Part shown: positions 1 to 47,379 of the stretch, piece after piece
Position numbering within the stretch: position 1 is the first letter of the stretch
How the letters are laid out: each line of letters starts with the position of its first letter
DNA from: Erysipelothrix aquatica
GTDB lineage: Bacteria > Bacillota_I > Bacilli_A > Erysipelotrichales > Erysipelotrichaceae
Direction of reading: 5' to 3'
Assembly: GCF_009828775.2 (NCBI RefSeq)
Contig: NZ_WTSY02000016.1
Span: 1 to 47,379, forward strand
Length of the DNA: 47,379 nt
Program-made: the position numbers and the translations under genes
The notes under the pieces: model-generated
The model's database searches: none
Told to the model about the DNA's origin: nothing
Seen by the model: the letters and a program-made list of their open reading frames with translations, nothing else

Positions 1-55
1 ATATGGAAATACATAGAATGGATAGTAGAGATATTGAGAGAGTTGCGGAAGCAAT

Positions 56-784
56 TCATAACCTTTCAGAATTAGGAAGAATAAATCTTGATGAGTTTAT
101 TAAGTGTTGCCATACCATTTCTCCATAACTGTAGGTACTGTAGTCAAAGTCTGTTATCTCAATAAGTTCTTTCTTAACCATATACTTTCTCAGTGCTTCC
201 GAACATTTCTCTTTCTCTTGACGTTCGAACTCTAAATCAACCTCAATCAAAAATTCATTACTTCCACCGTAATCATTAAGCAATTCATCCCTTTTCTCGA
301 TATCATCAATCTGGTTAATCTTAATCAAATCATCAAAGGATAAATTGACTGCTTTTCAGCGTTCTCATTTTTTAACTTCAGGATTTCCTTTCTCTCTAAT
401 TTTTCTTTTTGAGAACCCTGTCTTAACACGTATTTCCTCATCACTCATCCTTAAGCCAAGACATTGCTGTAGACCTTTCGCTTGTTCAAGTGGCGTTAAG
501 TCCTGACGTTGAATGTTTTCTACGAGCATAGTCATAAGTTGAGTTTTCTCGTCCATTCCCACTACCATGCAAGGTAGTTCCACCAGACCAGCCAATTTAC
601 TTGCATCTAATATTCTATGACCAATAATAACTGTATACATTTCATCATCTCCAGGTACTACAGTTAAGTTCTGGAGAACACCTTGGGATTTGATGCTATC
701 AACTAATTCACTAATGTCGCTTATTTCTGTTCTTGGATTTTGTGGGTGTCCGTTTAAGTTTTGAATTTTAATATTTTAAATCAT
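56..784 (-). pseudogene. Broken ParB-family partition gene
   Basis: ParB-like N-terminal nuclease/CTPase-type domain protein, broken. Three reading frames join into one protein: a start region with NPR and DISEL motifs, then VIIGHR, VENIQRQDLTPLEQAKG and KTGFSK, then ERKEILKLKNENAEK, then AVNLSFDDLIKINQ and a C-terminal half ending at 56. A well placed ATG at 784-782, preceded by purine-rich AGAGGAA, is followed by ATT and an in-frame TAA at codon 3. A one-base excess in the A-run near 410 and a one-base loss near 350 (GAAAAGCAG, expected GAAAAGGCAG) shift the frame. ParB proteins partition plasmids, integrative elements and chromosomes. It is the last gene of a small minus-strand operon and its start overlaps the end of the preceding gene. 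The element is probably no longer functional. Confidence 0.72.
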
Positions 785-1040
785 TTCCTCTTCCTCTTTC
801 TTCTAATTGTCCTGCGTATCTAATTACTTCAGCTCCCATTAATTCTTCATAATAGTCTTTTGATTTATCTACATCGATGGCTATTGGAGTGAACAGAATC
901 CACTCATCTTCTGGAATAGTCATTTGCGACGTTTGAAACGTTCCTACAGTACCTTTTTTGAAATATAGTTGATCCTCCAGCAATATCCCTAATGGCTTAC
1001 CGATCTTACGTTCATGTTCTACAACATCGGTATAGTTCAT
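768..1040 (-). CDS. Hypothetical 90-aa protein of element operon
   Basis: I do not recognise this protein. It is 90 residues, acidic to neutral, with no membrane segment or obvious motif; the middle contains an EDEWILFTP stretch and the C-terminus is charged. The ATG at 1040 has a good ribosome binding site (GGAAGAGG about 7 bases upstream). It starts 3 bases after the stop of the 30-residue gene upstream, and its 3' end overlaps the start of the broken ParB gene, so the four genes look like one transcription unit. Its end could itself be altered by the decay seen next door. Probably an accessory gene of a mobile element. Confidence 0.55.
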   Translation of the reverse strand: MNYTDVVEHERKIGKPLGILLEDQLYFKKGTVGTFQTSQMTIPEDEWILFTPIAIDVDKSKDYYEELMGAEVIRYAGQLEERGRGNDLKY

Positions 1041-1043
1041 AAT

Positions 1044-1136
1044 TTAATCCTCTTCCTTATCAATGTATTTTCCTGTTACACCTAAATAGCATATATACAA
1101 AATGCTAAAAAATAGTGGGTAGAAGATGTAGCTCAT
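1044..1136 (-). CDS. 30-aa single-span membrane microprotein
   Basis: A very short gene whose product starts MSYIFYPLFFSILYICYLG and ends with a charged tail KYIDKEED. It has one hydrophobic segment of about 18 residues and a negatively charged C-terminus. The start is supported by a strong ribosome binding site (GGGAGG, 7-base spacer), and its ATG overlaps the stop of the upstream gene in an ATGA junction, typical of translational coupling. It is followed after 3 bases by the next gene. Function unknown; small membrane proteins of this kind occur in phage and conjugative element operons. Confidence 0.55.
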   Translation of the reverse strand: MSYIFYPLFFSILYICYLGVTGKYIDKEED

Positions 1137-1477
1137 GACCACACCTCCCTTTTATAAACTTGTAATAAGTTGCTACATAATTCTACAAAGTCTTCATCAG
1201 TTACTGTTTCTTCTTGATGCAATCGTTCCAATGCAACAATGCAAGTTACTTCACCAAACACAAGTTCTTGTTCATTGTAAGTTAGGTCACTATATCCAGT
1301 GACTTCATTTTTTAGAATGCTAATTAAGTCATTTAAGTATTGCGCGTACTTTTGTCCATTACCTCTTACGTAATCTCTCTCACCATATATCTGTAGAGCA
1401 TATACATCATCAAAGAATTTATTTGTCAGATTGACCCACAATTTCTTATTCCTACTACTTGAACTTTCTCTGTACAT
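1133..1477 (-). CDS. Hypothetical 114-aa protein of element operon
   Basis: Unrecognised 114-residue soluble protein, mostly predicted helical, with a basic N-terminus (SSSSRNKK) and an acidic C-terminal half. The start is set by a strong GAGGAGG ribosome binding site 6-7 bases before ATG. It is the first gene of the four-gene minus-strand operon that ends in the broken ParB gene and overlaps the next gene by four bases (ATGA). No DNA-binding motif is obvious. Likely an accessory protein of a mobile element next to ssrA. Confidence 0.55.
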   Translation of the reverse strand: MYRESSSSRNKKLWVNLTNKFFDDVYALQIYGERDYVRGNGQKYAQYLNDLISILKNEVTGYSDLTYNEQELVFGEVTCIVALERLHQEETVTDEDFVELCSNLLQVYKREVWS

Positions 1478-2126
1478 TTTTGTACCTCCTCAACCTTTCG
1501 GCCCTTAATCTTTTACCCATTAACTTTTTTGAGACTGTATTAAGCTTTTTGACTTTTGTTTTTGTCATTGTTTAATTGTAAAAGAACGTTTATGTCCAGC
1601 TACTCTCATGTTCTTAAACGAGAATACTCAAGGGTTGCTTATCAACTCGCGATGCCCTTGAGTACTAACGCGAACATTATTGTATAAAGTACAAACGTTC
1701 CAATTATATAATGAAGAACATTTTGCTGTTCGCAAATTGCTTCAGCGTTTTTTTGTAGAATTGTTAGACAAGTCAAAAAAATGTGTGATGTTAACAAAGC
1801 AATCGAAGACAATTCATTTCTTCGATGCTAAGAGGAAGATTATTAATAAGTCGTGTTTTTCTATTCATTAATAATACTCTCTATTTGTCGAAATCACTCA
1901 AGGCTTTCAGTTAGATATTCTGCTCCTAAGTCTCACATCAAAATCTAAAAAAGTTTTTAATCATCAAATTACCAATCAACAACTATCAGCGATCGCAAAA
2001 CTGAAGAAACATAATTAGCCATTGATCACAGGGTAAGACGTGGGTAACGCTAAGATGTAAACAAAGCGTTCTATGAAGAAGATGTTTTAATATTTTTGGT
2101 TTCTCAGTTTAATGCGAGCCGCTAAT
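1478..2126. other. Gene-poor junction between element remnant and ssrA
   Basis: No convincing gene lies here. The stretch is AT-rich and holds a 10-base inverted repeat (1625-1664) and short degenerate open frames on the plus strand (a TTG-started 63-codon frame at 1680-1871 and a frame without a start near 1872-2015) that might be remains of a gene. This is where an integrase or attachment site of an element inserted at the ssrA 3' end would be expected, but I see no recognisable recombinase. Confidence 0.5.
1625..1664. repeat. Inverted repeat, 10-base arms
   Basis: Perfect arms TACTCAAGGG (1625-1634) and CCCTTGAGTA (1655-1664) enclose 20 bases that contain a small inner GTTG/CAAC hairpin. 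There is no T-run, so it is not a typical terminator. It lies upstream of the element operon and could be an operator, a transfer origin arm or a recombination site. Confidence 0.5.
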
Positions 2127-2151
2127 AAAAAAACGCTTGTAGCAGCGTTTT
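2127..2151 (-). terminator. ssrA terminator
   Basis: Eight-base stem AAAACGCT/AGCGTTTT with a 6-base loop, followed on the minus strand by a run of seven T. It lies about 30 bases past the tmRNA 3' end. Confidence 0.8.
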
Positions 2152-2181
2152 ATCTACCTCAAGCGTTAGTTCATGTTTTTT

Positions 2182-2532
2182 TGGTGGAGTCGGCGAGAGT
2201 CGAACTCGCGTCCAGAAAGTGTCCCACATCTCAACGTCTACAGTTTAGTCTCGTGTAAATAATCAAGGCAAGGACATAAGACCAACCATTAACCTTGATG
2301 CGCTCTTAGATTTTCGTGTGGTACACCGAGCAATGCAACACCTTATCCTTTGTAGGTTGTTAGATACTATTTGCCCAAAGGCTAAAACGCATAGTATCTG
2401 GCTGCAGCGTTAAACGCTAATTAAGCAGCGAATTGTAAACTGTTGTTTCCAGTTATAAGTTTTTTGGCCTTTAGGTAGCCACACCACTGCAATTGAGATC
2501 AAACGAAATCCTGTCGAAACCATGACGACCCC
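2182..2532 (-). ncRNA. ssrA: Transfer-messenger RNA (tmRNA)
   Basis: tmRNA rescues stalled ribosomes and tags the incomplete protein for degradation together with SmpB. The 5' end GGGGTCG pairs with CGACTCC before the encoded ACCA 3' end to form a 7-base acceptor stem, and the TTCGACTCTCGCC T-arm signature lies at the 3' end. The tag frame runs from the resume codon GCC (2468-2466) to TAA (2423-2421) and encodes AKKLITGNNSLQFAA. The ending FAA differs from the more usual LAA or VAA. Length of about 351 bases is normal. It is a one-piece tmRNA with its own promoter and terminator. The 3' end is a known integration hot spot, and a decayed element lies directly beyond it. Confidence 0.96.
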
Positions 2533-2540
2533 GTAGAGCT

Positions 2541-2569
2541 ATTATATCATGAGATAATAGAGCACACAA
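2541..2569 (-). promoter_or_regulatory. ssrA promoter
   Basis: Perfect -10 TATAAT at 2541-2546 with TTGTGT at 2564-2569 as -35, 17-base spacing. The predicted start lies 1-3 bases before the mature 5' end of tmRNA. Confidence 0.7.
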
Positions 2570-2597
2570 TTAAGTATGCATATCGAGCTGAAAAACC

Positions 2598-3008
2598 TTA
2601 AAGTTTTTCAGTATAATTGGCAAAACTATCTAGAATGGCTTGCCATCCCGCTTGCTGAAAGGCAGCAGGGTTTGTCGCTTCAGGGTCAAATGTTTGAGTT
2701 ACAGTAGTAGAGTCGTAGTTTTCAGAAAAGATGACCGAAACCTCACGTCCATCATCCAAAATGTAGTCAATACGTGAGAGTGGGATTATGGCAGTATATG
2801 TCCCGCAAAAGTCAAAACCCATACTTCCATCTTTTGCTTCCATTCGTGACAATAATTGTCCACCAACAGTTAGATTATTCGAGGCACGGACAGTATGCCA
2901 GTCTTCGGATGCTTGGTTCCATTTCATAATGTGCTGTGGATCATTCCAAACCTCCCAAACAAGGTCAATAGGTTGATTAATCCGAGTTGTAATTGAAATT
3001 TTTTCCAT
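2598..3008 (-). CDS. SRPBCC (AHSA1-like) domain protein
   Basis: A 136-residue protein of the START-like SRPBCC fold, AHSA1 subgroup. These are small ligand-binding or stress-related proteins of mostly unknown substrate. Visible signatures: N-terminal beta strand, then VWEVWNDPQHIMKWNQ, a central FDFCGTYTAI strand, DGREVSV, and a C-terminal helix beginning GWQAILDSFANY, the usual family order. The ATG at 3008 is chosen because AGGAGG lies 8 bases upstream; a longer frame up to 3062 has no such site. It follows proC but a terminator separates them. A specific function cannot be assigned. Confidence 0.85.
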   Translation of the reverse strand: MEKISITTRINQPIDLVWEVWNDPQHIMKWNQASEDWHTVRASNNLTVGGQLLSRMEAKDGSMGFDFCGTYTAIIPLSRIDYILDDGREVSVIFSENYDSTTVTQTFDPEATNPAAFQQAGWQAILDSFANYTEKL

Positions 3009-3081
3009 AAAGATCCTCCTATATTTACATTCTAGCACTATACGAAGAAAGAAGACTTGCATAGTGCACTGTATCCAATAA

Positions 3082-3106
3082 AAAAACTCCCATCATAGGA
3101 GTTTTT
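3082..3106. terminator. Terminator after proC (bidirectional)
   Basis: Nine-base stem AAAAACTCC/GGAGTTTTT with a 7-base loop, T-rich on both strands, just past the proC stop. Confidence 0.8.
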
Positions 3107-3108
3107 GT

Positions 3109-3879
3109 TTATTGTTTATCTTTGTTAATGGTTGCGCGTACCGCTTTACGGACAGTATCTTCAAAATGATTGGCGTCGAGTGAACGGACACCTTCAATCG
3201 TTGTACCACCAGGTGAGCAAACACGCTCTGTTAAAATCTGAGCATCGACTCCACTAACACGTAAGTAGTTTGCGCTTCCGGATACAGCGTGGCTGGCAAT
3301 ACTTAATGCGTCGTCGTAAGCAAACCCCTCTTGCATCGCTTCACTAACCATTGCATCAATAAACTTAAATACAAATGCGGGTGAACTTCCTGCAAGACCG
3401 ATAAAGCCACTCATCTGCGATTCGTGGATGAGCACGGTTGAACCCAAATTATCAAACATTTCGCGAACATATGTTGCAACTTGACTGTCAACATTATCAG
3501 AGGCAGTAATGGCAGTGATGCCTTGTTGGATGGCAACATTTAAATTAGGCATTGCGCGAATCACAGGAATATCGCCAACTTGCTTTTGAATTTTCTCAAT
3601 CGTAAGTTTTGCTGCGATAGACACGATGGTTTTGCCTCGTAAATAGGGCCCTATTTCTTCAAAAATGGCATTGAACATTTCTGGTTTGACCGACATCACA
3701 ATAATATCTGATTCGATAACCAACATATGGTGATTGGCAGCAGGGGTAACGTTCAGTTTATTTGCTTTAAACAGCGTATCATCATGCGTTCGTGCGCTAA
3801 TAATGATATCTTCCTTGTTCGGCATTCCGTGAATGATTGCCTGTGCCATGTTTCCAATTCCAATAAATCCTATTTTCAT
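3109..3879 (-). CDS. proC: Pyrroline-5-carboxylate reductase
   Basis: Catalyses the last step of proline synthesis, NAD(P)H-dependent reduction of 1-pyrroline-5-carboxylate to proline in the cytosol. The 256-residue product has the N-terminal Rossmann motif GFIGIGNMA, the central RAMPN motif, and the C-terminal signature VSGSANYLR through CSPGGTTIEGV that forms the helical dimer domain. Length is normal for ProC. AAAGGAG lies 7 bases before ATG. It is transcribed alone: a terminator follows, and upstream lies a structured leader with a terminator-like palindrome (3919-3942) that suggests attenuation. No other proline synthesis gene is in the window. Confidence 0.95.
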   Translation of the reverse strand: MKIGFIGIGNMAQAIIHGMPNKEDIIISARTHDDTLFKANKLNVTPAANHHMLVIESDIIVMSVKPEMFNAIFEEIGPYLRGKTIVSIAAKLTIEKIQKQVGDIPVIRAMPNLNVAIQQGITAITASDNVDSQVATYVREMFDNLGSTVLIHESQMSGFIGLAGSSPAFVFKFIDAMVSEAMQEGFAYDDALSIASHAVSGSANYLRVSGVDAQILTERVCSPGGTTIEGVRSLDANHFEDTVRKAVRATINKDKQ

Positions 3880-4080
3880 GATATCACTCCTTTATTTCAT
3901 TGTGTTCCGAATACAAATAAAAAGCAAGATATCTTGCTTTTTATTTTCGCTTCATTGAAAGGTTCTTGGTTTACCAAGGTTTGGAATGTCGTTAAACGCT
4001 ACAACCCTTCATTCCTATATCTATTATGCACTTATTTGTTCGAGAATGAAAGTAAAGTGATAACCAATATCATCGAGTGA
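3880..4080 (-). promoter_or_regulatory. Structured leader region upstream of proC
   Basis: On the minus strand the 200 bases before proC can fold into several stems: GGAATG/CATTCC enclosing GTTG/CGAC, CTTGG-TAAA-CCAAG, and finally the palindromic hairpin at 3919-3942. The segment AAGGGTT inside the first loop could also pair with AACCTT downstream, giving alternative folds. This resembles an attenuator. It loosely recalls a T-box but lacks the conserved TGGNACCGCG core, so no family is assigned. Confidence 0.4.
3919..3942. terminator. Palindromic terminator-like hairpin before proC
   Basis: Perfect 10-base stem AAAAAGCAAG/CTTGCTTTTT around ATAT, T-rich on both strands. It lies 40 bases before the proC start, after no plausible plus-strand gene, so it may act as an intrinsic attenuator. 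Confidence 0.7.
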
Positions 4081-4082
4081 TT

Positions 4083-4116
4083 AAAAAAAAGACTTACACC
4101 TCTAGGGTGTAAGTCT
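4083..4116 (-). terminator. Terminator of the LPXTG adhesin gene
   Basis: Eleven-base stem AGACTTACACC/GGTGTAAGTCT with a 5-base loop, followed on the minus strand by seven or eight T. It lies 9 bases past the stop codon. Confidence 0.9.
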
Positions 4117-4124
4117 AAAAATAA

Positions 4125-7100
4125 CTAATTTTTAGAATATTTGCGTCGTTTCGCAATGATTAAAGCACAGAATCCCATTAAGGTTAGTGCAGAACCAGAG
4201 AAGAGAACAGTATTAGAAACACCAGTTTGTGGGAGTGTTTCAGATGGTTTCTTCGGTTCTTTGCTTTCGCCAAGAACAATTGGTTCTTCATCATTTTCAA
4301 ATGCAATATTAATTGATTCAAATTCGCCGGCATAAGTTTCAGGAATTTCGATGGTAATGATTTCCTTCGAAAGTACATAACCTTGCGGTGCAATCGTTTC
4401 GCGTAAGCTGTAGGTTCCAGGAGCCAAGTCTTCAAAGTGCGCAACACCATCAACAGTTGTTACTGTTGCGACAGGATTTAAAGATGCATCCAATAACTCA
4501 AATGTAGCTTCGCCAATAATATTTCCTTTAGGATCAACTTTAGTAACTGTTAATGACCCTTGGTAATTGATATGGTGTGCAACGACAAGAGATGGTTCAC
4601 CAGCCAATTCAGATTCAATTGTGAATGCTGTTGGAATAGTGTTAATCATAAAGCCGTTTGGTGCTGTTACTTCAACGAATGTATAAGCTCCAGGGGCAAG
4701 ATTAGAAACTAAGATCGTACCTTGTGCATCCGTCGTATATGTATCGCCGATTTGTTGCTTATCTGCATCGTAAAGTTTATAAACAGCATTCTGAAGACGG
4801 TTGCCATGAGCGTCTTCTTTGATTAGTGAAACAGATCCTTTGTAGTTGATATGGTGTGTAACGACTGGGGTTGGTTCACCGTTGGTTTCAGCTTGAATGG
4901 TAAATTCAGCAGGAACGGTATTGATAATATATCCGTTAGGTGCTGCGACTTCTACAAATTGATAGGTTCCTGGTGCGAGGTCAGAAACAGCAATTAAGCC
5001 TGTTTCATCCGTAACATAGGTATCGCCAATTTGCTTCATTGTAGCGTCGTAGAGTTTATATGTTGCGCCTTCAAGTGCATGGCCGCTTGCATCTTGTTTG
5101 ACTAATGCAGCAGAGCCTTTGTAGTTGATATGAGATGTTTCTACACGTGTTGGTGCGCCAATTGCTTCAGCATCAATCACAAAAGTGATAGGTGTTGTAT
5201 TAATGACATAACCTTTAGGTGCTGATATTTCCACGAATGAATAAGTACCTGGAGCTAAGTTTTCGACAGTGATCAAGCCATTGATATCTGTCGTATACGT
5301 ATTCCCGATTTGCTTCATTGTCTCATCAAAGAGTTTGTAACTTGCACCCTCGAGGACATCCCCGTTTGCATTTTGTTTTGTTAATGAAACGGATCCTTGG
5401 TAGTTTACATGTCGTGCAATTGTATTTGTTAAGTTATCCACTGCTTCATCCATAACCGTGAATGAAACAGGTGTTGTGTTAATGAGGTAGCCTTGTGGTG
5501 CTTGAATTTCCACGAATGAATACGAACCAGGAGCTAAGTCTGCAACGGAAATAATACCATTGATGTCCGTTGTATACGTATCCCCAATTTGGGTGTTCGT
5601 TGCATCGAAGAGTTTATAAACTGCACCTTCAAGAACAGTACCACTTGGACTTTCCTTAATTAAAGAAACCGTTCCTTTATAGTTAACGTGAGTTACTGTT
5701 GTTTCTGTTTGGTTTCCGACGGCTTCAGAAGCAACTGTAAAGCTTGCTGGAACTGAATTGAGTAGGTAACCATGTGGTGCAACTATTTCTACAAATGAAT
5801 AGTTACCGGGAGCTAAGTTTCCAACAGAAATCATGCCATTGATATCCGTTGTGTACGTATCGCCAATTTGGTTGTTATTGGCATCGTAGAGTTTGTAGAT
5901 TGCTCCGGCTAAGACGTTGCCATCTTTATTTTCCTTTGTGAGTGTAACAGAACCTTTGTAATTGATATGGTGAGCTGTGATAGCGATGGGTGTATCAATC
6001 GCTTCAGAAGCAATGGTAAAGGTTGCTGGTTCGGTGTTAATAAGGTAACCATGCGGTGCACTTACTTCAATGAATTCGTAAATGCCAGGCGCTAAATTTT
6101 CAACAGAAATCAAGCCATTGATATCCGTTGTGTAAGTGTCTCCAATTTGTTTGTTGTTTGAATCATAAAGTTTATAAACAGCGCCTTCGAGGACATCGCC
6201 ATTTACGTTTTCTTTTGTGAATGAAACGGATCCTTGATAGTTTACATGTTTTACGACCGTATTTGTAAGGTTGCCCTCAGCCTGAGCCATAATTGTGAAG
6301 ACAGCTGGTGTTGTATTCACAAGATAGCCATGCGGAGCTGTAATCTCTACAAATGAGTATGTACCAGGAGTTAAATCAGATACAGAGATAATACCATTAA
6401 TATCAGTTGTATATGTATCTCCAATTTGGTTGTTGCTCGAATCGTAGAGTTTGTAGACAGCACCTTCAAGGGTTTGACCTGTTGGAGCTTCTTTTATGAG
6501 TGAAACTGAGCCTTTGTAGTTGATATGGTTTGTAACGACTGGGGTTGGTTCACCGGTAGCACTTGGTGCGATTGTAAAGGTAACAGGAATTGTATTTAAG
6601 AGATAACCATTTGGTGCAACTACTTCTACAAATGAATAAGTACCTGGAGCTAAGTTTGGAACTGAAATCAAGCCATTGATATCCGTTGTGTACGTATCTC
6701 CAATTTGGTTGTTAGATGCATCGTAGAGTTTATAGACGGCACCTTCTAGGACGTCACTGTTCGCATTGTGTTTTGTTAATGTAACGGATCCTTGGTAGTT
6801 GATTCGTGAATCAAGTTCAACTTCAAGTGGTGCGTGAAGGTCGACAACAACGGGTGTAATTGTATTATCAAGAACATAGCCAGGTGCTGCTTGAGTCTCT
6901 TTTAAATAATAGTTACCAACAGCAACATTTTCAAAGGATACACGTCCGTGTGTATTTGATGTTGCTTCGTAGACTTGTTGTGTTGCGCTCGCATCGGTAA
7001 ATAATCCGAATGTTGCACCACTTAGTGTATTGCCAAGAACGTCTGTTTTCGTAAAGTTTAGTTTCGCTTTGTGGTTAATAACATTGACGGTGGTGAGACC

Positions 7101-10100
7101 GTTATTGTTGACGCTGACTGTTACAGGGATGTATGCATCATTGTGGATAAATCCATTAGGAGCTTGTGTTTCTTTAAGATAATATGTAACGCCATCTTCA
7201 AGTAAGTTATTACGATCTGCTGCAACTCCTGAAGCAGGATTAATATCGTTTGTAAAGACGATACGGCCTTGTGCATCAGATGTTTGTGCGGAACGGAATA
7301 AAGTATAACCTTTACTTTCAGAATAGGTATACAGTTCGAATGTTGCGCCGGCAAGTGCAGTACCATCCACAGATGCTTTTAGAACTTCGATGGATAGTGG
7401 ATAATTAACAACTGTTTCGTGCTTTTTACGTTCTGCTTCAGTATTTGCTGAGAGTACGATGTCACGGGGTGCAATTGAAACATATCCAGGATATGGCGCA
7501 ACTTCTTCAATACGATATTTTCCAGGGTAGAGGCCTTTAAACGCAAGCTTTCCATCCTTATCGGTTGATGCTTCACGGATTGTTCGTCCGTTAGGTGTGA
7601 TTAATTTAAATTGAATATTTTCAAGAGGGTCGCCACCATTGAGGGGTTTTCCATTCTTGTCAGTAATATTGCTTTCTGATATTTTGAAAATTTCGAGTTC
7701 GAGATTCACAACACCAGAACTACCGCTTCCATATGTATAGGAATTGTGGCTGGAGTCCGTTACAGTTTTTGAGCCACTGTCTGTGATGATTCCTTCCATC
7801 GATACATTATTTGTCCATTCAACACGACCTTCAGAAACAATGGATTCTGTTTGGTATGTGACTTTGAATGATGCGTATTCATTTCCTTTGGTTACGGGTA
7901 TTTCGAGTTTAAATCCTTGTCTGTGGGGTTCATTAATAGGCCCATCTAAAACTGTCTTACCATCGGTAGCATAGTTTAGATAGGTTACAGAGTATTGGTT
8001 GGGTTCAAGAAGCTCAGCTTGTTCTGGAAGTTCTCGTCCCGTACTGTCGTAAACGACTTTATAAACATTCAATGTTTCAGGAAGATAGAGGTGTGTGTCA
8101 TTCAATAAATCCTGAACTTGGATAGTTTCTTGTAACTTTGAACGTCGTTGGTTGATGTCAATTTGCCATGGAATTTTGACATTTCCAGACGCATCGATAT
8201 CAATCGCTCCTGGACTGGACTTCACAACGTGATGTCCATCAGAGACTTTGACTTTCGCAGTAATTTCGGTGGGGTAGTCATCGTAGGTTACCTGAGCGGT
8301 ATTGATGACTTCTTGGGGTGCTTCTACATCTTTAATATCGGTTTCGAATATAATTGCGATACGTTGGTCGGAACCTAATGCCTTTAGGTTAGCGCCATCG
8401 ATTCGAACAGTTAGTGTTGTTGTTCGTGATTCGGTTTGGTCTTCGTTGATTGTTTTAGCGATATCGACAGTGGGGGTGATCGAAAGATCTTTGGTGATAT
8501 CGTCGCCTAAAACCGTACGACCATTTGAGTCAACCGTATAACGGAAGAATTTAAGTGATTCAGGATGGTAAACTTGATTGTTTTGAAGCACATCAGTGAA
8601 TACAATAGCATCTTTTACCGGACGGTTGTTGAAGTTGAGATAGTTTTCCCATTTGATTATTTTCTTCGGATCGTTGAAATCAAAATGACCACGTTTCTCA
8701 CCATTGTGTGAAACTGTTGTTTTGATTGAGTCAGAAACGCGTGTTGTATCAATTAAGGTTGTGCTGCCATTTGATAATTCGACAGCGGCATTATTTGCAA
8801 TACCGATTGATTCACTTGTTTCAAACTTACGAGCGTCAAACTTCGTTGTGTAGGTGAGCACATAACGTTGTTTGGTTGGCTTGTTTGGGTTAATCTCGAA
8901 TGAGAATCCAGTTACATTGTCACCAGTTTTACTAAATGTTAGCGAGCTGTGCGTCGTGGTTGATACAGGGACACCGTCAAGTTTAAGTGAGTCAGTATCA
9001 ATCGAGAAGATGTTATGGGTTCCTTGTAGCATATCACTCACAAGAATCTTATCGTGAAGATATTCTTTATTGTTAATTTCGACGGTCCATGTCATTGTCT
9101 CTGTTGCATAATCAATCACTGGTCTTGATTTCGAAATAATTCGACCATAGTATCCAGCACCGGTTCCGCCACCACTACCAATGATTGTATCACCTGTTTT
9201 ACCAATAATTTGGTTGGTGACATTGCCATCAGGTTGGGTTGTTACGTTGTCACTGTTTCCTTTTTCGGGAAGTGTCACAATCGTATCGTAAGTAATATCT
9301 ACACGTTCTGATGAATTGCTTAGGTAGGTTAGCTCGAAGTGGGGGTTCTTACTGCTATTGTTCAATTCAAAACTAAAACGTGTTGTAGTATCTGCCCCCG
9401 TAAATGTATATTTATTCGGGTTTGTACTATCTTGTTTTAAATCAGCTAGAGTATACGTTTTTGTTCCAACTTTAAATTTGAAGCTGGATGAATCATAAGT
9501 ACTTGCAATGCCTGAAAGTGTATCTTTAAAGACTGTGCCAGTTTTTAAAGTGACTTTATGAGGATTTATCGCAACTGCCCATGAATCTCTTCCGGAATTT
9601 TCAACACCTGCTGTATGCTCTTTAGTTACTTTTTCAGGAAGTGTATATTTGAATGATGCTGAATCTTCTGTTTTAGATCCAGGTTTGATTCCTTCACCCG
9701 TAAGTTTGGCATGGTTGATGAGTGTTTCGAACTCTTTGCTTTGGTCAATCGATGCGTCATCAGTTTTGGTAGTAACATGAATTCGATATGGTTTATCGAT
9801 ATCGCCTAAGCTAATCTCGACATTTCGTCCTGTTTGAGACGCTACATCAAGAGGTGTTGTTGTATTCGAAACGGGTTCTAATGATAAATTGCCGTTTTTT
9901 AAGATTGGTTTTAATTCGGTTTTTGTCACAGATACTAATGAACTATGTTCGGGGAGTGTTTCAAGAAGCTTAGCATTGGTAATTGATGTACTACTACGGT
10001 TTATATCAATTTCCCAAGTGATTGTTTGGCCATTTGCTTCAGCTGAAAGTACTTTTTTGGTAACATCGTCTTTCACATCCAAACGCGGATTTAAGGTTAA

Positions 10101-10874
10101 GACTTTTTCATCGGTATAGGGAATGGTAATGTCGAAGGGAACATTTAAATCAACATTATTAAGATCTGCTCGTAAATTTAAATTGAGTTTTCCTTCTGGT
10201 AAACCACTCGATGTTGATCCTGAATTGAGTGCTTCGTTGAATGTAAAGCGTACTTTACCATTTTCAATTTTATACGTTCCAAATTCAGTTATAAACAGAT
10301 TTGCAGTACTTGCAAAATGTTTGGGTAATTCAAACTCGAGATAATCGTGCGGTAAGACAGGGTCATCAGAGTTCGCAATTGCTTCATCAATTTTCCAATT
10401 GATTTTGAAACTAAGGACATCGCCATTTTCAATGTTTAGAGGTTGATCAAAATCAGTGATTTCTTGACTGTCTCGATAGGTGAGCTCACCATTATTGTCG
10501 ATAACATTCTCTTTCTTAGTATGTAATAACGTCAGCATTGGCGCGGTACCTGGTAAGATTGCTTTTGACCAATCTTTAGGCTCACGTTGGGAACGTGATG
10601 CAGCTTGCTGAGGTTTCACGGATTCAGTCGATGTTTCAGTTGCATTTTGAACTGCATCGCCATCGGTAGAAATCTCACCCTTCTGTGGTTGGGGTGTATC
10701 CACAGCAGGATCTAAATCTATATTTGATGTATTGTTTGTGTTTGCATCATGACTAGTTTCAGAAAGAACTGTGGGGGCGATTTCGTGGGTTGTTTTATCC
10801 TCAGCAAGTACGGATACTTGAGAGAATGCGACAAGTAGCGCTAAGGCTAGCGCCAGAAATCTATTCTTCTTCAT
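4125..10874 (-). CDS. Giant LPXTG-anchored adhesin with CnaB repeats
   Basis: A 2249-residue cell-wall protein, probably a host-matrix or collagen adhesin. Order: signal peptide (1-25, KKNRF then ALALALLVAFSQ, cut near LAE); acidic Thr/Ser-rich region to about 100; several Cna-like immunoglobulin-fold adhesin domains (about 100-1100) marked by recurring W-x-x-x-I-N motifs such as WEIDIN, WTVEIN and WQIDIN; three divergent CnaB domains; eight CnaB repeats of 93 residues; one divergent CnaB domain; and LPQTG, a membrane span and RRK tail at the C-terminus. Repeats keep a Lys in the first strand, Glu in FVE and Asn in the last strand, the isopeptide triad. ATG at 10874 has AAAGGAG. It resembles the Rsp surface proteins of Erysipelothrix, but I cannot name which. 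It is monocistronic and no sortase gene is nearby. Confidence 0.93.
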   Translation of the reverse strand: MKKNRFLALALALLVAFSQVSVLAEDKTTHEIAPTVLSETSHDANTNNTSNIDLDPAVDTPQPQKGEISTDGDAVQNATETSTESVKPQQAASRSQREPKDWSKAILPGTAPMLTLLHTKKENVIDNNGELTYRDSQEITDFDQPLNIENGDVLSFKINWKIDEAIANSDDPVLPHDYLEFELPKHFASTANLFITEFGTYKIENGKVRFTFNEALNSGSTSSGLPEGKLNLNLRADLNNVDLNVPFDITIPYTDEKVLTLNPRLDVKDDVTKKVLSAEANGQTITWEIDINRSSTSITNAKLLETLPEHSSLVSVTKTELKPILKNGNLSLEPVSNTTTPLDVASQTGRNVEISLGDIDKPYRIHVTTKTDDASIDQSKEFETLINHAKLTGEGIKPGSKTEDSASFKYTLPEKVTKEHTAGVENSGRDSWAVAINPHKVTLKTGTVFKDTLSGIASTYDSSSFKFKVGTKTYTLADLKQDSTNPNKYTFTGADTTTRFSFELNNSSKNPHFELTYLSNSSERVDITYDTIVTLPEKGNSDNVTTQPDGNVTNQIIGKTGDTIIGSGGGTGAGYYGRIISKSRPVIDYATETMTWTVEINNKEYLHDKILVSDMLQGTHNIFSIDTDSLKLDGVPVSTTTHSSLTFSKTGDNVTGFSFEINPNKPTKQRYVLTYTTKFDARKFETSESIGIANNAAVELSNGSTTLIDTTRVSDSIKTTVSHNGEKRGHFDFNDPKKIIKWENYLNFNNRPVKDAIVFTDVLQNNQVYHPESLKFFRYTVDSNGRTVLGDDITKDLSITPTVDIAKTINEDQTESRTTTLTVRIDGANLKALGSDQRIAIIFETDIKDVEAPQEVINTAQVTYDDYPTEITAKVKVSDGHHVVKSSPGAIDIDASGNVKIPWQIDINQRRSKLQETIQVQDLLNDTHLYLPETLNVYKVVYDSTGRELPEQAELLEPNQYSVTYLNYATDGKTVLDGPINEPHRQGFKLEIPVTKGNEYASFKVTYQTESIVSEGRVEWTNNVSMEGIITDSGSKTVTDSSHNSYTYGSGSSGVVNLELEIFKISESNITDKNGKPLNGGDPLENIQFKLITPNGRTIREASTDKDGKLAFKGLYPGKYRIEEVAPYPGYVSIAPRDIVLSANTEAERKKHETVVNYPLSIEVLKASVDGTALAGATFELYTYSESKGYTLFRSAQTSDAQGRIVFTNDINPASGVAADRNNLLEDGVTYYLKETQAPNGFIHNDAYIPVTVSVNNNGLTTVNVINHKAKLNFTKTDVLGNTLSGATFGLFTDASATQQVYEATSNTHGRVSFENVAVGNYYLKETQAAPGYVLDNTITPVVVDLHAPLEVELDSRINYQGSVTLTKHNANSDVLEGAVYKLYDASNNQIGDTYTTDINGLISVPNLAPGTYSFVEVVAPNGYLLNTIPVTFTIAPSATGEPTPVVTNHINYKGSVSLIKEAPTGQTLEGAVYKLYDSSNNQIGDTYTTDINGIISVSDLTPGTYSFVEITAPHGYLVNTTPAVFTIMAQAEGNLTNTVVKHVNYQGSVSFTKENVNGDVLEGAVYKLYDSNNKQIGDTYTTDINGLISVENLAPGIYEFIEVSAPHGYLINTEPATFTIASEAIDTPIAITAHHINYKGSVTLTKENKDGNVLAGAIYKLYDANNNQIGDTYTTDINGMISVGNLAPGNYSFVEIVAPHGYLLNSVPASFTVASEAVGNQTETTVTHVNYKGTVSLIKESPSGTVLEGAVYKLFDATNTQIGDTYTTDINGIISVADLAPGSYSFVEIQAPQGYLINTTPVSFTVMDEAVDNLTNTIARHVNYQGSVSLTKQNANGDVLEGASYKLFDETMKQIGNTYTTDINGLITVENLAPGTYSFVEISAPKGYVINTTPITFVIDAEAIGAPTRVETSHINYKGSAALVKQDASGHALEGATYKLYDATMKQIGDTYVTDETGLIAVSDLAPGTYQFVEVAAPNGYIINTVPAEFTIQAETNGEPTPVVTHHINYKGSVSLIKEDAHGNRLQNAVYKLYDADKQQIGDTYTTDAQGTILVSNLAPGAYTFVEVTAPNGFMINTIPTAFTIESELAGEPSLVVAHHINYQGSLTVTKVDPKGNIIGEATFELLDASLNPVATVTTVDGVAHFEDLAPGTYSLRETIAPQGYVLSKEIITIEIPETYAGEFESINIAFENDEEPIVLGESKEPKKPSETLPQTGVSNTVLFSGSALTLMGFCALIIAKRRKYSKN
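4560..6791 (-). repeat. Eight tandem 279-base CnaB repeats
   Basis: Eight consecutive units of exactly 279 bases on average (2232 bases in all) encode 93-residue domains that begin GSV-x-L-x-K and contain YKL(Y/F)D, QIG(D/N)TY, GTYSFVE, APxGY and end H(I/V)NY(K/Q). Units 2, 5 and 8 share SLIKE starts and units 3 and 6 share NGD starts, so the array has a three-unit superperiod. It is a likely site of length variation by recombination. Confidence 0.9.
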
Positions 10875-10903
10875 TTGTATTTTCTCCTTTAGACACAAGG
10901 CTC

Positions 10904-10909
10904 ATTATA
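10904..10909 (-). promoter_or_regulatory. -10 box of adhesin promoter
   Basis: TATAAT on the minus strand 30 bases before the adhesin ATG, with a poor -35. The rest of 10910-11015 shows no gene or clear structure. Confidence 0.5.
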
Positions 10910-11015
10910 TCTAATTGATGGATGCAAAAGTAGTAATGTGTCTCGTTTCCACAGTCAAAAATGTGTTATTCATACATAATGTAAGGAAATAAACATATTA
11001 AATGGGGTAACGCAG

Positions 11016-11041
11016 AAAAAGATCCGGGGGCGGATCTTTTT
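11016..11041. terminator. Bidirectional terminator
   Basis: Eleven-base stem AAAAAGATCCG/CGGATCTTTTT with a GGGG loop. It ends minus-strand transcripts that leave the ATPase gene at 11195, about 150 bases after its stop. The stretch 11042-11194 holds only a small CATC-TTTC-GATG hairpin and no gene. Confidence 0.85.
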
Positions 11042-11194
11042 AGCTTAATACATGTCAGATGTCGAAGACGTTCTGTACTAAGTCATATAAATGGTGGGGT
11101 AAAACGTCATCTTTCGATGATAGTATTAGTCTACACCACTTTAGGAAGCGTTGTGCATTAATGTCCTAAACAACAATTATGACGTTCCCAATGA

Positions 11195-12496
11195 TTAGTA
11201 ATTGTTTTTGTTACGTGTCCATCGGACAACTTTTGTATAGTCGTCGATTAGCACGTATAACGTATTCGGTTCTGTTTTTAATGGATGCCCATACACACCC
11301 GATTCGTAACGACTACGTACGTTATGGTTCGGTTGCGTTGGAGAAATCTCTTCAATTCCGGTAACCGTAAACTTATAGTCTTTGATATTGGTTACATAAA
11401 CAGAAGGGGGTTCTAAATGATTCATCGTATCTAAAGAATCAAGGGTTAGAATACTTTGCCCAGAAAACTTAGAAACAATGTTTTCGATAATGTTCAGCAT
11501 TGGCATTTGATGGAGATAGTGGTCAAATTGGTCATAAATGACGGTATTTCCCAACATCAGTTCCACGAAGCTAATCGACATTGATAAGACATGTGTTAAT
11601 CCTGCTGGAAGTTCATTCGCAGGAACACTTACGATACCTAAATCTGTTCGTTTGGAAACAACAAGGTCGTATTGCCATAAATTAGGCTCGATTTCAATGA
11701 AGGTATAGTCCACAGAATCAACCAATGGAAAAATACTTTTGATCGTATTATTTAATACGGGTAAAGAACTTAGAATAAACTGTTTCAACTCAATATCTGC
11801 ACGCCCACCGAAAACTGAAATATTGGAATTCCAGACAAAGTTATGGAAGTCTAATTGCATATAATGGTTTGGAATTACAACACGCATATGCGCAATGTAT
11901 TCAATGAAGTCAGAAAGTGTTGATTTAAAGACAATGTCTTTGTGTTCGTAACAAATATAATTAAGAATGGATAACATTGTATACTCGCCAAATGATTTTT
12001 TGTGGAAAGCATTGATGGTATCAATATCGCGGACTAAGACCATACTGCGGCCAAAAACAATACCGGAGCGATCAGCTTTATAGATAATGTTTTCTTTATT
12101 GTTGACACGTTTCATGAGCGACTCTTGAATGAGATTATGACTGTTGTCAAATTGTACTGTATATACAAATATTTGGTTTTTAATGGAGACTTCGAAGGCT
12201 AAGACCATGTCTTCACATGCTAGTTTTCGATAGTGTTTTGCAACTTCTCGCTTTAAGTCAAATGGATCTACTTTGGGTGTATGTCGGAAGTGCGTACGGG
12301 TCCGGTAAATATCATTGACACGATATCCATCGGTGAGCCGTCTTAGAAATCCAAAAGCTAGAAGAAACGACGTCTTACCACTTGAATTTTCTCCAAATAC
12401 ACTGACTTGTTGTTTGAACGATCCACGCTTGTTTTTCAAAGAAACGGTCGTTTCATCGAAACAACGGAAGTTTTTTAAATAGACAGAACCAAACAT
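11195..12496 (-). CDS. AAA/SMC-like ATPase with altered Walker B
   Basis: A 433-residue RecF/Rad50-like ATPase of the AAA_15/AAA_21 group, whose members include abortive-infection and OLD-like proteins. The N-terminus YLKNFRCF is the typical strand of this group, followed by Walker A GENSSGKTS (35-43). Towards the C-terminus VIYDQFDHYLH (about 319-329) occupies the place of Walker B, normally DE(F/I)D, so the catalytic Glu is Gln. The upstream signature region reads ELPAGLTHVLS instead of the usual ESSG-like form. It is followed by LTLDS and no visible nuclease domain. The ATG at 12496 has no strong ribosome binding site (the bases just before it read GGTGATGAA). Function unknown; either a weakly active enzyme or a nucleotide sensor. 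Confidence 0.75.
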   Translation of the reverse strand: MFGSVYLKNFRCFDETTVSLKNKRGSFKQQVSVFGENSSGKTSFLLAFGFLRRLTDGYRVNDIYRTRTHFRHTPKVDPFDLKREVAKHYRKLACEDMVLAFEVSIKNQIFVYTVQFDNSHNLIQESLMKRVNNKENIIYKADRSGIVFGRSMVLVRDIDTINAFHKKSFGEYTMLSILNYICYEHKDIVFKSTLSDFIEYIAHMRVVIPNHYMQLDFHNFVWNSNISVFGGRADIELKQFILSSLPVLNNTIKSIFPLVDSVDYTFIEIEPNLWQYDLVVSKRTDLGIVSVPANELPAGLTHVLSMSISFVELMLGNTVIYDQFDHYLHQMPMLNIIENIVSKFSGQSILTLDSLDTMNHLEPPSVYVTNIKDYKFTVTGIEEISPTQPNHNVRSRYESGVYGHPLKTEPNTLYVLIDDYTKVVRWTRNKNNY

Positions 12497-12531
12497 TTCA
12501 TCACCTCACATACGAGTATGATACCAATTCT

Positions 12532-12568
12532 CAAAAGAAAACGCACGACATTTATCATGTCTATGCGT
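12532..12568 (-). terminator. Weak terminator after DUF1576 gene
   Basis: Imperfect hairpin ACGCA-GACAT/ATGTC-TGCGT overlapping the stop codon, followed on the minus strand by TTTTCTTTT. Confidence 0.5.
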
Positions 12569-13832
12569 CTAAATCGTATTCAAGCTGTTTATCTAAATCT
12601 GGCGGTACTGGTGCAAAGCGATGCATGATTGGAACTAAGACTGCCGCAACAATTCCAACAGAGAATCCTGTGTTATATAGATTCATACCTGCATGCATCT
12701 GTCCTGAGTTCAAGGCTACTGAGGAATTGATGTAACTTGCAAGGATTCCCCAACCCCAACCAAAATGTCCGGCAATCGGAGCAAGCGCTGTTCCGAACAA
12801 TGCAGCAAAGACAATCGTTGGTGTATCTAACGTCCAGTTTTGGGTCAAACTTCCCAACACAACACCAACTAAAATAGGCCCAATATTACGGGCATGTTTC
12901 CCCAACCCAGAAAATCCGACAACGGTAAGAATAGCGCCAATGTAAGGACCATTCAAACCTGCTTTGGCTATAAATAGGACATAACCCATCACAATAAAAC
13001 CGTTAATGGCCATATTAATGAGAACTGTAGAAAGGCCGTACATTTTGAGATAGTCATGGTCCAGATAACCTGGTTCCTTTAACAGTTGACGGTAGTTTTT
13101 AAATGAAAATCCATCAAGATAAAACCCATACATAAACATCGCTAGTAAGAGTACTGAGAGTGATAATGCGTAAGGCAACGTGTTGCCTGTATCAAGAATT
13201 AAACGCTTTACCGGCTCATAACCATACGACTTCATAATGGATACATATAAAGTGGCCAATATTCCAATCGAAAATCCAGTGTTATAAAGGTTAAATCCTT
13301 CATGAACTTTAAATAGATGACGAGATACTGGTTTAATAATAAAACCTGCGGAGATCCCAACAATCATGCTCAGTGATAAGCGCATCGATAAGGGGGCTGG
13401 AATATAAAACAACAATTCTGTGACAATCGGTGCAAAGCTCGTAGCTAGTAGCGAAATGTGGACAATGTCACAATAGCGCTCTTTTGTTATCTTAGAATAA
13501 AGGTAGGTACCAAGCAAAATCGGTAAGACATTGAAGATGTTTTTTCCAAAAAAGGCAAAACTTCCCATTAAGTAGACTGAAGCAATCGCTGTACCATTAA
13601 TTTCTGCTCCCGAGTATTGAATCATCCAAACAGCAAGTAATGATATCAGCCCTACATTAAGCAAACTGGCTCCCAACCCTCCAATTGCAATGTAATCTGT
13701 GATAAGAATGTCTTGAGTCTGAATAATTGCGATAATACCATTAAAAAGCTCCGTAGGCGAAGCTATCAAAACCGCAAGTACTATCGGTAAAATACTTGAG
13801 AATAATAAGAAATTCAGGGTATGGCGTTTCAT
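12561..13832 (-). CDS. DUF1576 family membrane protein
   Basis: A 423-residue integral membrane protein with roughly 12 hydrophobic segments, matching what I recall of the DUF1576 family in Firmicutes. The two halves look duplicated: EGFNLYNTGFSIGILA near residue 180-195 is echoed by AGMNLYNTGFSVGIVA near residue 382-397, each preceded by a glycine-rich span. Such pseudo-symmetry is typical of secondary transporters, but the substrate is unknown. GGAAGTG lies 7 bases before ATG. It precedes the ATPase gene by 64 bases with a weak terminator between. Confidence 0.8.
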   Translation of the reverse strand: MKRHTLNFLLFSSILPIVLAVLIASPTELFNGIIAIIQTQDILITDYIAIGGLGASLLNVGLISLLAVWMIQYSGAEINGTAIASVYLMGSFAFFGKNIFNVLPILLGTYLYSKITKERYCDIVHISLLATSFAPIVTELLFYIPAPLSMRLSLSMIVGISAGFIIKPVSRHLFKVHEGFNLYNTGFSIGILATLYVSIMKSYGYEPVKRLILDTGNTLPYALSLSVLLLAMFMYGFYLDGFSFKNYRQLLKEPGYLDHDYLKMYGLSTVLINMAINGFIVMGYVLFIAKAGLNGPYIGAILTVVGFSGLGKHARNIGPILVGVVLGSLTQNWTLDTPTIVFAALFGTALAPIAGHFGWGWGILASYINSSVALNSGQMHAGMNLYNTGFSVGIVAAVLVPIMHRFAPVPPDLDKQLEYDLDA

Positions 13833-13922
13833 AAATCACTTCCTTTTCTATATTCTACATAATATTGCAATACGCTTACAATTCATAAACCCTAAAAAAA
13901 CAATAGAGACAGTAAAAATAAC

Positions 13923-13958
13923 TGAAAAAAACCAGAAAGTGAGTGATCTTTCTGGTTT
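13923..13958 (-). terminator. Terminator after relP
   Basis: Eleven-base stem AAACCAGAAAG/CTTTCTGGTTT, 8-base loop, followed by a T-run on the minus strand, 8 bases past the relP stop. Confidence 0.85.
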
Positions 13959-13966
13959 CGTGATTA

Positions 13967-14659
13967 TTATTCTTCGTGTTTTTCGTCACCATCATCAATG
14001 AGTGAGCGTATATCGAGCATTTTTTGATCTGTTTCGGCAATCGTATTGGCACAGTCCATTAATGCTTCAGCGACACTTTCTAAATGCTTGTGTGATTTCT
14101 TGTAGCGAATTTCATGTTCAAGACTTGCCCAAAAATCCATCGCTATCGTGCGGATTTGGATTTCGACGCGGACATATTCTTTCCCTGATGAGAGAAAGAC
14201 CGGAACTTCAACAATCATGTGTAAGCTGCGGTATCCATTATCTTTAGGATGGGTGATATAGTCTTTGACTTCGATAATTCGAATATCGTCTTGTTTCTGA
14301 ATCATTTCAGCAAGTGCAAAAATATCATCGATGTAAGAACAAATAACACGAACGCCAGCAACGTCGTTGAGGTTTTCGCGAACCGATTCGACGTTCACAG
14401 GTTTTTCGTCACGGATAAGCTTATCTACAATACTTTGTGGACGCTTGACGCGTGATTTAATGGCCGAGATGGGATTGCGTTGTGATACAAAACCTAATTC
14501 TTTATCTAAAATATTTAATTTGGTTGTGATTTCGTCAACGGCGCATTCGTAGAGCAACATCATTTCGCGAAAGCGTTTGGCTTGTTGAAGAAAGAGTGAC
14601 GGGATATTAAAACGTTGGTCACGGTTAATTATGATTTCTTGTAAAGTCTGTTGTGTCAT
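13967..14659 (-). CDS. relP: Small alarmone synthetase (RelP/YwaC type)
   Basis: A 230-residue GTP pyrophosphokinase that transfers pyrophosphate from ATP to GDP or GTP to make (p)ppGpp, the stringent response signal. It has only the synthetase domain, no hydrolase or regulatory domains. Signatures: RNPISAIKSRVKRPQSI, DVAGVRVICSYIDDIF, DYITHPKDNGYRSLH and the catalytic EIQIRTIAMDFWASLEH; this pattern and the N-terminal helix fit YwaC (RelP) better than YjbM (RelQ). The ATG has AAGGAG 7 bases upstream. It has its own promoter covered by an inverted repeat and its own terminator. In Bacillus and Staphylococcus this type answers cell-wall stress. Confidence 0.9.
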   Translation of the reverse strand: MTQQTLQEIIINRDQRFNIPSLFLQQAKRFREMMLLYECAVDEITTKLNILDKELGFVSQRNPISAIKSRVKRPQSIVDKLIRDEKPVNVESVRENLNDVAGVRVICSYIDDIFALAEMIQKQDDIRIIEVKDYITHPKDNGYRSLHMIVEVPVFLSSGKEYVRVEIQIRTIAMDFWASLEHEIRYKKSHKHLESVAEALMDCANTIAETDQKMLDIRSLIDDGDEKHEE

Positions 14660-14670
14660 AGTAAAACTCC

Positions 14671-14700
14671 TTATACCAATATTGTACCAAATAGGTATAA
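14671..14700 (-). promoter_or_regulatory. relP promoter with inverted repeat
   Basis: The -10 box TACAAT (14681-14686, minus) sits inside an inverted repeat TTATACC (14671-14677) / GGTATAA (14694-14700). The site lies between the upstream terminator and the relP ribosome binding site and could bind a regulator. Confidence 0.45.
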
Positions 14701-14702
14701 AT

Positions 14703-14722
14703 AAAAAAGGGCGAGAGCCCTT
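14703..14722 (-). terminator. Terminator overlapping the HesB-like gene stop
   Basis: Six-base stem AAGGGC/GCCCTT with a 4-base loop, then TTTT on the minus strand. It overlaps the TAA of the upstream gene. Confidence 0.8.
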
Positions 14723-15005
14723 ATTTTACAATAACTTCATATTCTGGTTCGTAACCATCTGCACGCATTTTGATGTTAACTTCTTTATCGTTAAAGAACC
14801 ACTCATCAAATTGTTCGACGTAGAAATTTACGCCCTCTTCCGTGATAAGCATAAGTGGGTTGGTAGGCTCCTCTTTAGCAATCGCGAATGAAAATCCACC
14901 ATGTGGACCGTATACTTTACCGAAGAATTTGATGCTATCGCCAGGAACTAATCCCATTTCTTCGATATACCATTTTGCGGCCTCGTTTGTAATTGTTAGT
15001 TTCAT
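14721..15005 (-). CDS. HesB/IscA-like protein (YneR type)
   Basis: A 94-residue protein of the HesB-like fold. It begins MKLTITNEAAKWYIEE and contains GDSIKFFGKVYGPHGGFSFA, the pattern of the YneR-like branch. The cysteines that bind iron-sulfur clusters in IscA/SufA are absent, so a cluster carrier role is unlikely; function is unknown. GAGAGGAG lies before ATG. It probably belongs with the minus-strand genes upstream and ends in a terminator. Confidence 0.8.
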   Translation of the reverse strand: MKLTITNEAAKWYIEEMGLVPGDSIKFFGKVYGPHGGFSFAIAKEEPTNPLMLITEEGVNFYVEQFDEWFFNDKEVNIKMRADGYEPEYEVIVK

Positions 15006-15081
15006 ATCAATCTCTCCTAATTTCTAATATCATCATAGCATATTAATCAATTATACGGGTTTAAAGTGCACAGGAGGTACA

Positions 15082-15735
15082 CTAACGATACGATTGCATA
15101 ATTCCTTTAAAGAGACTTGCAGTTGAAGGTGGTGTGTAGGTAATCGCATTGGCACCGGCTTCAATTGTTTCTTGAATAGACGCTTCAGTTGGACCACCGG
15201 TTGCAATAATTGGAACATCCGGATAAGACGCACGAATGTGACGGACAATTTCTGGAGTCTTTGAGGCAGCAGACACATTTAAGATTGCTGCACCAGCATT
15301 AATCCGTGCTGAGATATCTGTATCAATATCGGTAATGGTGATAATGATGGGAATCTCAAGACTCTGTTTTGCAAGACGGATAATGGTATTCGAGGTCGGT
15401 GCGTTCACGACAACACCGTGTGCTCCTTGACGCTCTGCATCCATAGCGAGTCCAATGACCCGAGGTCCACGAGTGGTACCACCACCAACGCCAGAAAAGA
15501 CGGGTTTGTCTGACGAAGCAACAATTGCATCCGTAATAATCGGTTGCGGTGTAAACGGATAAACTGCCATGACCGCATCAGCATTGCAATTACGGATAAT
15601 GGCGATATCCGTTGTGAAAACGAGCGACTTAATAACACGGCCGAACACACGAATGCCGCTTGCTGTATCAATAATATCAGGAACACGGAGAATGTGCTTT
15701 CTTAAATTACCATTATATTCTGGAATATTTTTCAT
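15082..15735 (-). CDS. TIM-barrel protein of unknown function
   Basis: A 217-residue (beta/alpha)8-barrel protein of a family conserved in Firmicutes and often labelled simply hydrolase. Repeating strand-end motifs include GVGGGTTRG, GVVVNAPTSN, ILNVSAASKT, IIATGGPTEASI and AITYTPPS; the last two resemble the phosphate-binding loops of NanE and IGPS-like barrels. No catalytic assignment is possible. The start at ATG 15735 is preferred over an in-frame GTG four codons upstream because the GTGGAG there is the ribosome binding site. It starts 14 bases after the YitT-family gene and is probably cotranscribed with it. Confidence 0.75.
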   Translation of the reverse strand: MKNIPEYNGNLRKHILRVPDIIDTASGIRVFGRVIKSLVFTTDIAIIRNCNADAVMAVYPFTPQPIITDAIVASSDKPVFSGVGGGTTRGPRVIGLAMDAERQGAHGVVVNAPTSNTIIRLAKQSLEIPIIITITDIDTDISARINAGAAILNVSAASKTPEIVRHIRASYPDVPIIATGGPTEASIQETIEAGANAITYTPPSTASLFKGIMQSYR

Positions 15736-15749
15736 AATAGGCTCCACTT

Positions 15750-16604
15750 CTAAATAAGACGTTTTTCGAAACCACCATCAACCTTAAGGTTTTTGGTAAC
15801 AATCACAAATGCACTTGGATCATGGTGCCGAATTAAGCGTTTAATATCACTCAACTCAGATTGTGCAACAATCGTAACAAAGACATCCATGCTCGTTCCT
15901 GTATAGGCTCCGAAACCTTCCCAGTGTGTAACACCGCGGTGAATCTCAGAGATAACATGTGCTTTAATATCTTTGTTTTTTGTAAAGACCATGACACTGG
16001 CTTCCAAGTTATGTTCATGGAAACGATCAAGGCCCCACGAAAACACAAAGGAATATACCAACGAATAAATTGCAGTCTGAACATCGTAAACAACGAGACA
16101 GATTAAGTATATAATACTATTAATAATTAAGTAGATTTTACCAAGACTTCCCTTTTTTTTCTGGGAATAGTAGAATCCGATAACATCTAAACCACCACTG
16201 GATGCTTTTGCCCGAAAGGCAAGAGATGCACCAAATGATCCTATAATTCCTGCTAATACAATCGCAATAAAGACATCCTCCACTAATGGCGATTTTGGAA
16301 TGGGTATTAACGTCAGCGCTACAGTTTGTGTTATAATACTGAGTAAACTTAATTGAACGAATTTAGGGGATAAACGACTCCAAGCAAAGATAAAAATTGG
16401 AATGTTAAGACCTAAATTGATGAGGCCAAAGATATCGAATGATGGATGAATATTGAATGTATTCATAATCCCATCACGAAGCAACTGGGCTATACCTGTT
16501 ATCCCACCATTATAAATGGAGGCAGGAATCAAAAATAAGTTAACGGACATTGCAAATAAACATGATCCTACAATGACATAGGAAATTCTCTTAATATTGT
16601 TCAT
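15750..16604 (-). CDS. YitT-family membrane protein
   Basis: A 284-residue protein with an N-terminal membrane domain of five or six spans (SVNLFLIPASIYNGGITGIAQ is the family hallmark; FRAKASSGGLDVIGFY follows) and a C-terminal soluble DUF2179 domain ending at KRLI. Substrate unknown. The ATG at 16604 aligns with usual YitT starts; a longer frame to 16679 would overlap the divergent gene. A perfect TATAAT box ends 6 bases before this ATG, so the transcript may be nearly leaderless. It is followed closely by the TIM-barrel gene. Confidence 0.85.
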   Translation of the reverse strand: MNNIKRISYVIVGSCLFAMSVNLFLIPASIYNGGITGIAQLLRDGIMNTFNIHPSFDIFGLINLGLNIPIFIFAWSRLSPKFVQLSLLSIITQTVALTLIPIPKSPLVEDVFIAIVLAGIIGSFGASLAFRAKASSGGLDVIGFYYSQKKKGSLGKIYLIINSIIYLICLVVYDVQTAIYSLVYSFVFSWGLDRFHEHNLEASVMVFTKNKDIKAHVISEIHRGVTHWEGFGAYTGTSMDVFVTIVAQSELSDIKRLIRHHDPSAFVIVTKNLKVDGGFEKRLI

Positions 16605-16610
16605 GTCCTT

Positions 16611-16639
16611 ATTATAACAATCAAAGCGACGAATGTCTT
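16611..16639 (-). promoter_or_regulatory. Promoter of the YitT gene, abutting its start codon
   Basis: -10 TATAAT (16611-16616) and -35 AAGACA (16634-16639) with 17-base spacing on the minus strand. The predicted start is the A of the ATG at 16604. AAGGA also lies there but only one base from ATG, too close for normal use. Confidence 0.55.
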
Positions 16640-16654
16640 TACGCGAGGTTAAAA

Positions 16655-17158
16655 ATGACATATCAAATTCGAAAAGCAACCGACACAGATCGCGAAGCGA
16701 TTGTGGAAATGTATCGAAATGCTTCAGCGATGCTGAAGAAAGCGGGTATTGATCAGTGGCAAGATGGGTATCCTAATATAGAAACACTGACACAGGATAT
16801 TGATGCTGGAACATCATTTGTTTATGTTGAGGATGAGACCGTTCTGGCGAGCGGTATGGTCTCCACAATGGGAGAGTCGACATATGCAACAATCCATGGT
16901 GCTTGGGGTTATGATGCACCGTATGCGGTCATTCACCGCTTTGTCGTTTCATCAACGCATCAACGCGGTGGACTTGGAAGTCAATTTCTCCAAGCAATCG
17001 AAACAGAAATTGGGATTCCGTATTATCGGATTGATACGCACGTTCAAAATAGAAAGATGCGTAGTTTCTTAGAACGTAACGGTTATATCGAACGTGGGGA
17101 AATAACCCTTCTAAATGGCAGTAAACGCATCGCATACGACAAGTTAATCGTGAAATGA
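16655..17158 (+). CDS. GNAT-family N-acetyltransferase
   Basis: A 167-residue acetyl-CoA-dependent acyltransferase. The acetyl-CoA loop is seen in HQRGGLGSQFL (about residues 106-116), preceded by the IHRFVVSS strand, with the C-terminal RSFLERNGYIERGE motif that is common in this superfamily. Substrate cannot be deduced. The start has a modest GAGGT ribosome binding site. It is transcribed away from the YitT gene, with only 50 bases between start codons. Confidence 0.88.
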   Translation: MTYQIRKATDTDREAIVEMYRNASAMLKKAGIDQWQDGYPNIETLTQDIDAGTSFVYVEDETVLASGMVSTMGESTYATIHGAWGYDAPYAVIHRFVVSSTHQRGGLGSQFLQAIETEIGIPYYRIDTHVQNRKMRSFLERNGYIERGEITLLNGSKRIAYDKLIVK

Positions 17159-17217
17159 TGTCACTGCATAAAAAATAGTGTAAAATATACAATGAAAACA
17201 CAAGGAAAGAGGCGCTT

Positions 17218-17628
17218 ATGGTACTATTCAACAATCAAACAGCATCTGTTAAACATCGCTTTACGATGTCCATCATTGCTGGTGTGATTTCGGCAGTGCT
17301 TTTAGGGGTGGTTAGTGGTTACTTCAGACAATATGTCTTTAACCATGCGATCGTTCTTACAGGTGTGGGCTTACTAATCGCAATGCTAATCAATCGCGTT
17401 GGGCGAGGCATTCAATTAAAATTCGCAATTGTAGCGGTATTATCAACATTACTTGCAATTATCCTTTCTGATATTATTTCAGAGTTTGGAATTTTAGGAC
17501 TCATCAACATGGAATCCATCCGTTTAACATTTAGTTCAATGTTAAAAGAAAGTATTTCATCAGTTTTATGGTTTTTATACCGTGCGTTGGCACTGTATGT
17601 ATCTTATATATATTCGAGGGTTGTTTAA
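17218..17628 (+). CDS. Small four-span membrane protein
   Basis: Unrecognised 136-residue protein with four hydrophobic segments (about 15-35, 42-60, 65-85 and 110-133) and a basic N-terminus. AAAGAGG precedes the ATG. Its TAA overlaps the ATG of alanine racemase by one base (TAATG), so the two are translationally coupled. The pairing may suggest a cell-envelope role, but the sequence shows no functional motif. Confidence 0.7.
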   Translation: MVLFNNQTASVKHRFTMSIIAGVISAVLLGVVSGYFRQYVFNHAIVLTGVGLLIAMLINRVGRGIQLKFAIVAVLSTLLAIILSDIISEFGILGLINMESIRLTFSSMLKESISSVLWFLYRALALYVSYIYSRVV

Positions 17629-18692
17629 TGGGATTTAGAGAAACATGGGCAGAAATAGATTTGGATAAACTGGAACGTAATTATAAACGGATCCAAGCTT
17701 ATACAAATACAGAAGTATTTGGCGTAGTGAAGGCTAATGCATACGGTCACGGTGATATTGTTATTGCGCGCGAACTGGAAGCGTTAGGGACACCTTTTTT
17801 ATGCGTATCCTCCTTCGATGAGGCACTTCGACTCCAAGAAGCGGGAATTACCCAAGATATCCTTATCTTTAGCTATGTTTCTGCGGCGGTGATTCAGAAA
17901 CATCATCATCCGCAATTTGTGTATACTGTTCCATCTGAAGCATGGTATGCATCAATCCATGCATTAAATATGCAACTTCGATTACATATCGAAGTAAACA
18001 CGGGGATGAACCGCTATGGTATTAAGAATGCAGCAGTCATTCGTGATATCGTTGCAAACCATGACGTTGAAGGAATTTATATGCACTTTCAAAGTCCTGA
18101 AAATCTTGAGATAGGGCGCCGTCAACTGCAAACGTTTGAAACGATTGTGACCTCTTTAGAGAAAACGATCAAATGGATTCATGTAGGCAATGCGCCAACT
18201 GCGCTGATTGCAGATAAAGCATGGATTAATGGATCACGTTTGGGGATTGCGTTGTACGGATATCGCGTTGATATGCCTGATTTGGAACCCATCCTTACAC
18301 TCAATGCATCCGTAACTCATTTGGATCATATCCAAGCAGGGGAAACGGTGGGGTATGACTATACCTACACTGCATCAGTGGACGAGATGTTCGCAACGAT
18401 GCCTATTGGGTATGCGGATGGCTTTGACGTTCGTAATCATAGCGTTCCTGTTTCCATCAACAATCACACGTATCCAATCATTGGTAAAGTGTGCATGGAT
18501 CAGACAATGATTCGCGTTGATGAATCGGTAAAGTTTGGGGATACTATTCAGTTACTTGGTCCCAACCGAACTGCAAAAATGATTCATGAAGCGACAGGGA
18601 TTATGCCATACATTCAACTTTCAACATTAAGTGATCGGATTGAACGGCGCTATCTTCGTAATCAACACGTTGTCTTCGTTAACGTGCGTTAA
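17628..18692 (+). CDS. alr: Alanine racemase
   Basis: PLP enzyme that interconverts L- and D-alanine and supplies D-alanine for peptidoglycan. The 354-residue product has the PLP lysine in VVKANAYGHG (Lys35), the MNRYGI strand, SRLGIALYG, the GYDYTY segment with the catalytic Tyr, the PIGYADG loop and KVCMDQTMI; size and order match the family. The ATG at 17628 overlaps the preceding stop, with GAGGG upstream; a longer in-frame extension inside the previous gene is rejected. A terminator-like hairpin follows. Confidence 0.95.
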   Translation: MGFRETWAEIDLDKLERNYKRIQAYTNTEVFGVVKANAYGHGDIVIARELEALGTPFLCVSSFDEALRLQEAGITQDILIFSYVSAAVIQKHHHPQFVYTVPSEAWYASIHALNMQLRLHIEVNTGMNRYGIKNAAVIRDIVANHDVEGIYMHFQSPENLEIGRRQLQTFETIVTSLEKTIKWIHVGNAPTALIADKAWINGSRLGIALYGYRVDMPDLEPILTLNASVTHLDHIQAGETVGYDYTYTASVDEMFATMPIGYADGFDVRNHSVPVSINNHTYPIIGKVCMDQTMIRVDESVKFGDTIQLLGPNRTAKMIHEATGIMPYIQLSTLSDRIERRYLRNQHVVFVNVR

Positions 18693-18694
18693 AC

Positions 18695-18738
18695 AAGTGT
18701 TTATAGGCTAACTCAGGTTTGACTACAAACACTTTTTT
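18695..18738 (+). terminator. Terminator after alr
   Basis: Eight-base stem AAGTGTTT/AAACACTT with a 24-base loop, followed by T6. Confidence 0.6.
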
Positions 18739-18762
18739 CAAAAAAACAACAATAGGGGGCTT

Positions 18763-19662
18763 ATGATGAAAAAAAGAACAAGAAGTATCTGGATTTACAT
18801 GGTCGGTTTTTATGTTGGTGCTGCGATGCTAGCAGCACTGTTACCATTCAATGCTGACATGAGCGCATTCTTAGGTACAATTATTGCAGGTTCGGTATTT
18901 TTGGTTTTCGGCGGATACGAGCTGTATATGCGCCTTTTCCAGGATCCACTGTCGTTTTCAGTCTATGAACATATTGAAGATGGCTCAAACTTTAGTTTGG
19001 GCCGGGCGGCCCTCACAATCTTACAGCTATTCCTTTTTGAGATTGTACTCAGTGCCATGTTTGTAACGATATCAATGGCGGCTGGCGGAACTGAAAATAT
19101 CGGCTTGTATTCGCAAATTGTGATGGGTTTAATCAGCATATACTATTTGGTGTACAAGATGCGGGTGGTTATTTATGAATCATGGCAAAACTTTAAAAAT
19201 AGTGATAAGAAATACCGATATGTTTTCATGGGCTTAGGGCTTGTATATCTAGGTAATATTGTGACCGCAATGATTACCCAAGCAATGGGCGTTACGGAAT
19301 CAACAGTCAACCAACAAATGGTTGAAACAATCATCCGTTCCGTACCTATCTATGGTTTCTTCATGGTTGTACTTCAAGCACCAATCGTTGAAGAGATTAC
19401 ATATCGTGGTATTTATTTCCGCCAAATATATGGTAAACATAAAATTCTTGCCTATATTGTGACGGGTGTCATCTTTGGTTTGCTTCATATTATCCCAGGA
19501 CTTCTTGCAGGTGTAAAAGTTGAATGGATTATGTCGCTGAGTTATATATGGGCTGGACTGGTGATGGCATGGGTTTATGCTAAAACAGACAGTATGGTTT
19601 ATAGTATTCTGCTTCACGCATTGATGAATGGTATTTCATTCTGTGTGTTGATTGCAATGTAG
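18763..19662 (+). CDS. CPBP family intramembrane metalloprotease
   Basis: A 299-residue protein with about eight hydrophobic segments and the CPBP (CAAX protease and bacteriocin-processing) signatures: EEITYRG (EExxxR, about residue 210), FGLLH, and a C-terminal HALMNG. These membrane proteases process or give immunity to small peptides in Gram-positive bacteria; the substrate here is unknown. GGGGG precedes the two adjacent ATG codons. It is followed 16 bases later by a small membrane protein gene, probably cotranscribed. Confidence 0.88.
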   Translation: MMKKRTRSIWIYMVGFYVGAAMLAALLPFNADMSAFLGTIIAGSVFLVFGGYELYMRLFQDPLSFSVYEHIEDGSNFSLGRAALTILQLFLFEIVLSAMFVTISMAAGGTENIGLYSQIVMGLISIYYLVYKMRVVIYESWQNFKNSDKKYRYVFMGLGLVYLGNIVTAMITQAMGVTESTVNQQMVETIIRSVPIYGFFMVVLQAPIVEEITYRGIYFRQIYGKHKILAYIVTGVIFGLLHIIPGLLAGVKVEWIMSLSYIWAGLVMAWVYAKTDSMVYSILLHALMNGISFCVLIAM

Positions 19663-19678
19663 ATAAGAGGGTTTAAAC

Positions 19679-19891
19679 ATGGATCGCGTTACTTTTTATA
19701 ATTATATGTCGACGGCAGGATATTTAATTTTCATGGCATGTATTGCTGTCATGATATCCGCATACGGTGATCGTCTTAAAGGCAAGGATGAAAAAGATGA
19801 AGCGTTATTAAAACGCTCAAAGATTAAATTTATCGTTGCACCCATCGTAATGATTGGATATGTCGTTTTATTATTTGCAATTTTTGCATAA
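19679..19891 (+). CDS. 70-aa two-span membrane protein
   Basis: Unrecognised small protein with two hydrophobic segments (about 13-27 and 50-69) joined by a highly charged loop GDRLKGKDEKDEALLKRSK. GAGGG precedes the ATG. It follows the CPBP protease gene by 16 bases and ends just before a strong terminator. Being cotranscribed with a CPBP protease, it might be a partner or substrate, which is only inference. Confidence 0.65.
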   Translation: MDRVTFYNYMSTAGYLIFMACIAVMISAYGDRLKGKDEKDEALLKRSKIKFIVAPIVMIGYVVLLFAIFA

Positions 19892-19892
19892 G

Positions 19893-19926
19893 AAAAGCTT
19901 GCCTCATCACTGAAGCAAGCTTTTTT
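19893..19926. terminator. Bidirectional terminator
   Basis: Ten-base stem AAAAGCTTGC/GCAAGCTTTT with a 12-base loop and T-runs on both strands, between the convergent small membrane gene and rmuC. Confidence 0.85.
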
Positions 19927-21081
19927 CTATTCGTTGGAAATGGCTTCCGTATTTTGAACATCCACATTTGAAATGTCATCAAAGCGTTTGGTGATTTTCT
20001 CGGTGGTAATATCGAGTTGTTTGAAATCGGAATGGAGTGTGTCCATGTGTCGTGATAAGTTGTTCCAACGGTTCCGATAGCGATCGAATTCAACGGATAG
20101 TTTCCGCAAGTGGTCGTGGATTTCAGCTGCGTACTTCTCACGTTCAAGGTTAATGAGAATTGTTTGAATGGTGGTCAAGGTGCTCATCAGTGTTGTTGGT
20201 GAAGCAAGCCAGACCCGTCGTTTTTGAGAATAGTCAATAATATCTTCGTGATATGCATTGATGGTCGCAAAGATTGCTTCTGCAGGGACGAACATAATAG
20301 CTTGGTTGGAGGTTTCGTTAGGAATGATATATTTGTTGGCAATTGCATCAATATGTGCCTTCACATCACTCACAAATGTTTTGGTGGCAAGCGTGCGGGC
20401 CTCGGGGCTAATATTTACGTCGACCATCCGGCGGTAGTTTTCTAACGGAAATTTTGAATCAATCGCAAGTGTTCCTAAAGGTTCAGGTGCAAACAAGACA
20501 GCATCAGATCGTGAACCTGTAGAGAAGGTATACTGAAGTTGGTAAATTTTGTCGTTTTTCTCGCCAAAGATTGATGCGAGAATGTGGGCAAGTTGCACTT
20601 CACCAAAAGCACCGCGTGTCTTTTTATCAGTAAGAACATTTTGTAACGAGACAATTTCAAATGAAAGAGCATCGATTTTCTTTTGTGCCTCATCAATTTT
20701 GCTAAGTCGCTCAACAATGTTCGTGAAGGTTTGATTGGTCTTTTTAAATCCTTCTTCAAGACTTTCAGACATCCGTCGATCCATGAGCATTAATCGTTTT
20801 TCAACAGACTCTTGGAGCTTATCGAATTGAGTTCCCATGGTAGCTGAGGTGCGGTCATGAAATTGTATTAAACTTGAAGTGATTGTCCGCTCAAACTCGA
20901 CATTTCTCTGATTCAAATCATTTATCTTTGTGTCCAAACGATCCGTTAGATTATTGAAATTACGATTGAGAAGCTCCTGTTGGTTCTGTGTATTATCAGT
21001 TTTAATATAGCTACGGATTAGGAGTAAGAGCATTCCCAATGCAATTAAAATGAGTAATACAAGTTCAAGTGTAAGTGTCAT
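19927..21081 (-). CDS. rmuC: DNA recombination protein RmuC
   Basis: A 384-residue RmuC-family protein, implicated in limiting inversions and in DNA recombination. It has an N-terminal membrane span (about 5-22), a long coiled coil (about 30-150), and the core with TRGAFGEVQL, IDSKFPLENYRRM, the VSDVKAHIDAIANKYI helix and MFVPAEA, in the usual order. The core has a nuclease-like fold. AAAAGGATG lies before the chosen start; a longer frame would overlap the divergent patatin gene. Monocistronic. Confidence 0.92.
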   Translation of the reverse strand: MTLTLELVLLILIALGMLLLLIRSYIKTDNTQNQQELLNRNFNNLTDRLDTKINDLNQRNVEFERTITSSLIQFHDRTSATMGTQFDKLQESVEKRLMLMDRRMSESLEEGFKKTNQTFTNIVERLSKIDEAQKKIDALSFEIVSLQNVLTDKKTRGAFGEVQLAHILASIFGEKNDKIYQLQYTFSTGSRSDAVLFAPEPLGTLAIDSKFPLENYRRMVDVNISPEARTLATKTFVSDVKAHIDAIANKYIIPNETSNQAIMFVPAEAIFATINAYHEDIIDYSQKRRVWLASPTTLMSTLTTIQTILINLEREKYAAEIHDHLRKLSVEFDRYRNRWNNLSRHMDTLHSDFKQLDITTEKITKRFDDISNVDVQNTEAISNE

Positions 21082-21122
21082 AGTTTCACATCCTTTTTGT
21101 AATTGTATCATAGAAGATGCGG

Positions 21123-21128
21123 TATAAT
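21123..21128 (+). promoter_or_regulatory. -10 box of the patatin-like gene
   Basis: TATAAT 20 bases before the ATG at 21149, without a convincing -35. Confidence 0.5.
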
Positions 21129-21148
21129 TAAAAGCAGAGGTGATAAAC

Positions 21149-22045
21149 ATGACAAAAATTGGAATTGCATTATCGGGGGGCGGTATTCGTGCATTTTCTC
21201 AACTTCCGATACTAGCAGCCTTACATCGTGAAGGTGTTGAAATCGATGCGATATCCGGAACGTCAATGGGTTCTGTTATTGCGGCATTGTATGCCAGTGG
21301 TGTAGACATTGAAACGGTTAAAGATGTGGCTTTAGAATTGGAGAAGGAAATTCAAGATAAGAAGATTATGAGTCGTCCATCCATGAAGCTCCTGCCATTT
21401 TCAAAAGACAAACTGGTAGGTGGTCTTGTCGACGGTCAAGACTTAGAAGATGTGCTGGATGTCTATCTAGAGAAACTTGGACTCCATATGATTCAAGACG
21501 CGAAAATTCCACTTGCAATTAATGCTGTTGATATTATCACTGGACGAACGATAATGTTTGTGTCTCATCCGGAACTTTATCAAAATTCCGATCCCGAAAC
21601 GCTTGTAATTGATAACATCAAGCTTTCAACGGCTGTACGAGCATCGTGTTCGTTCCCGTTCGTCATTGCGGCAACGCCGTTTGAAGATATGATGCTTGTC
21701 GATGGTGGCGTTCGTCAGAATTTGCCCCTTGTTCCGATTAAGGACTACGGTGTTGATCGCACTATAGCGATTACGATGCATTCGAATGAACCCTTCAAAG
21801 ATTTCGATTCAATGATTGGATTAGGGACTCGTGTCATGGATATTATGCGGATTGAAGCAGATCAATTAGTACAAAAACAAGCCGATGTACATATCAATAT
21901 TCCCCTTGATAAAGTTGGTATCTTTGAGATCGGTCGTGGGCAATTTACGATGATTCAAGGTGCTCGCGTGATACGATATCACATGGACGATATTCGCAAA
22001 CTTACGAAGAAAGAATCGTGGTTTGATCGTTTAAAAAGGAGATGA
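21149..22045 (+). CDS. Patatin-like phospholipase
   Basis: A 298-residue serine lipid acyl hydrolase of the RssA/YlbK type. The oxyanion motif is ALSGGGIRAF (near residue 7), the nucleophile is in GTSMG (GxSxG), and the dyad aspartate is in LVDGGV (DGG). Length and order are normal. No signal peptide is present, so it acts in the cytosol or at the inner face of the membrane. AGAGGTG precedes the ATG at 21149. The aldo/keto reductase follows 6 bases after its stop, so the two are likely cotranscribed. Confidence 0.92.
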   Translation: MTKIGIALSGGGIRAFSQLPILAALHREGVEIDAISGTSMGSVIAALYASGVDIETVKDVALELEKEIQDKKIMSRPSMKLLPFSKDKLVGGLVDGQDLEDVLDVYLEKLGLHMIQDAKIPLAINAVDIITGRTIMFVSHPELYQNSDPETLVIDNIKLSTAVRASCSFPFVIAATPFEDMMLVDGGVRQNLPLVPIKDYGVDRTIAITMHSNEPFKDFDSMIGLGTRVMDIMRIEADQLVQKQADVHINIPLDKVGIFEIGRGQFTMIQGARVIRYHMDDIRKLTKKESWFDRLKRR

Positions 22046-22051
22046 TGTATC

Positions 22052-22858
22052 ATGCTTTATCAAACTTTAAATAATGGGGTTTCTATTCCGGTTCTTGGTT
22101 TGGGAACCTATAAATTAACTGGTGAAGATGGGCTAGCCGCAATTATGCATGCCATTCAGACGGGTTATCGCCATATCGACACAGCATCTTATTACGACAA
22201 TGAATTCATAATTGGAACCGCAGTTAAAAATAGTGGTGTCCCGCGCTCAGAGTTCTTCTTGACCTCCAAAGTGTGGGAAACAGATCAAGGTTACGATGCA
22301 ACACTGCAAGCGTTTGAACGCACACTTGCAAATCTACAAACAGATTATCTTGATTTGTACCTGATTCATTGGCCTCATCCACTCTCGAAGGCAACATGGC
22401 GTGCATTGGAGCATTTATACAAACAAGGTAAGGTCAAGGCAATTGGTGTTTCTAACTTTAGTAATCACCAACTTGAAGTTTTAATGGAAGATGCGGTTGT
22501 TATGCCGATGGTCAACCAGTTGGAACGGCATCCGTATATGATTCAAGCTGAAGCGTATGCTTATAATTACGACCATGGCATTATCATGGAAGCATGGCGT
22601 CCTTTGTTGCGCGGTGCGTTGGAAGAAGAACCGATTCTTGTTGCGTTATCACAGAAGTATGGAAAGTCTGTTTCGCAAATCGTGTTGCGATGGCAAATTC
22701 AAACAGGATTTGTCGTCTTTCCGAAATCAGCAAACGTTCATCGTCAAGCCGAAAACTTTGATGTCTTTGATTTTGAATTAGCGCCAACAGAGTGTGACGA
22801 AATTTCGTCGCTCCACAAAGAAAATTCACCAGAGAGTGACATAATCATTGGAAGATAG
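22052..22858 (+). CDS. Aldo/keto reductase
   Basis: A 268-residue NADPH-dependent reductase of aldehydes and ketones, of the YvgN/DkgA-like branch. The catalytic tetrad is visible: Asp and Tyr in HIDTASYYDNE, Lys in LTSKVW and His in YLIHWPHP; VKAIGVSNF and the cofactor site PKSANVHR follow. Substrate not deducible; related enzymes reduce methylglyoxal or 2,5-diketogluconate. AAAGGAG lies 11 bases before ATG. Second gene of the patatin unit, ending at a terminator. Confidence 0.93.
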   Translation: MLYQTLNNGVSIPVLGLGTYKLTGEDGLAAIMHAIQTGYRHIDTASYYDNEFIIGTAVKNSGVPRSEFFLTSKVWETDQGYDATLQAFERTLANLQTDYLDLYLIHWPHPLSKATWRALEHLYKQGKVKAIGVSNFSNHQLEVLMEDAVVMPMVNQLERHPYMIQAEAYAYNYDHGIIMEAWRPLLRGALEEEPILVALSQKYGKSVSQIVLRWQIQTGFVVFPKSANVHRQAENFDVFDFELAPTECDEISSLHKENSPESDIIIGR

Positions 22859-22885
22859 GGATCATAGGATTCCTATCTTTTTTTT
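22853..22885 (+). terminator. Terminator after aldo/keto reductase
   Basis: Seven-base stem AGATAGG/CCTATCT, 12-base loop, T8 tail, overlapping the stop codon. Confidence 0.8.
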
Positions 22886-22932
22886 GTTCGGAATGCTGAA
22901 GAAAAATCAAATCGGCAATTCATTAATGCAAA

Positions 22933-23014
22933 AATTAATGGTTCATACATAGTGAGGGTTAAACTATCATACCCATGAAGTAAATACTTTGTGAAGTTGA
23001 ATAATTAATGGTTC
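22933..23014. repeat. Two 12-base direct repeats 70 bases apart
   Basis: AATTAATGGTTC occurs at 22933-22944 and at 23003-23014, upstream of the P1B-4 ATPase promoter. They could be activator or repressor sites or the trace of a small duplication. Nothing else is seen in 22886-23018. Confidence 0.5.
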
Positions 23015-23018
23015 GCAC

Positions 23019-23047
23019 TTCAAAAGCAAAAGATCGTGTGATACAAT
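23019..23047 (+). promoter_or_regulatory. Promoter of the P1B-4 ATPase
   Basis: -35 TTCAAA (23019-23024), 17-base spacer, -10 TACAAT (23042-23047). The Fur box begins about 4 bases past the predicted start. Confidence 0.6.
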
Positions 23048-23057
23048 CTACATATAG

Positions 23058-23072
23058 TGATAATCATTATCA
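23058..23072. promoter_or_regulatory. Fur box (7-1-7)
   Basis: TGATAATCATTATCA is an exact match to the Bacillus-type Fur consensus TGATAATNATTATCA and differs from the PerR (TTATAATNATTATAA) form. Its place just after the predicted transcription start fits repression by iron-loaded Fur or a paralogue. Confidence 0.85.
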
Positions 23073-23099
23073 ATATCAATTATGAGAGAAGGTAGATGT

Positions 23100-24932
23100 A
23101 TGAATTATATTAAAGAATTTTGGGATACGATTACATGTGGAATACTCCTAGTACTAGGATTCGTAACCAACAGTCCTGTATTTTTTGTGTTAGCGATTGT
23201 AATCGGGGGATACAAACAAACACTTGAAGGGATTCAAGATACACTAGAAAATAAACATTTAAACGTTGAACTGTTGATGATTTTATCCGCATTAGGGGCC
23301 TGCTTGATCGGTTATTACTCCGAAGGTGCGGTACTGATTTTTATTTTTGCGGTATCGGGTGCTCTTGAAGCAATGACATTGGATCAGAGCAAACGTGAAA
23401 TCAATTCGCTAATGGCGATGCAACCAGAAACGGCGCAACAATTACTCGAAGATGGAAGTACACGTACGGTTCAAGTAGAAACGCTTAAAATTGGCGATAA
23501 AGTCATTGTTGCTCGTGGTGCAGGTGTGCCGATTGATGGAAAAATTGTAAGCGGAGAAACCGCACTCGAAGAAGCGGCGATTACAGGAGAATCAGTTCCT
23601 CGTAATAAAACAGTTGGAGATCGTGTATTCGGTGGAACATTGAATGTGTCGAGTCCAATTACGATTGAAGTCGACGAAGAACCAGGGAATACAATGCTTC
23701 AGAAAATCGTTAAAATGGTTGATGATGCGCAAAATTATCCGTCAAAAACAGCTCGTTTCATTGATAAAATTGAAAGTTATTATGCTGCAGGGGTTTTAGT
23801 GGTTGTTGCATTGTTTATTGCAATTCCGACATTGTTGATGAATGTGCCGTTTGAAGCTGCCTTTTATCGAGGCATGATTTTACTCGTCGTTGCTTCACCA
23901 TGTGCATTGATTGCCTCGGTCACACCAGCAACCCTTGCTGCAATCTCAAATGGTGCAAAACATGGTATTTTAGTTAAGGGAGGTATTCATTTCGAAAATC
24001 TCATGGACTTAAAAGCGATTGCTTTTGATAAGACTGGAACGTTAACAGAAGGCGAAATGCGCGTCACAGATGTTCATCTAAACGATGAAATGTTACGTGG
24101 CATCGTCGTTGCGTTAGAGCGTCATTCGACCCACCCACTTGCACAAGCTATCGTCAAAGAAATGCATACAGGCGCTGTTGATGTACAGGATATTGAGGAA
24201 CTTCCAGGTTTTGGAGTTCGCGGATCATTTCAGGGCAAACAGTACAAAGTTGGGCGTAATGAATCGACAGAACCTCTTAACGAAACAATGACTGCTTTAG
24301 AAGCCGCTTGGATGGCGGAAGGGAAAACGTTAGTCTATATTCAAGAAGGAACAACAATTGTTGGTATTATCGGATTAATAGATACTTTGCGTCCAGATGC
24401 AATCGCATTAATTTCTTGGTTGAACGCACAAAATATTCAAACCGTCATGATTACCGGTGATAACCAAGAAACTGCAAACAAGATAGCAGAAGCGGTAGGA
24501 GTCCAACGTGTTATAGCGCGAACACTTCCAAACCAAAAAGCAGATATTATCAATGCTTTAATTGAGGAATATGGTGATGTTGCGATGGTTGGTGATGGGA
24601 TTAATGATGCGCCAGCTCTTGCGAATGCAACGATTGGAATTGCGATGGGTGGTGGAACTGACATTGCGATTGAGGCTGCAGATATCATTCTTGTTCACAA
24701 TAACATCGAGAACATTCGCTACGCATATACCTTGTCACAACGACTCCGTCGTATTGTTATTCAAAATATTGTTTTCTCGTTTAGTGTGATATTACTGCTT
24801 GTGTCAGCTAACTTTATGGGCGATATTTCATTGCCGCTTGGCGTCGTTGGGCACGAAGGAAGCACAATCCTTGTTATCCTTAACAGCTTGCGTTTGTTGA
24901 AACCATTAATGATGAAAGATACTGTAAAATAG
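23100..24932 (+). CDS. P1B-4 type metal-exporting ATPase
   Basis: A 610-residue heavy-metal P-type ATPase. It lacks an N-terminal metal-binding domain and carries TGES (about 162-165), the metal motif SPC (about 266-268), DKTGT with the phosphorylated Asp (about 310), HP in HSTHPLAQ, GDGINDAPAL and, in the last span, HEGST (about 585). SPC plus HEG(G/S)T is the P1B-4 signature, whose members export Fe2+, Co2+ or haem-related iron (PfeT, FrvA, CtpD). The Fur box in front supports iron. ATG at 23100 has GAGAAGG; an earlier in-frame ATG at 23082 lacks a site. Monocistronic, with a terminator over its stop. Confidence 0.93.
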   Translation: MNYIKEFWDTITCGILLVLGFVTNSPVFFVLAIVIGGYKQTLEGIQDTLENKHLNVELLMILSALGACLIGYYSEGAVLIFIFAVSGALEAMTLDQSKREINSLMAMQPETAQQLLEDGSTRTVQVETLKIGDKVIVARGAGVPIDGKIVSGETALEEAAITGESVPRNKTVGDRVFGGTLNVSSPITIEVDEEPGNTMLQKIVKMVDDAQNYPSKTARFIDKIESYYAAGVLVVVALFIAIPTLLMNVPFEAAFYRGMILLVVASPCALIASVTPATLAAISNGAKHGILVKGGIHFENLMDLKAIAFDKTGTLTEGEMRVTDVHLNDEMLRGIVVALERHSTHPLAQAIVKEMHTGAVDVQDIEELPGFGVRGSFQGKQYKVGRNESTEPLNETMTALEAAWMAEGKTLVYIQEGTTIVGIIGLIDTLRPDAIALISWLNAQNIQTVMITGDNQETANKIAEAVGVQRVIARTLPNQKADIINALIEEYGDVAMVGDGINDAPALANATIGIAMGGGTDIAIEAADIILVHNNIENIRYAYTLSQRLRRIVIQNIVFSFSVILLLVSANFMGDISLPLGVVGHEGSTILVILNSLRLLKPLMMKDTVK

Positions 24933-24943
24933 TATCTTTTTTT
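24915..24943 (+). terminator. Terminator after the P1B-4 ATPase
   Basis: Eight-base stem AAGATACT/AGTATCTT with a 7-base loop and T-run, overlapping the stop codon. Confidence 0.85.
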
Positions 24944-24988
24944 GTAAAGGGTTGCACTTGTTACCTTAGTTAAATATTTCACATACTA

Positions 24989-25117
24989 TATAATATGGAT
25001 ACCACTCATGCACTGAAAATGACATAAAATGATAAAAATCGATAAAACACCCTATATATATACCTATTTATCTCTTATGATTAATATCTCGAAGCACTTC
25101 AAAGCGGAACTTGAAGT
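24989..25117 (+). promoter_or_regulatory. -10 box and long leader of the AEC operon
   Basis: TATAAT at 24989-24994 (poor -35) would give a leader of about 150 bases before the AEC gene. The leader ends in a hairpin ACTTCAA (25096-25102) / TTGAAGT (25111-25117), 15 bases before the ribosome binding site. No known riboswitch is recognised. Confidence 0.4.
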
Positions 25118-25146
25118 TGTGATGAGAACAATGGAGGAAATAGAAT

Positions 25147-26190
25147 ATGGAAATTATGAAACAGGTCCTTTCGGATCAAGCATTTCTAGGGGCGATTTTT
25201 TCAACAATTTCAATTATCCTTTTAGGATACTACTTGAAAAAATCAAATAAAGTTACAGACCAAGCGTCTAAAGCATTAACAGCAGTCTTACTAAATGTTG
25301 CGTTACCAGCGTTAGCATTCCAAGCATTTATGACAGAAATTAAACCTGAGACATTTACAGTCGGACTCAATACATTTATCTTCGGCTTTGTCGCATACGT
25401 GATCTTAATCATCATCACATTTGGTTACATGTTCATCTATAAAGGGGACAAATTAGATGCCATTCGTGGAATCACAATTTTTGGATCAACAACATTCTTC
25501 GGAATTCCTATTATTTCAGCATTCTTAGGTACAGAAGGAACACTTTACGCAAACCTATTTAACATTGCTTACCGTGTCTTCTTATACTCATATGGATTTA
25601 TTCTCTTCTCTGGATTAAAACTCGAAAAGAAAAACTTAAAACAAATCATTTTGAACCCAATCATTCTTGCAACATTTATTGGATTTGCAATTTGGATGTT
25701 CCAAGGTAGTTTACCTCAAGTAACAATTGGTACTGGTGATAAAGCATGGACTGGTGCATTCTTACGTTTGGATAAAACATTGCCATGGTTCATGAAATCA
25801 GTCGGTTACTTAGCATCACTATCATCACCATTAGCATGGTTGGCAATCGGGATGACACTTGCAAAAATTTCATTAAAAGATGCTGTGAAAGACAAAGCAG
25901 TTTGGATTTATTCAGCAGTAAAACTTGTCATTATCCCAGCAATCTTATTAGTCATGATGATCATCTTCAAAAAAATCGGATTCTTGCCTTTAGACTCTGT
26001 CGCAATTACAGGAATTATCATTATGTTAGCAACACCACCAGCAACTGTTTGTGTTAGCTATGCAATCAACTTTGATAAAGAAGCACTCTTTGCATCCAAT
26101 GCATCGCTCGTTGCGACCGTCTTATCTATCGTTGCTATTATTGTTTGGTTAATTATCTTAACAGCTCTTGGTACAGCAGGTATTATTTAA
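25147..26190 (+). CDS. AEC family organic acid transporter
   Basis: A 347-residue membrane protein of the auxin efflux carrier family with about ten spans. The N-terminal LLGYYLKKSN, the central FGSTTFFGIPI and the C-terminal ATPPATVCVSYAINFDKE are typical; bacterial members such as MleP and MdcF move malate, malonate or other 2-hydroxy acids. GGAGG lies 9 bases before ATG. The D-2-hydroxyacid dehydrogenase follows 18 bases later, which suggests a 2-hydroxy or 2-oxo acid as substrate. Confidence 0.9.
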   Translation: MEIMKQVLSDQAFLGAIFSTISIILLGYYLKKSNKVTDQASKALTAVLLNVALPALAFQAFMTEIKPETFTVGLNTFIFGFVAYVILIIITFGYMFIYKGDKLDAIRGITIFGSTTFFGIPIISAFLGTEGTLYANLFNIAYRVFLYSYGFILFSGLKLEKKNLKQIILNPIILATFIGFAIWMFQGSLPQVTIGTGDKAWTGAFLRLDKTLPWFMKSVGYLASLSSPLAWLAIGMTLAKISLKDAVKDKAVWIYSAVKLVIIPAILLVMMIIFKKIGFLPLDSVAITGIIIMLATPPATVCVSYAINFDKEALFASNASLVATVLSIVAIIVWLIILTALGTAGII

Positions 26191-26208
26191 TTTTGAAAGG
26201 ATAAAATT

Positions 26209-27201
26209 ATGAAACTCTTATGTTATGGGGTACGCCCAGTAGAAAAACCATTCTTTGAATCATTGAATGAAAAATTTGGTTATGACTTAGTACTAACTGA
26301 AGCAATGTTAAACGATGAATCTGTTCACCTTGCAGAAGGTTGTGATGCAGTTATGCTTCGTGGAAATTGCCCAGGAAATCGTAAAAACTTAGAAATCTAT
26401 AAGAACTATGGCGTTAAGTATGTCTTAACACGTACAGTTGGATACAACCATGTTGATTTAGAAGCAGCGAAAGAATTCGGATTGAAAGTTGCATATGTGC
26501 CTTTCTATTCACCCAATGCGATTGCTGAACTTGCATTAACCATGGCATTGACACTTGCACGCCATACATCGTATACAACAAATAACACGCAACAAGGAAA
26601 TTTCAAAATCGACGACTTTATGTTTAGTAAAGAAATCCGTAAATCAACAGTCGGAATCATCGGTCTTGGTAAAATTGGATTTACGGCAGCAACAATCTTC
26701 AAAGGGGTTGGCGCAAACGTAATCGGATATGATGTTGTGGAGAAAGATTACTTAGGTGATACATGTACACAAGTAGACCTTGAAACACTTCTTAAAGAAT
26801 CAGACATCATCTCAATGCATATGCCTTACTTCAAAGGTTCAAATGACGAATTCTTAAATGCAGCCTTAATTTCTAAAATGAAAGATGGTGTAATTTTAAT
26901 CAATACGTCACGTGGTGAACTCCAAGATATCGATGCAATTTTAGATGCTGTTGAATCAGGAAAAGTTCAAGCATTTGGTACAGATGTCCTCGCAAACGAA
27001 ACAGCTTACTTTAATAAAGATTTACGTGGAACTGAGGTTGATGCGCTGATGACACGTATCATGAACTTATACCCACGTGTACTTGTAACACCACATGTTG
27101 GATCATATACAGATGAAGCCGTTAGCAATATGGTGGAGTACTCATATGAAAACTTACAAGAGTTCATTAATACAGGAACATCAAAAAACGAATTAGCATA
27201 A
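26209..27201 (+). CDS. D-2-hydroxyacid dehydrogenase (D-lactate type)
   Basis: A 330-residue NAD-dependent enzyme that interconverts 2-oxo acids and D-2-hydroxy acids. It shows the Rossmann motif GIIGLGKIG with the NAD-binding Asp in VIGYD, the substrate Arg in INTSRGEL and the catalytic His in TPHVGSYTDEA. The N-terminal LRGNCPGN and VGYNHVD segments fit the D-lactate dehydrogenase or 2-hydroxyisocaproate branch. Exact substrate open. AAAGGAT lies before ATG. It is cotranscribed with the AEC carrier and ends at a terminator. Confidence 0.9.
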   Translation: MKLLCYGVRPVEKPFFESLNEKFGYDLVLTEAMLNDESVHLAEGCDAVMLRGNCPGNRKNLEIYKNYGVKYVLTRTVGYNHVDLEAAKEFGLKVAYVPFYSPNAIAELALTMALTLARHTSYTTNNTQQGNFKIDDFMFSKEIRKSTVGIIGLGKIGFTAATIFKGVGANVIGYDVVEKDYLGDTCTQVDLETLLKESDIISMHMPYFKGSNDEFLNAALISKMKDGVILINTSRGELQDIDAILDAVESGKVQAFGTDVLANETAYFNKDLRGTEVDALMTRIMNLYPRVLVTPHVGSYTDEAVSNMVEYSYENLQEFINTGTSKNELA

Positions 27202-27202
27202 T

Positions 27203-27228
27203 GAGAGGGCGCGAAAGCGCTCTTTTTA
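27203..27228 (+). terminator. Terminator after the dehydrogenase
   Basis: Stem GAGGGCGC/GCGCTC with a GAAA loop and T5 tail, directly after the stop codon. Confidence 0.75.
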
Positions 27229-27316
27229 TCGTATAAAAATTCATGTGAAATCTATGCGTAAAGCATAGAAATTAACGAAAAGATTGCCTACAATAGTTAT
27301 ATAAGGGGTGGTTACT

Positions 27317-27730
27317 ATGATTAAGTCTATAGATTATGATACAAATTCAGCACTACTAAATGTCCTACTTGATGAGCATAATGCCGCATTGTCCGTCTTT
27401 CCATCACAAAAATACGAAGCGCTCTCAAATGTCTATTCGATCGACAACGAATACATTGGTGGGATTACTGGAAAAATATTTTATCAGCGGCTTAAAATAA
27501 GCATGCTTGCAGTTAAGGAGGGCTACCGCGGCCAAGGGATCGGATCAAAATTAGTGAAATCAGCGATTGATTATGCGAAAGCCCATAACTGCAAATCGAT
27601 TACGGTATCAACACTGAACTTTCAAGGGCCTGAATTCTACGAAAAACTAGGGTTTACACAGTACGCGGTCCTCGAAAATGTTCCGGCCGTTGGAATCACA
27701 ACGCACTTCTACATTTTGTATCTCGATTAA
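27317..27730 (+). CDS. GNAT-family N-acetyltransferase
   Basis: A 137-residue acetyl-CoA-dependent acetyltransferase. The acetyl-CoA loop is YRGQGIGSKL in the middle of the protein and the C-terminal ALSUP motif FYEKLGF is clear. Substrate unknown. ATG at 27317 is chosen because AAGGGGTGG lies just upstream; a GTG within that site would give three more residues. It appears monocistronic, with a terminator overlapping the stop. Confidence 0.88.
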   Translation: MIKSIDYDTNSALLNVLLDEHNAALSVFPSQKYEALSNVYSIDNEYIGGITGKIFYQRLKISMLAVKEGYRGQGIGSKLVKSAIDYAKAHNCKSITVSTLNFQGPEFYEKLGFTQYAVLENVPAVGITTHFYILYLD

Positions 27731-27749
27731 ACTGCTGCGGCAGTTTTTT
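27730..27749 (+). terminator. Terminator after GNAT gene
   Basis: Stem AACTGC/GCAGTT with a 4-base loop and T-run. Confidence 0.8.
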
Positions 27750-27770
27750 CTATCATTCGCAAAGGTTCAC

Positions 27771-27799
27771 TTGACAATCAATAGTTGTGTTCATATACT
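27771..27799 (+). promoter_or_regulatory. Promoter of the purine permease
   Basis: Consensus -35 TTGACA (27771-27776), 17-base spacer, -10 TATACT (27794-27799). Confidence 0.8.
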
Positions 27800-27814
27800 G
27801 TAAGTGTATTAATT

Positions 27815-27890
27815 AGCCGAATTTAATACCCGAAATATGGTCGGGTAGTCTCTACCGATACACCGTAAATGTATCGACAATCGTGGTGAA
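27815..27890 (+). promoter_or_regulatory. Purine riboswitch, guanine type
   Basis: P2 is CCCGA (27829-27833) / TCGGG (27841-27845) with loop AATATGG. J2/3 ends TCTCTACC, P3 is GATAC/GTATC with loop ACCGTAAAT, and J3/1 is GACAAT. The loops pair as in the xpt aptamer. The base at the specificity position (74 in xpt) is C, which selects guanine or hypoxanthine rather than adenine. Positions 21 and 75 are a compensatory U-A instead of A-U. Confidence 0.92.
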
Positions 27891-27897
27891 AACTCTC

Positions 27898-27923
27898 AAG
27901 ATCGTTTTCTCCCGATCTTTTTT
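27898..27923 (+). terminator. Riboswitch expression-platform terminator
   Basis: Seven-base stem AAGATCG/CGATCTT with an 8-base loop and T6 tail, between the aptamer and the permease gene. Purine binding should favour this terminator. Confidence 0.85.
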
Positions 27924-27966
27924 ATTTGGTTTTTTAATCATTTGAGACGAAAGGGAGAAAGAATAA

Positions 27967-29328
27967 ATGGAAAAATTCTTTAAACTCAAAGACAATAATA
28001 CAACCGTAGGTACAGAAGTATTAGCAGGGATTACAACCTTCTTTACGATGGCCTACATTTTATTTGTAAACCCACAGATCTTATCCGAAGCTGGATTACC
28101 GATCAATGGTGTTTACATTGCAACAATCCTCGCAGCAATTACAGGGACCATGGTTATGGGGTTGTTTGCGAACGTGCCTTATGCACAAGCACCAGGTATG
28201 GGACTTAACGCGTTCTTCACCTACACTGTTGTTATCATTGGGGGGTTTACACCTTATGAAGCATTAGCGCTTGTGTTTGTATGTGGTGTCATTAATATCT
28301 TGATTACTGTCACTCGCATTCGGAAACATATCATTAAAGCGATTCCAGAAACATTGCAACAAGCAATCGGAGCTGGTATTGGATTGTTTATTGCCTATAT
28401 TGGTCTATTGAACATCAACTTTGTAAACTTCGGAGCAGGGGTTCCTGCATTATCGAATTTTAGTGACCCAAATATCTTGTTGGCATTAATTGGATTGGTC
28501 TTGATCCTTGTATTAATGCTTCGCAAAGTAAAGGGAGCGATGCTTATTGGAATTGTACTTACAACATTAATTGGTATCCCAATGGGCGTTGTTAATCTTG
28601 GCGGTGCAGCACAAACTGTGAGTTTTGGAGAAATCTTTACAGAGTTTGGAAGCATCTTTGGTAAAGCGTTGGGAAATGAAGGGATTGTCAGCCTCTTTAC
28701 AAACCATAGTTTAATGACAGTATTCCCGATTGTATTTGCATTTAGCTTAACGGATACTTTTGATACAATTGGTACTTTCATTGGTACGGGTCGCCGTTCA
28801 GGCATCTTTACTGCTGAAGATGAACGTGCGCTTGAAGAGGGGAAAGGTTTTTCTTCAAAAATGGATAAAGCGATGTTTGCAGATGCCATCGCAACATCAG
28901 TTGGAGCTATCTTTGGTACCTCAAATACGACAACTTTTGTCGAAAGTTCAGCTGGAATTGAAGCAGGTGGACGTACCGGGTTTACATCGGTCGTTACTGC
29001 AATCTGTTTTGGTCTCAGTATTTTCCTTGCACCTGTCGTTTCATTAATACCTGCAGCGGCGACTGCGCCTGCATTGATTGTTGTTGGGATCCTCATGAGT
29101 GCTTCCTTTGGTGATGTTCAATGGAGTGACTTTGAAACTGCAGTACCTGCATTCTTTACAGTTGTTATGACAGTACTTACATACAGTATTTCAAACGGTT
29201 TAGCCTTTGGATTTATGGCTTATATCATTGTTGAAGTAGCGAAAGGTCGTGCACGTAAAGTCCATCCAATTGTCTACATTTCAACCGCATTATTTATGAT
29301 GAACTTTATCCTTGAGGCATTAAAATAA
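27967..29328 (+). CDS. pbuG: NCS2/AzgA-type purine permease
   Basis: A 453-residue membrane transporter for hypoxanthine, guanine or adenine, AzgA-like branch. It begins FKLKDNNTTVGTEVLAGITTFFTMAYI and has APGMGLNAFF, AIGAGIGLFIAYIGL, the substrate-site DTFDTIGT, and GTSNTTTFVESSAGI EAGGRTG, all typical of PbuG. About 12-14 spans. AAAGGGAG lies before ATG. The upstream guanine-type riboswitch shows that cell purine level controls its expression. The amidohydrolase gene is convergent beyond a shared terminator. Confidence 0.94.
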   Translation: MEKFFKLKDNNTTVGTEVLAGITTFFTMAYILFVNPQILSEAGLPINGVYIATILAAITGTMVMGLFANVPYAQAPGMGLNAFFTYTVVIIGGFTPYEALALVFVCGVINILITVTRIRKHIIKAIPETLQQAIGAGIGLFIAYIGLLNINFVNFGAGVPALSNFSDPNILLALIGLVLILVLMLRKVKGAMLIGIVLTTLIGIPMGVVNLGGAAQTVSFGEIFTEFGSIFGKALGNEGIVSLFTNHSLMTVFPIVFAFSLTDTFDTIGTFIGTGRRSGIFTAEDERALEEGKGFSSKMDKAMFADAIATSVGAIFGTSNTTTFVESSAGIEAGGRTGFTSVVTAICFGLSIFLAPVVSLIPAAATAPALIVVGILMSASFGDVQWSDFETAVPAFFTVVMTVLTYSISNGLAFGFMAYIIVEVAKGRARKVHPIVYISTALFMMNFILEALK

Positions 29329-29377
29329 AATCCTATTACTTTTGTTGCTAACATGTCTTAATTCCTTATAAAAACAT

Positions 29378-29410
29378 AAACCTCTAATGGTGCCACATTA
29401 GAGGTTTTTT
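29378..29410. terminator. Bidirectional terminator
   Basis: Twelve-base stem AAACCTCTAATG/CATTAGAGGTTT with a 6-base loop and T-run, between the permease and the convergent amidohydrolase. Confidence 0.9.
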
Positions 29411-29463
29411 CTTGCCGATGTGACCACAAAAAAAGTATCCGTAGATACTCTTTTATACGACGA

Positions 29464-30678
29464 CTATTTTCTGAAATGTGGCGTCATAAATGCACCTTTG
29501 AACATCAAGACACGCTCTCGGGGAACACGTGCGATCGCATGTGCCGAAGATTCAGCCTTCACGAAGAGAATATTCGCACAGTCCCCAATTTTGGGCCAAA
29601 CTCTATCGCCAGAAGGCGTGAGCGGGGTTATTCCCTTGGTCACAAGTCCTAGTGATTGTGATAGTGATATTTCATCAGTCAAATTGAAACGTTCAGCTGC
29701 ACGACTTGCACGTTGGAGGAGATCACCCGTCCCAAAAGGGCTCCAATGATCGTTGATATTATCATTAATGACATGAACGCGGACGCCAGCCTTTTGAAGT
29801 GTTGGAATATGTGGTACAGACGTATCAATCGGAACCGTAGTGTTAATTGCGATGTCGAATGTAGCGAGACGTTGGGCAATCTTTGCAACCATGTCTAAAG
29901 AAACATCCCCTAACGCATAAGCATGACTAATTTGGACACGACCTTCTAATCCATACTTTTCAGTATAATCAACAATTCTCTCAATCTCGAAGATACCGAG
30001 AGTACCGTGGTCATGAAGGTGGATGTCAATCTCTTTGTGATATGTTTGCGCAAGCTCAAACAATACCGTCAAAGATGCGTCAATATCACGATCAATTGTG
30101 GCGGGGTCGAGACCACCGATTACATTAACACCGGGTTGTTGCATGGCGTGTGTTAACCATTTGTCATTTTCAGTTGCAAGTGTGCCGTGTTGTGGGAAAG
30201 CGACAAGTTCAAAGTCCATGCGATGTGCATTGCTTTCTAACACGTCACGAATGCACTGCAGATTTTTCAGTCCAACGACTGGATCAACATTAACATGTAC
30301 CCTTAGAAAAGTAGCGCCATAACTACTCACAAGATCAATCAATTCTTGTGCACGTTGTGGTGTATTCACTAAAAACGATTCTAAAAATCCTTCTTCTTCA
30401 TGAATTCGATCTGCGACAGTTTGCATCGGTACCACAGCTTGCCAAGGACCACCCAGATGGCCTTTATCCAAGTGGATGTGATTGTCGACAAGACTGGGAA
30501 TTGCGAGATACCCTTGGGCATCAAAAATTTCTGTAGCATTATCTGGCAATGTATCAGAAATAGTAACGATTTTTCCGTGCTCAATACCTAAGACACTAAG
30601 TTCTGTGTCAGTTTTATAGCCGAGGGAAGGATACTCAACATATCCCTTTTCCAATAAAACATTTTTAATCCATAACAT
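29464..30678 (-). CDS. Amidohydrolase, cytosine deaminase-like
   Basis: A 404-residue metal-dependent hydrolase of the amidohydrolase superfamily. It shows DNHIHLDK (HxH metal ligands), HLHDHG, the metal His in ISHAYALG, and INDNINDHWSPFG with the catalytic Asp; HLDK and the later motifs resemble cytosine deaminase and related ring deaminases. True substrate unknown. A GGAGTG site lies before ATG. The neighbouring purine permease fits a nitrogen base as substrate, but this is inference. The gene is transcribed alone. Confidence 0.85.
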   Translation of the reverse strand: MLWIKNVLLEKGYVEYPSLGYKTDTELSVLGIEHGKIVTISDTLPDNATEIFDAQGYLAIPSLVDNHIHLDKGHLGGPWQAVVPMQTVADRIHEEEGFLESFLVNTPQRAQELIDLVSSYGATFLRVHVNVDPVVGLKNLQCIRDVLESNAHRMDFELVAFPQHGTLATENDKWLTHAMQQPGVNVIGGLDPATIDRDIDASLTVLFELAQTYHKEIDIHLHDHGTLGIFEIERIVDYTEKYGLEGRVQISHAYALGDVSLDMVAKIAQRLATFDIAINTTVPIDTSVPHIPTLQKAGVRVHVINDNINDHWSPFGTGDLLQRASRAAERFNLTDEISLSQSLGLVTKGITPLTPSGDRVWPKIGDCANILFVKAESSAHAIARVPRERVLMFKGAFMTPHFRK

Positions 30679-30760
30679 CGTATCACTCCATTTCTAACTT
30701 ATATATATCATGTCACTGAATGAAAAGCATTATCCGAAGTAGTAAAAAAAATTCATACTT

Positions 30761-30789
30761 TTGAATTTTTAATGACAAAATCGTATTTT
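30761..30789 (+). promoter_or_regulatory. Promoter of gatZ
   Basis: -35 TTGAAT (30761-30766), 17-base spacer, -10 TATTTT (30784-30789), giving a leader of about 78 bases. Confidence 0.55.
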
Positions 30790-30873
30790 ATGTCGAAAAA
30801 TGCAACAACCCTATTATTTACCACAACATAGTGCAAATTGAACTGTGCTAAAATTAAAGTACGAGGTGAAAGT

Positions 30874-32175
30874 ATGAAAAAAAATCCATTGTTTTTATTA
30901 AGCAATAAACGCCCAGTTGGGGTTTATTCAGCATGTACTGCGAGCGATCTTGTACTTGAAGCTACATTAGAATTCGCAAAAGAACACAACTCATCAGTAG
31001 TTATTGAAGCAACAGCGAACCAAGTTAACCAATTTGGTGGTTATACAGGAATGAAACCTGCAGATTATCGTGAATTTGTTTACGGTTTGGCTGATAAAGT
31101 AGGTTATGATAAGTCACGTATTATTTTAGGTGGAGACCACTTAGGTCCGCTGACATGGACAGATTTAAACGAAGACGAAGCTATGAAAAATGCAGTCGAA
31201 CTTGTTTATGATTATGTACGTGCCGGTTTTACAAAAATCCATTTGGATACATCAATGCGTGTCGCTGATGACAGCACAACAGAGATGCTATCAAACGAAA
31301 CGATTGCACGTCGTTCAGCAATCATGGCTAAAGCATCACTAGAAGCGTATGATGAACTTTTAAAAGAAAACCCAGACGCAATCTTCCCAGCCTTCATTAT
31401 TGGTAGTGAAGTTCCAATCCCAGGGGGTGCGCAAGAAAAAGAAGAAACATTAGCAGTTACAAGTCCAGAAGACTTTAAAGAAACATACCGTGTCTTTAAA
31501 GAAACATTCACAGAATATGGTGTCGAAAAAGTATTTGATGCTGTAATCGGTATTGTTGTTCAACCTGGAGTTGAATTTGGTGACGAAGACCTTTTCCAAT
31601 ACAACCGTGAAAATGCGAAAGTTTTAACCGCAACATTACGTGATGAGTTTGATAACTTTGTATTTGAAGGTCACTCAACCGATTACCAAACACCAGAACA
31701 TTTACGTGAAATGGTTGAAGATGGAATCGCCATTCTCAAAGTTGGACCGGCATTGACCTTTGCGTTACGCGAAGCATTATTTGCCCTCTCACATATTGAA
31801 GATCAAATTACAACAGATCCTTCACGCTTTATTGATGTTCTTGAAGAAACAATGTTAGCAAGTCCTGGAAACTGGCAAAAACATTACCACGGAACGGATG
31901 CAGAACTTGCAATCAAACGTAAATATAGCTATTCCGACCGTGCACGTTACTACTTGCCAACACCTGAAGTGCAAGCTGCTATCAGTAAACTTGTTGCTAA
32001 TTTAGAAGCAACACCAATTCCAATGACATTATTATCACAATATATGCCTTACCAATACCGTCGTATCAAAGATGGTAAAGTATCCAATGATCCATTGTCA
32101 TTGATTAAAGACTATGTCAAACTTTACTTAGATGACTATCAGTTCGCAACGCATGTTGATGAATTAGAAGCATAA
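30874..32175 (+). CDS. gatZ: Tagatose-bisphosphate aldolase non-catalytic subunit (GatZ/KbaZ-like)
   Basis: A 433-residue GatZ/KbaZ-family protein, which stabilises and activates the catalytic GatY/KbaY aldolase that splits tagatose 1,6-bisphosphate. Seen: RPVGVYSACTASDLVLEA at the start, EATANQVNQFGGYTGM, LGGDHLGPLTW, HLDTSM, FEGHSTDYQT and KVGPALTFALREAL. ATG at 30874 follows GAGGTG; the longer frame lacks a site. No catalytic subunit gene is nearby, so the partner lies elsewhere or the protein acts alone. The AgaS/PTS locus 6 kb away could feed the same galactosamine-to-tagatose route. Confidence 0.88.
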   Translation: MKKNPLFLLSNKRPVGVYSACTASDLVLEATLEFAKEHNSSVVIEATANQVNQFGGYTGMKPADYREFVYGLADKVGYDKSRIILGGDHLGPLTWTDLNEDEAMKNAVELVYDYVRAGFTKIHLDTSMRVADDSTTEMLSNETIARRSAIMAKASLEAYDELLKENPDAIFPAFIIGSEVPIPGGAQEKEETLAVTSPEDFKETYRVFKETFTEYGVEKVFDAVIGIVVQPGVEFGDEDLFQYNRENAKVLTATLRDEFDNFVFEGHSTDYQTPEHLREMVEDGIAILKVGPALTFALREALFALSHIEDQITTDPSRFIDVLEETMLASPGNWQKHYHGTDAELAIKRKYSYSDRARYYLPTPEVQAAISKLVANLEATPIPMTLLSQYMPYQYRRIKDGKVSNDPLSLIKDYVKLYLDDYQFATHVDELEA

Positions 32176-32190
32176 TAGATTCTTAAAGTT

Positions 32191-32219
32191 AAAAAGACTT
32201 CCGCAAGGGAGTCTTTTTT
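32191..32219 (+). terminator. Terminator after gatZ
   Basis: Twelve-base stem from AAAAAGACT with GCAA loop and T-run; one G-T wobble. Confidence 0.85.
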
Positions 32220-32460
32220 ATGTGCAAAGTCTGGTTTTGGTTCCGTTTATAAACTTTTCGTTTGAATTATTTGGAAAATAATGATTTACGCTTACATCGC
32301 AAAAATATTGGTATTTATTACATATTAATGTTGTTTTGTGACATTTCATACATAAAATCCCTCAAATTGATATTATTTGCGTGCAATCGAAATTAAAAAC
32401 AAAAGGTTTATATATTAACAAAATATAAACAACGGCAATCGGAAGGGAACGGAAAGCGAC
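32220..32460 (+). promoter_or_regulatory. Upstream region of the WxL operon
   Basis: An AT-rich stretch without a gene. It ends with an inverted repeat GTTTATAT (32406-32413) / ATATAAAC (32423-32430), 30 bases before the first start codon, a possible operator. I see no fully convincing -35/-10 pair. Confidence 0.4.
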
Positions 32461-33486
32461 ATGAAGAAAAATAAAACAGTAGTAACATTTATCATAGCAT
32501 TAATGATTATGGTGGGAAATATAAGCACAGTCCGTGCAGATGCCTATGAGAAATTCTCAATTAATCCTATTATCCCTGATAATCAAATAAATCAAAATGT
32601 TGGCTACTTTGACCTTAAACTCGAACCAAACATGAAACAGACACTTGAACTCGAAGTCATCAATCAAGGGAACGAAACAATGGTTGCGACAGTATTACTC
32701 GCAGATGCGACTACAAACAATAATGCATCAAAACAATTTAGTACTATCAAGGAAGCAGATGCCTCACTGACAACACCGCTCACAAGCTTTACGAAAGTTC
32801 GCGAAGAATCAGTCGAAGTCGCCCCACACGCAACGGAAATTGTACACATCGATATAGATACAGACGGTGTTGACTTCGATGGTATTCGCTTGGGTGGGAT
32901 TACAGTTATCGCAGATACAGATTCTGATAAGAAAGAAACAGGAGCGCAAGGCGTAACATTAAATAATCGTGTTGCTTATACATTAGGTGTTCAGACCCGG
33001 ATGCATGACAGTACTGAAATGAGTAATCTCAATTACATTAAAACAGAGACTGAAGTAATAGATCTCAATGCACGTTTTGTCTCAGTAATCCAAAATGATC
33101 AACCAATTTTAATGAACGGTGTTACCTTGAATGGAACAATTCGTGATACAAAAACAGATAAAGTGGTAGCAAGTGTGAATAAGCAAAATGGTTCAATATC
33201 ACCCAATACCAACTTTAAAGTCGTATACACCAGTGAGCAACAAACAATCGAACCTGGTACGTATGCAATGGACTTAGAAATTAAGCATGAAACTTCTAGT
33301 TGGCATTTTAGCGATACGTTGGTGGTGTCAGAAGAAGCATCGGCCAATACAAACCAGAATGTCGTGAACTTTAACCAAAATTCGAATATGCTTACTTGGC
33401 TCTTACTAAGTATTATGGGAATCATGCTATTTATCATTATTCTATTAGTATGGAAGCGACGTAAGGATAAAAACAATCATATATAA
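32461..33486 (+). CDS. WxL-interacting protein (DUF916/DUF3324)
   Basis: A 341-residue cell-surface protein. Signal peptide (about 1-26, cut after VRA), DUF916 domain (about 28-150, with FDLKLEPNMKQTLELEV), DUF3324 domain (about 155-300, with LNARFVSVIQN), a membrane span (about 312-332) and a basic KRRKDKN tail. This family holds WxL proteins at the cell wall (CscA type). GGAAAG precedes ATG. It is followed 13 bases later by a large WxL protein gene, so the first two genes form an operon. Confidence 0.92.
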   Translation: MKKNKTVVTFIIALMIMVGNISTVRADAYEKFSINPIIPDNQINQNVGYFDLKLEPNMKQTLELEVINQGNETMVATVLLADATTNNNASKQFSTIKEADASLTTPLTSFTKVREESVEVAPHATEIVHIDIDTDGVDFDGIRLGGITVIADTDSDKKETGAQGVTLNNRVAYTLGVQTRMHDSTEMSNLNYIKTETEVIDLNARFVSVIQNDQPILMNGVTLNGTIRDTKTDKVVASVNKQNGSISPNTNFKVVYTSEQQTIEPGTYAMDLEIKHETSSWHFSDTLVVSEEASANTNQNVVNFNQNSNMLTWLLLSIMGIMLFIIILLVWKRRKDKNNHI

Positions 33487-33499
33487 AAGGAGATATATA

Positions 33500-36118
33500 A
33501 TGAGAACATCACTAAAAAAAGTAACTTTATTTGTATTAAGCACAGCATTAGTAGTGTCAGTTATGTTTATGGGTGGTACTACAACTTCGATCAATGCTGA
33601 AGAAACAAAAAAATACACAACAACAGTTAATAGTGGTGATGTTCTGACAGAGAATGTAACACAAAGTGATGTGGGAAAAAAAGAACCGAGTGAAACTGAA
33701 GAAGCATTGAAAGAGAATTTCGAAGATAAAACAACGGAAATCGAGATATCAGTAGCGGAAACACCTAACGAAGAATCAGTATTAATTGAGGATTTAGAAG
33801 TGACTTCAGAAACGCGAGTTCTTAAAGAGAATGAAGTAATTGTGAGCTCGTATGATGAATTTCATGCATATGTTACGAATCGTGGTAATGGAATCTACGA
33901 TACTTACATCATGAACGATGACTTTCTGATTACTAAAGCGTTAACGGTACCATCAGGATATAGTTTTATTCTTGATGGTAAAGATCCAGTAACAAATGAG
34001 AATCACTCTTTAACAGCACCTGCTAACGACGACTTTTTTAATCTTGCGATTAAAGCACGAGATAATAAAGAGACAACGATGCATTTCAAAAATATGACCA
34101 TAACATCAAATGGTAAATATGGACTAATGTATTCATCCTATGAGAACACGACATTTATCTATGAAAATGTAAACTTTTACGGGACAACACTTGCTCAAAA
34201 TACAAAAGGAACAAGCATCTTGCATAATGTTTCGGCAACGATGGCATCACGATATGGACAAGAATTGATTCGATCGAAAACGATTATCTTTAGAGGAGAA
34301 ACACTCATAAGAGGGCTATCAAATAACAATAGTACAACGTTTAATACTGCGGATTCGAATCTAATCTTTGAAGAATATTCTCAAACGACAATTCAGACAG
34401 ACTATCGTGCAATTTATGCAAATTCAATCGTGATGAAACGAGGTGCGAACCTCGACATTGAAGTGATAGTTAATGAGGGCGCAAGTGCGTTGACAATCGT
34501 GAATGTCAAAGCACTTACGATTGAAAATGCATCATTAAATGTCATCATAGATGAGACTACGAGAACATCAGCAATTATTAGCGCGGACGAATTTGCTATG
34601 AATCACGCGAATGTGAATATAAAAGGTGGAATATCATGGCAACCCATAGTTGCTAAAAACAGAGTCCAAATTACAAATGAGTCACAAGTAATGATTGACA
34701 GTGTGTATGTATCGGGGGGGATCATTGACCAAACAGAATCAACAACTCCATATGATACGGGTATTCTTATCGAAAATTCCACAATTGTTGCGAATGTCGG
34801 TACAGCAACAGGTAATATTATTGCAGCTCGAAAAGATATAGTTATTAATGATTCGACACTCGAACTAAATGCAGATAAAATTGATAGAAATGCCATCAAT
34901 ACAGCTTCAAACCTAACGATAAATAGAAGCACAATTCTTGCAGACTCGGATAATCCTCGAATTGGAAGTGTTCTCGTTGGGAAAAAATTTACGGTGAATG
35001 ACTCAGATATTCTTGTGGATGCGGAAGGAAAAGTACCAACATCATCACGTTATTATATGATTACCGCAAAGGATGTAGAGTTTGTCAATGCTAGAATTGA
35101 GCTGTACCTGAATGATATGGAATATGTCGGTATCTTTGATGTTGCGAACAGCATCACGATTGCAGATGAAGGCATGAAACCAAGTTGGTTTGTGGCAGAA
35201 GCAAATCATAAAGTGGACCTCATTAATAAAGCAAAAACACCAATTATTGAAATCAACAGTCAACAAATCAACGTATGGAATGAAGTTAATGCAACAGGAA
35301 CACCCGATTACAAAATTTACAATTCTGATAATCGTATGGGAACCTTAAAATTCAGTATAAATAAAGATGGTTCAATCAAAATATACACAAATACGTTTGA
35401 AAACGAGAATGGTCTAATGGACATTAAAGCCGGAACATTTACGGAACATGCAATCTACGCGATAGGACATATCGCATTTAGCAATCAGGCTAACGATGAT
35501 TTATCGGTCCTCAATATTAAAACAAATCCTAATGCGGAAATTGTTTTGAACTACAATAAAACAGAGCAACTACAGGGAACTGCAGATGCTGATGGCCAAT
35601 ATTTCAGTAAACTTGACCAACCCCTTAGTGTCGATTACCATACAATCACAATTACCGATGGTCGTTTTCAAATAGTCGAAGTATTAGACTACACCATTTA
35701 TGGAAGTGTCGATCTCGTAAACTATCCAAGTTCAATCCAATTCGGTAGCATTGACATTAAAAATGCTGCAGGTACTCATCATCGCGATGAAGCAATGACA
35801 CTTCGAGTTGAAGATACGCGCTATGAGCGAACAGGTTGGAAATTGGAAGTCAGAGCAAAACAAGAAATGACAGATACCGCAGGTCGTGGATCGACACTCA
35901 ATAACAGTCTAATCTTCAAAAACAATTCAAGTCATAACGGCAATGCCATCACAAACAAGCCAATTGTTGTCTATGAAACACCAGATCAATATGATGCCGT
36001 GACAGAACTTCAATTTGATCAAGACCTTGGTGTCTTGCTTGAACTCACTGGAGCAAATGGAATTTACGCTAACGCAGGTTATACAGCAGAGTTAGAATGG
36101 ATCTTAACATTTAACTAG
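33500..36118 (+). CDS. Large WxL-domain surface protein with beta-helix
   Basis: An 872-residue exported protein. Signal peptide (about 1-33); acidic Thr/Glu-rich region (about 35-115); a long right-handed beta-helix region, pectate-lyase-like adhesive domain (about 115-500), rich in short strands such as LTIENASLNV and NDSTLELNAD; and a C-terminal WxL domain with two tryptophan motifs, GWKLEV (Trp780) and EWILTFN (Trp867). No LPXTG is present, so attachment should be non-covalent through WxL binding to peptidoglycan. AAAAGGAG lies before ATG. Probably an adhesin or binder of host polymers; no catalytic residues are obvious. Confidence 0.85.
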   Translation: MRTSLKKVTLFVLSTALVVSVMFMGGTTTSINAEETKKYTTTVNSGDVLTENVTQSDVGKKEPSETEEALKENFEDKTTEIEISVAETPNEESVLIEDLEVTSETRVLKENEVIVSSYDEFHAYVTNRGNGIYDTYIMNDDFLITKALTVPSGYSFILDGKDPVTNENHSLTAPANDDFFNLAIKARDNKETTMHFKNMTITSNGKYGLMYSSYENTTFIYENVNFYGTTLAQNTKGTSILHNVSATMASRYGQELIRSKTIIFRGETLIRGLSNNNSTTFNTADSNLIFEEYSQTTIQTDYRAIYANSIVMKRGANLDIEVIVNEGASALTIVNVKALTIENASLNVIIDETTRTSAIISADEFAMNHANVNIKGGISWQPIVAKNRVQITNESQVMIDSVYVSGGIIDQTESTTPYDTGILIENSTIVANVGTATGNIIAARKDIVINDSTLELNADKIDRNAINTASNLTINRSTILADSDNPRIGSVLVGKKFTVNDSDILVDAEGKVPTSSRYYMITAKDVEFVNARIELYLNDMEYVGIFDVANSITIADEGMKPSWFVAEANHKVDLINKAKTPIIEINSQQINVWNEVNATGTPDYKIYNSDNRMGTLKFSINKDGSIKIYTNTFENENGLMDIKAGTFTEHAIYAIGHIAFSNQANDDLSVLNIKTNPNAEIVLNYNKTEQLQGTADADGQYFSKLDQPLSVDYHTITITDGRFQIVEVLDYTIYGSVDLVNYPSSIQFGSIDIKNAAGTHHRDEAMTLRVEDTRYERTGWKLEVRAKQEMTDTAGRGSTLNNSLIFKNNSSHNGNAITNKPIVVYETPDQYDAVTELQFDQDLGVLLELTGANGIYANAGYTAELEWILTFN

Positions 36119-36150
36119 GTACAATCAACTTGTGAAAAATTGTTGTTTCA

Positions 36151-36204
36151 TTACAAATGCAAGTGTATTTGTAACAAAAGCCACAAAAGATATCACAAAT
36201 ATCT
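36151..36204. promoter_or_regulatory. Inverted repeats before the small WxL gene
   Basis: TTACAAAT/ATTTGTAA (36151-36158, 36167-36174) and AGATAT/ATATCT (36188-36193, 36199-36204) with no T-run. A TATAAT at 36204-36209 follows directly, so the small WxL gene may have its own regulated promoter. Confidence 0.45.
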
Positions 36205-36256
36205 ATAATTAAACTAGATTTAAATAACAAATATAAACATATAAGGAGAAAATGAA

Positions 36257-36943
36257 ATGAAAAAGAAATTATTGATTCCCGCACTAATTATGGCAATGAT
36301 GGTCCCGACTGCAGTTTTTGCAGACGGCAATGAAGCAACTAGAGCAACCTCGAATGTTGGTGTAGAATTCGTAGCAGAAACACCTACTGAACCAGTCAAG
36401 CCTGTTGATCCAACCGATCCAACGAAGCCATTAGAACCTGGGGATGGTGGTGAAGGAACTGGAAATGTTGGATTCCTTACCATTGACTATGTACCCAATA
36501 TTTCATTTGGTGAACAGAAACTAAACCGTAAAGTCACAACCATGAACTCAACGACTCAAAAACCATTCGTCCAAGTAACGGATGTTCGTGGAACAGGTCA
36601 AGGTTGGAACCTTCAGGCAAGTCTTGGTGAATTTACAAACGGAACACACACGCTTCCCAATGCAAAGCTAACACTTGAAAATGGTGCAGTAAAGACAGGT
36701 GATAGCGTCGATAAAAATGCACCCATCACATCAAACAAGATCGAACTTACATCAGGTAAAGATAGTGACTATGTTGATATCATGGGCGCACAAGCAGACC
36801 ACGGTATGGGTACATGGATTACAACATGGCTTGCACAAGACTCCAAGTCTAATGACAAAGTCACACTAAACCTTGATACGCGCGATGCCCGTGTTGGAAC
36901 ATACAACGCAACGGTAACTTGGAATCTCATCCAAACACCTTAA
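36257..36943 (+). CDS. Small WxL-domain surface protein
   Basis: A 228-residue protein that is almost only a WxL domain. Signal peptide cut after VFA (residue 22), a Pro-rich linker (about 42-63), then GFLTIDYVPNISFGEQ, VQVTDVRGTGQGWNLQ (Trp117) and the C-terminal TVTWNLIQTP (Trp222). WxL domains bind peptidoglycan non-covalently. AAGGAG lies before ATG. With the two preceding genes it makes a compact WxL locus (CscB-like role), and a strong terminator follows. Confidence 0.94.
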   Translation: MKKKLLIPALIMAMMVPTAVFADGNEATRATSNVGVEFVAETPTEPVKPVDPTDPTKPLEPGDGGEGTGNVGFLTIDYVPNISFGEQKLNRKVTTMNSTTQKPFVQVTDVRGTGQGWNLQASLGEFTNGTHTLPNAKLTLENGAVKTGDSVDKNAPITSNKIELTSGKDSDYVDIMGAQADHGMGTWITTWLAQDSKSNDKVTLNLDTRDARVGTYNATVTWNLIQTP

Positions 36944-36955
36944 TAACGACAAAGA

Positions 36956-36984
36956 AAAGCTACAGATCATCAATCTGTAGCTTT
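36956..36984. terminator. Bidirectional terminator
   Basis: Twelve-base stem AAAGCTACAGAT/ATCTGTAGCTTT with a 5-base loop, between the small WxL gene and the convergent EIID gene. Confidence 0.85.
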
Positions 36985-37032
36985 CTTATTTTTTAGTATT
37001 TTTGAAAGGAGAGTTTCTGAAATACTATGTTT

Positions 37033-37959
37033 TTAGTTTTTAGGTTTCTCTACACCGTAGTCATACCATTTTAGAAGTGGGTTATAGCCACCAGGGATTG
37101 CTTCGTTTGTTTCAGGGTTGATAGCTTTTGAATCACCAGCTAAGATACCTGTTGCAGTTCCACCAATTCCGATAACTAATAAGAGTACGATACATTTTGT
37201 AGGAGTCCAGTTACGTTTCTTAAGTAAGAAGTACATTAACATTGTTAAGAGTAATGGTAAGAGTTTTGGTAAGATTCCGTCCATAATTTTTTGAACGTTT
37301 GTTACCATGTCACCATCAACTACTGAGATACGAATTTGTGTTCCACCGAAGATAGAAACCATCGCACCAACAATGAATACCCCAAGGATACCAGCTGCTC
37401 GTGTAAATTCTTTAGCATTTTCTGTAAAGACATCGATTGCTTGTGCACCAAGACGGTATGACATGTTCATTAACCAGAAACGAAGTGCAAATTGTACCGC
37501 GTTAAAGATTAATAAGAACAAGATAGGACCCATAATCTGTCCACCAATTGCCATGTTAGCTGTGATACCAGCTGTAATAGGAACAAGTGTCATCCAGAAT
37601 AGAGCATCACCAATACCTCCAAGAGGACCCATTGCAGCAACACGTACGGCACGGATTGTTGGGATATCAGCTTTGTTTTGTTCTAAGTTAAGAACAATAC
37701 CCATAACAAATGTAACTAAGAATGGGTGAGTGTTGAAGAACTCAAGGTTATGCGTCATAGATGCTGAGAGGTCTTCTTTGTTTGTATGGATTTTTTCTAA
37801 TCCAGGAAGAATACCATAGAGCCATCCAGCTGCTTGCATACGCTCATAGTTAAATGATGCTTGCAAGAAGAGTGAACGCCAAACCATTTTGTTAAGAGTT
37901 TTCTTGTCCAGCGGTTGTGCTGGAGTTAAATCTTTGTAGTGTGTTACATTAGATTCCAT
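37033..37959 (-). CDS. PTS mannose-family EIID component
   Basis: A 308-residue membrane subunit of a mannose-family phosphotransferase transporter. Seen: the N-terminal helix LFLQASFNYERMQAAGW, VAAMGPLGGIGDALFW (family hallmark), and C-terminal hydrophobic segments; no signal peptide. ATG at 37959 lies within the end of the EIIC gene (11-base overlap) and has GGTGGAGGTG before it. It is the last gene of EIIB-EIIC-EIID and forms the channel with EIIC. Substrate probably an amino sugar, judging from the neighbours. Confidence 0.93.
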   Translation of the reverse strand: MESNVTHYKDLTPAQPLDKKTLNKMVWRSLFLQASFNYERMQAAGWLYGILPGLEKIHTNKEDLSASMTHNLEFFNTHPFLVTFVMGIVLNLEQNKADIPTIRAVRVAAMGPLGGIGDALFWMTLVPITAGITANMAIGGQIMGPILFLLIFNAVQFALRFWLMNMSYRLGAQAIDVFTENAKEFTRAAGILGVFIVGAMVSIFGGTQIRISVVDGDMVTNVQKIMDGILPKLLPLLLTMLMYFLLKKRNWTPTKCIVLLLVIGIGGTATGILAGDSKAINPETNEAIPGGYNPLLKWYDYGVEKPKN

Positions 37960-38761
37960 CTTCTTCACCTCCACCGAATGTTGCATTTTGTGTTAATTTA
38001 CGTAGTTTTGTATTTTGTTGGAAGTCATAGATAGCAATAGCGCCACCGATCATTGAAAGGATAAGCAATGCTGCTCCTGAAAGTCCAGGAACCATGTTGA
38101 CGATTGTAGCAAATGCGAAACCAAGGAAGAAGAATCCCCATAGTTCGCCAGATAGCATAATCTTCATCAAGATACCGAAACCAACATATTTCATCATACC
38201 ACCAGCAACATCAAGACCAGCCATTAACCAGCTAAGGTTATAGGAAGCTTCTGCTAATTGTTTACCGATAACTTGTCCTGATAACATTCCAAGTAAAACG
38301 ATAAATGCGAAGAGTGATCCTAAGATTGCCATTGAGATAATGTTAACGCGTGTAATTCCTGCTGGGTTTGCTTCTTCAGCCGCTTTATCAGCTAATGCCA
38401 TCATTGGTGACATTAATGTAAATGTCAATGTAACAGCATATTGTCCAAATAAAGCAAATGGAACAGCTAAACCAACAGCTGCATCAGGTGCCATGTTTGA
38501 TGAAATCGCAAACACAGTAGCCATGATACCACCGATAATTACGTTAGGTGGTTGTGCTCCACCAACTGGCATACTACCGATTGAAATCAATTGGTAAGTA
38601 CCACCAACAACCATTCCGGCCTTAATGTCTCCGAGAATAGCACCAACAATTGTACATAATACGATTGGTTGGTAGAGGGATTCTAGGAAACTAAATTGGT
38701 CGATCGCTGCGATAAATGTAACGATCATTACGAGAATGATTGGAATAATTCCAAAATCCAT
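37949..38761 (-). CDS. PTS mannose-family EIIC component
   Basis: A 270-residue polytopic membrane protein, EII-Sor type. Seen: AAIDQFSFLESLYQPIVL, GDIKAGMVVGGTYQLISIG and GGAQPPNVIIGGIMA, the standard signature of the sugar-binding channel. AAGGAGG lies before ATG. It begins 20 bases after EIIB and overlaps EIID, so all three are expressed together. Confidence 0.94.
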   Translation of the reverse strand: MDFGIIPIILVMIVTFIAAIDQFSFLESLYQPIVLCTIVGAILGDIKAGMVVGGTYQLISIGSMPVGGAQPPNVIIGGIMATVFAISSNMAPDAAVGLAVPFALFGQYAVTLTFTLMSPMMALADKAAEEANPAGITRVNIISMAILGSLFAFIVLLGMLSGQVIGKQLAEASYNLSWLMAGLDVAGGMMKYVGFGILMKIMLSGELWGFFFLGFAFATIVNMVPGLSGAALLILSMIGGAIAIYDFQQNTKLRKLTQNATFGGGEEDGI

Positions 38762-38781
38762 AATCTTTTCCTCCTTGAGTA

Positions 38782-39258
38782 TTATTTAAATAATTTTGCG
38801 ACGTCTTCTGTACCTTCTTGAGGAACGCGTCGAATTTCAAGCTCAACTCCAAGTTCTTGGAGACGTTTGAATGCAGCAACATCTTTGTCATCAACAGCGA
38901 CAACAGTTGCTACTTGGCGTTTCCCCTCCGCCATGTGCATGTTTCCGATGTTTACCTTTTTAATAGGTACACCGCCCTCAACAAGTGTTAAGACATCTTG
39001 AGGTGATTCGCAAATGATGAAAATCATTTGACGATCGGATGCTTTGTGAATTGTGTCAATTGTCTTTTGGAGTGACCAGTAACGTGTTTGTGCGTATCCT
39101 GGTGCTGCCATGTCCATGAGACCTTGACGCATTTTGTTGGTTGAAACTTCATCATTAGCAACTAACAGTAAGTTAGCACCAATAACTCCTGACCATTGTG
39201 TTGCGACTTGTCCGTGGATGAGACGATTGTCAATTCGAGTTAAAACGATATTTGGCAT
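38782..39258 (-). CDS. PTS mannose-family EIIB component
   Basis: A 158-residue cytosolic phosphotransfer subunit. The phosphorylated His15 lies in TRIDNRLIHGQV, and VNIGNMHMAEGK is typical of the sorbose/galactosamine subgroup. It passes phosphate from EIIA to the sugar. GGAGAG precedes ATG. First gene of the EIIB-EIIC-EIID operon, divergent from the AraC-type regulator. Confidence 0.94.
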   Translation of the reverse strand: MPNIVLTRIDNRLIHGQVATQWSGVIGANLLLVANDEVSTNKMRQGLMDMAAPGYAQTRYWSLQKTIDTIHKASDRQMIFIICESPQDVLTLVEGGVPIKKVNIGNMHMAEGKRQVATVVAVDDKDVAAFKRLQELGVELEIRRVPQEGTEDVAKLFK

Positions 39259-39290
39259 AATTCATGCTCTCCTTTCATACCCATAAGAGA

Positions 39291-39305
39291 TGTAAGCGCT
39301 CTTAT
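39291..39305. promoter_or_regulatory. Candidate CcpA cre site
   Basis: ATGTAAGCGCTCTTA matches the cre consensus WTGNAANCGNWNNCW at all fixed positions but one. It lies 33 bases before the EIIB start, next to a possible minus-strand -10 (TATAAG, 39302-39307), which fits glucose repression. Confidence 0.45.
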
Positions 39306-39412
39306 AGTGTAATATTACAATAGATAGGTACATTTTTATTTGCATTATTTTACATATCCTTTGCACTTTTGATTAATCGGCAGTAATTATTTAATGAAAA
39401 AGCACAATGTTG

Positions 39413-39418
39413 TATAAT
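39413..39418 (+). promoter_or_regulatory. -10 box of the AraC-type regulator gene
   Basis: TATAAT 34 bases before the regulator ATG; the -35 is poor, as expected of a weak or activated promoter. Confidence 0.5.
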
Positions 39419-39451
39419 AGAGCCATAGAGAGAAGTTTAGGTAGGTGAATT

Positions 39452-40675
39452 ATGTATTTAAAGACAACAAGTCCACAGTTTCTTAAATTTGGTTCGATTG
39501 CTGAAGAACCGTCAGAATATGTATCACATCGTAGGATTATTGAAGGAAAGAATCCAGACTATCTAGAAGTTAGTGAAGTGCCAATTCGTATCGAGTTATT
39601 AGAAGGTATTGCGATTTTGGTAGTTCAGGAAGAGTTTGGAAGCCGCGAACAATTTGTTATCCACCGTCCAATTATGTTGAAAGAGAACACACCGTATACG
39701 GTTATTCCCTTAACGCAAAGTGTCGTTGTGGATTTCTCGTATCAAACACCGATGGCTCAAGAGCTGAAGCGGATCGACTTGCCCAACCAATTGGCATATG
39801 AGCCGATTCGGCCAAAGTTTGCTGTTACGGATATTTATTCATATTATTATAGTGTAAAAGGGAAAGACTATCACTTTGATGGCGAATCCCATTATTTCTG
39901 GGAATTAACGTATGTGGATACGGGAGAGTTAGGAGTTGAAGTGGATGGAGTTGAGCACATTCTATCCAGCCAACAAATCATGCTTTATTTTCCAGGTCAA
40001 TTTCATAAACAATATATTCGAGGCGATAAATCGTCATCCTATCTCACAATTATGTTTGATATGAATATTCGTACAAAGGATATGGCGCATCTTAAAGATC
40101 GAATCATTGACTGTACTCCAGAGTTGTACCAATTGACTGATAAATTCATTCGTCACTCGACTATTATGGAATCGCATAATGTTCCCTATTCACGCGATCT
40201 GATGGTTTCTTATCTCCAAGAATTAGTAATTCTTCTGATTCAACTTGAGAATCAAGATCAAACAAAAGTCACGACCAACAATCCAATTCAAGAAAATTTT
40301 GAAAATGAGTTGATGAACGAAATTAGTACCTACATTCATAATAATATTTTCGAACCAATCTCGGTTGAAGATATCTGTGATCAGTTTTCAATTAGTCGCT
40401 CAACGTTACAAGGCATTTTTAAGAAGAATCTCAATATGCCACCCAAACAGTATATTAACGAGTTAAAAATGGCGAAAGCCCAGCACATGATTCTAGAAGA
40501 ACGCTATCCAATTACAGAAATTGCGTTAAAACTTGGATTTAGTTCGATCCATTATTTTTCGCGAAAATTCAAAAAACGCTTTGGTTTAGCACCCAGTGAA
40601 TTCTCACAATCTATATATAAAGAATCCATCGAATCAATTACAGAAGAAAATAAATCAGAGCAGAAAAAAAGCTGA
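39452..40675 (+). CDS. AraC-family regulator with extended N-terminus
   Basis: A 407-residue transcription regulator, longer than the usual 280-300. C-terminal double helix-turn-helix (about 285-390) with ISVEDICDQFSISRSTLQ and ITEIALKLGFSSIHYFSRKFKKRFGLAPSEF. A cupin-like sensor domain lies at about 130-215 (GELGVEVDGVEHIL, MLYFPGQFHKQY). An extra N-terminal domain of about 115 residues looks like a second beta-rich fold. GTAGGTGA precedes ATG. It lies between the two PTS/AgaS operons, facing away from EIIB, and probably senses their sugar. Confidence 0.9.
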   Translation: MYLKTTSPQFLKFGSIAEEPSEYVSHRRIIEGKNPDYLEVSEVPIRIELLEGIAILVVQEEFGSREQFVIHRPIMLKENTPYTVIPLTQSVVVDFSYQTPMAQELKRIDLPNQLAYEPIRPKFAVTDIYSYYYSVKGKDYHFDGESHYFWELTYVDTGELGVEVDGVEHILSSQQIMLYFPGQFHKQYIRGDKSSSYLTIMFDMNIRTKDMAHLKDRIIDCTPELYQLTDKFIRHSTIMESHNVPYSRDLMVSYLQELVILLIQLENQDQTKVTTNNPIQENFENELMNEISTYIHNNIFEPISVEDICDQFSISRSTLQGIFKKNLNMPPKQYINELKMAKAQHMILEERYPITEIALKLGFSSIHYFSRKFKKRFGLAPSEFSQSIYKESIESITEENKSEQKKS

Positions 40676-40700
40676 AGTCGTGAAGACTCCAGCCTTTTTA
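40664..40700. terminator. Bidirectional terminator
   Basis: Nine-base stem GCTGAAGTC/GACTCCAGC with one mismatch (G-T on the minus strand) and T-runs on both sides, between the convergent AraC and YajC-like genes. Confidence 0.8.
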
Positions 40701-40991
40701 TTAACGATCTAAAATATTAGTAATGCTATACATTGCAATTTCAACGACAGTATTATCACTGAGACGTACTTTTGCAAAGATTTTTTCATCATCGGTACTT
40801 ACAAGTTTCCCGACAAATCCTCCAGCGAATACAATTTCTACTCCTGGTTTTAATTCATTAAGAATATCAGGCATACGGCTGTGTTGCTGCTTAATCTTAC
40901 GCGCAGTTGTAATATAGTAAATGATTGCGAATGAAACTAAGAGCACTCCAACTGTTAAGCTTGAATATAAAACTACTGACATTGGTGTCAT
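40701..40991 (-). CDS. YajC-like protein in PTS operon
   Basis: A 96-residue protein with one N-terminal membrane span (about 5-27), a basic stretch TARKIKQQHSR, and the YajC-type domain LKPGVEIVFAGGFVGKLVS. Classical YajC is an accessory subunit of SecDF-YajC. Here it lies 11 bases after the EIIA gene, so it may be a PTS-dedicated paralogue; YajC-like genes are known in mannose-family PTS operons of Firmicutes. GGGAGG precedes ATG. Confidence 0.82.
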   Translation of the reverse strand: MTPMSVVLYSSLTVGVLLVSFAIIYYITTARKIKQQHSRMPDILNELKPGVEIVFAGGFVGKLVSTDDEKIFAKVRLSDNTVVEIAMYSITNILDR

Positions 40992-41002
40992 AGTTAGCCT
41001 CC

Positions 41003-41437
41003 CTAGATACCATCTCCATCAAAATCATCTTCTGATGTTTCTAAAACTAATTCAAAGAAATCAACTTGTGATGCTCCAGTTTCAACTAATGAACGTGAGA
41101 ACGTTTGAACTTCAACATCTCCCATACGCATTAGACTTGCTTCTAATAACATCGCTAAGTTTGTTCCTGTTAAGACTTCAATGTTACTGAATGAAGCAGA
41201 TAACATTGCGGATTCTTTAAAGGGTGTACCCCCTTTTAAATCTGTGAATACTAAGACCCCTTCGCCCGTATTAACACGTTCGATAGCTGCCTTTAAGTCT
41301 TCAGATAAAGTTTCCGGTGTTTTATCTTGGTTGAATGTTACAACCTCATATTGTTCTTGACGTCCAGCGATTAATTCGACTGCTGATGTTAAACCAGATG
41401 CAAATTCGCCGTGTCCTGTGACAACGATACCGATCAT
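41003..41437 (-). CDS. PTS mannose-family EIIA component
   Basis: A 144-residue cytosolic subunit that takes phosphate from HPr on His9 (VTGHGEFASG). VFTDLKGGTPF is the second hallmark. Its ATG overlaps the stop of agaS by one base (TAATG). With EIIB, EIIC and EIID of the other operon it completes the transporter, although the genes are split by the regulator. Confidence 0.94.
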   Translation of the reverse strand: MIGIVVTGHGEFASGLTSAVELIAGRQEQYEVVTFNQDKTPETLSEDLKAAIERVNTGEGVLVFTDLKGGTPFKESAMLSASFSNIEVLTGTNLAMLLEASLMRMGDVEVQTFSRSLVETGASQVDFFELVLETSEDDFDGDGI

Positions 41438-42612
41438 TATTTTGCGCCTCCATTATGATATGGATAAATGATAACTCCTTGAACAACACGGTTTACAAGT
41501 CCTGATGGCCATGGGTTGTCTGGTGATTTATTCAACTTGATTGATTGGTATAGTGAGAAGATTTGAGCATACATCACCATATTTAAACCAACAAGATCCA
41601 TATTCATAGTTTCATTATATTCGATGACTTCGTAGACATCAACTAAGTCTTTAATTTGTGAATCGTGGCGTGTATCGACAACCATAATTTTGTTGCCCGC
41701 ACGTTGTCCGCTCATTTCACGAATTAAGTCGATTTGATATTTACGAACATATTCTGCTTCTTTCATGTAGATAACAGTTAAAGTTTTGTCATTAACGATT
41801 GATTTTGGTCCATGACGGAAACCAAGTGGTGAGTTATGCATTGTTACTGTTTCACCAGCTGTAAGTTCTAGCATTTTTAATGCACTCTCTTGGGCAAAAC
41901 CGTTAAGGTCTGCATCTCCAAGATAAACGATACGGTCAAAATCAAAACTATCAACTGTATCTTTAACAATTTGGAAACGATCGGATTCGATATGTTTTCC
42001 AACACGAACAACTTCGTTAACTGCATCGGTGTAGCTCTCTAATTTATCAATGTTGAATGATAAGTAAGCTGCAAGGAACATATTTGAGAAGCTGCTGGTC
42101 ATTGCGAATGATTGGTCATTGGTTTCTTTTGGCAATTTGATTGAGTAGATGTTTTCATCATCACGCAATGCTAATTTACCTTCGTGGTTACATGTAATGA
42201 CTAAGTGTTTTGCATTTTTATTGACTTCGTTAACAACATCAACTGCAGCAATGGATTCTGGTGAGTTTCCTGAACGTCCAAATGATACAAGTAATGTAGG
42301 TCGTGTTGGATGAACATACACTTCAGGAGTCACTACAATGTTTGTAGTTGCAACTGATTTAAAGTTGCGTCCATAAGCTGCTTGAAGGATTGGTGCAAGT
42401 GAGTTTCCAACAAATTCACTAGTTCCAGCTCCTGTAAAAATAACATCAAAATCTTCTTGACCCGTAACTTGGTTAATAAACGCTTCAATTTCGGAACGTT
42501 TAGAAGTCACAATGTCTAAAGTCTTCAACCATGTTTCTGGTTGTTGTGCAATTTCATTTGCTGTATGGAAACCAGCAAGTGCTTCCCAATGGGCTTTATC
42601 TTGTTTAAACAT
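41437..42612 (-). CDS. agaS: AgaS-family sugar isomerase/deaminase
   Basis: A 391-residue protein of the AgaS family with two SIS domains, which acts on galactosamine 6-phosphate (deamination/isomerisation to tagatose 6-phosphate). Seen: GAGTSEFVGNSLAP, SFGRSGNSPESIAA, AMTSSFSNM, LGDADLNGFAQESALKMLELTAG and SPLGFRHGPKS. ATG at 42612 follows CGGAG; earlier in-frame ATGs lack a site. First gene of AgaS-EIIA-YajC. Substrate assignment by family and context only. Confidence 0.9.
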   Translation of the reverse strand: MFKQDKAHWEALAGFHTANEIAQQPETWLKTLDIVTSKRSEIEAFINQVTGQEDFDVIFTGAGTSEFVGNSLAPILQAAYGRNFKSVATTNIVVTPEVYVHPTRPTLLVSFGRSGNSPESIAAVDVVNEVNKNAKHLVITCNHEGKLALRDDENIYSIKLPKETNDQSFAMTSSFSNMFLAAYLSFNIDKLESYTDAVNEVVRVGKHIESDRFQIVKDTVDSFDFDRIVYLGDADLNGFAQESALKMLELTAGETVTMHNSPLGFRHGPKSIVNDKTLTVIYMKEAEYVRKYQIDLIREMSGQRAGNKIMVVDTRHDSQIKDLVDVYEVIEYNETMNMDLVGLNMVMYAQIFSLYQSIKLNKSPDNPWPSGLVNRVVQGVIIYPYHNGGAK

Positions 42613-42649
42613 ATACAAATCTCCGTTTCTTATATTTTTTATCATCTTC

Positions 42650-42678
42650 ATTATAGGATTGGAATGGGTGTGCCTCAA
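42650..42678 (-). promoter_or_regulatory. agaS promoter
   Basis: On the minus strand -35 TTGAGG (42673-42678), 17-base spacer, -10 TATAAT (42650-42655). Confidence 0.7.
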
Positions 42679-42689
42679 CCAAATTGGTT
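42677..42689. promoter_or_regulatory. Operator-like palindrome at the agaS -35
   Basis: AACCAAATTGGTT is a perfect 6-1-6 palindrome overlapping the -35 hexamer. It could be bound by a repressor of the AgaS operon. No copy is visible at the EIIB promoter. Confidence 0.5.
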
Positions 42690-42784
42690 AAAGATGCAAA
42701 AAGCAAACTGAAAAAGACAAATGAATTGGTGCTACACTATAAAATATAAGGTAGAATAGGTATATAGAGACGGAGAATCATCGA

Positions 42785-43237
42785 ATGGCAAAAACAGAAG
42801 AAACTATGTTTATTGATTTTTTTAATAAGAATGTATATCTTGTCCCCAAGGATAAAGAGGCACTTGCAAAGGTATTTCAAAGCCGTTTTGCGATTACCTT
42901 AGCACTTGCTGTTGTAGTAAATGGACTGTTTTTTGATACGCCGGCATCATTGGTGTTTGGTCTGGCAACACTCATTATCATGGAAATCATTTATCGTAAA
43001 CGCTTTTTGCAAGGACTCACAATTGTACCAAAAGAACGATTTGTAATGAATGATAATCTAAAACCACAAGCATTAATGATGAATATTGGCTTGTATGCGT
43101 TGTTTGGCGTGCTGCTAACATATTATGCATTGACGGGTGTTTCTCAAGATGCATCGAAATGGGGTCTCCTAGCCCTCGGTGTTGGCTCTTTGGGTTTAAG
43201 TGGAACCTATTTGCTTACATATTTATCAAGTAAATAA
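42785..43237 (+). CDS. Four-span membrane protein
   Basis: Unrecognised 150-residue protein with four hydrophobic segments (about 34-50, 54-68, 96-114 and 124-145) and an acidic N-terminus that is probably cytosolic. CGGAGA lies before the ATG. It is divergent from the agaS operon and ends at its own terminator. No motif points to a function. Confidence 0.7.
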   Translation: MAKTEETMFIDFFNKNVYLVPKDKEALAKVFQSRFAITLALAVVVNGLFFDTPASLVFGLATLIIMEIIYRKRFLQGLTIVPKERFVMNDNLKPQALMMNIGLYALFGVLLTYYALTGVSQDASKWGLLALGVGSLGLSGTYLLTYLSSK

Positions 43238-43262
43238 TCATGGGAAACCATGATTTTTTTTA
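43236..43262 (+). terminator. Terminator after the membrane protein gene
   Basis: Eight-base stem AATCATGG/CCATGATT with a GAAA loop and T-run. Confidence 0.85.
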
Positions 43263-43304
43263 TATGCAAAATAAGCTATAATAGATGCATTATGTGGAGG
43301 ATCT

Positions 43305-44117
43305 ATGGAACATATTAAAATAATCGTTACAGATATTGATGGTACACTAATTTCGTCTGATGGAACACTGGATGAGACTACAAAAAAAGCCTTGATTAGG
43401 GCTCAACAAAATGGGACACGTGTTGTTTTAGCATCGGGAAGACCGACAAGTGGTATGCTTCCACTTGCGGCCGAACTTGATATTGCGAACTATGGTGGCA
43501 TGATTGTTTCATACAATGGAAGCAAGGTTCTAAATCCGGCAACTGATGAGGTTCTCTTTCATCAACCATTATCTCATGAAGAAGTACTTTCAATTATTGA
43601 TCACCTCGAACAATTTGACGTCAGTATGATGTTTGATGATGGAACCTATTTATACACGAATAATGAAAATGGCTATATGGTTCAACATGAAGCAGAAATG
43701 TGCTACCTAGAGCTGAAGCCAATTCAAGATTTACGCGATGTGGCAACATTTACGTTAAGTAAGGTGTTGGTAAGTGCGACACCAGAATATCTGCAAGAGC
43801 ATCACGACGCGCTTGTTGCGCCATTTTTAGGCAAACTCAATTGTGTTTTCTCCGCACCATTTTACCTCGAATATACAGCGCAGGGGATTGATAAAGGGAA
43901 CGCATTAGCACAAGCATTAGAGCCTCTTGGGTACCATCCAGATACGATGATTGGTTTTGGTGATGGACATAACGATAAGTCGTTCTTATCCTATGTTGGT
44001 CATGCTGTCGCAATGGGTAATGCAGTCGATGCAGTTAAAGATATGGCCCATTTTGTAACACGTTCCAACGATGAATCGGGAATTGCTTACGCACTTGAAG
44101 CTTTAAAAATAATTTAG
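43305..44117 (+). CDS. HAD hydrolase, Cof type
   Basis: A 270-residue phosphatase of the Cof/YidA branch of the HAD superfamily. Motif I VTDIDGTLI with the nucleophile Asp, motif II VLASGRP, motif III Lys in GIDKGNAL and motif IV GFGDGHNDKSF are all seen, with a type IIB cap between. These act on sugar phosphates or flavin-like phosphates; substrate unknown. GGAGG lies before ATG. Transcribed alone, convergent with mutY. Confidence 0.92.
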   Translation: MEHIKIIVTDIDGTLISSDGTLDETTKKALIRAQQNGTRVVLASGRPTSGMLPLAAELDIANYGGMIVSYNGSKVLNPATDEVLFHQPLSHEEVLSIIDHLEQFDVSMMFDDGTYLYTNNENGYMVQHEAEMCYLELKPIQDLRDVATFTLSKVLVSATPEYLQEHHDALVAPFLGKLNCVFSAPFYLEYTAQGIDKGNALAQALEPLGYHPDTMIGFGDGHNDKSFLSYVGHAVAMGNAVDAVKDMAHFVTRSNDESGIAYALEALKII

Positions 44118-44147
44118 AAAAGAGTTCACCATTGGTGAACTCTTTTT
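44118..44147. terminator. Bidirectional terminator
   Basis: Twelve-base stem AAAGAGTTCACC/GGTGAACTCTTT with a 3-base loop and T-runs, between the HAD gene and mutY. Confidence 0.9.
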
Positions 44148-45132
44148 ATAATATCTTCTGATTTTGTAGAATCTTGCGATGAGCCGTCACGAGAGGATAG
44201 GTATCTACGATTTCTTGAAGTGGCACAAAGAACCAATTGTGATCTCCAATGTCTAACGTATCAACAAGATAAGCTTCAATATTCCAATGTAAATGAGAAA
44301 ACTTATGGACAAGTGTTGTGGTAGGTTCCAAATCTTGGTGACCATCAACCTGTGGTAAACGGAAGAGGCCTTCCATTAAACCATCATCATGCTCATTCGA
44401 AATAAGCAATTTTCCATCTTTAACGAGGATAAAGACTGATTTATCATACGCTTTCACAGGCTTACTTTTGGGAATAAATGGGACTTGCCCAACGACTTCA
44501 CCACGCCAACAAGCACACATTTCCTCAAATGGACACCCTTCGCAGGTTATGTTGCTAGGAGTACATACAAGGGCACCTAACTCCATTAATGCTTGATTAA
44601 ATTCGTTAGGATCCGCACCATCCTTAATGAGCTCTTCTTTAAGGAACGCATCAAAGACCTTATGGGCTGCACGCGCATTCACGTTCTCGGTATAATTAAG
44701 ATATCGTGCCATTACACGCTTAACGTTGCCGTCAATCACTATTTCTGGCAAGCTAAAAGCAATTGAAGCAATCGCACTTGAAGTGTAGTCACCAATGCCA
44801 GGAATGCTCATTAGGGCCTGTTTATCTGCGGGTAGAACACCATCAAAATGTTCCACAACAAACTGTGCACCTGCATGTAAGTTACGGGCACGACGATAAT
44901 AACCCAATCCCTCCCACATTTTGAGGATTTCATCAATATCAGCTGCTGCTAAATCTTGAACAGTAGGATACTTGGCAACCCATTTTTCATAGTAAGGGAG
45001 CATCGTTGCAATTTGTGTTTGTTGAGCCATGATTTCACTGACCCAAATTTTATAGGGATCACGCTCACGACGAAACGGTAAGTCTCGTTTATTCGCGCGA
45101 TACCATGTTATTAATCTGTCTGTAAATGTCAT
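44146..45132 (-). CDS. mutY: A/G-specific adenine glycosylase
   Basis: A 328-residue DNA repair enzyme that removes adenine opposite 8-oxoguanine. Seen: LPFRRERDPYKIWVSEIMAQQTQ with the catalytic Glu, the helix-hairpin-helix SIPGIGDYTSSAIASIAF with the catalytic Asp, a four-cysteine iron-sulfur site C-x6-C-x2-C-x5-C (CTPSNITCEGCPFEEMC), and the C-terminal NUDIX-like domain with FSHLHW. The ATG at 45132 matches family starts. A -10 box TATACT ends six bases before it, so the transcript may be almost leaderless; otherwise the start has no clear site. Confidence 0.95.
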   Translation of the reverse strand: MTFTDRLITWYRANKRDLPFRRERDPYKIWVSEIMAQQTQIATMLPYYEKWVAKYPTVQDLAAADIDEILKMWEGLGYYRRARNLHAGAQFVVEHFDGVLPADKQALMSIPGIGDYTSSAIASIAFSLPEIVIDGNVKRVMARYLNYTENVNARAAHKVFDAFLKEELIKDGADPNEFNQALMELGALVCTPSNITCEGCPFEEMCACWRGEVVGQVPFIPKSKPVKAYDKSVFILVKDGKLLISNEHDDGLMEGLFRLPQVDGHQDLEPTTTLVHKFSHLHWNIEAYLVDTLDIGDHNWFFVPLQEIVDTYPLVTAHRKILQNQKIL

Positions 45133-45138
45133 GCGTAT

Positions 45139-45144
45139 AGTATA
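45139..45144 (-). promoter_or_regulatory. -10 box six bases before mutY start
   Basis: TATACT on the minus strand at the distance that would start the transcript at the A of ATG. The -35 is poor. Confidence 0.4.
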
Positions 45145-45176
45145 GCCCATATTTTTGACTTTGGGTATTTGAACGC

Positions 45177-45209
45177 AAAAAAAGAAATGGACGGGAACCC
45201 ATTTCTTTT
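45177..45209 (-). terminator. Terminator of the candidate small RNA
   Basis: Eleven-base stem AAAAGAAATGG/CCATTTCTTTT, 8-base loop and T7 on the minus strand. Confidence 0.85.
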
Positions 45210-45323
45210 AAGAGAGATAGTGCGTAACATCGTAGTGTGTTCTTCATAAGTGGTTAAGAAGGAAATTATGAAGCCATCTACGACGGATGCAGTAACAACT
45301 TATCTATTATTTGAAGTTGTTAC
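45177..45323 (-). ncRNA. Candidate small RNA or mutY leader
   Basis: A minus-strand unit with its own promoter and terminator but no reading frame. It folds as: an 11-base perfect stem (45291-45301 with 45314-45324); a two-part stem, TCGTAG/CTACGA (45230-45235, 45278-45283) enclosing CTTCATAA/TTATGAAG (45242-45249, 45266-45273); and an 11-base terminator stem with T7. The middle loop holds TTTCCTTCTTAACC and the terminator loop GTTCCCGT, C-rich single strands that could pair with Shine-Dalgarno sites. It matches no RNA family I know. It could also act as a leader that attenuates mutY, 45 bases downstream. Confidence 0.5.
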
Positions 45324-45327
45324 TAAC

Positions 45328-45356
45328 ATAATACCTTTTTGAAAATGAAAAATCAA
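45328..45356 (-). promoter_or_regulatory. Promoter of the candidate small RNA
   Basis: On the minus strand -35 TTGATT (45351-45356), 17-base spacer, -10 TATTAT (45328-45333). The predicted start (about 45321-45323) is at the foot of the first hairpin. Confidence 0.65.
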
Positions 45357-45551
45357 CCAATTACCACCGATAACATTATGTGTAATTTTGGTATTTCGTC
45401 ATATTGTAAAGATAATGTGAAGAAACCTAACAAAGCGCCAGAAGTTCTTGAAAAGATGGTGAACTCTTGAAAAAACCAGTACTTATTCGATTGCTGGGGG
45501 TTAGAATTCAACGACGATTATGATACGATTGTTAAGAAGAGGTAATGATAA
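45357..45551 (+). other. Upstream region of the deacetylase gene
   Basis: No gene seen. A loose inverted repeat AATTAC/GTAATT (45359-45364, 45382-45387) lies next to the small RNA promoter. No convincing promoter for the deacetylase gene was found. Confidence 0.4.
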
Positions 45552-46892
45552 ATGGCAAAGCGAAGACGTTACAGATTAAATTATAAATTTGCGATTCCGT
45601 TTGCATTATCAATCCTGTTGGTTGTGGGCTTAGGTATCTATTTTGTAAGTGGTTTGTTCCCTAAATATCCAAGTCATCTCAAAAACGTGGATTCTGATAA
45701 TAAGCAAGTTGGAACACATTTAAAAGACTTACAAACAATGGATCAGGGGTATTTTGCATACCATTATCCAAAGACTGGATATAAGTCAGCGGATACATTT
45801 GTGGATGATGTACTAACAAACACCCAAACACGCAATCAAGAAACATTCAAAGATAGTGACCGTACGGACATCGAGTTTCTTCAGGACTATGCTGTTTCAA
45901 CATTTAAAGACAAATATCTAAGTGTAACTTTTTATCAACAACTTGATGGAACCTTAACCAATGTCGAAAGCCGCGTTTTTGACATGAAATTGGACAAAGA
46001 AGTCAGTCCGATAGATTTACTTGTCGATAAAGGTGATCGCAAAGTTATGAGTGATTATCGAAAAATTCTGGAACCAGTGATGCCTCGTAATCAAGTTATC
46101 GCATCATCAACGTTAGATGGGAAAACAAATTGGCTCCTCAATGATCAGAAAATGTGTCTGTTTTCAGATGATCGAAAAGTTGAGTACGACTTGAAAGAGT
46201 CAGCCCATTTCTTTAATGAACCACCGTTTGAAACTGATAAGACAGCAGCCGATGTTCCATCTGCATACCTTGATCAAGGTATCGATGGTAATGAGAAATT
46301 AATCGCATTTACGTATGATGATGGGCCTCATGGTGAGAATACTTCGGCGCTGATTGATTTGTTTGCTAGTTATAATGGTAAAGCGACGTTCTTTACTGTT
46401 GGGAGTCGTGTGGGAAGCTATCCAGACATTGTGAAACAAATTCTAGATTCTGGAAATCAAATTGCAAGTCATACATTTTCACATCCAAACTTAAATAAAG
46501 CGACGCCGGAGCAAATCCAACAAGAAATTGCGAGTGCGGAGCAGGCTATCCGAGATGCTTCAGGGTATGATGGCCAAATTATGGTACGCCCACCATACGG
46601 AAACGCAAACGAGTATGTTCGTGAAAATTCAAATGTTACATTTATTAACTGGTCGGTTGATTCAAATGACTGGCGTTACAAAGATGGAAAATCAGTCTGT
46701 GATACAGTGGTAGAATATGCACATGATGGTGGTATTGTTCTTATGCACGATTTGTATTCAAGTACTGTTGAAGGGTCTAAATGTGCGCTTGAAAAATTGT
46801 CGGCTGAAGGGTATAAATTCGTTACGGTCGAAGAATTACTCGAATCACGTAACATTCCAATTGAACCAAAGAAAATTTACTATAACGCATAA
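45552..46892 (+). CDS. Polysaccharide deacetylase (PgdA-like)
   Basis: A 446-residue membrane-anchored enzyme. Basic N-terminus and one span (about 11-32), an extracellular region (about 35-235) like that of PgdA proteins, then a NodB deacetylase domain (about 245-435): TYDDGP (metal Asp), SHTFSHPNL (metal His pair), RPPYGN, NWSVDSNDW and VLMHD. The family removes acetyl groups from peptidoglycan N-acetylglucosamine and gives lysozyme resistance. AGAGG precedes ATG. Gene stands alone; a terminator overlaps its end. Confidence 0.92.
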   Translation: MAKRRRYRLNYKFAIPFALSILLVVGLGIYFVSGLFPKYPSHLKNVDSDNKQVGTHLKDLQTMDQGYFAYHYPKTGYKSADTFVDDVLTNTQTRNQETFKDSDRTDIEFLQDYAVSTFKDKYLSVTFYQQLDGTLTNVESRVFDMKLDKEVSPIDLLVDKGDRKVMSDYRKILEPVMPRNQVIASSTLDGKTNWLLNDQKMCLFSDDRKVEYDLKESAHFFNEPPFETDKTAADVPSAYLDQGIDGNEKLIAFTYDDGPHGENTSALIDLFASYNGKATFFTVGSRVGSYPDIVKQILDSGNQIASHTFSHPNLNKATPEQIQQEIASAEQAIRDASGYDGQIMVRPPYGNANEYVRENSNVTFINWSVDSNDWRYKDGKSVCDTVVEYAHDGGIVLMHDLYSSTVEGSKCALEKLSAEGYKFVTVEELLESRNIPIEPKKIYYNA

Positions 46893-46925
46893 AAAAGGCA
46901 CTTGACGTTCGTCGAGTGCCTTTTA
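46892..46925. terminator. Bidirectional terminator
   Basis: Long stem GGCACTTGAC/GTCGAGTGCC with a 4-base loop and flanking A and T runs, between convergent genes. Confidence 0.85.
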
Positions 46926-46930
46926 ATTTA

Positions 46931-47311
46931 CTAGAATGTTGCTTCTTGTGAGTTGTTTGGGTAACCATAGTTGTTCATGTGGTCATCGCCAGGACTTACT
47001 AAGAAGAAGATAAACACGAATTGTCCAATAACTGGAATCATATTTACGAGTAGGTACCATGCAGATTTATTGGTGTCATGTAGACGACGAACTTGCATCG
47101 AGATTGTCCCAATGAAAATGATTGCTTGAATCACGATGATAGCTGCGCCCAAGAGTGTAGGTAATTTAACAATTAATCCAATTAAACCAACAGCGACTCC
47201 AAAAAGTGCTGCAAAGAGATAAATGTATAAGATTGTAAACCAGAATTCACGACGTGATGTGCGACCATCCATGATTGCCATGTTAGCTACAAATTTCTTT
47301 AAATAGTTCAT
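46931..47311 (-). CDS. DUF805 family membrane protein
   Basis: A 126-residue protein with three or four spans of the DUF805 (YhaH-like) family. Seen: the N-terminal GRTSRREFWFTILYIYL and, in the middle, the hallmark RRLHDTNKSAWYLL, followed by a final span and the GDDHMNNYG tail. Function of the family is unknown. GGGGGAA lies before ATG. The gene is monocistronic and ends at the shared terminator. Confidence 0.9.
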   Translation of the reverse strand: MNYLKKFVANMAIMDGRTSRREFWFTILYIYLFAALFGVAVGLIGLIVKLPTLLGAAIIVIQAIIFIGTISMQVRRLHDTNKSAWYLLVNMIPVIGQFVFIFFLVSPGDDHMNNYGYPNNSQEATF

Positions 47312-47379
47312 AAGTTTTCCCCCTTTATTGTCCTATTCTATAATATCTGCGATCAGAAAAACAGTAATATGTATACAAT

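Follow-up and report, generated by a model that had tools for sequence, protein, structure and literature searches.

The gap that separates mutY from a divergent polysaccharide deacetylase gene on the plus strand of Erysipelothrix aquatica raises the question of whether it holds an RNA gene in its own right and, if so, how such an RNA would act. A preliminary description of this DNA had proposed that a structured minus-strand RNA acts in trans through loops complementary to Shine-Dalgarno (SD) sequences or, alternatively, serves as an attenuating leader of mutY. Comparative analysis of the window (the whole stretch of 47,379 nucleotides analysed here) and of related genomes leaves little doubt that the gap encodes a member of an uncatalogued small RNA family, which is confined to Erysipelothrix in the samples searched. 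The family probably consists of a genus-wide, independently transcribed regulatory RNA of about 150 nt that acts in trans by base pairing at SD sites. Its trans action by base pairing is what we infer; its promoter, stems, terminator and unchanging segments emerge from comparative sequence analysis. Erysipelothrix is the genus that causes swine and poultry erysipelas, and a single-copy RNA present in nearly all of its sampled species offers a natural entry to post-transcriptional control in a little-studied branch of the Bacillota.

Conservation of the RNA within Erysipelothrix

A DNA search of 60 related genomes recovered the same block in nine congeners at 70-90% identity, and an alignment of ten species was used to build a covariance model. 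With this model, the RNA was found in 12 of the 13 Erysipelothrix genomes sampled. Each carrier holds one copy, aside from a weak antisense match that mirrors the palindromic first stem; in the remaining genome (G001), the RNA is absent and mutY is present. Two of the carriers, G008 and G011, lay outside the model set and were found blind at E values of 3e-7 and 1e-4. Both matches sit directly upstream of mutY, in genomes whose MutY proteins are only 62-65% identical to that of the window, and their position provides independent confirmation of the RNA family. An exact pattern scan of GTDB genomes matched E. tonsillarum, E. anatis, E. inopinata, E. urinaevulpis and Erysipelothrix sp. HDW6A; among the genomes compared, that of E. 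anatis is the closest to the window genome. Outside the genus, searches of family, order and class samples gave no convincing model match. A match in G031 (E 0.0125) was rejected for lack of both conserved motifs, and a weak match was seen in G270 (E 0.0139). Viral contigs and plasmids contained no match to the RNA.

The changes that separate these homologues tend to preserve pairing. When the species are aligned by sequence only, standard pairs fill 94.7% of the pair cells, 14 cells show double changes compared with 4.8 in shuffles, and the covariation score is 0.220, against 0.150 for shuffles and at most 0.120 for slid structures. When all 12 sequences are aligned by fitting to the model, a procedure biased towards the structure, 11 pairs show double changes. 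The compensatory changes on which the preliminary description had staked its candidate are thus present.

Architecture of the RNA gene

The 147-nt RNA has a minimum-energy fold of -39.7 kcal/mol, compared with -19.25 +/- 3.15 kcal/mol for dinucleotide shuffles (z -6.49), and none of 200 such shuffles is equally stable. The z score is still -5.05 when the terminator is removed, and the same stretch folds less well on the plus strand (z -4.51). Ten homologues tested gave z scores from -5.5 to -9.4, or from -2.8 to -6.7 without the terminator. The upstream half of the gap, at 45330-45551, shows no unusual structure (z 0.04). The features of the locus are collected in Table 1.

Table 1. Positions of the small RNA gene, its parts and other annotated features in the window.
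Feature	Position	Strand	Remarks
Gap between mutY and deacetylase gene	45151-45551		Holds the small RNA gene on the minus strand
Small RNA gene, ~147 nt	45177..45323	-	Ends placed by the promoter (5') and the terminator (3')
Small RNA promoter	45328..45356	-	-35 TTGATT at 45351-45356; 17-base spacer; -10 TATTAT at 45328-45333
Stem-loop 1, GTAACAACTT...AAGTTGTTAC	45292..45323	-	Sequence nearly constant in ten species
Hairpin 2, coaxial stem of several helices	45221..45291	-	Two main helices covary
Apical loop of hairpin 2, TTTCCTTCTTAACCAC, 16 bases	45250..45265	-	Complementary to SD type GGTTAAGAAGGAA
Unpaired linker, CACTATCTCTCT	45211..45222	-	Complementary to AGAGAGATA
Intrinsic terminator	45177..45209	-	Stem and loop sequence variable between species, pairing kept
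mutY promoter element, separate	45133..45144	-	-10 TATACT at 45139-45144; 6 bases before probable ATG
mutY (A/G-specific adenine glycosylase)	44146..45132	-	Next gene downstream; context, outside the RNA
tmRNA gene, tag GNNSLQFAA	2182-2532	-	Rfam, ARAGORN; ordinary
Purine riboswitch	27799-27901	+	Rfam, ARAGORN; ordinary

The promoter with its 17-base spacing is present as previously described. Taken alone, a match of this kind is at the chance level (12 sites found, 11.0 expected). Among the homologues, the pattern TTGnnn-17-TAT(C/T)AT is kept in 12 of 12, with a spacer of exactly 17 bases. The architecture common to the homologues comprises a first stem-loop that carries CAACTT, a second, long hairpin, the unpaired linker CACTATCTCTC and the terminator. 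The stems and terminator originally proposed reappear in the minimum-energy fold: stem-loop 1 has 10-11 bp and the terminator ends in a T run, but the coaxial stem, again in two parts, comprises 8+2+8 pairs and a 3-bp base instead of 6+8. Because stem-loop 1 hardly varies, covariation is uninformative there and speaks neither for nor against its pairing.

Two unpaired segments remain fixed within this framework. The apical loop TTTCCTTCTTAACCAC is identical in 10 of the 12 homologues while the stem around it changes, for example from CTTCATAA/TTATGAAG to ATATATAA/TTATATAT; G008 and G011 have different C/U-rich stretches in its place (GCUCCUUUC, ACCUCUUC). The linker core CACTATCTCTC (45212-45222), an element missed by the preliminary description, is identical in all 12 and constitutes the most conserved unpaired element. 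Of the two SD-complementary loop motifs singled out earlier, CCTTCTT lies in the conserved apical loop, whereas TTCCC lies in the terminator loop and is not conserved.

A second CTCTCT stretch, which resembles the linker, occurs in an asymmetric bulge of hairpin 2 in G005 (L031), G007 (L034) and G012 (L038). It is lost in the window genome and in G004.

Proposed mode of action and candidate targets

In the proposed mechanism, hairpin 2 would display the loop UUUCCUUCUUAACCAC and the linker CACUAUCUCUCU would stay exposed, both being complementary to SD regions (AAGAAGG, AGAGAGAUA). Pairing across the SD of a target mRNA would keep ribosomes from binding and promote decay of the message. A MATE-family efflux transporter, in species having it, would be the first candidate, and the adjacency to mutY would be positional, not regulatory. 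Of the trans-acting small RNA put forward earlier, the RNA itself is well supported by its own promoter and terminator, its single copy and its covarying stems, which enclose constant pyrimidine-rich segments, and the mechanism is plausible.

Targets were scanned with crude gene calls that were complete for G007 (1832 starts) and covered about 41% of G010. In G007, the highest-ranking target for the loop is a MATE-family transporter, which scores above the cut-off for PF01554 and TIGR00797. Taken to begin immediately downstream of a TATAAT box, the 5' UTR of this gene is approximately ATGGTTAAGAAGGAAGGTTATAATG; it is short and largely the complement of the loop. Pairing energies between this UTR and the loop range from -20.2 to -21.5 kcal/mol, the latter value ranking first of 1832 in G007. 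The candidate match covers 13-15 bp over the SD, has been retained in both the E. rhusiopathiae/tonsillarum group and E. urinaevulpis, and is suggestive only. Across the 13 genomes, GGTTAAGAAGG is found 5-12 bases before the ATG in the MATE orthologues of G002, G005, G007, G009 and the divergent G006; otherwise it turns up only in the small RNA gene and, in G005, once inside a gene. The UTR in G006 shares a 13-base block, ATGGTTAAGAAGG, within otherwise diverged sequence, and a comparison by eye of about nine further orthologous starts gave a longest shared block of 11 bases.

Close MATE orthologues are present only in G002, G005, G006, G007 and G009, and the window genome has only a distant relative. 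Since seven of the 12 carriers are without a close orthologue, the transporter cannot explain why the RNA is conserved. Equally strong best targets in G007 were found by 15 of 60 flank-scrambled loops. The cross-species target excess is not significant, with 3 of 40 scrambles matching the loop count and 36 of 40 matching the linker count (G007 complete, G010 about 41%), and the MATE sites represent two lineages. For these reasons, confidence is graded: it is very high for the family, good for an antisense mode of the RNA and tentative for the MATE mRNA, which may be a real target.

The neighbouring polysaccharide deacetylase gene was considered as a target and rejected, as it offers only a 9-bp match and 337 of the 1832 starts in G007 bind the loop at least as well. 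For the linker, AGAGAGATAG before a start codon leads to one gene-length frame (in G010 only) and otherwise to short frames. Separately, AGGAGAGGAGA precedes the start of a permease-like gene in both G007 (G007:247470, minus strand) and G006 (L199). In G010 this gene has GGGAGATAG, partly complementary to the RNA linker, and the gene is a possible second target.

Relation to mutY and alternative explanations

In 11 of the 12 carriers, mutY is the next downstream gene on the same strand, as would be expected if the RNA were an attenuating leader that forms the 5' end of the mutY transcript and whose terminator acts as a regulated switch. However, each of the 13 genomes, including G001, which has no RNA, has a separate -10 box (TATACT, TATAAT or similar) that lies 6-7 bases ahead of the mutY ATG. 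This spacing implies that the mutY message begins at a start of its own and has no leader, and mutY thus appears to be leaderless throughout the 13 Erysipelothrix genomes. Comparison of orthologues indicates that mutY in the window probably starts at 45132 and that the longest-frame start at 45150 is wrong. In G003, moreover, the RNA (618125-618279) lies upstream of mutY (615191-616186) on the same strand at a distance of about 2 kb. This distance, the -10 boxes of mutY and the genome without the RNA together argue that the RNA is a unit of its own and that the shared neighbourhood is an inherited position. No co-evolving antiterminator is apparent either, since the arms of the terminator vary freely and the loop does not. 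A leader would always lie in the mutY transcript and would have mutually exclusive terminator and antiterminator structures; the genomes point to neither, and the mutY attenuator of the preliminary description is rejected as very improbable.

The remaining explanations concern the RNA itself. An antisense RNA to an opposite-strand gene, or a structure arisen by chance, would accord with the chance-level promoter match and with an RNA known here from sequence alone, yet the RNA is kept with covariation in 12 species while its upstream neighbour differs: the polysaccharide deacetylase gene is its neighbour in just two genomes, that of the window and G004, and an NlpA lipoprotein gene takes this place in G008. 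Such an origin is close to negligible in probability. It is scarcely more credible that the locus encodes a small protein, either from a plus-strand frame at 45269-45343, where AGAAGGA precedes an ATG in the window, or from a minus-strand frame across the linker, where an RTISL frame is found in several species. The plus-strand frame ends after two codons in other species (ATG AAG TGA/TAA), and the mini-gene was rejected on this ground; G006 and G008 lack the minus-strand frame, G012 has it shifted, and the changes between species preserve pairing, not codons. The earlier statement that the gap has no reading frame needs qualification: there are small frames on the minus strand, although not one of them is shared by every species. 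A protein-binding or sponge RNA, in which the C/U-rich loop and linker would bind a protein or another RNA and not the SD of an mRNA, is unlikely but deserves more weight. Two exactly conserved unpaired segments within stable stems would also fit this role, and the target scans performed no better than scrambled controls. Against it, each RNA has one copy of each motif, whereas sponges typically carry repeats; moreover, the loop extends an anti-SD core, and a 13-15-bp partner is kept in two lineages.

Comparison with known regulatory RNAs

Rfam, including RoxS/RsaE and FsrA where represented, yielded no covariance score above the curated cut-off in the RNA, and the RNA of the window matched no family even at permissive settings. 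Within the literature consulted, in which subscription papers mostly fell outside the scope, no small or regulatory RNA was found described for Erysipelothrix. On comparative grounds, the family is well supported and is probably of a functionally known kind, catalogued nowhere in Rfam.

Trans-acting, C-rich, SD-masking small RNAs of the Bacillota include RoxS/RsaE of the Bacillaceae and Staphylococcaceae, which is not known to need Hfq for most of its functions. The way of working proposed here is the same, without an Rfam match between the two. IsrR of staphylococci has several stem-loops and a poorly conserved terminator, with C-rich regions in a loop and between stems that pair with SD sequences (PMC9410917). 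The Erysipelothrix RNA resembles it in its exposed loop and between-stem regions, its variable terminator and its predicted SD pairing. However, IsrR has C runs and is under Fur iron control, whereas this RNA has CCUUCUUAACC and CUAUCUCUC, and the two match in neither sequence nor structure. FsrA of Bacillus subtilis likewise binds the SD via a C-rich motif (PMC9410917), but its sequence differs, no iron link is known for the present RNA, and Rfam gives no match. The best reading, by analogy, is that the RNA works like RoxS/RsaE, IsrR or FsrA, with no relationship to them implied.

A further resemblance was dismissed as chance. The best sub-threshold score belongs to rli45 (RF01475), a Listeria RNA and antisense partner of rli46, which in G005 matches the strand opposite the promoter and first stem at 39.4 bits. 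No genome reaches the 60-bit cut-off, and the match falls at the RNA gene only in the rhusiopathiae/tonsillarum group, that is, in one clade.

A tblastn search of G007 with two Hfq query sequences found no match, which makes it unlikely that the RNA depends on Hfq. The fullest account of the locus, somewhat less likely than not, is that the RNA represents the founding member of an Erysipelothrix-specific family whose two SD-masking elements would repress a set of mRNAs, including that of the MATE pump, in bacteria for which the search of G007 detected no Hfq.

Elsewhere in the window, a Fur-box-like palindrome, GATAATCATTATC, is located at 23055-23100 on the plus strand, upstream of a reading frame of 610-616 aa. 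Similar Fur-like boxes precede G007:256460 and its counterpart in G010.
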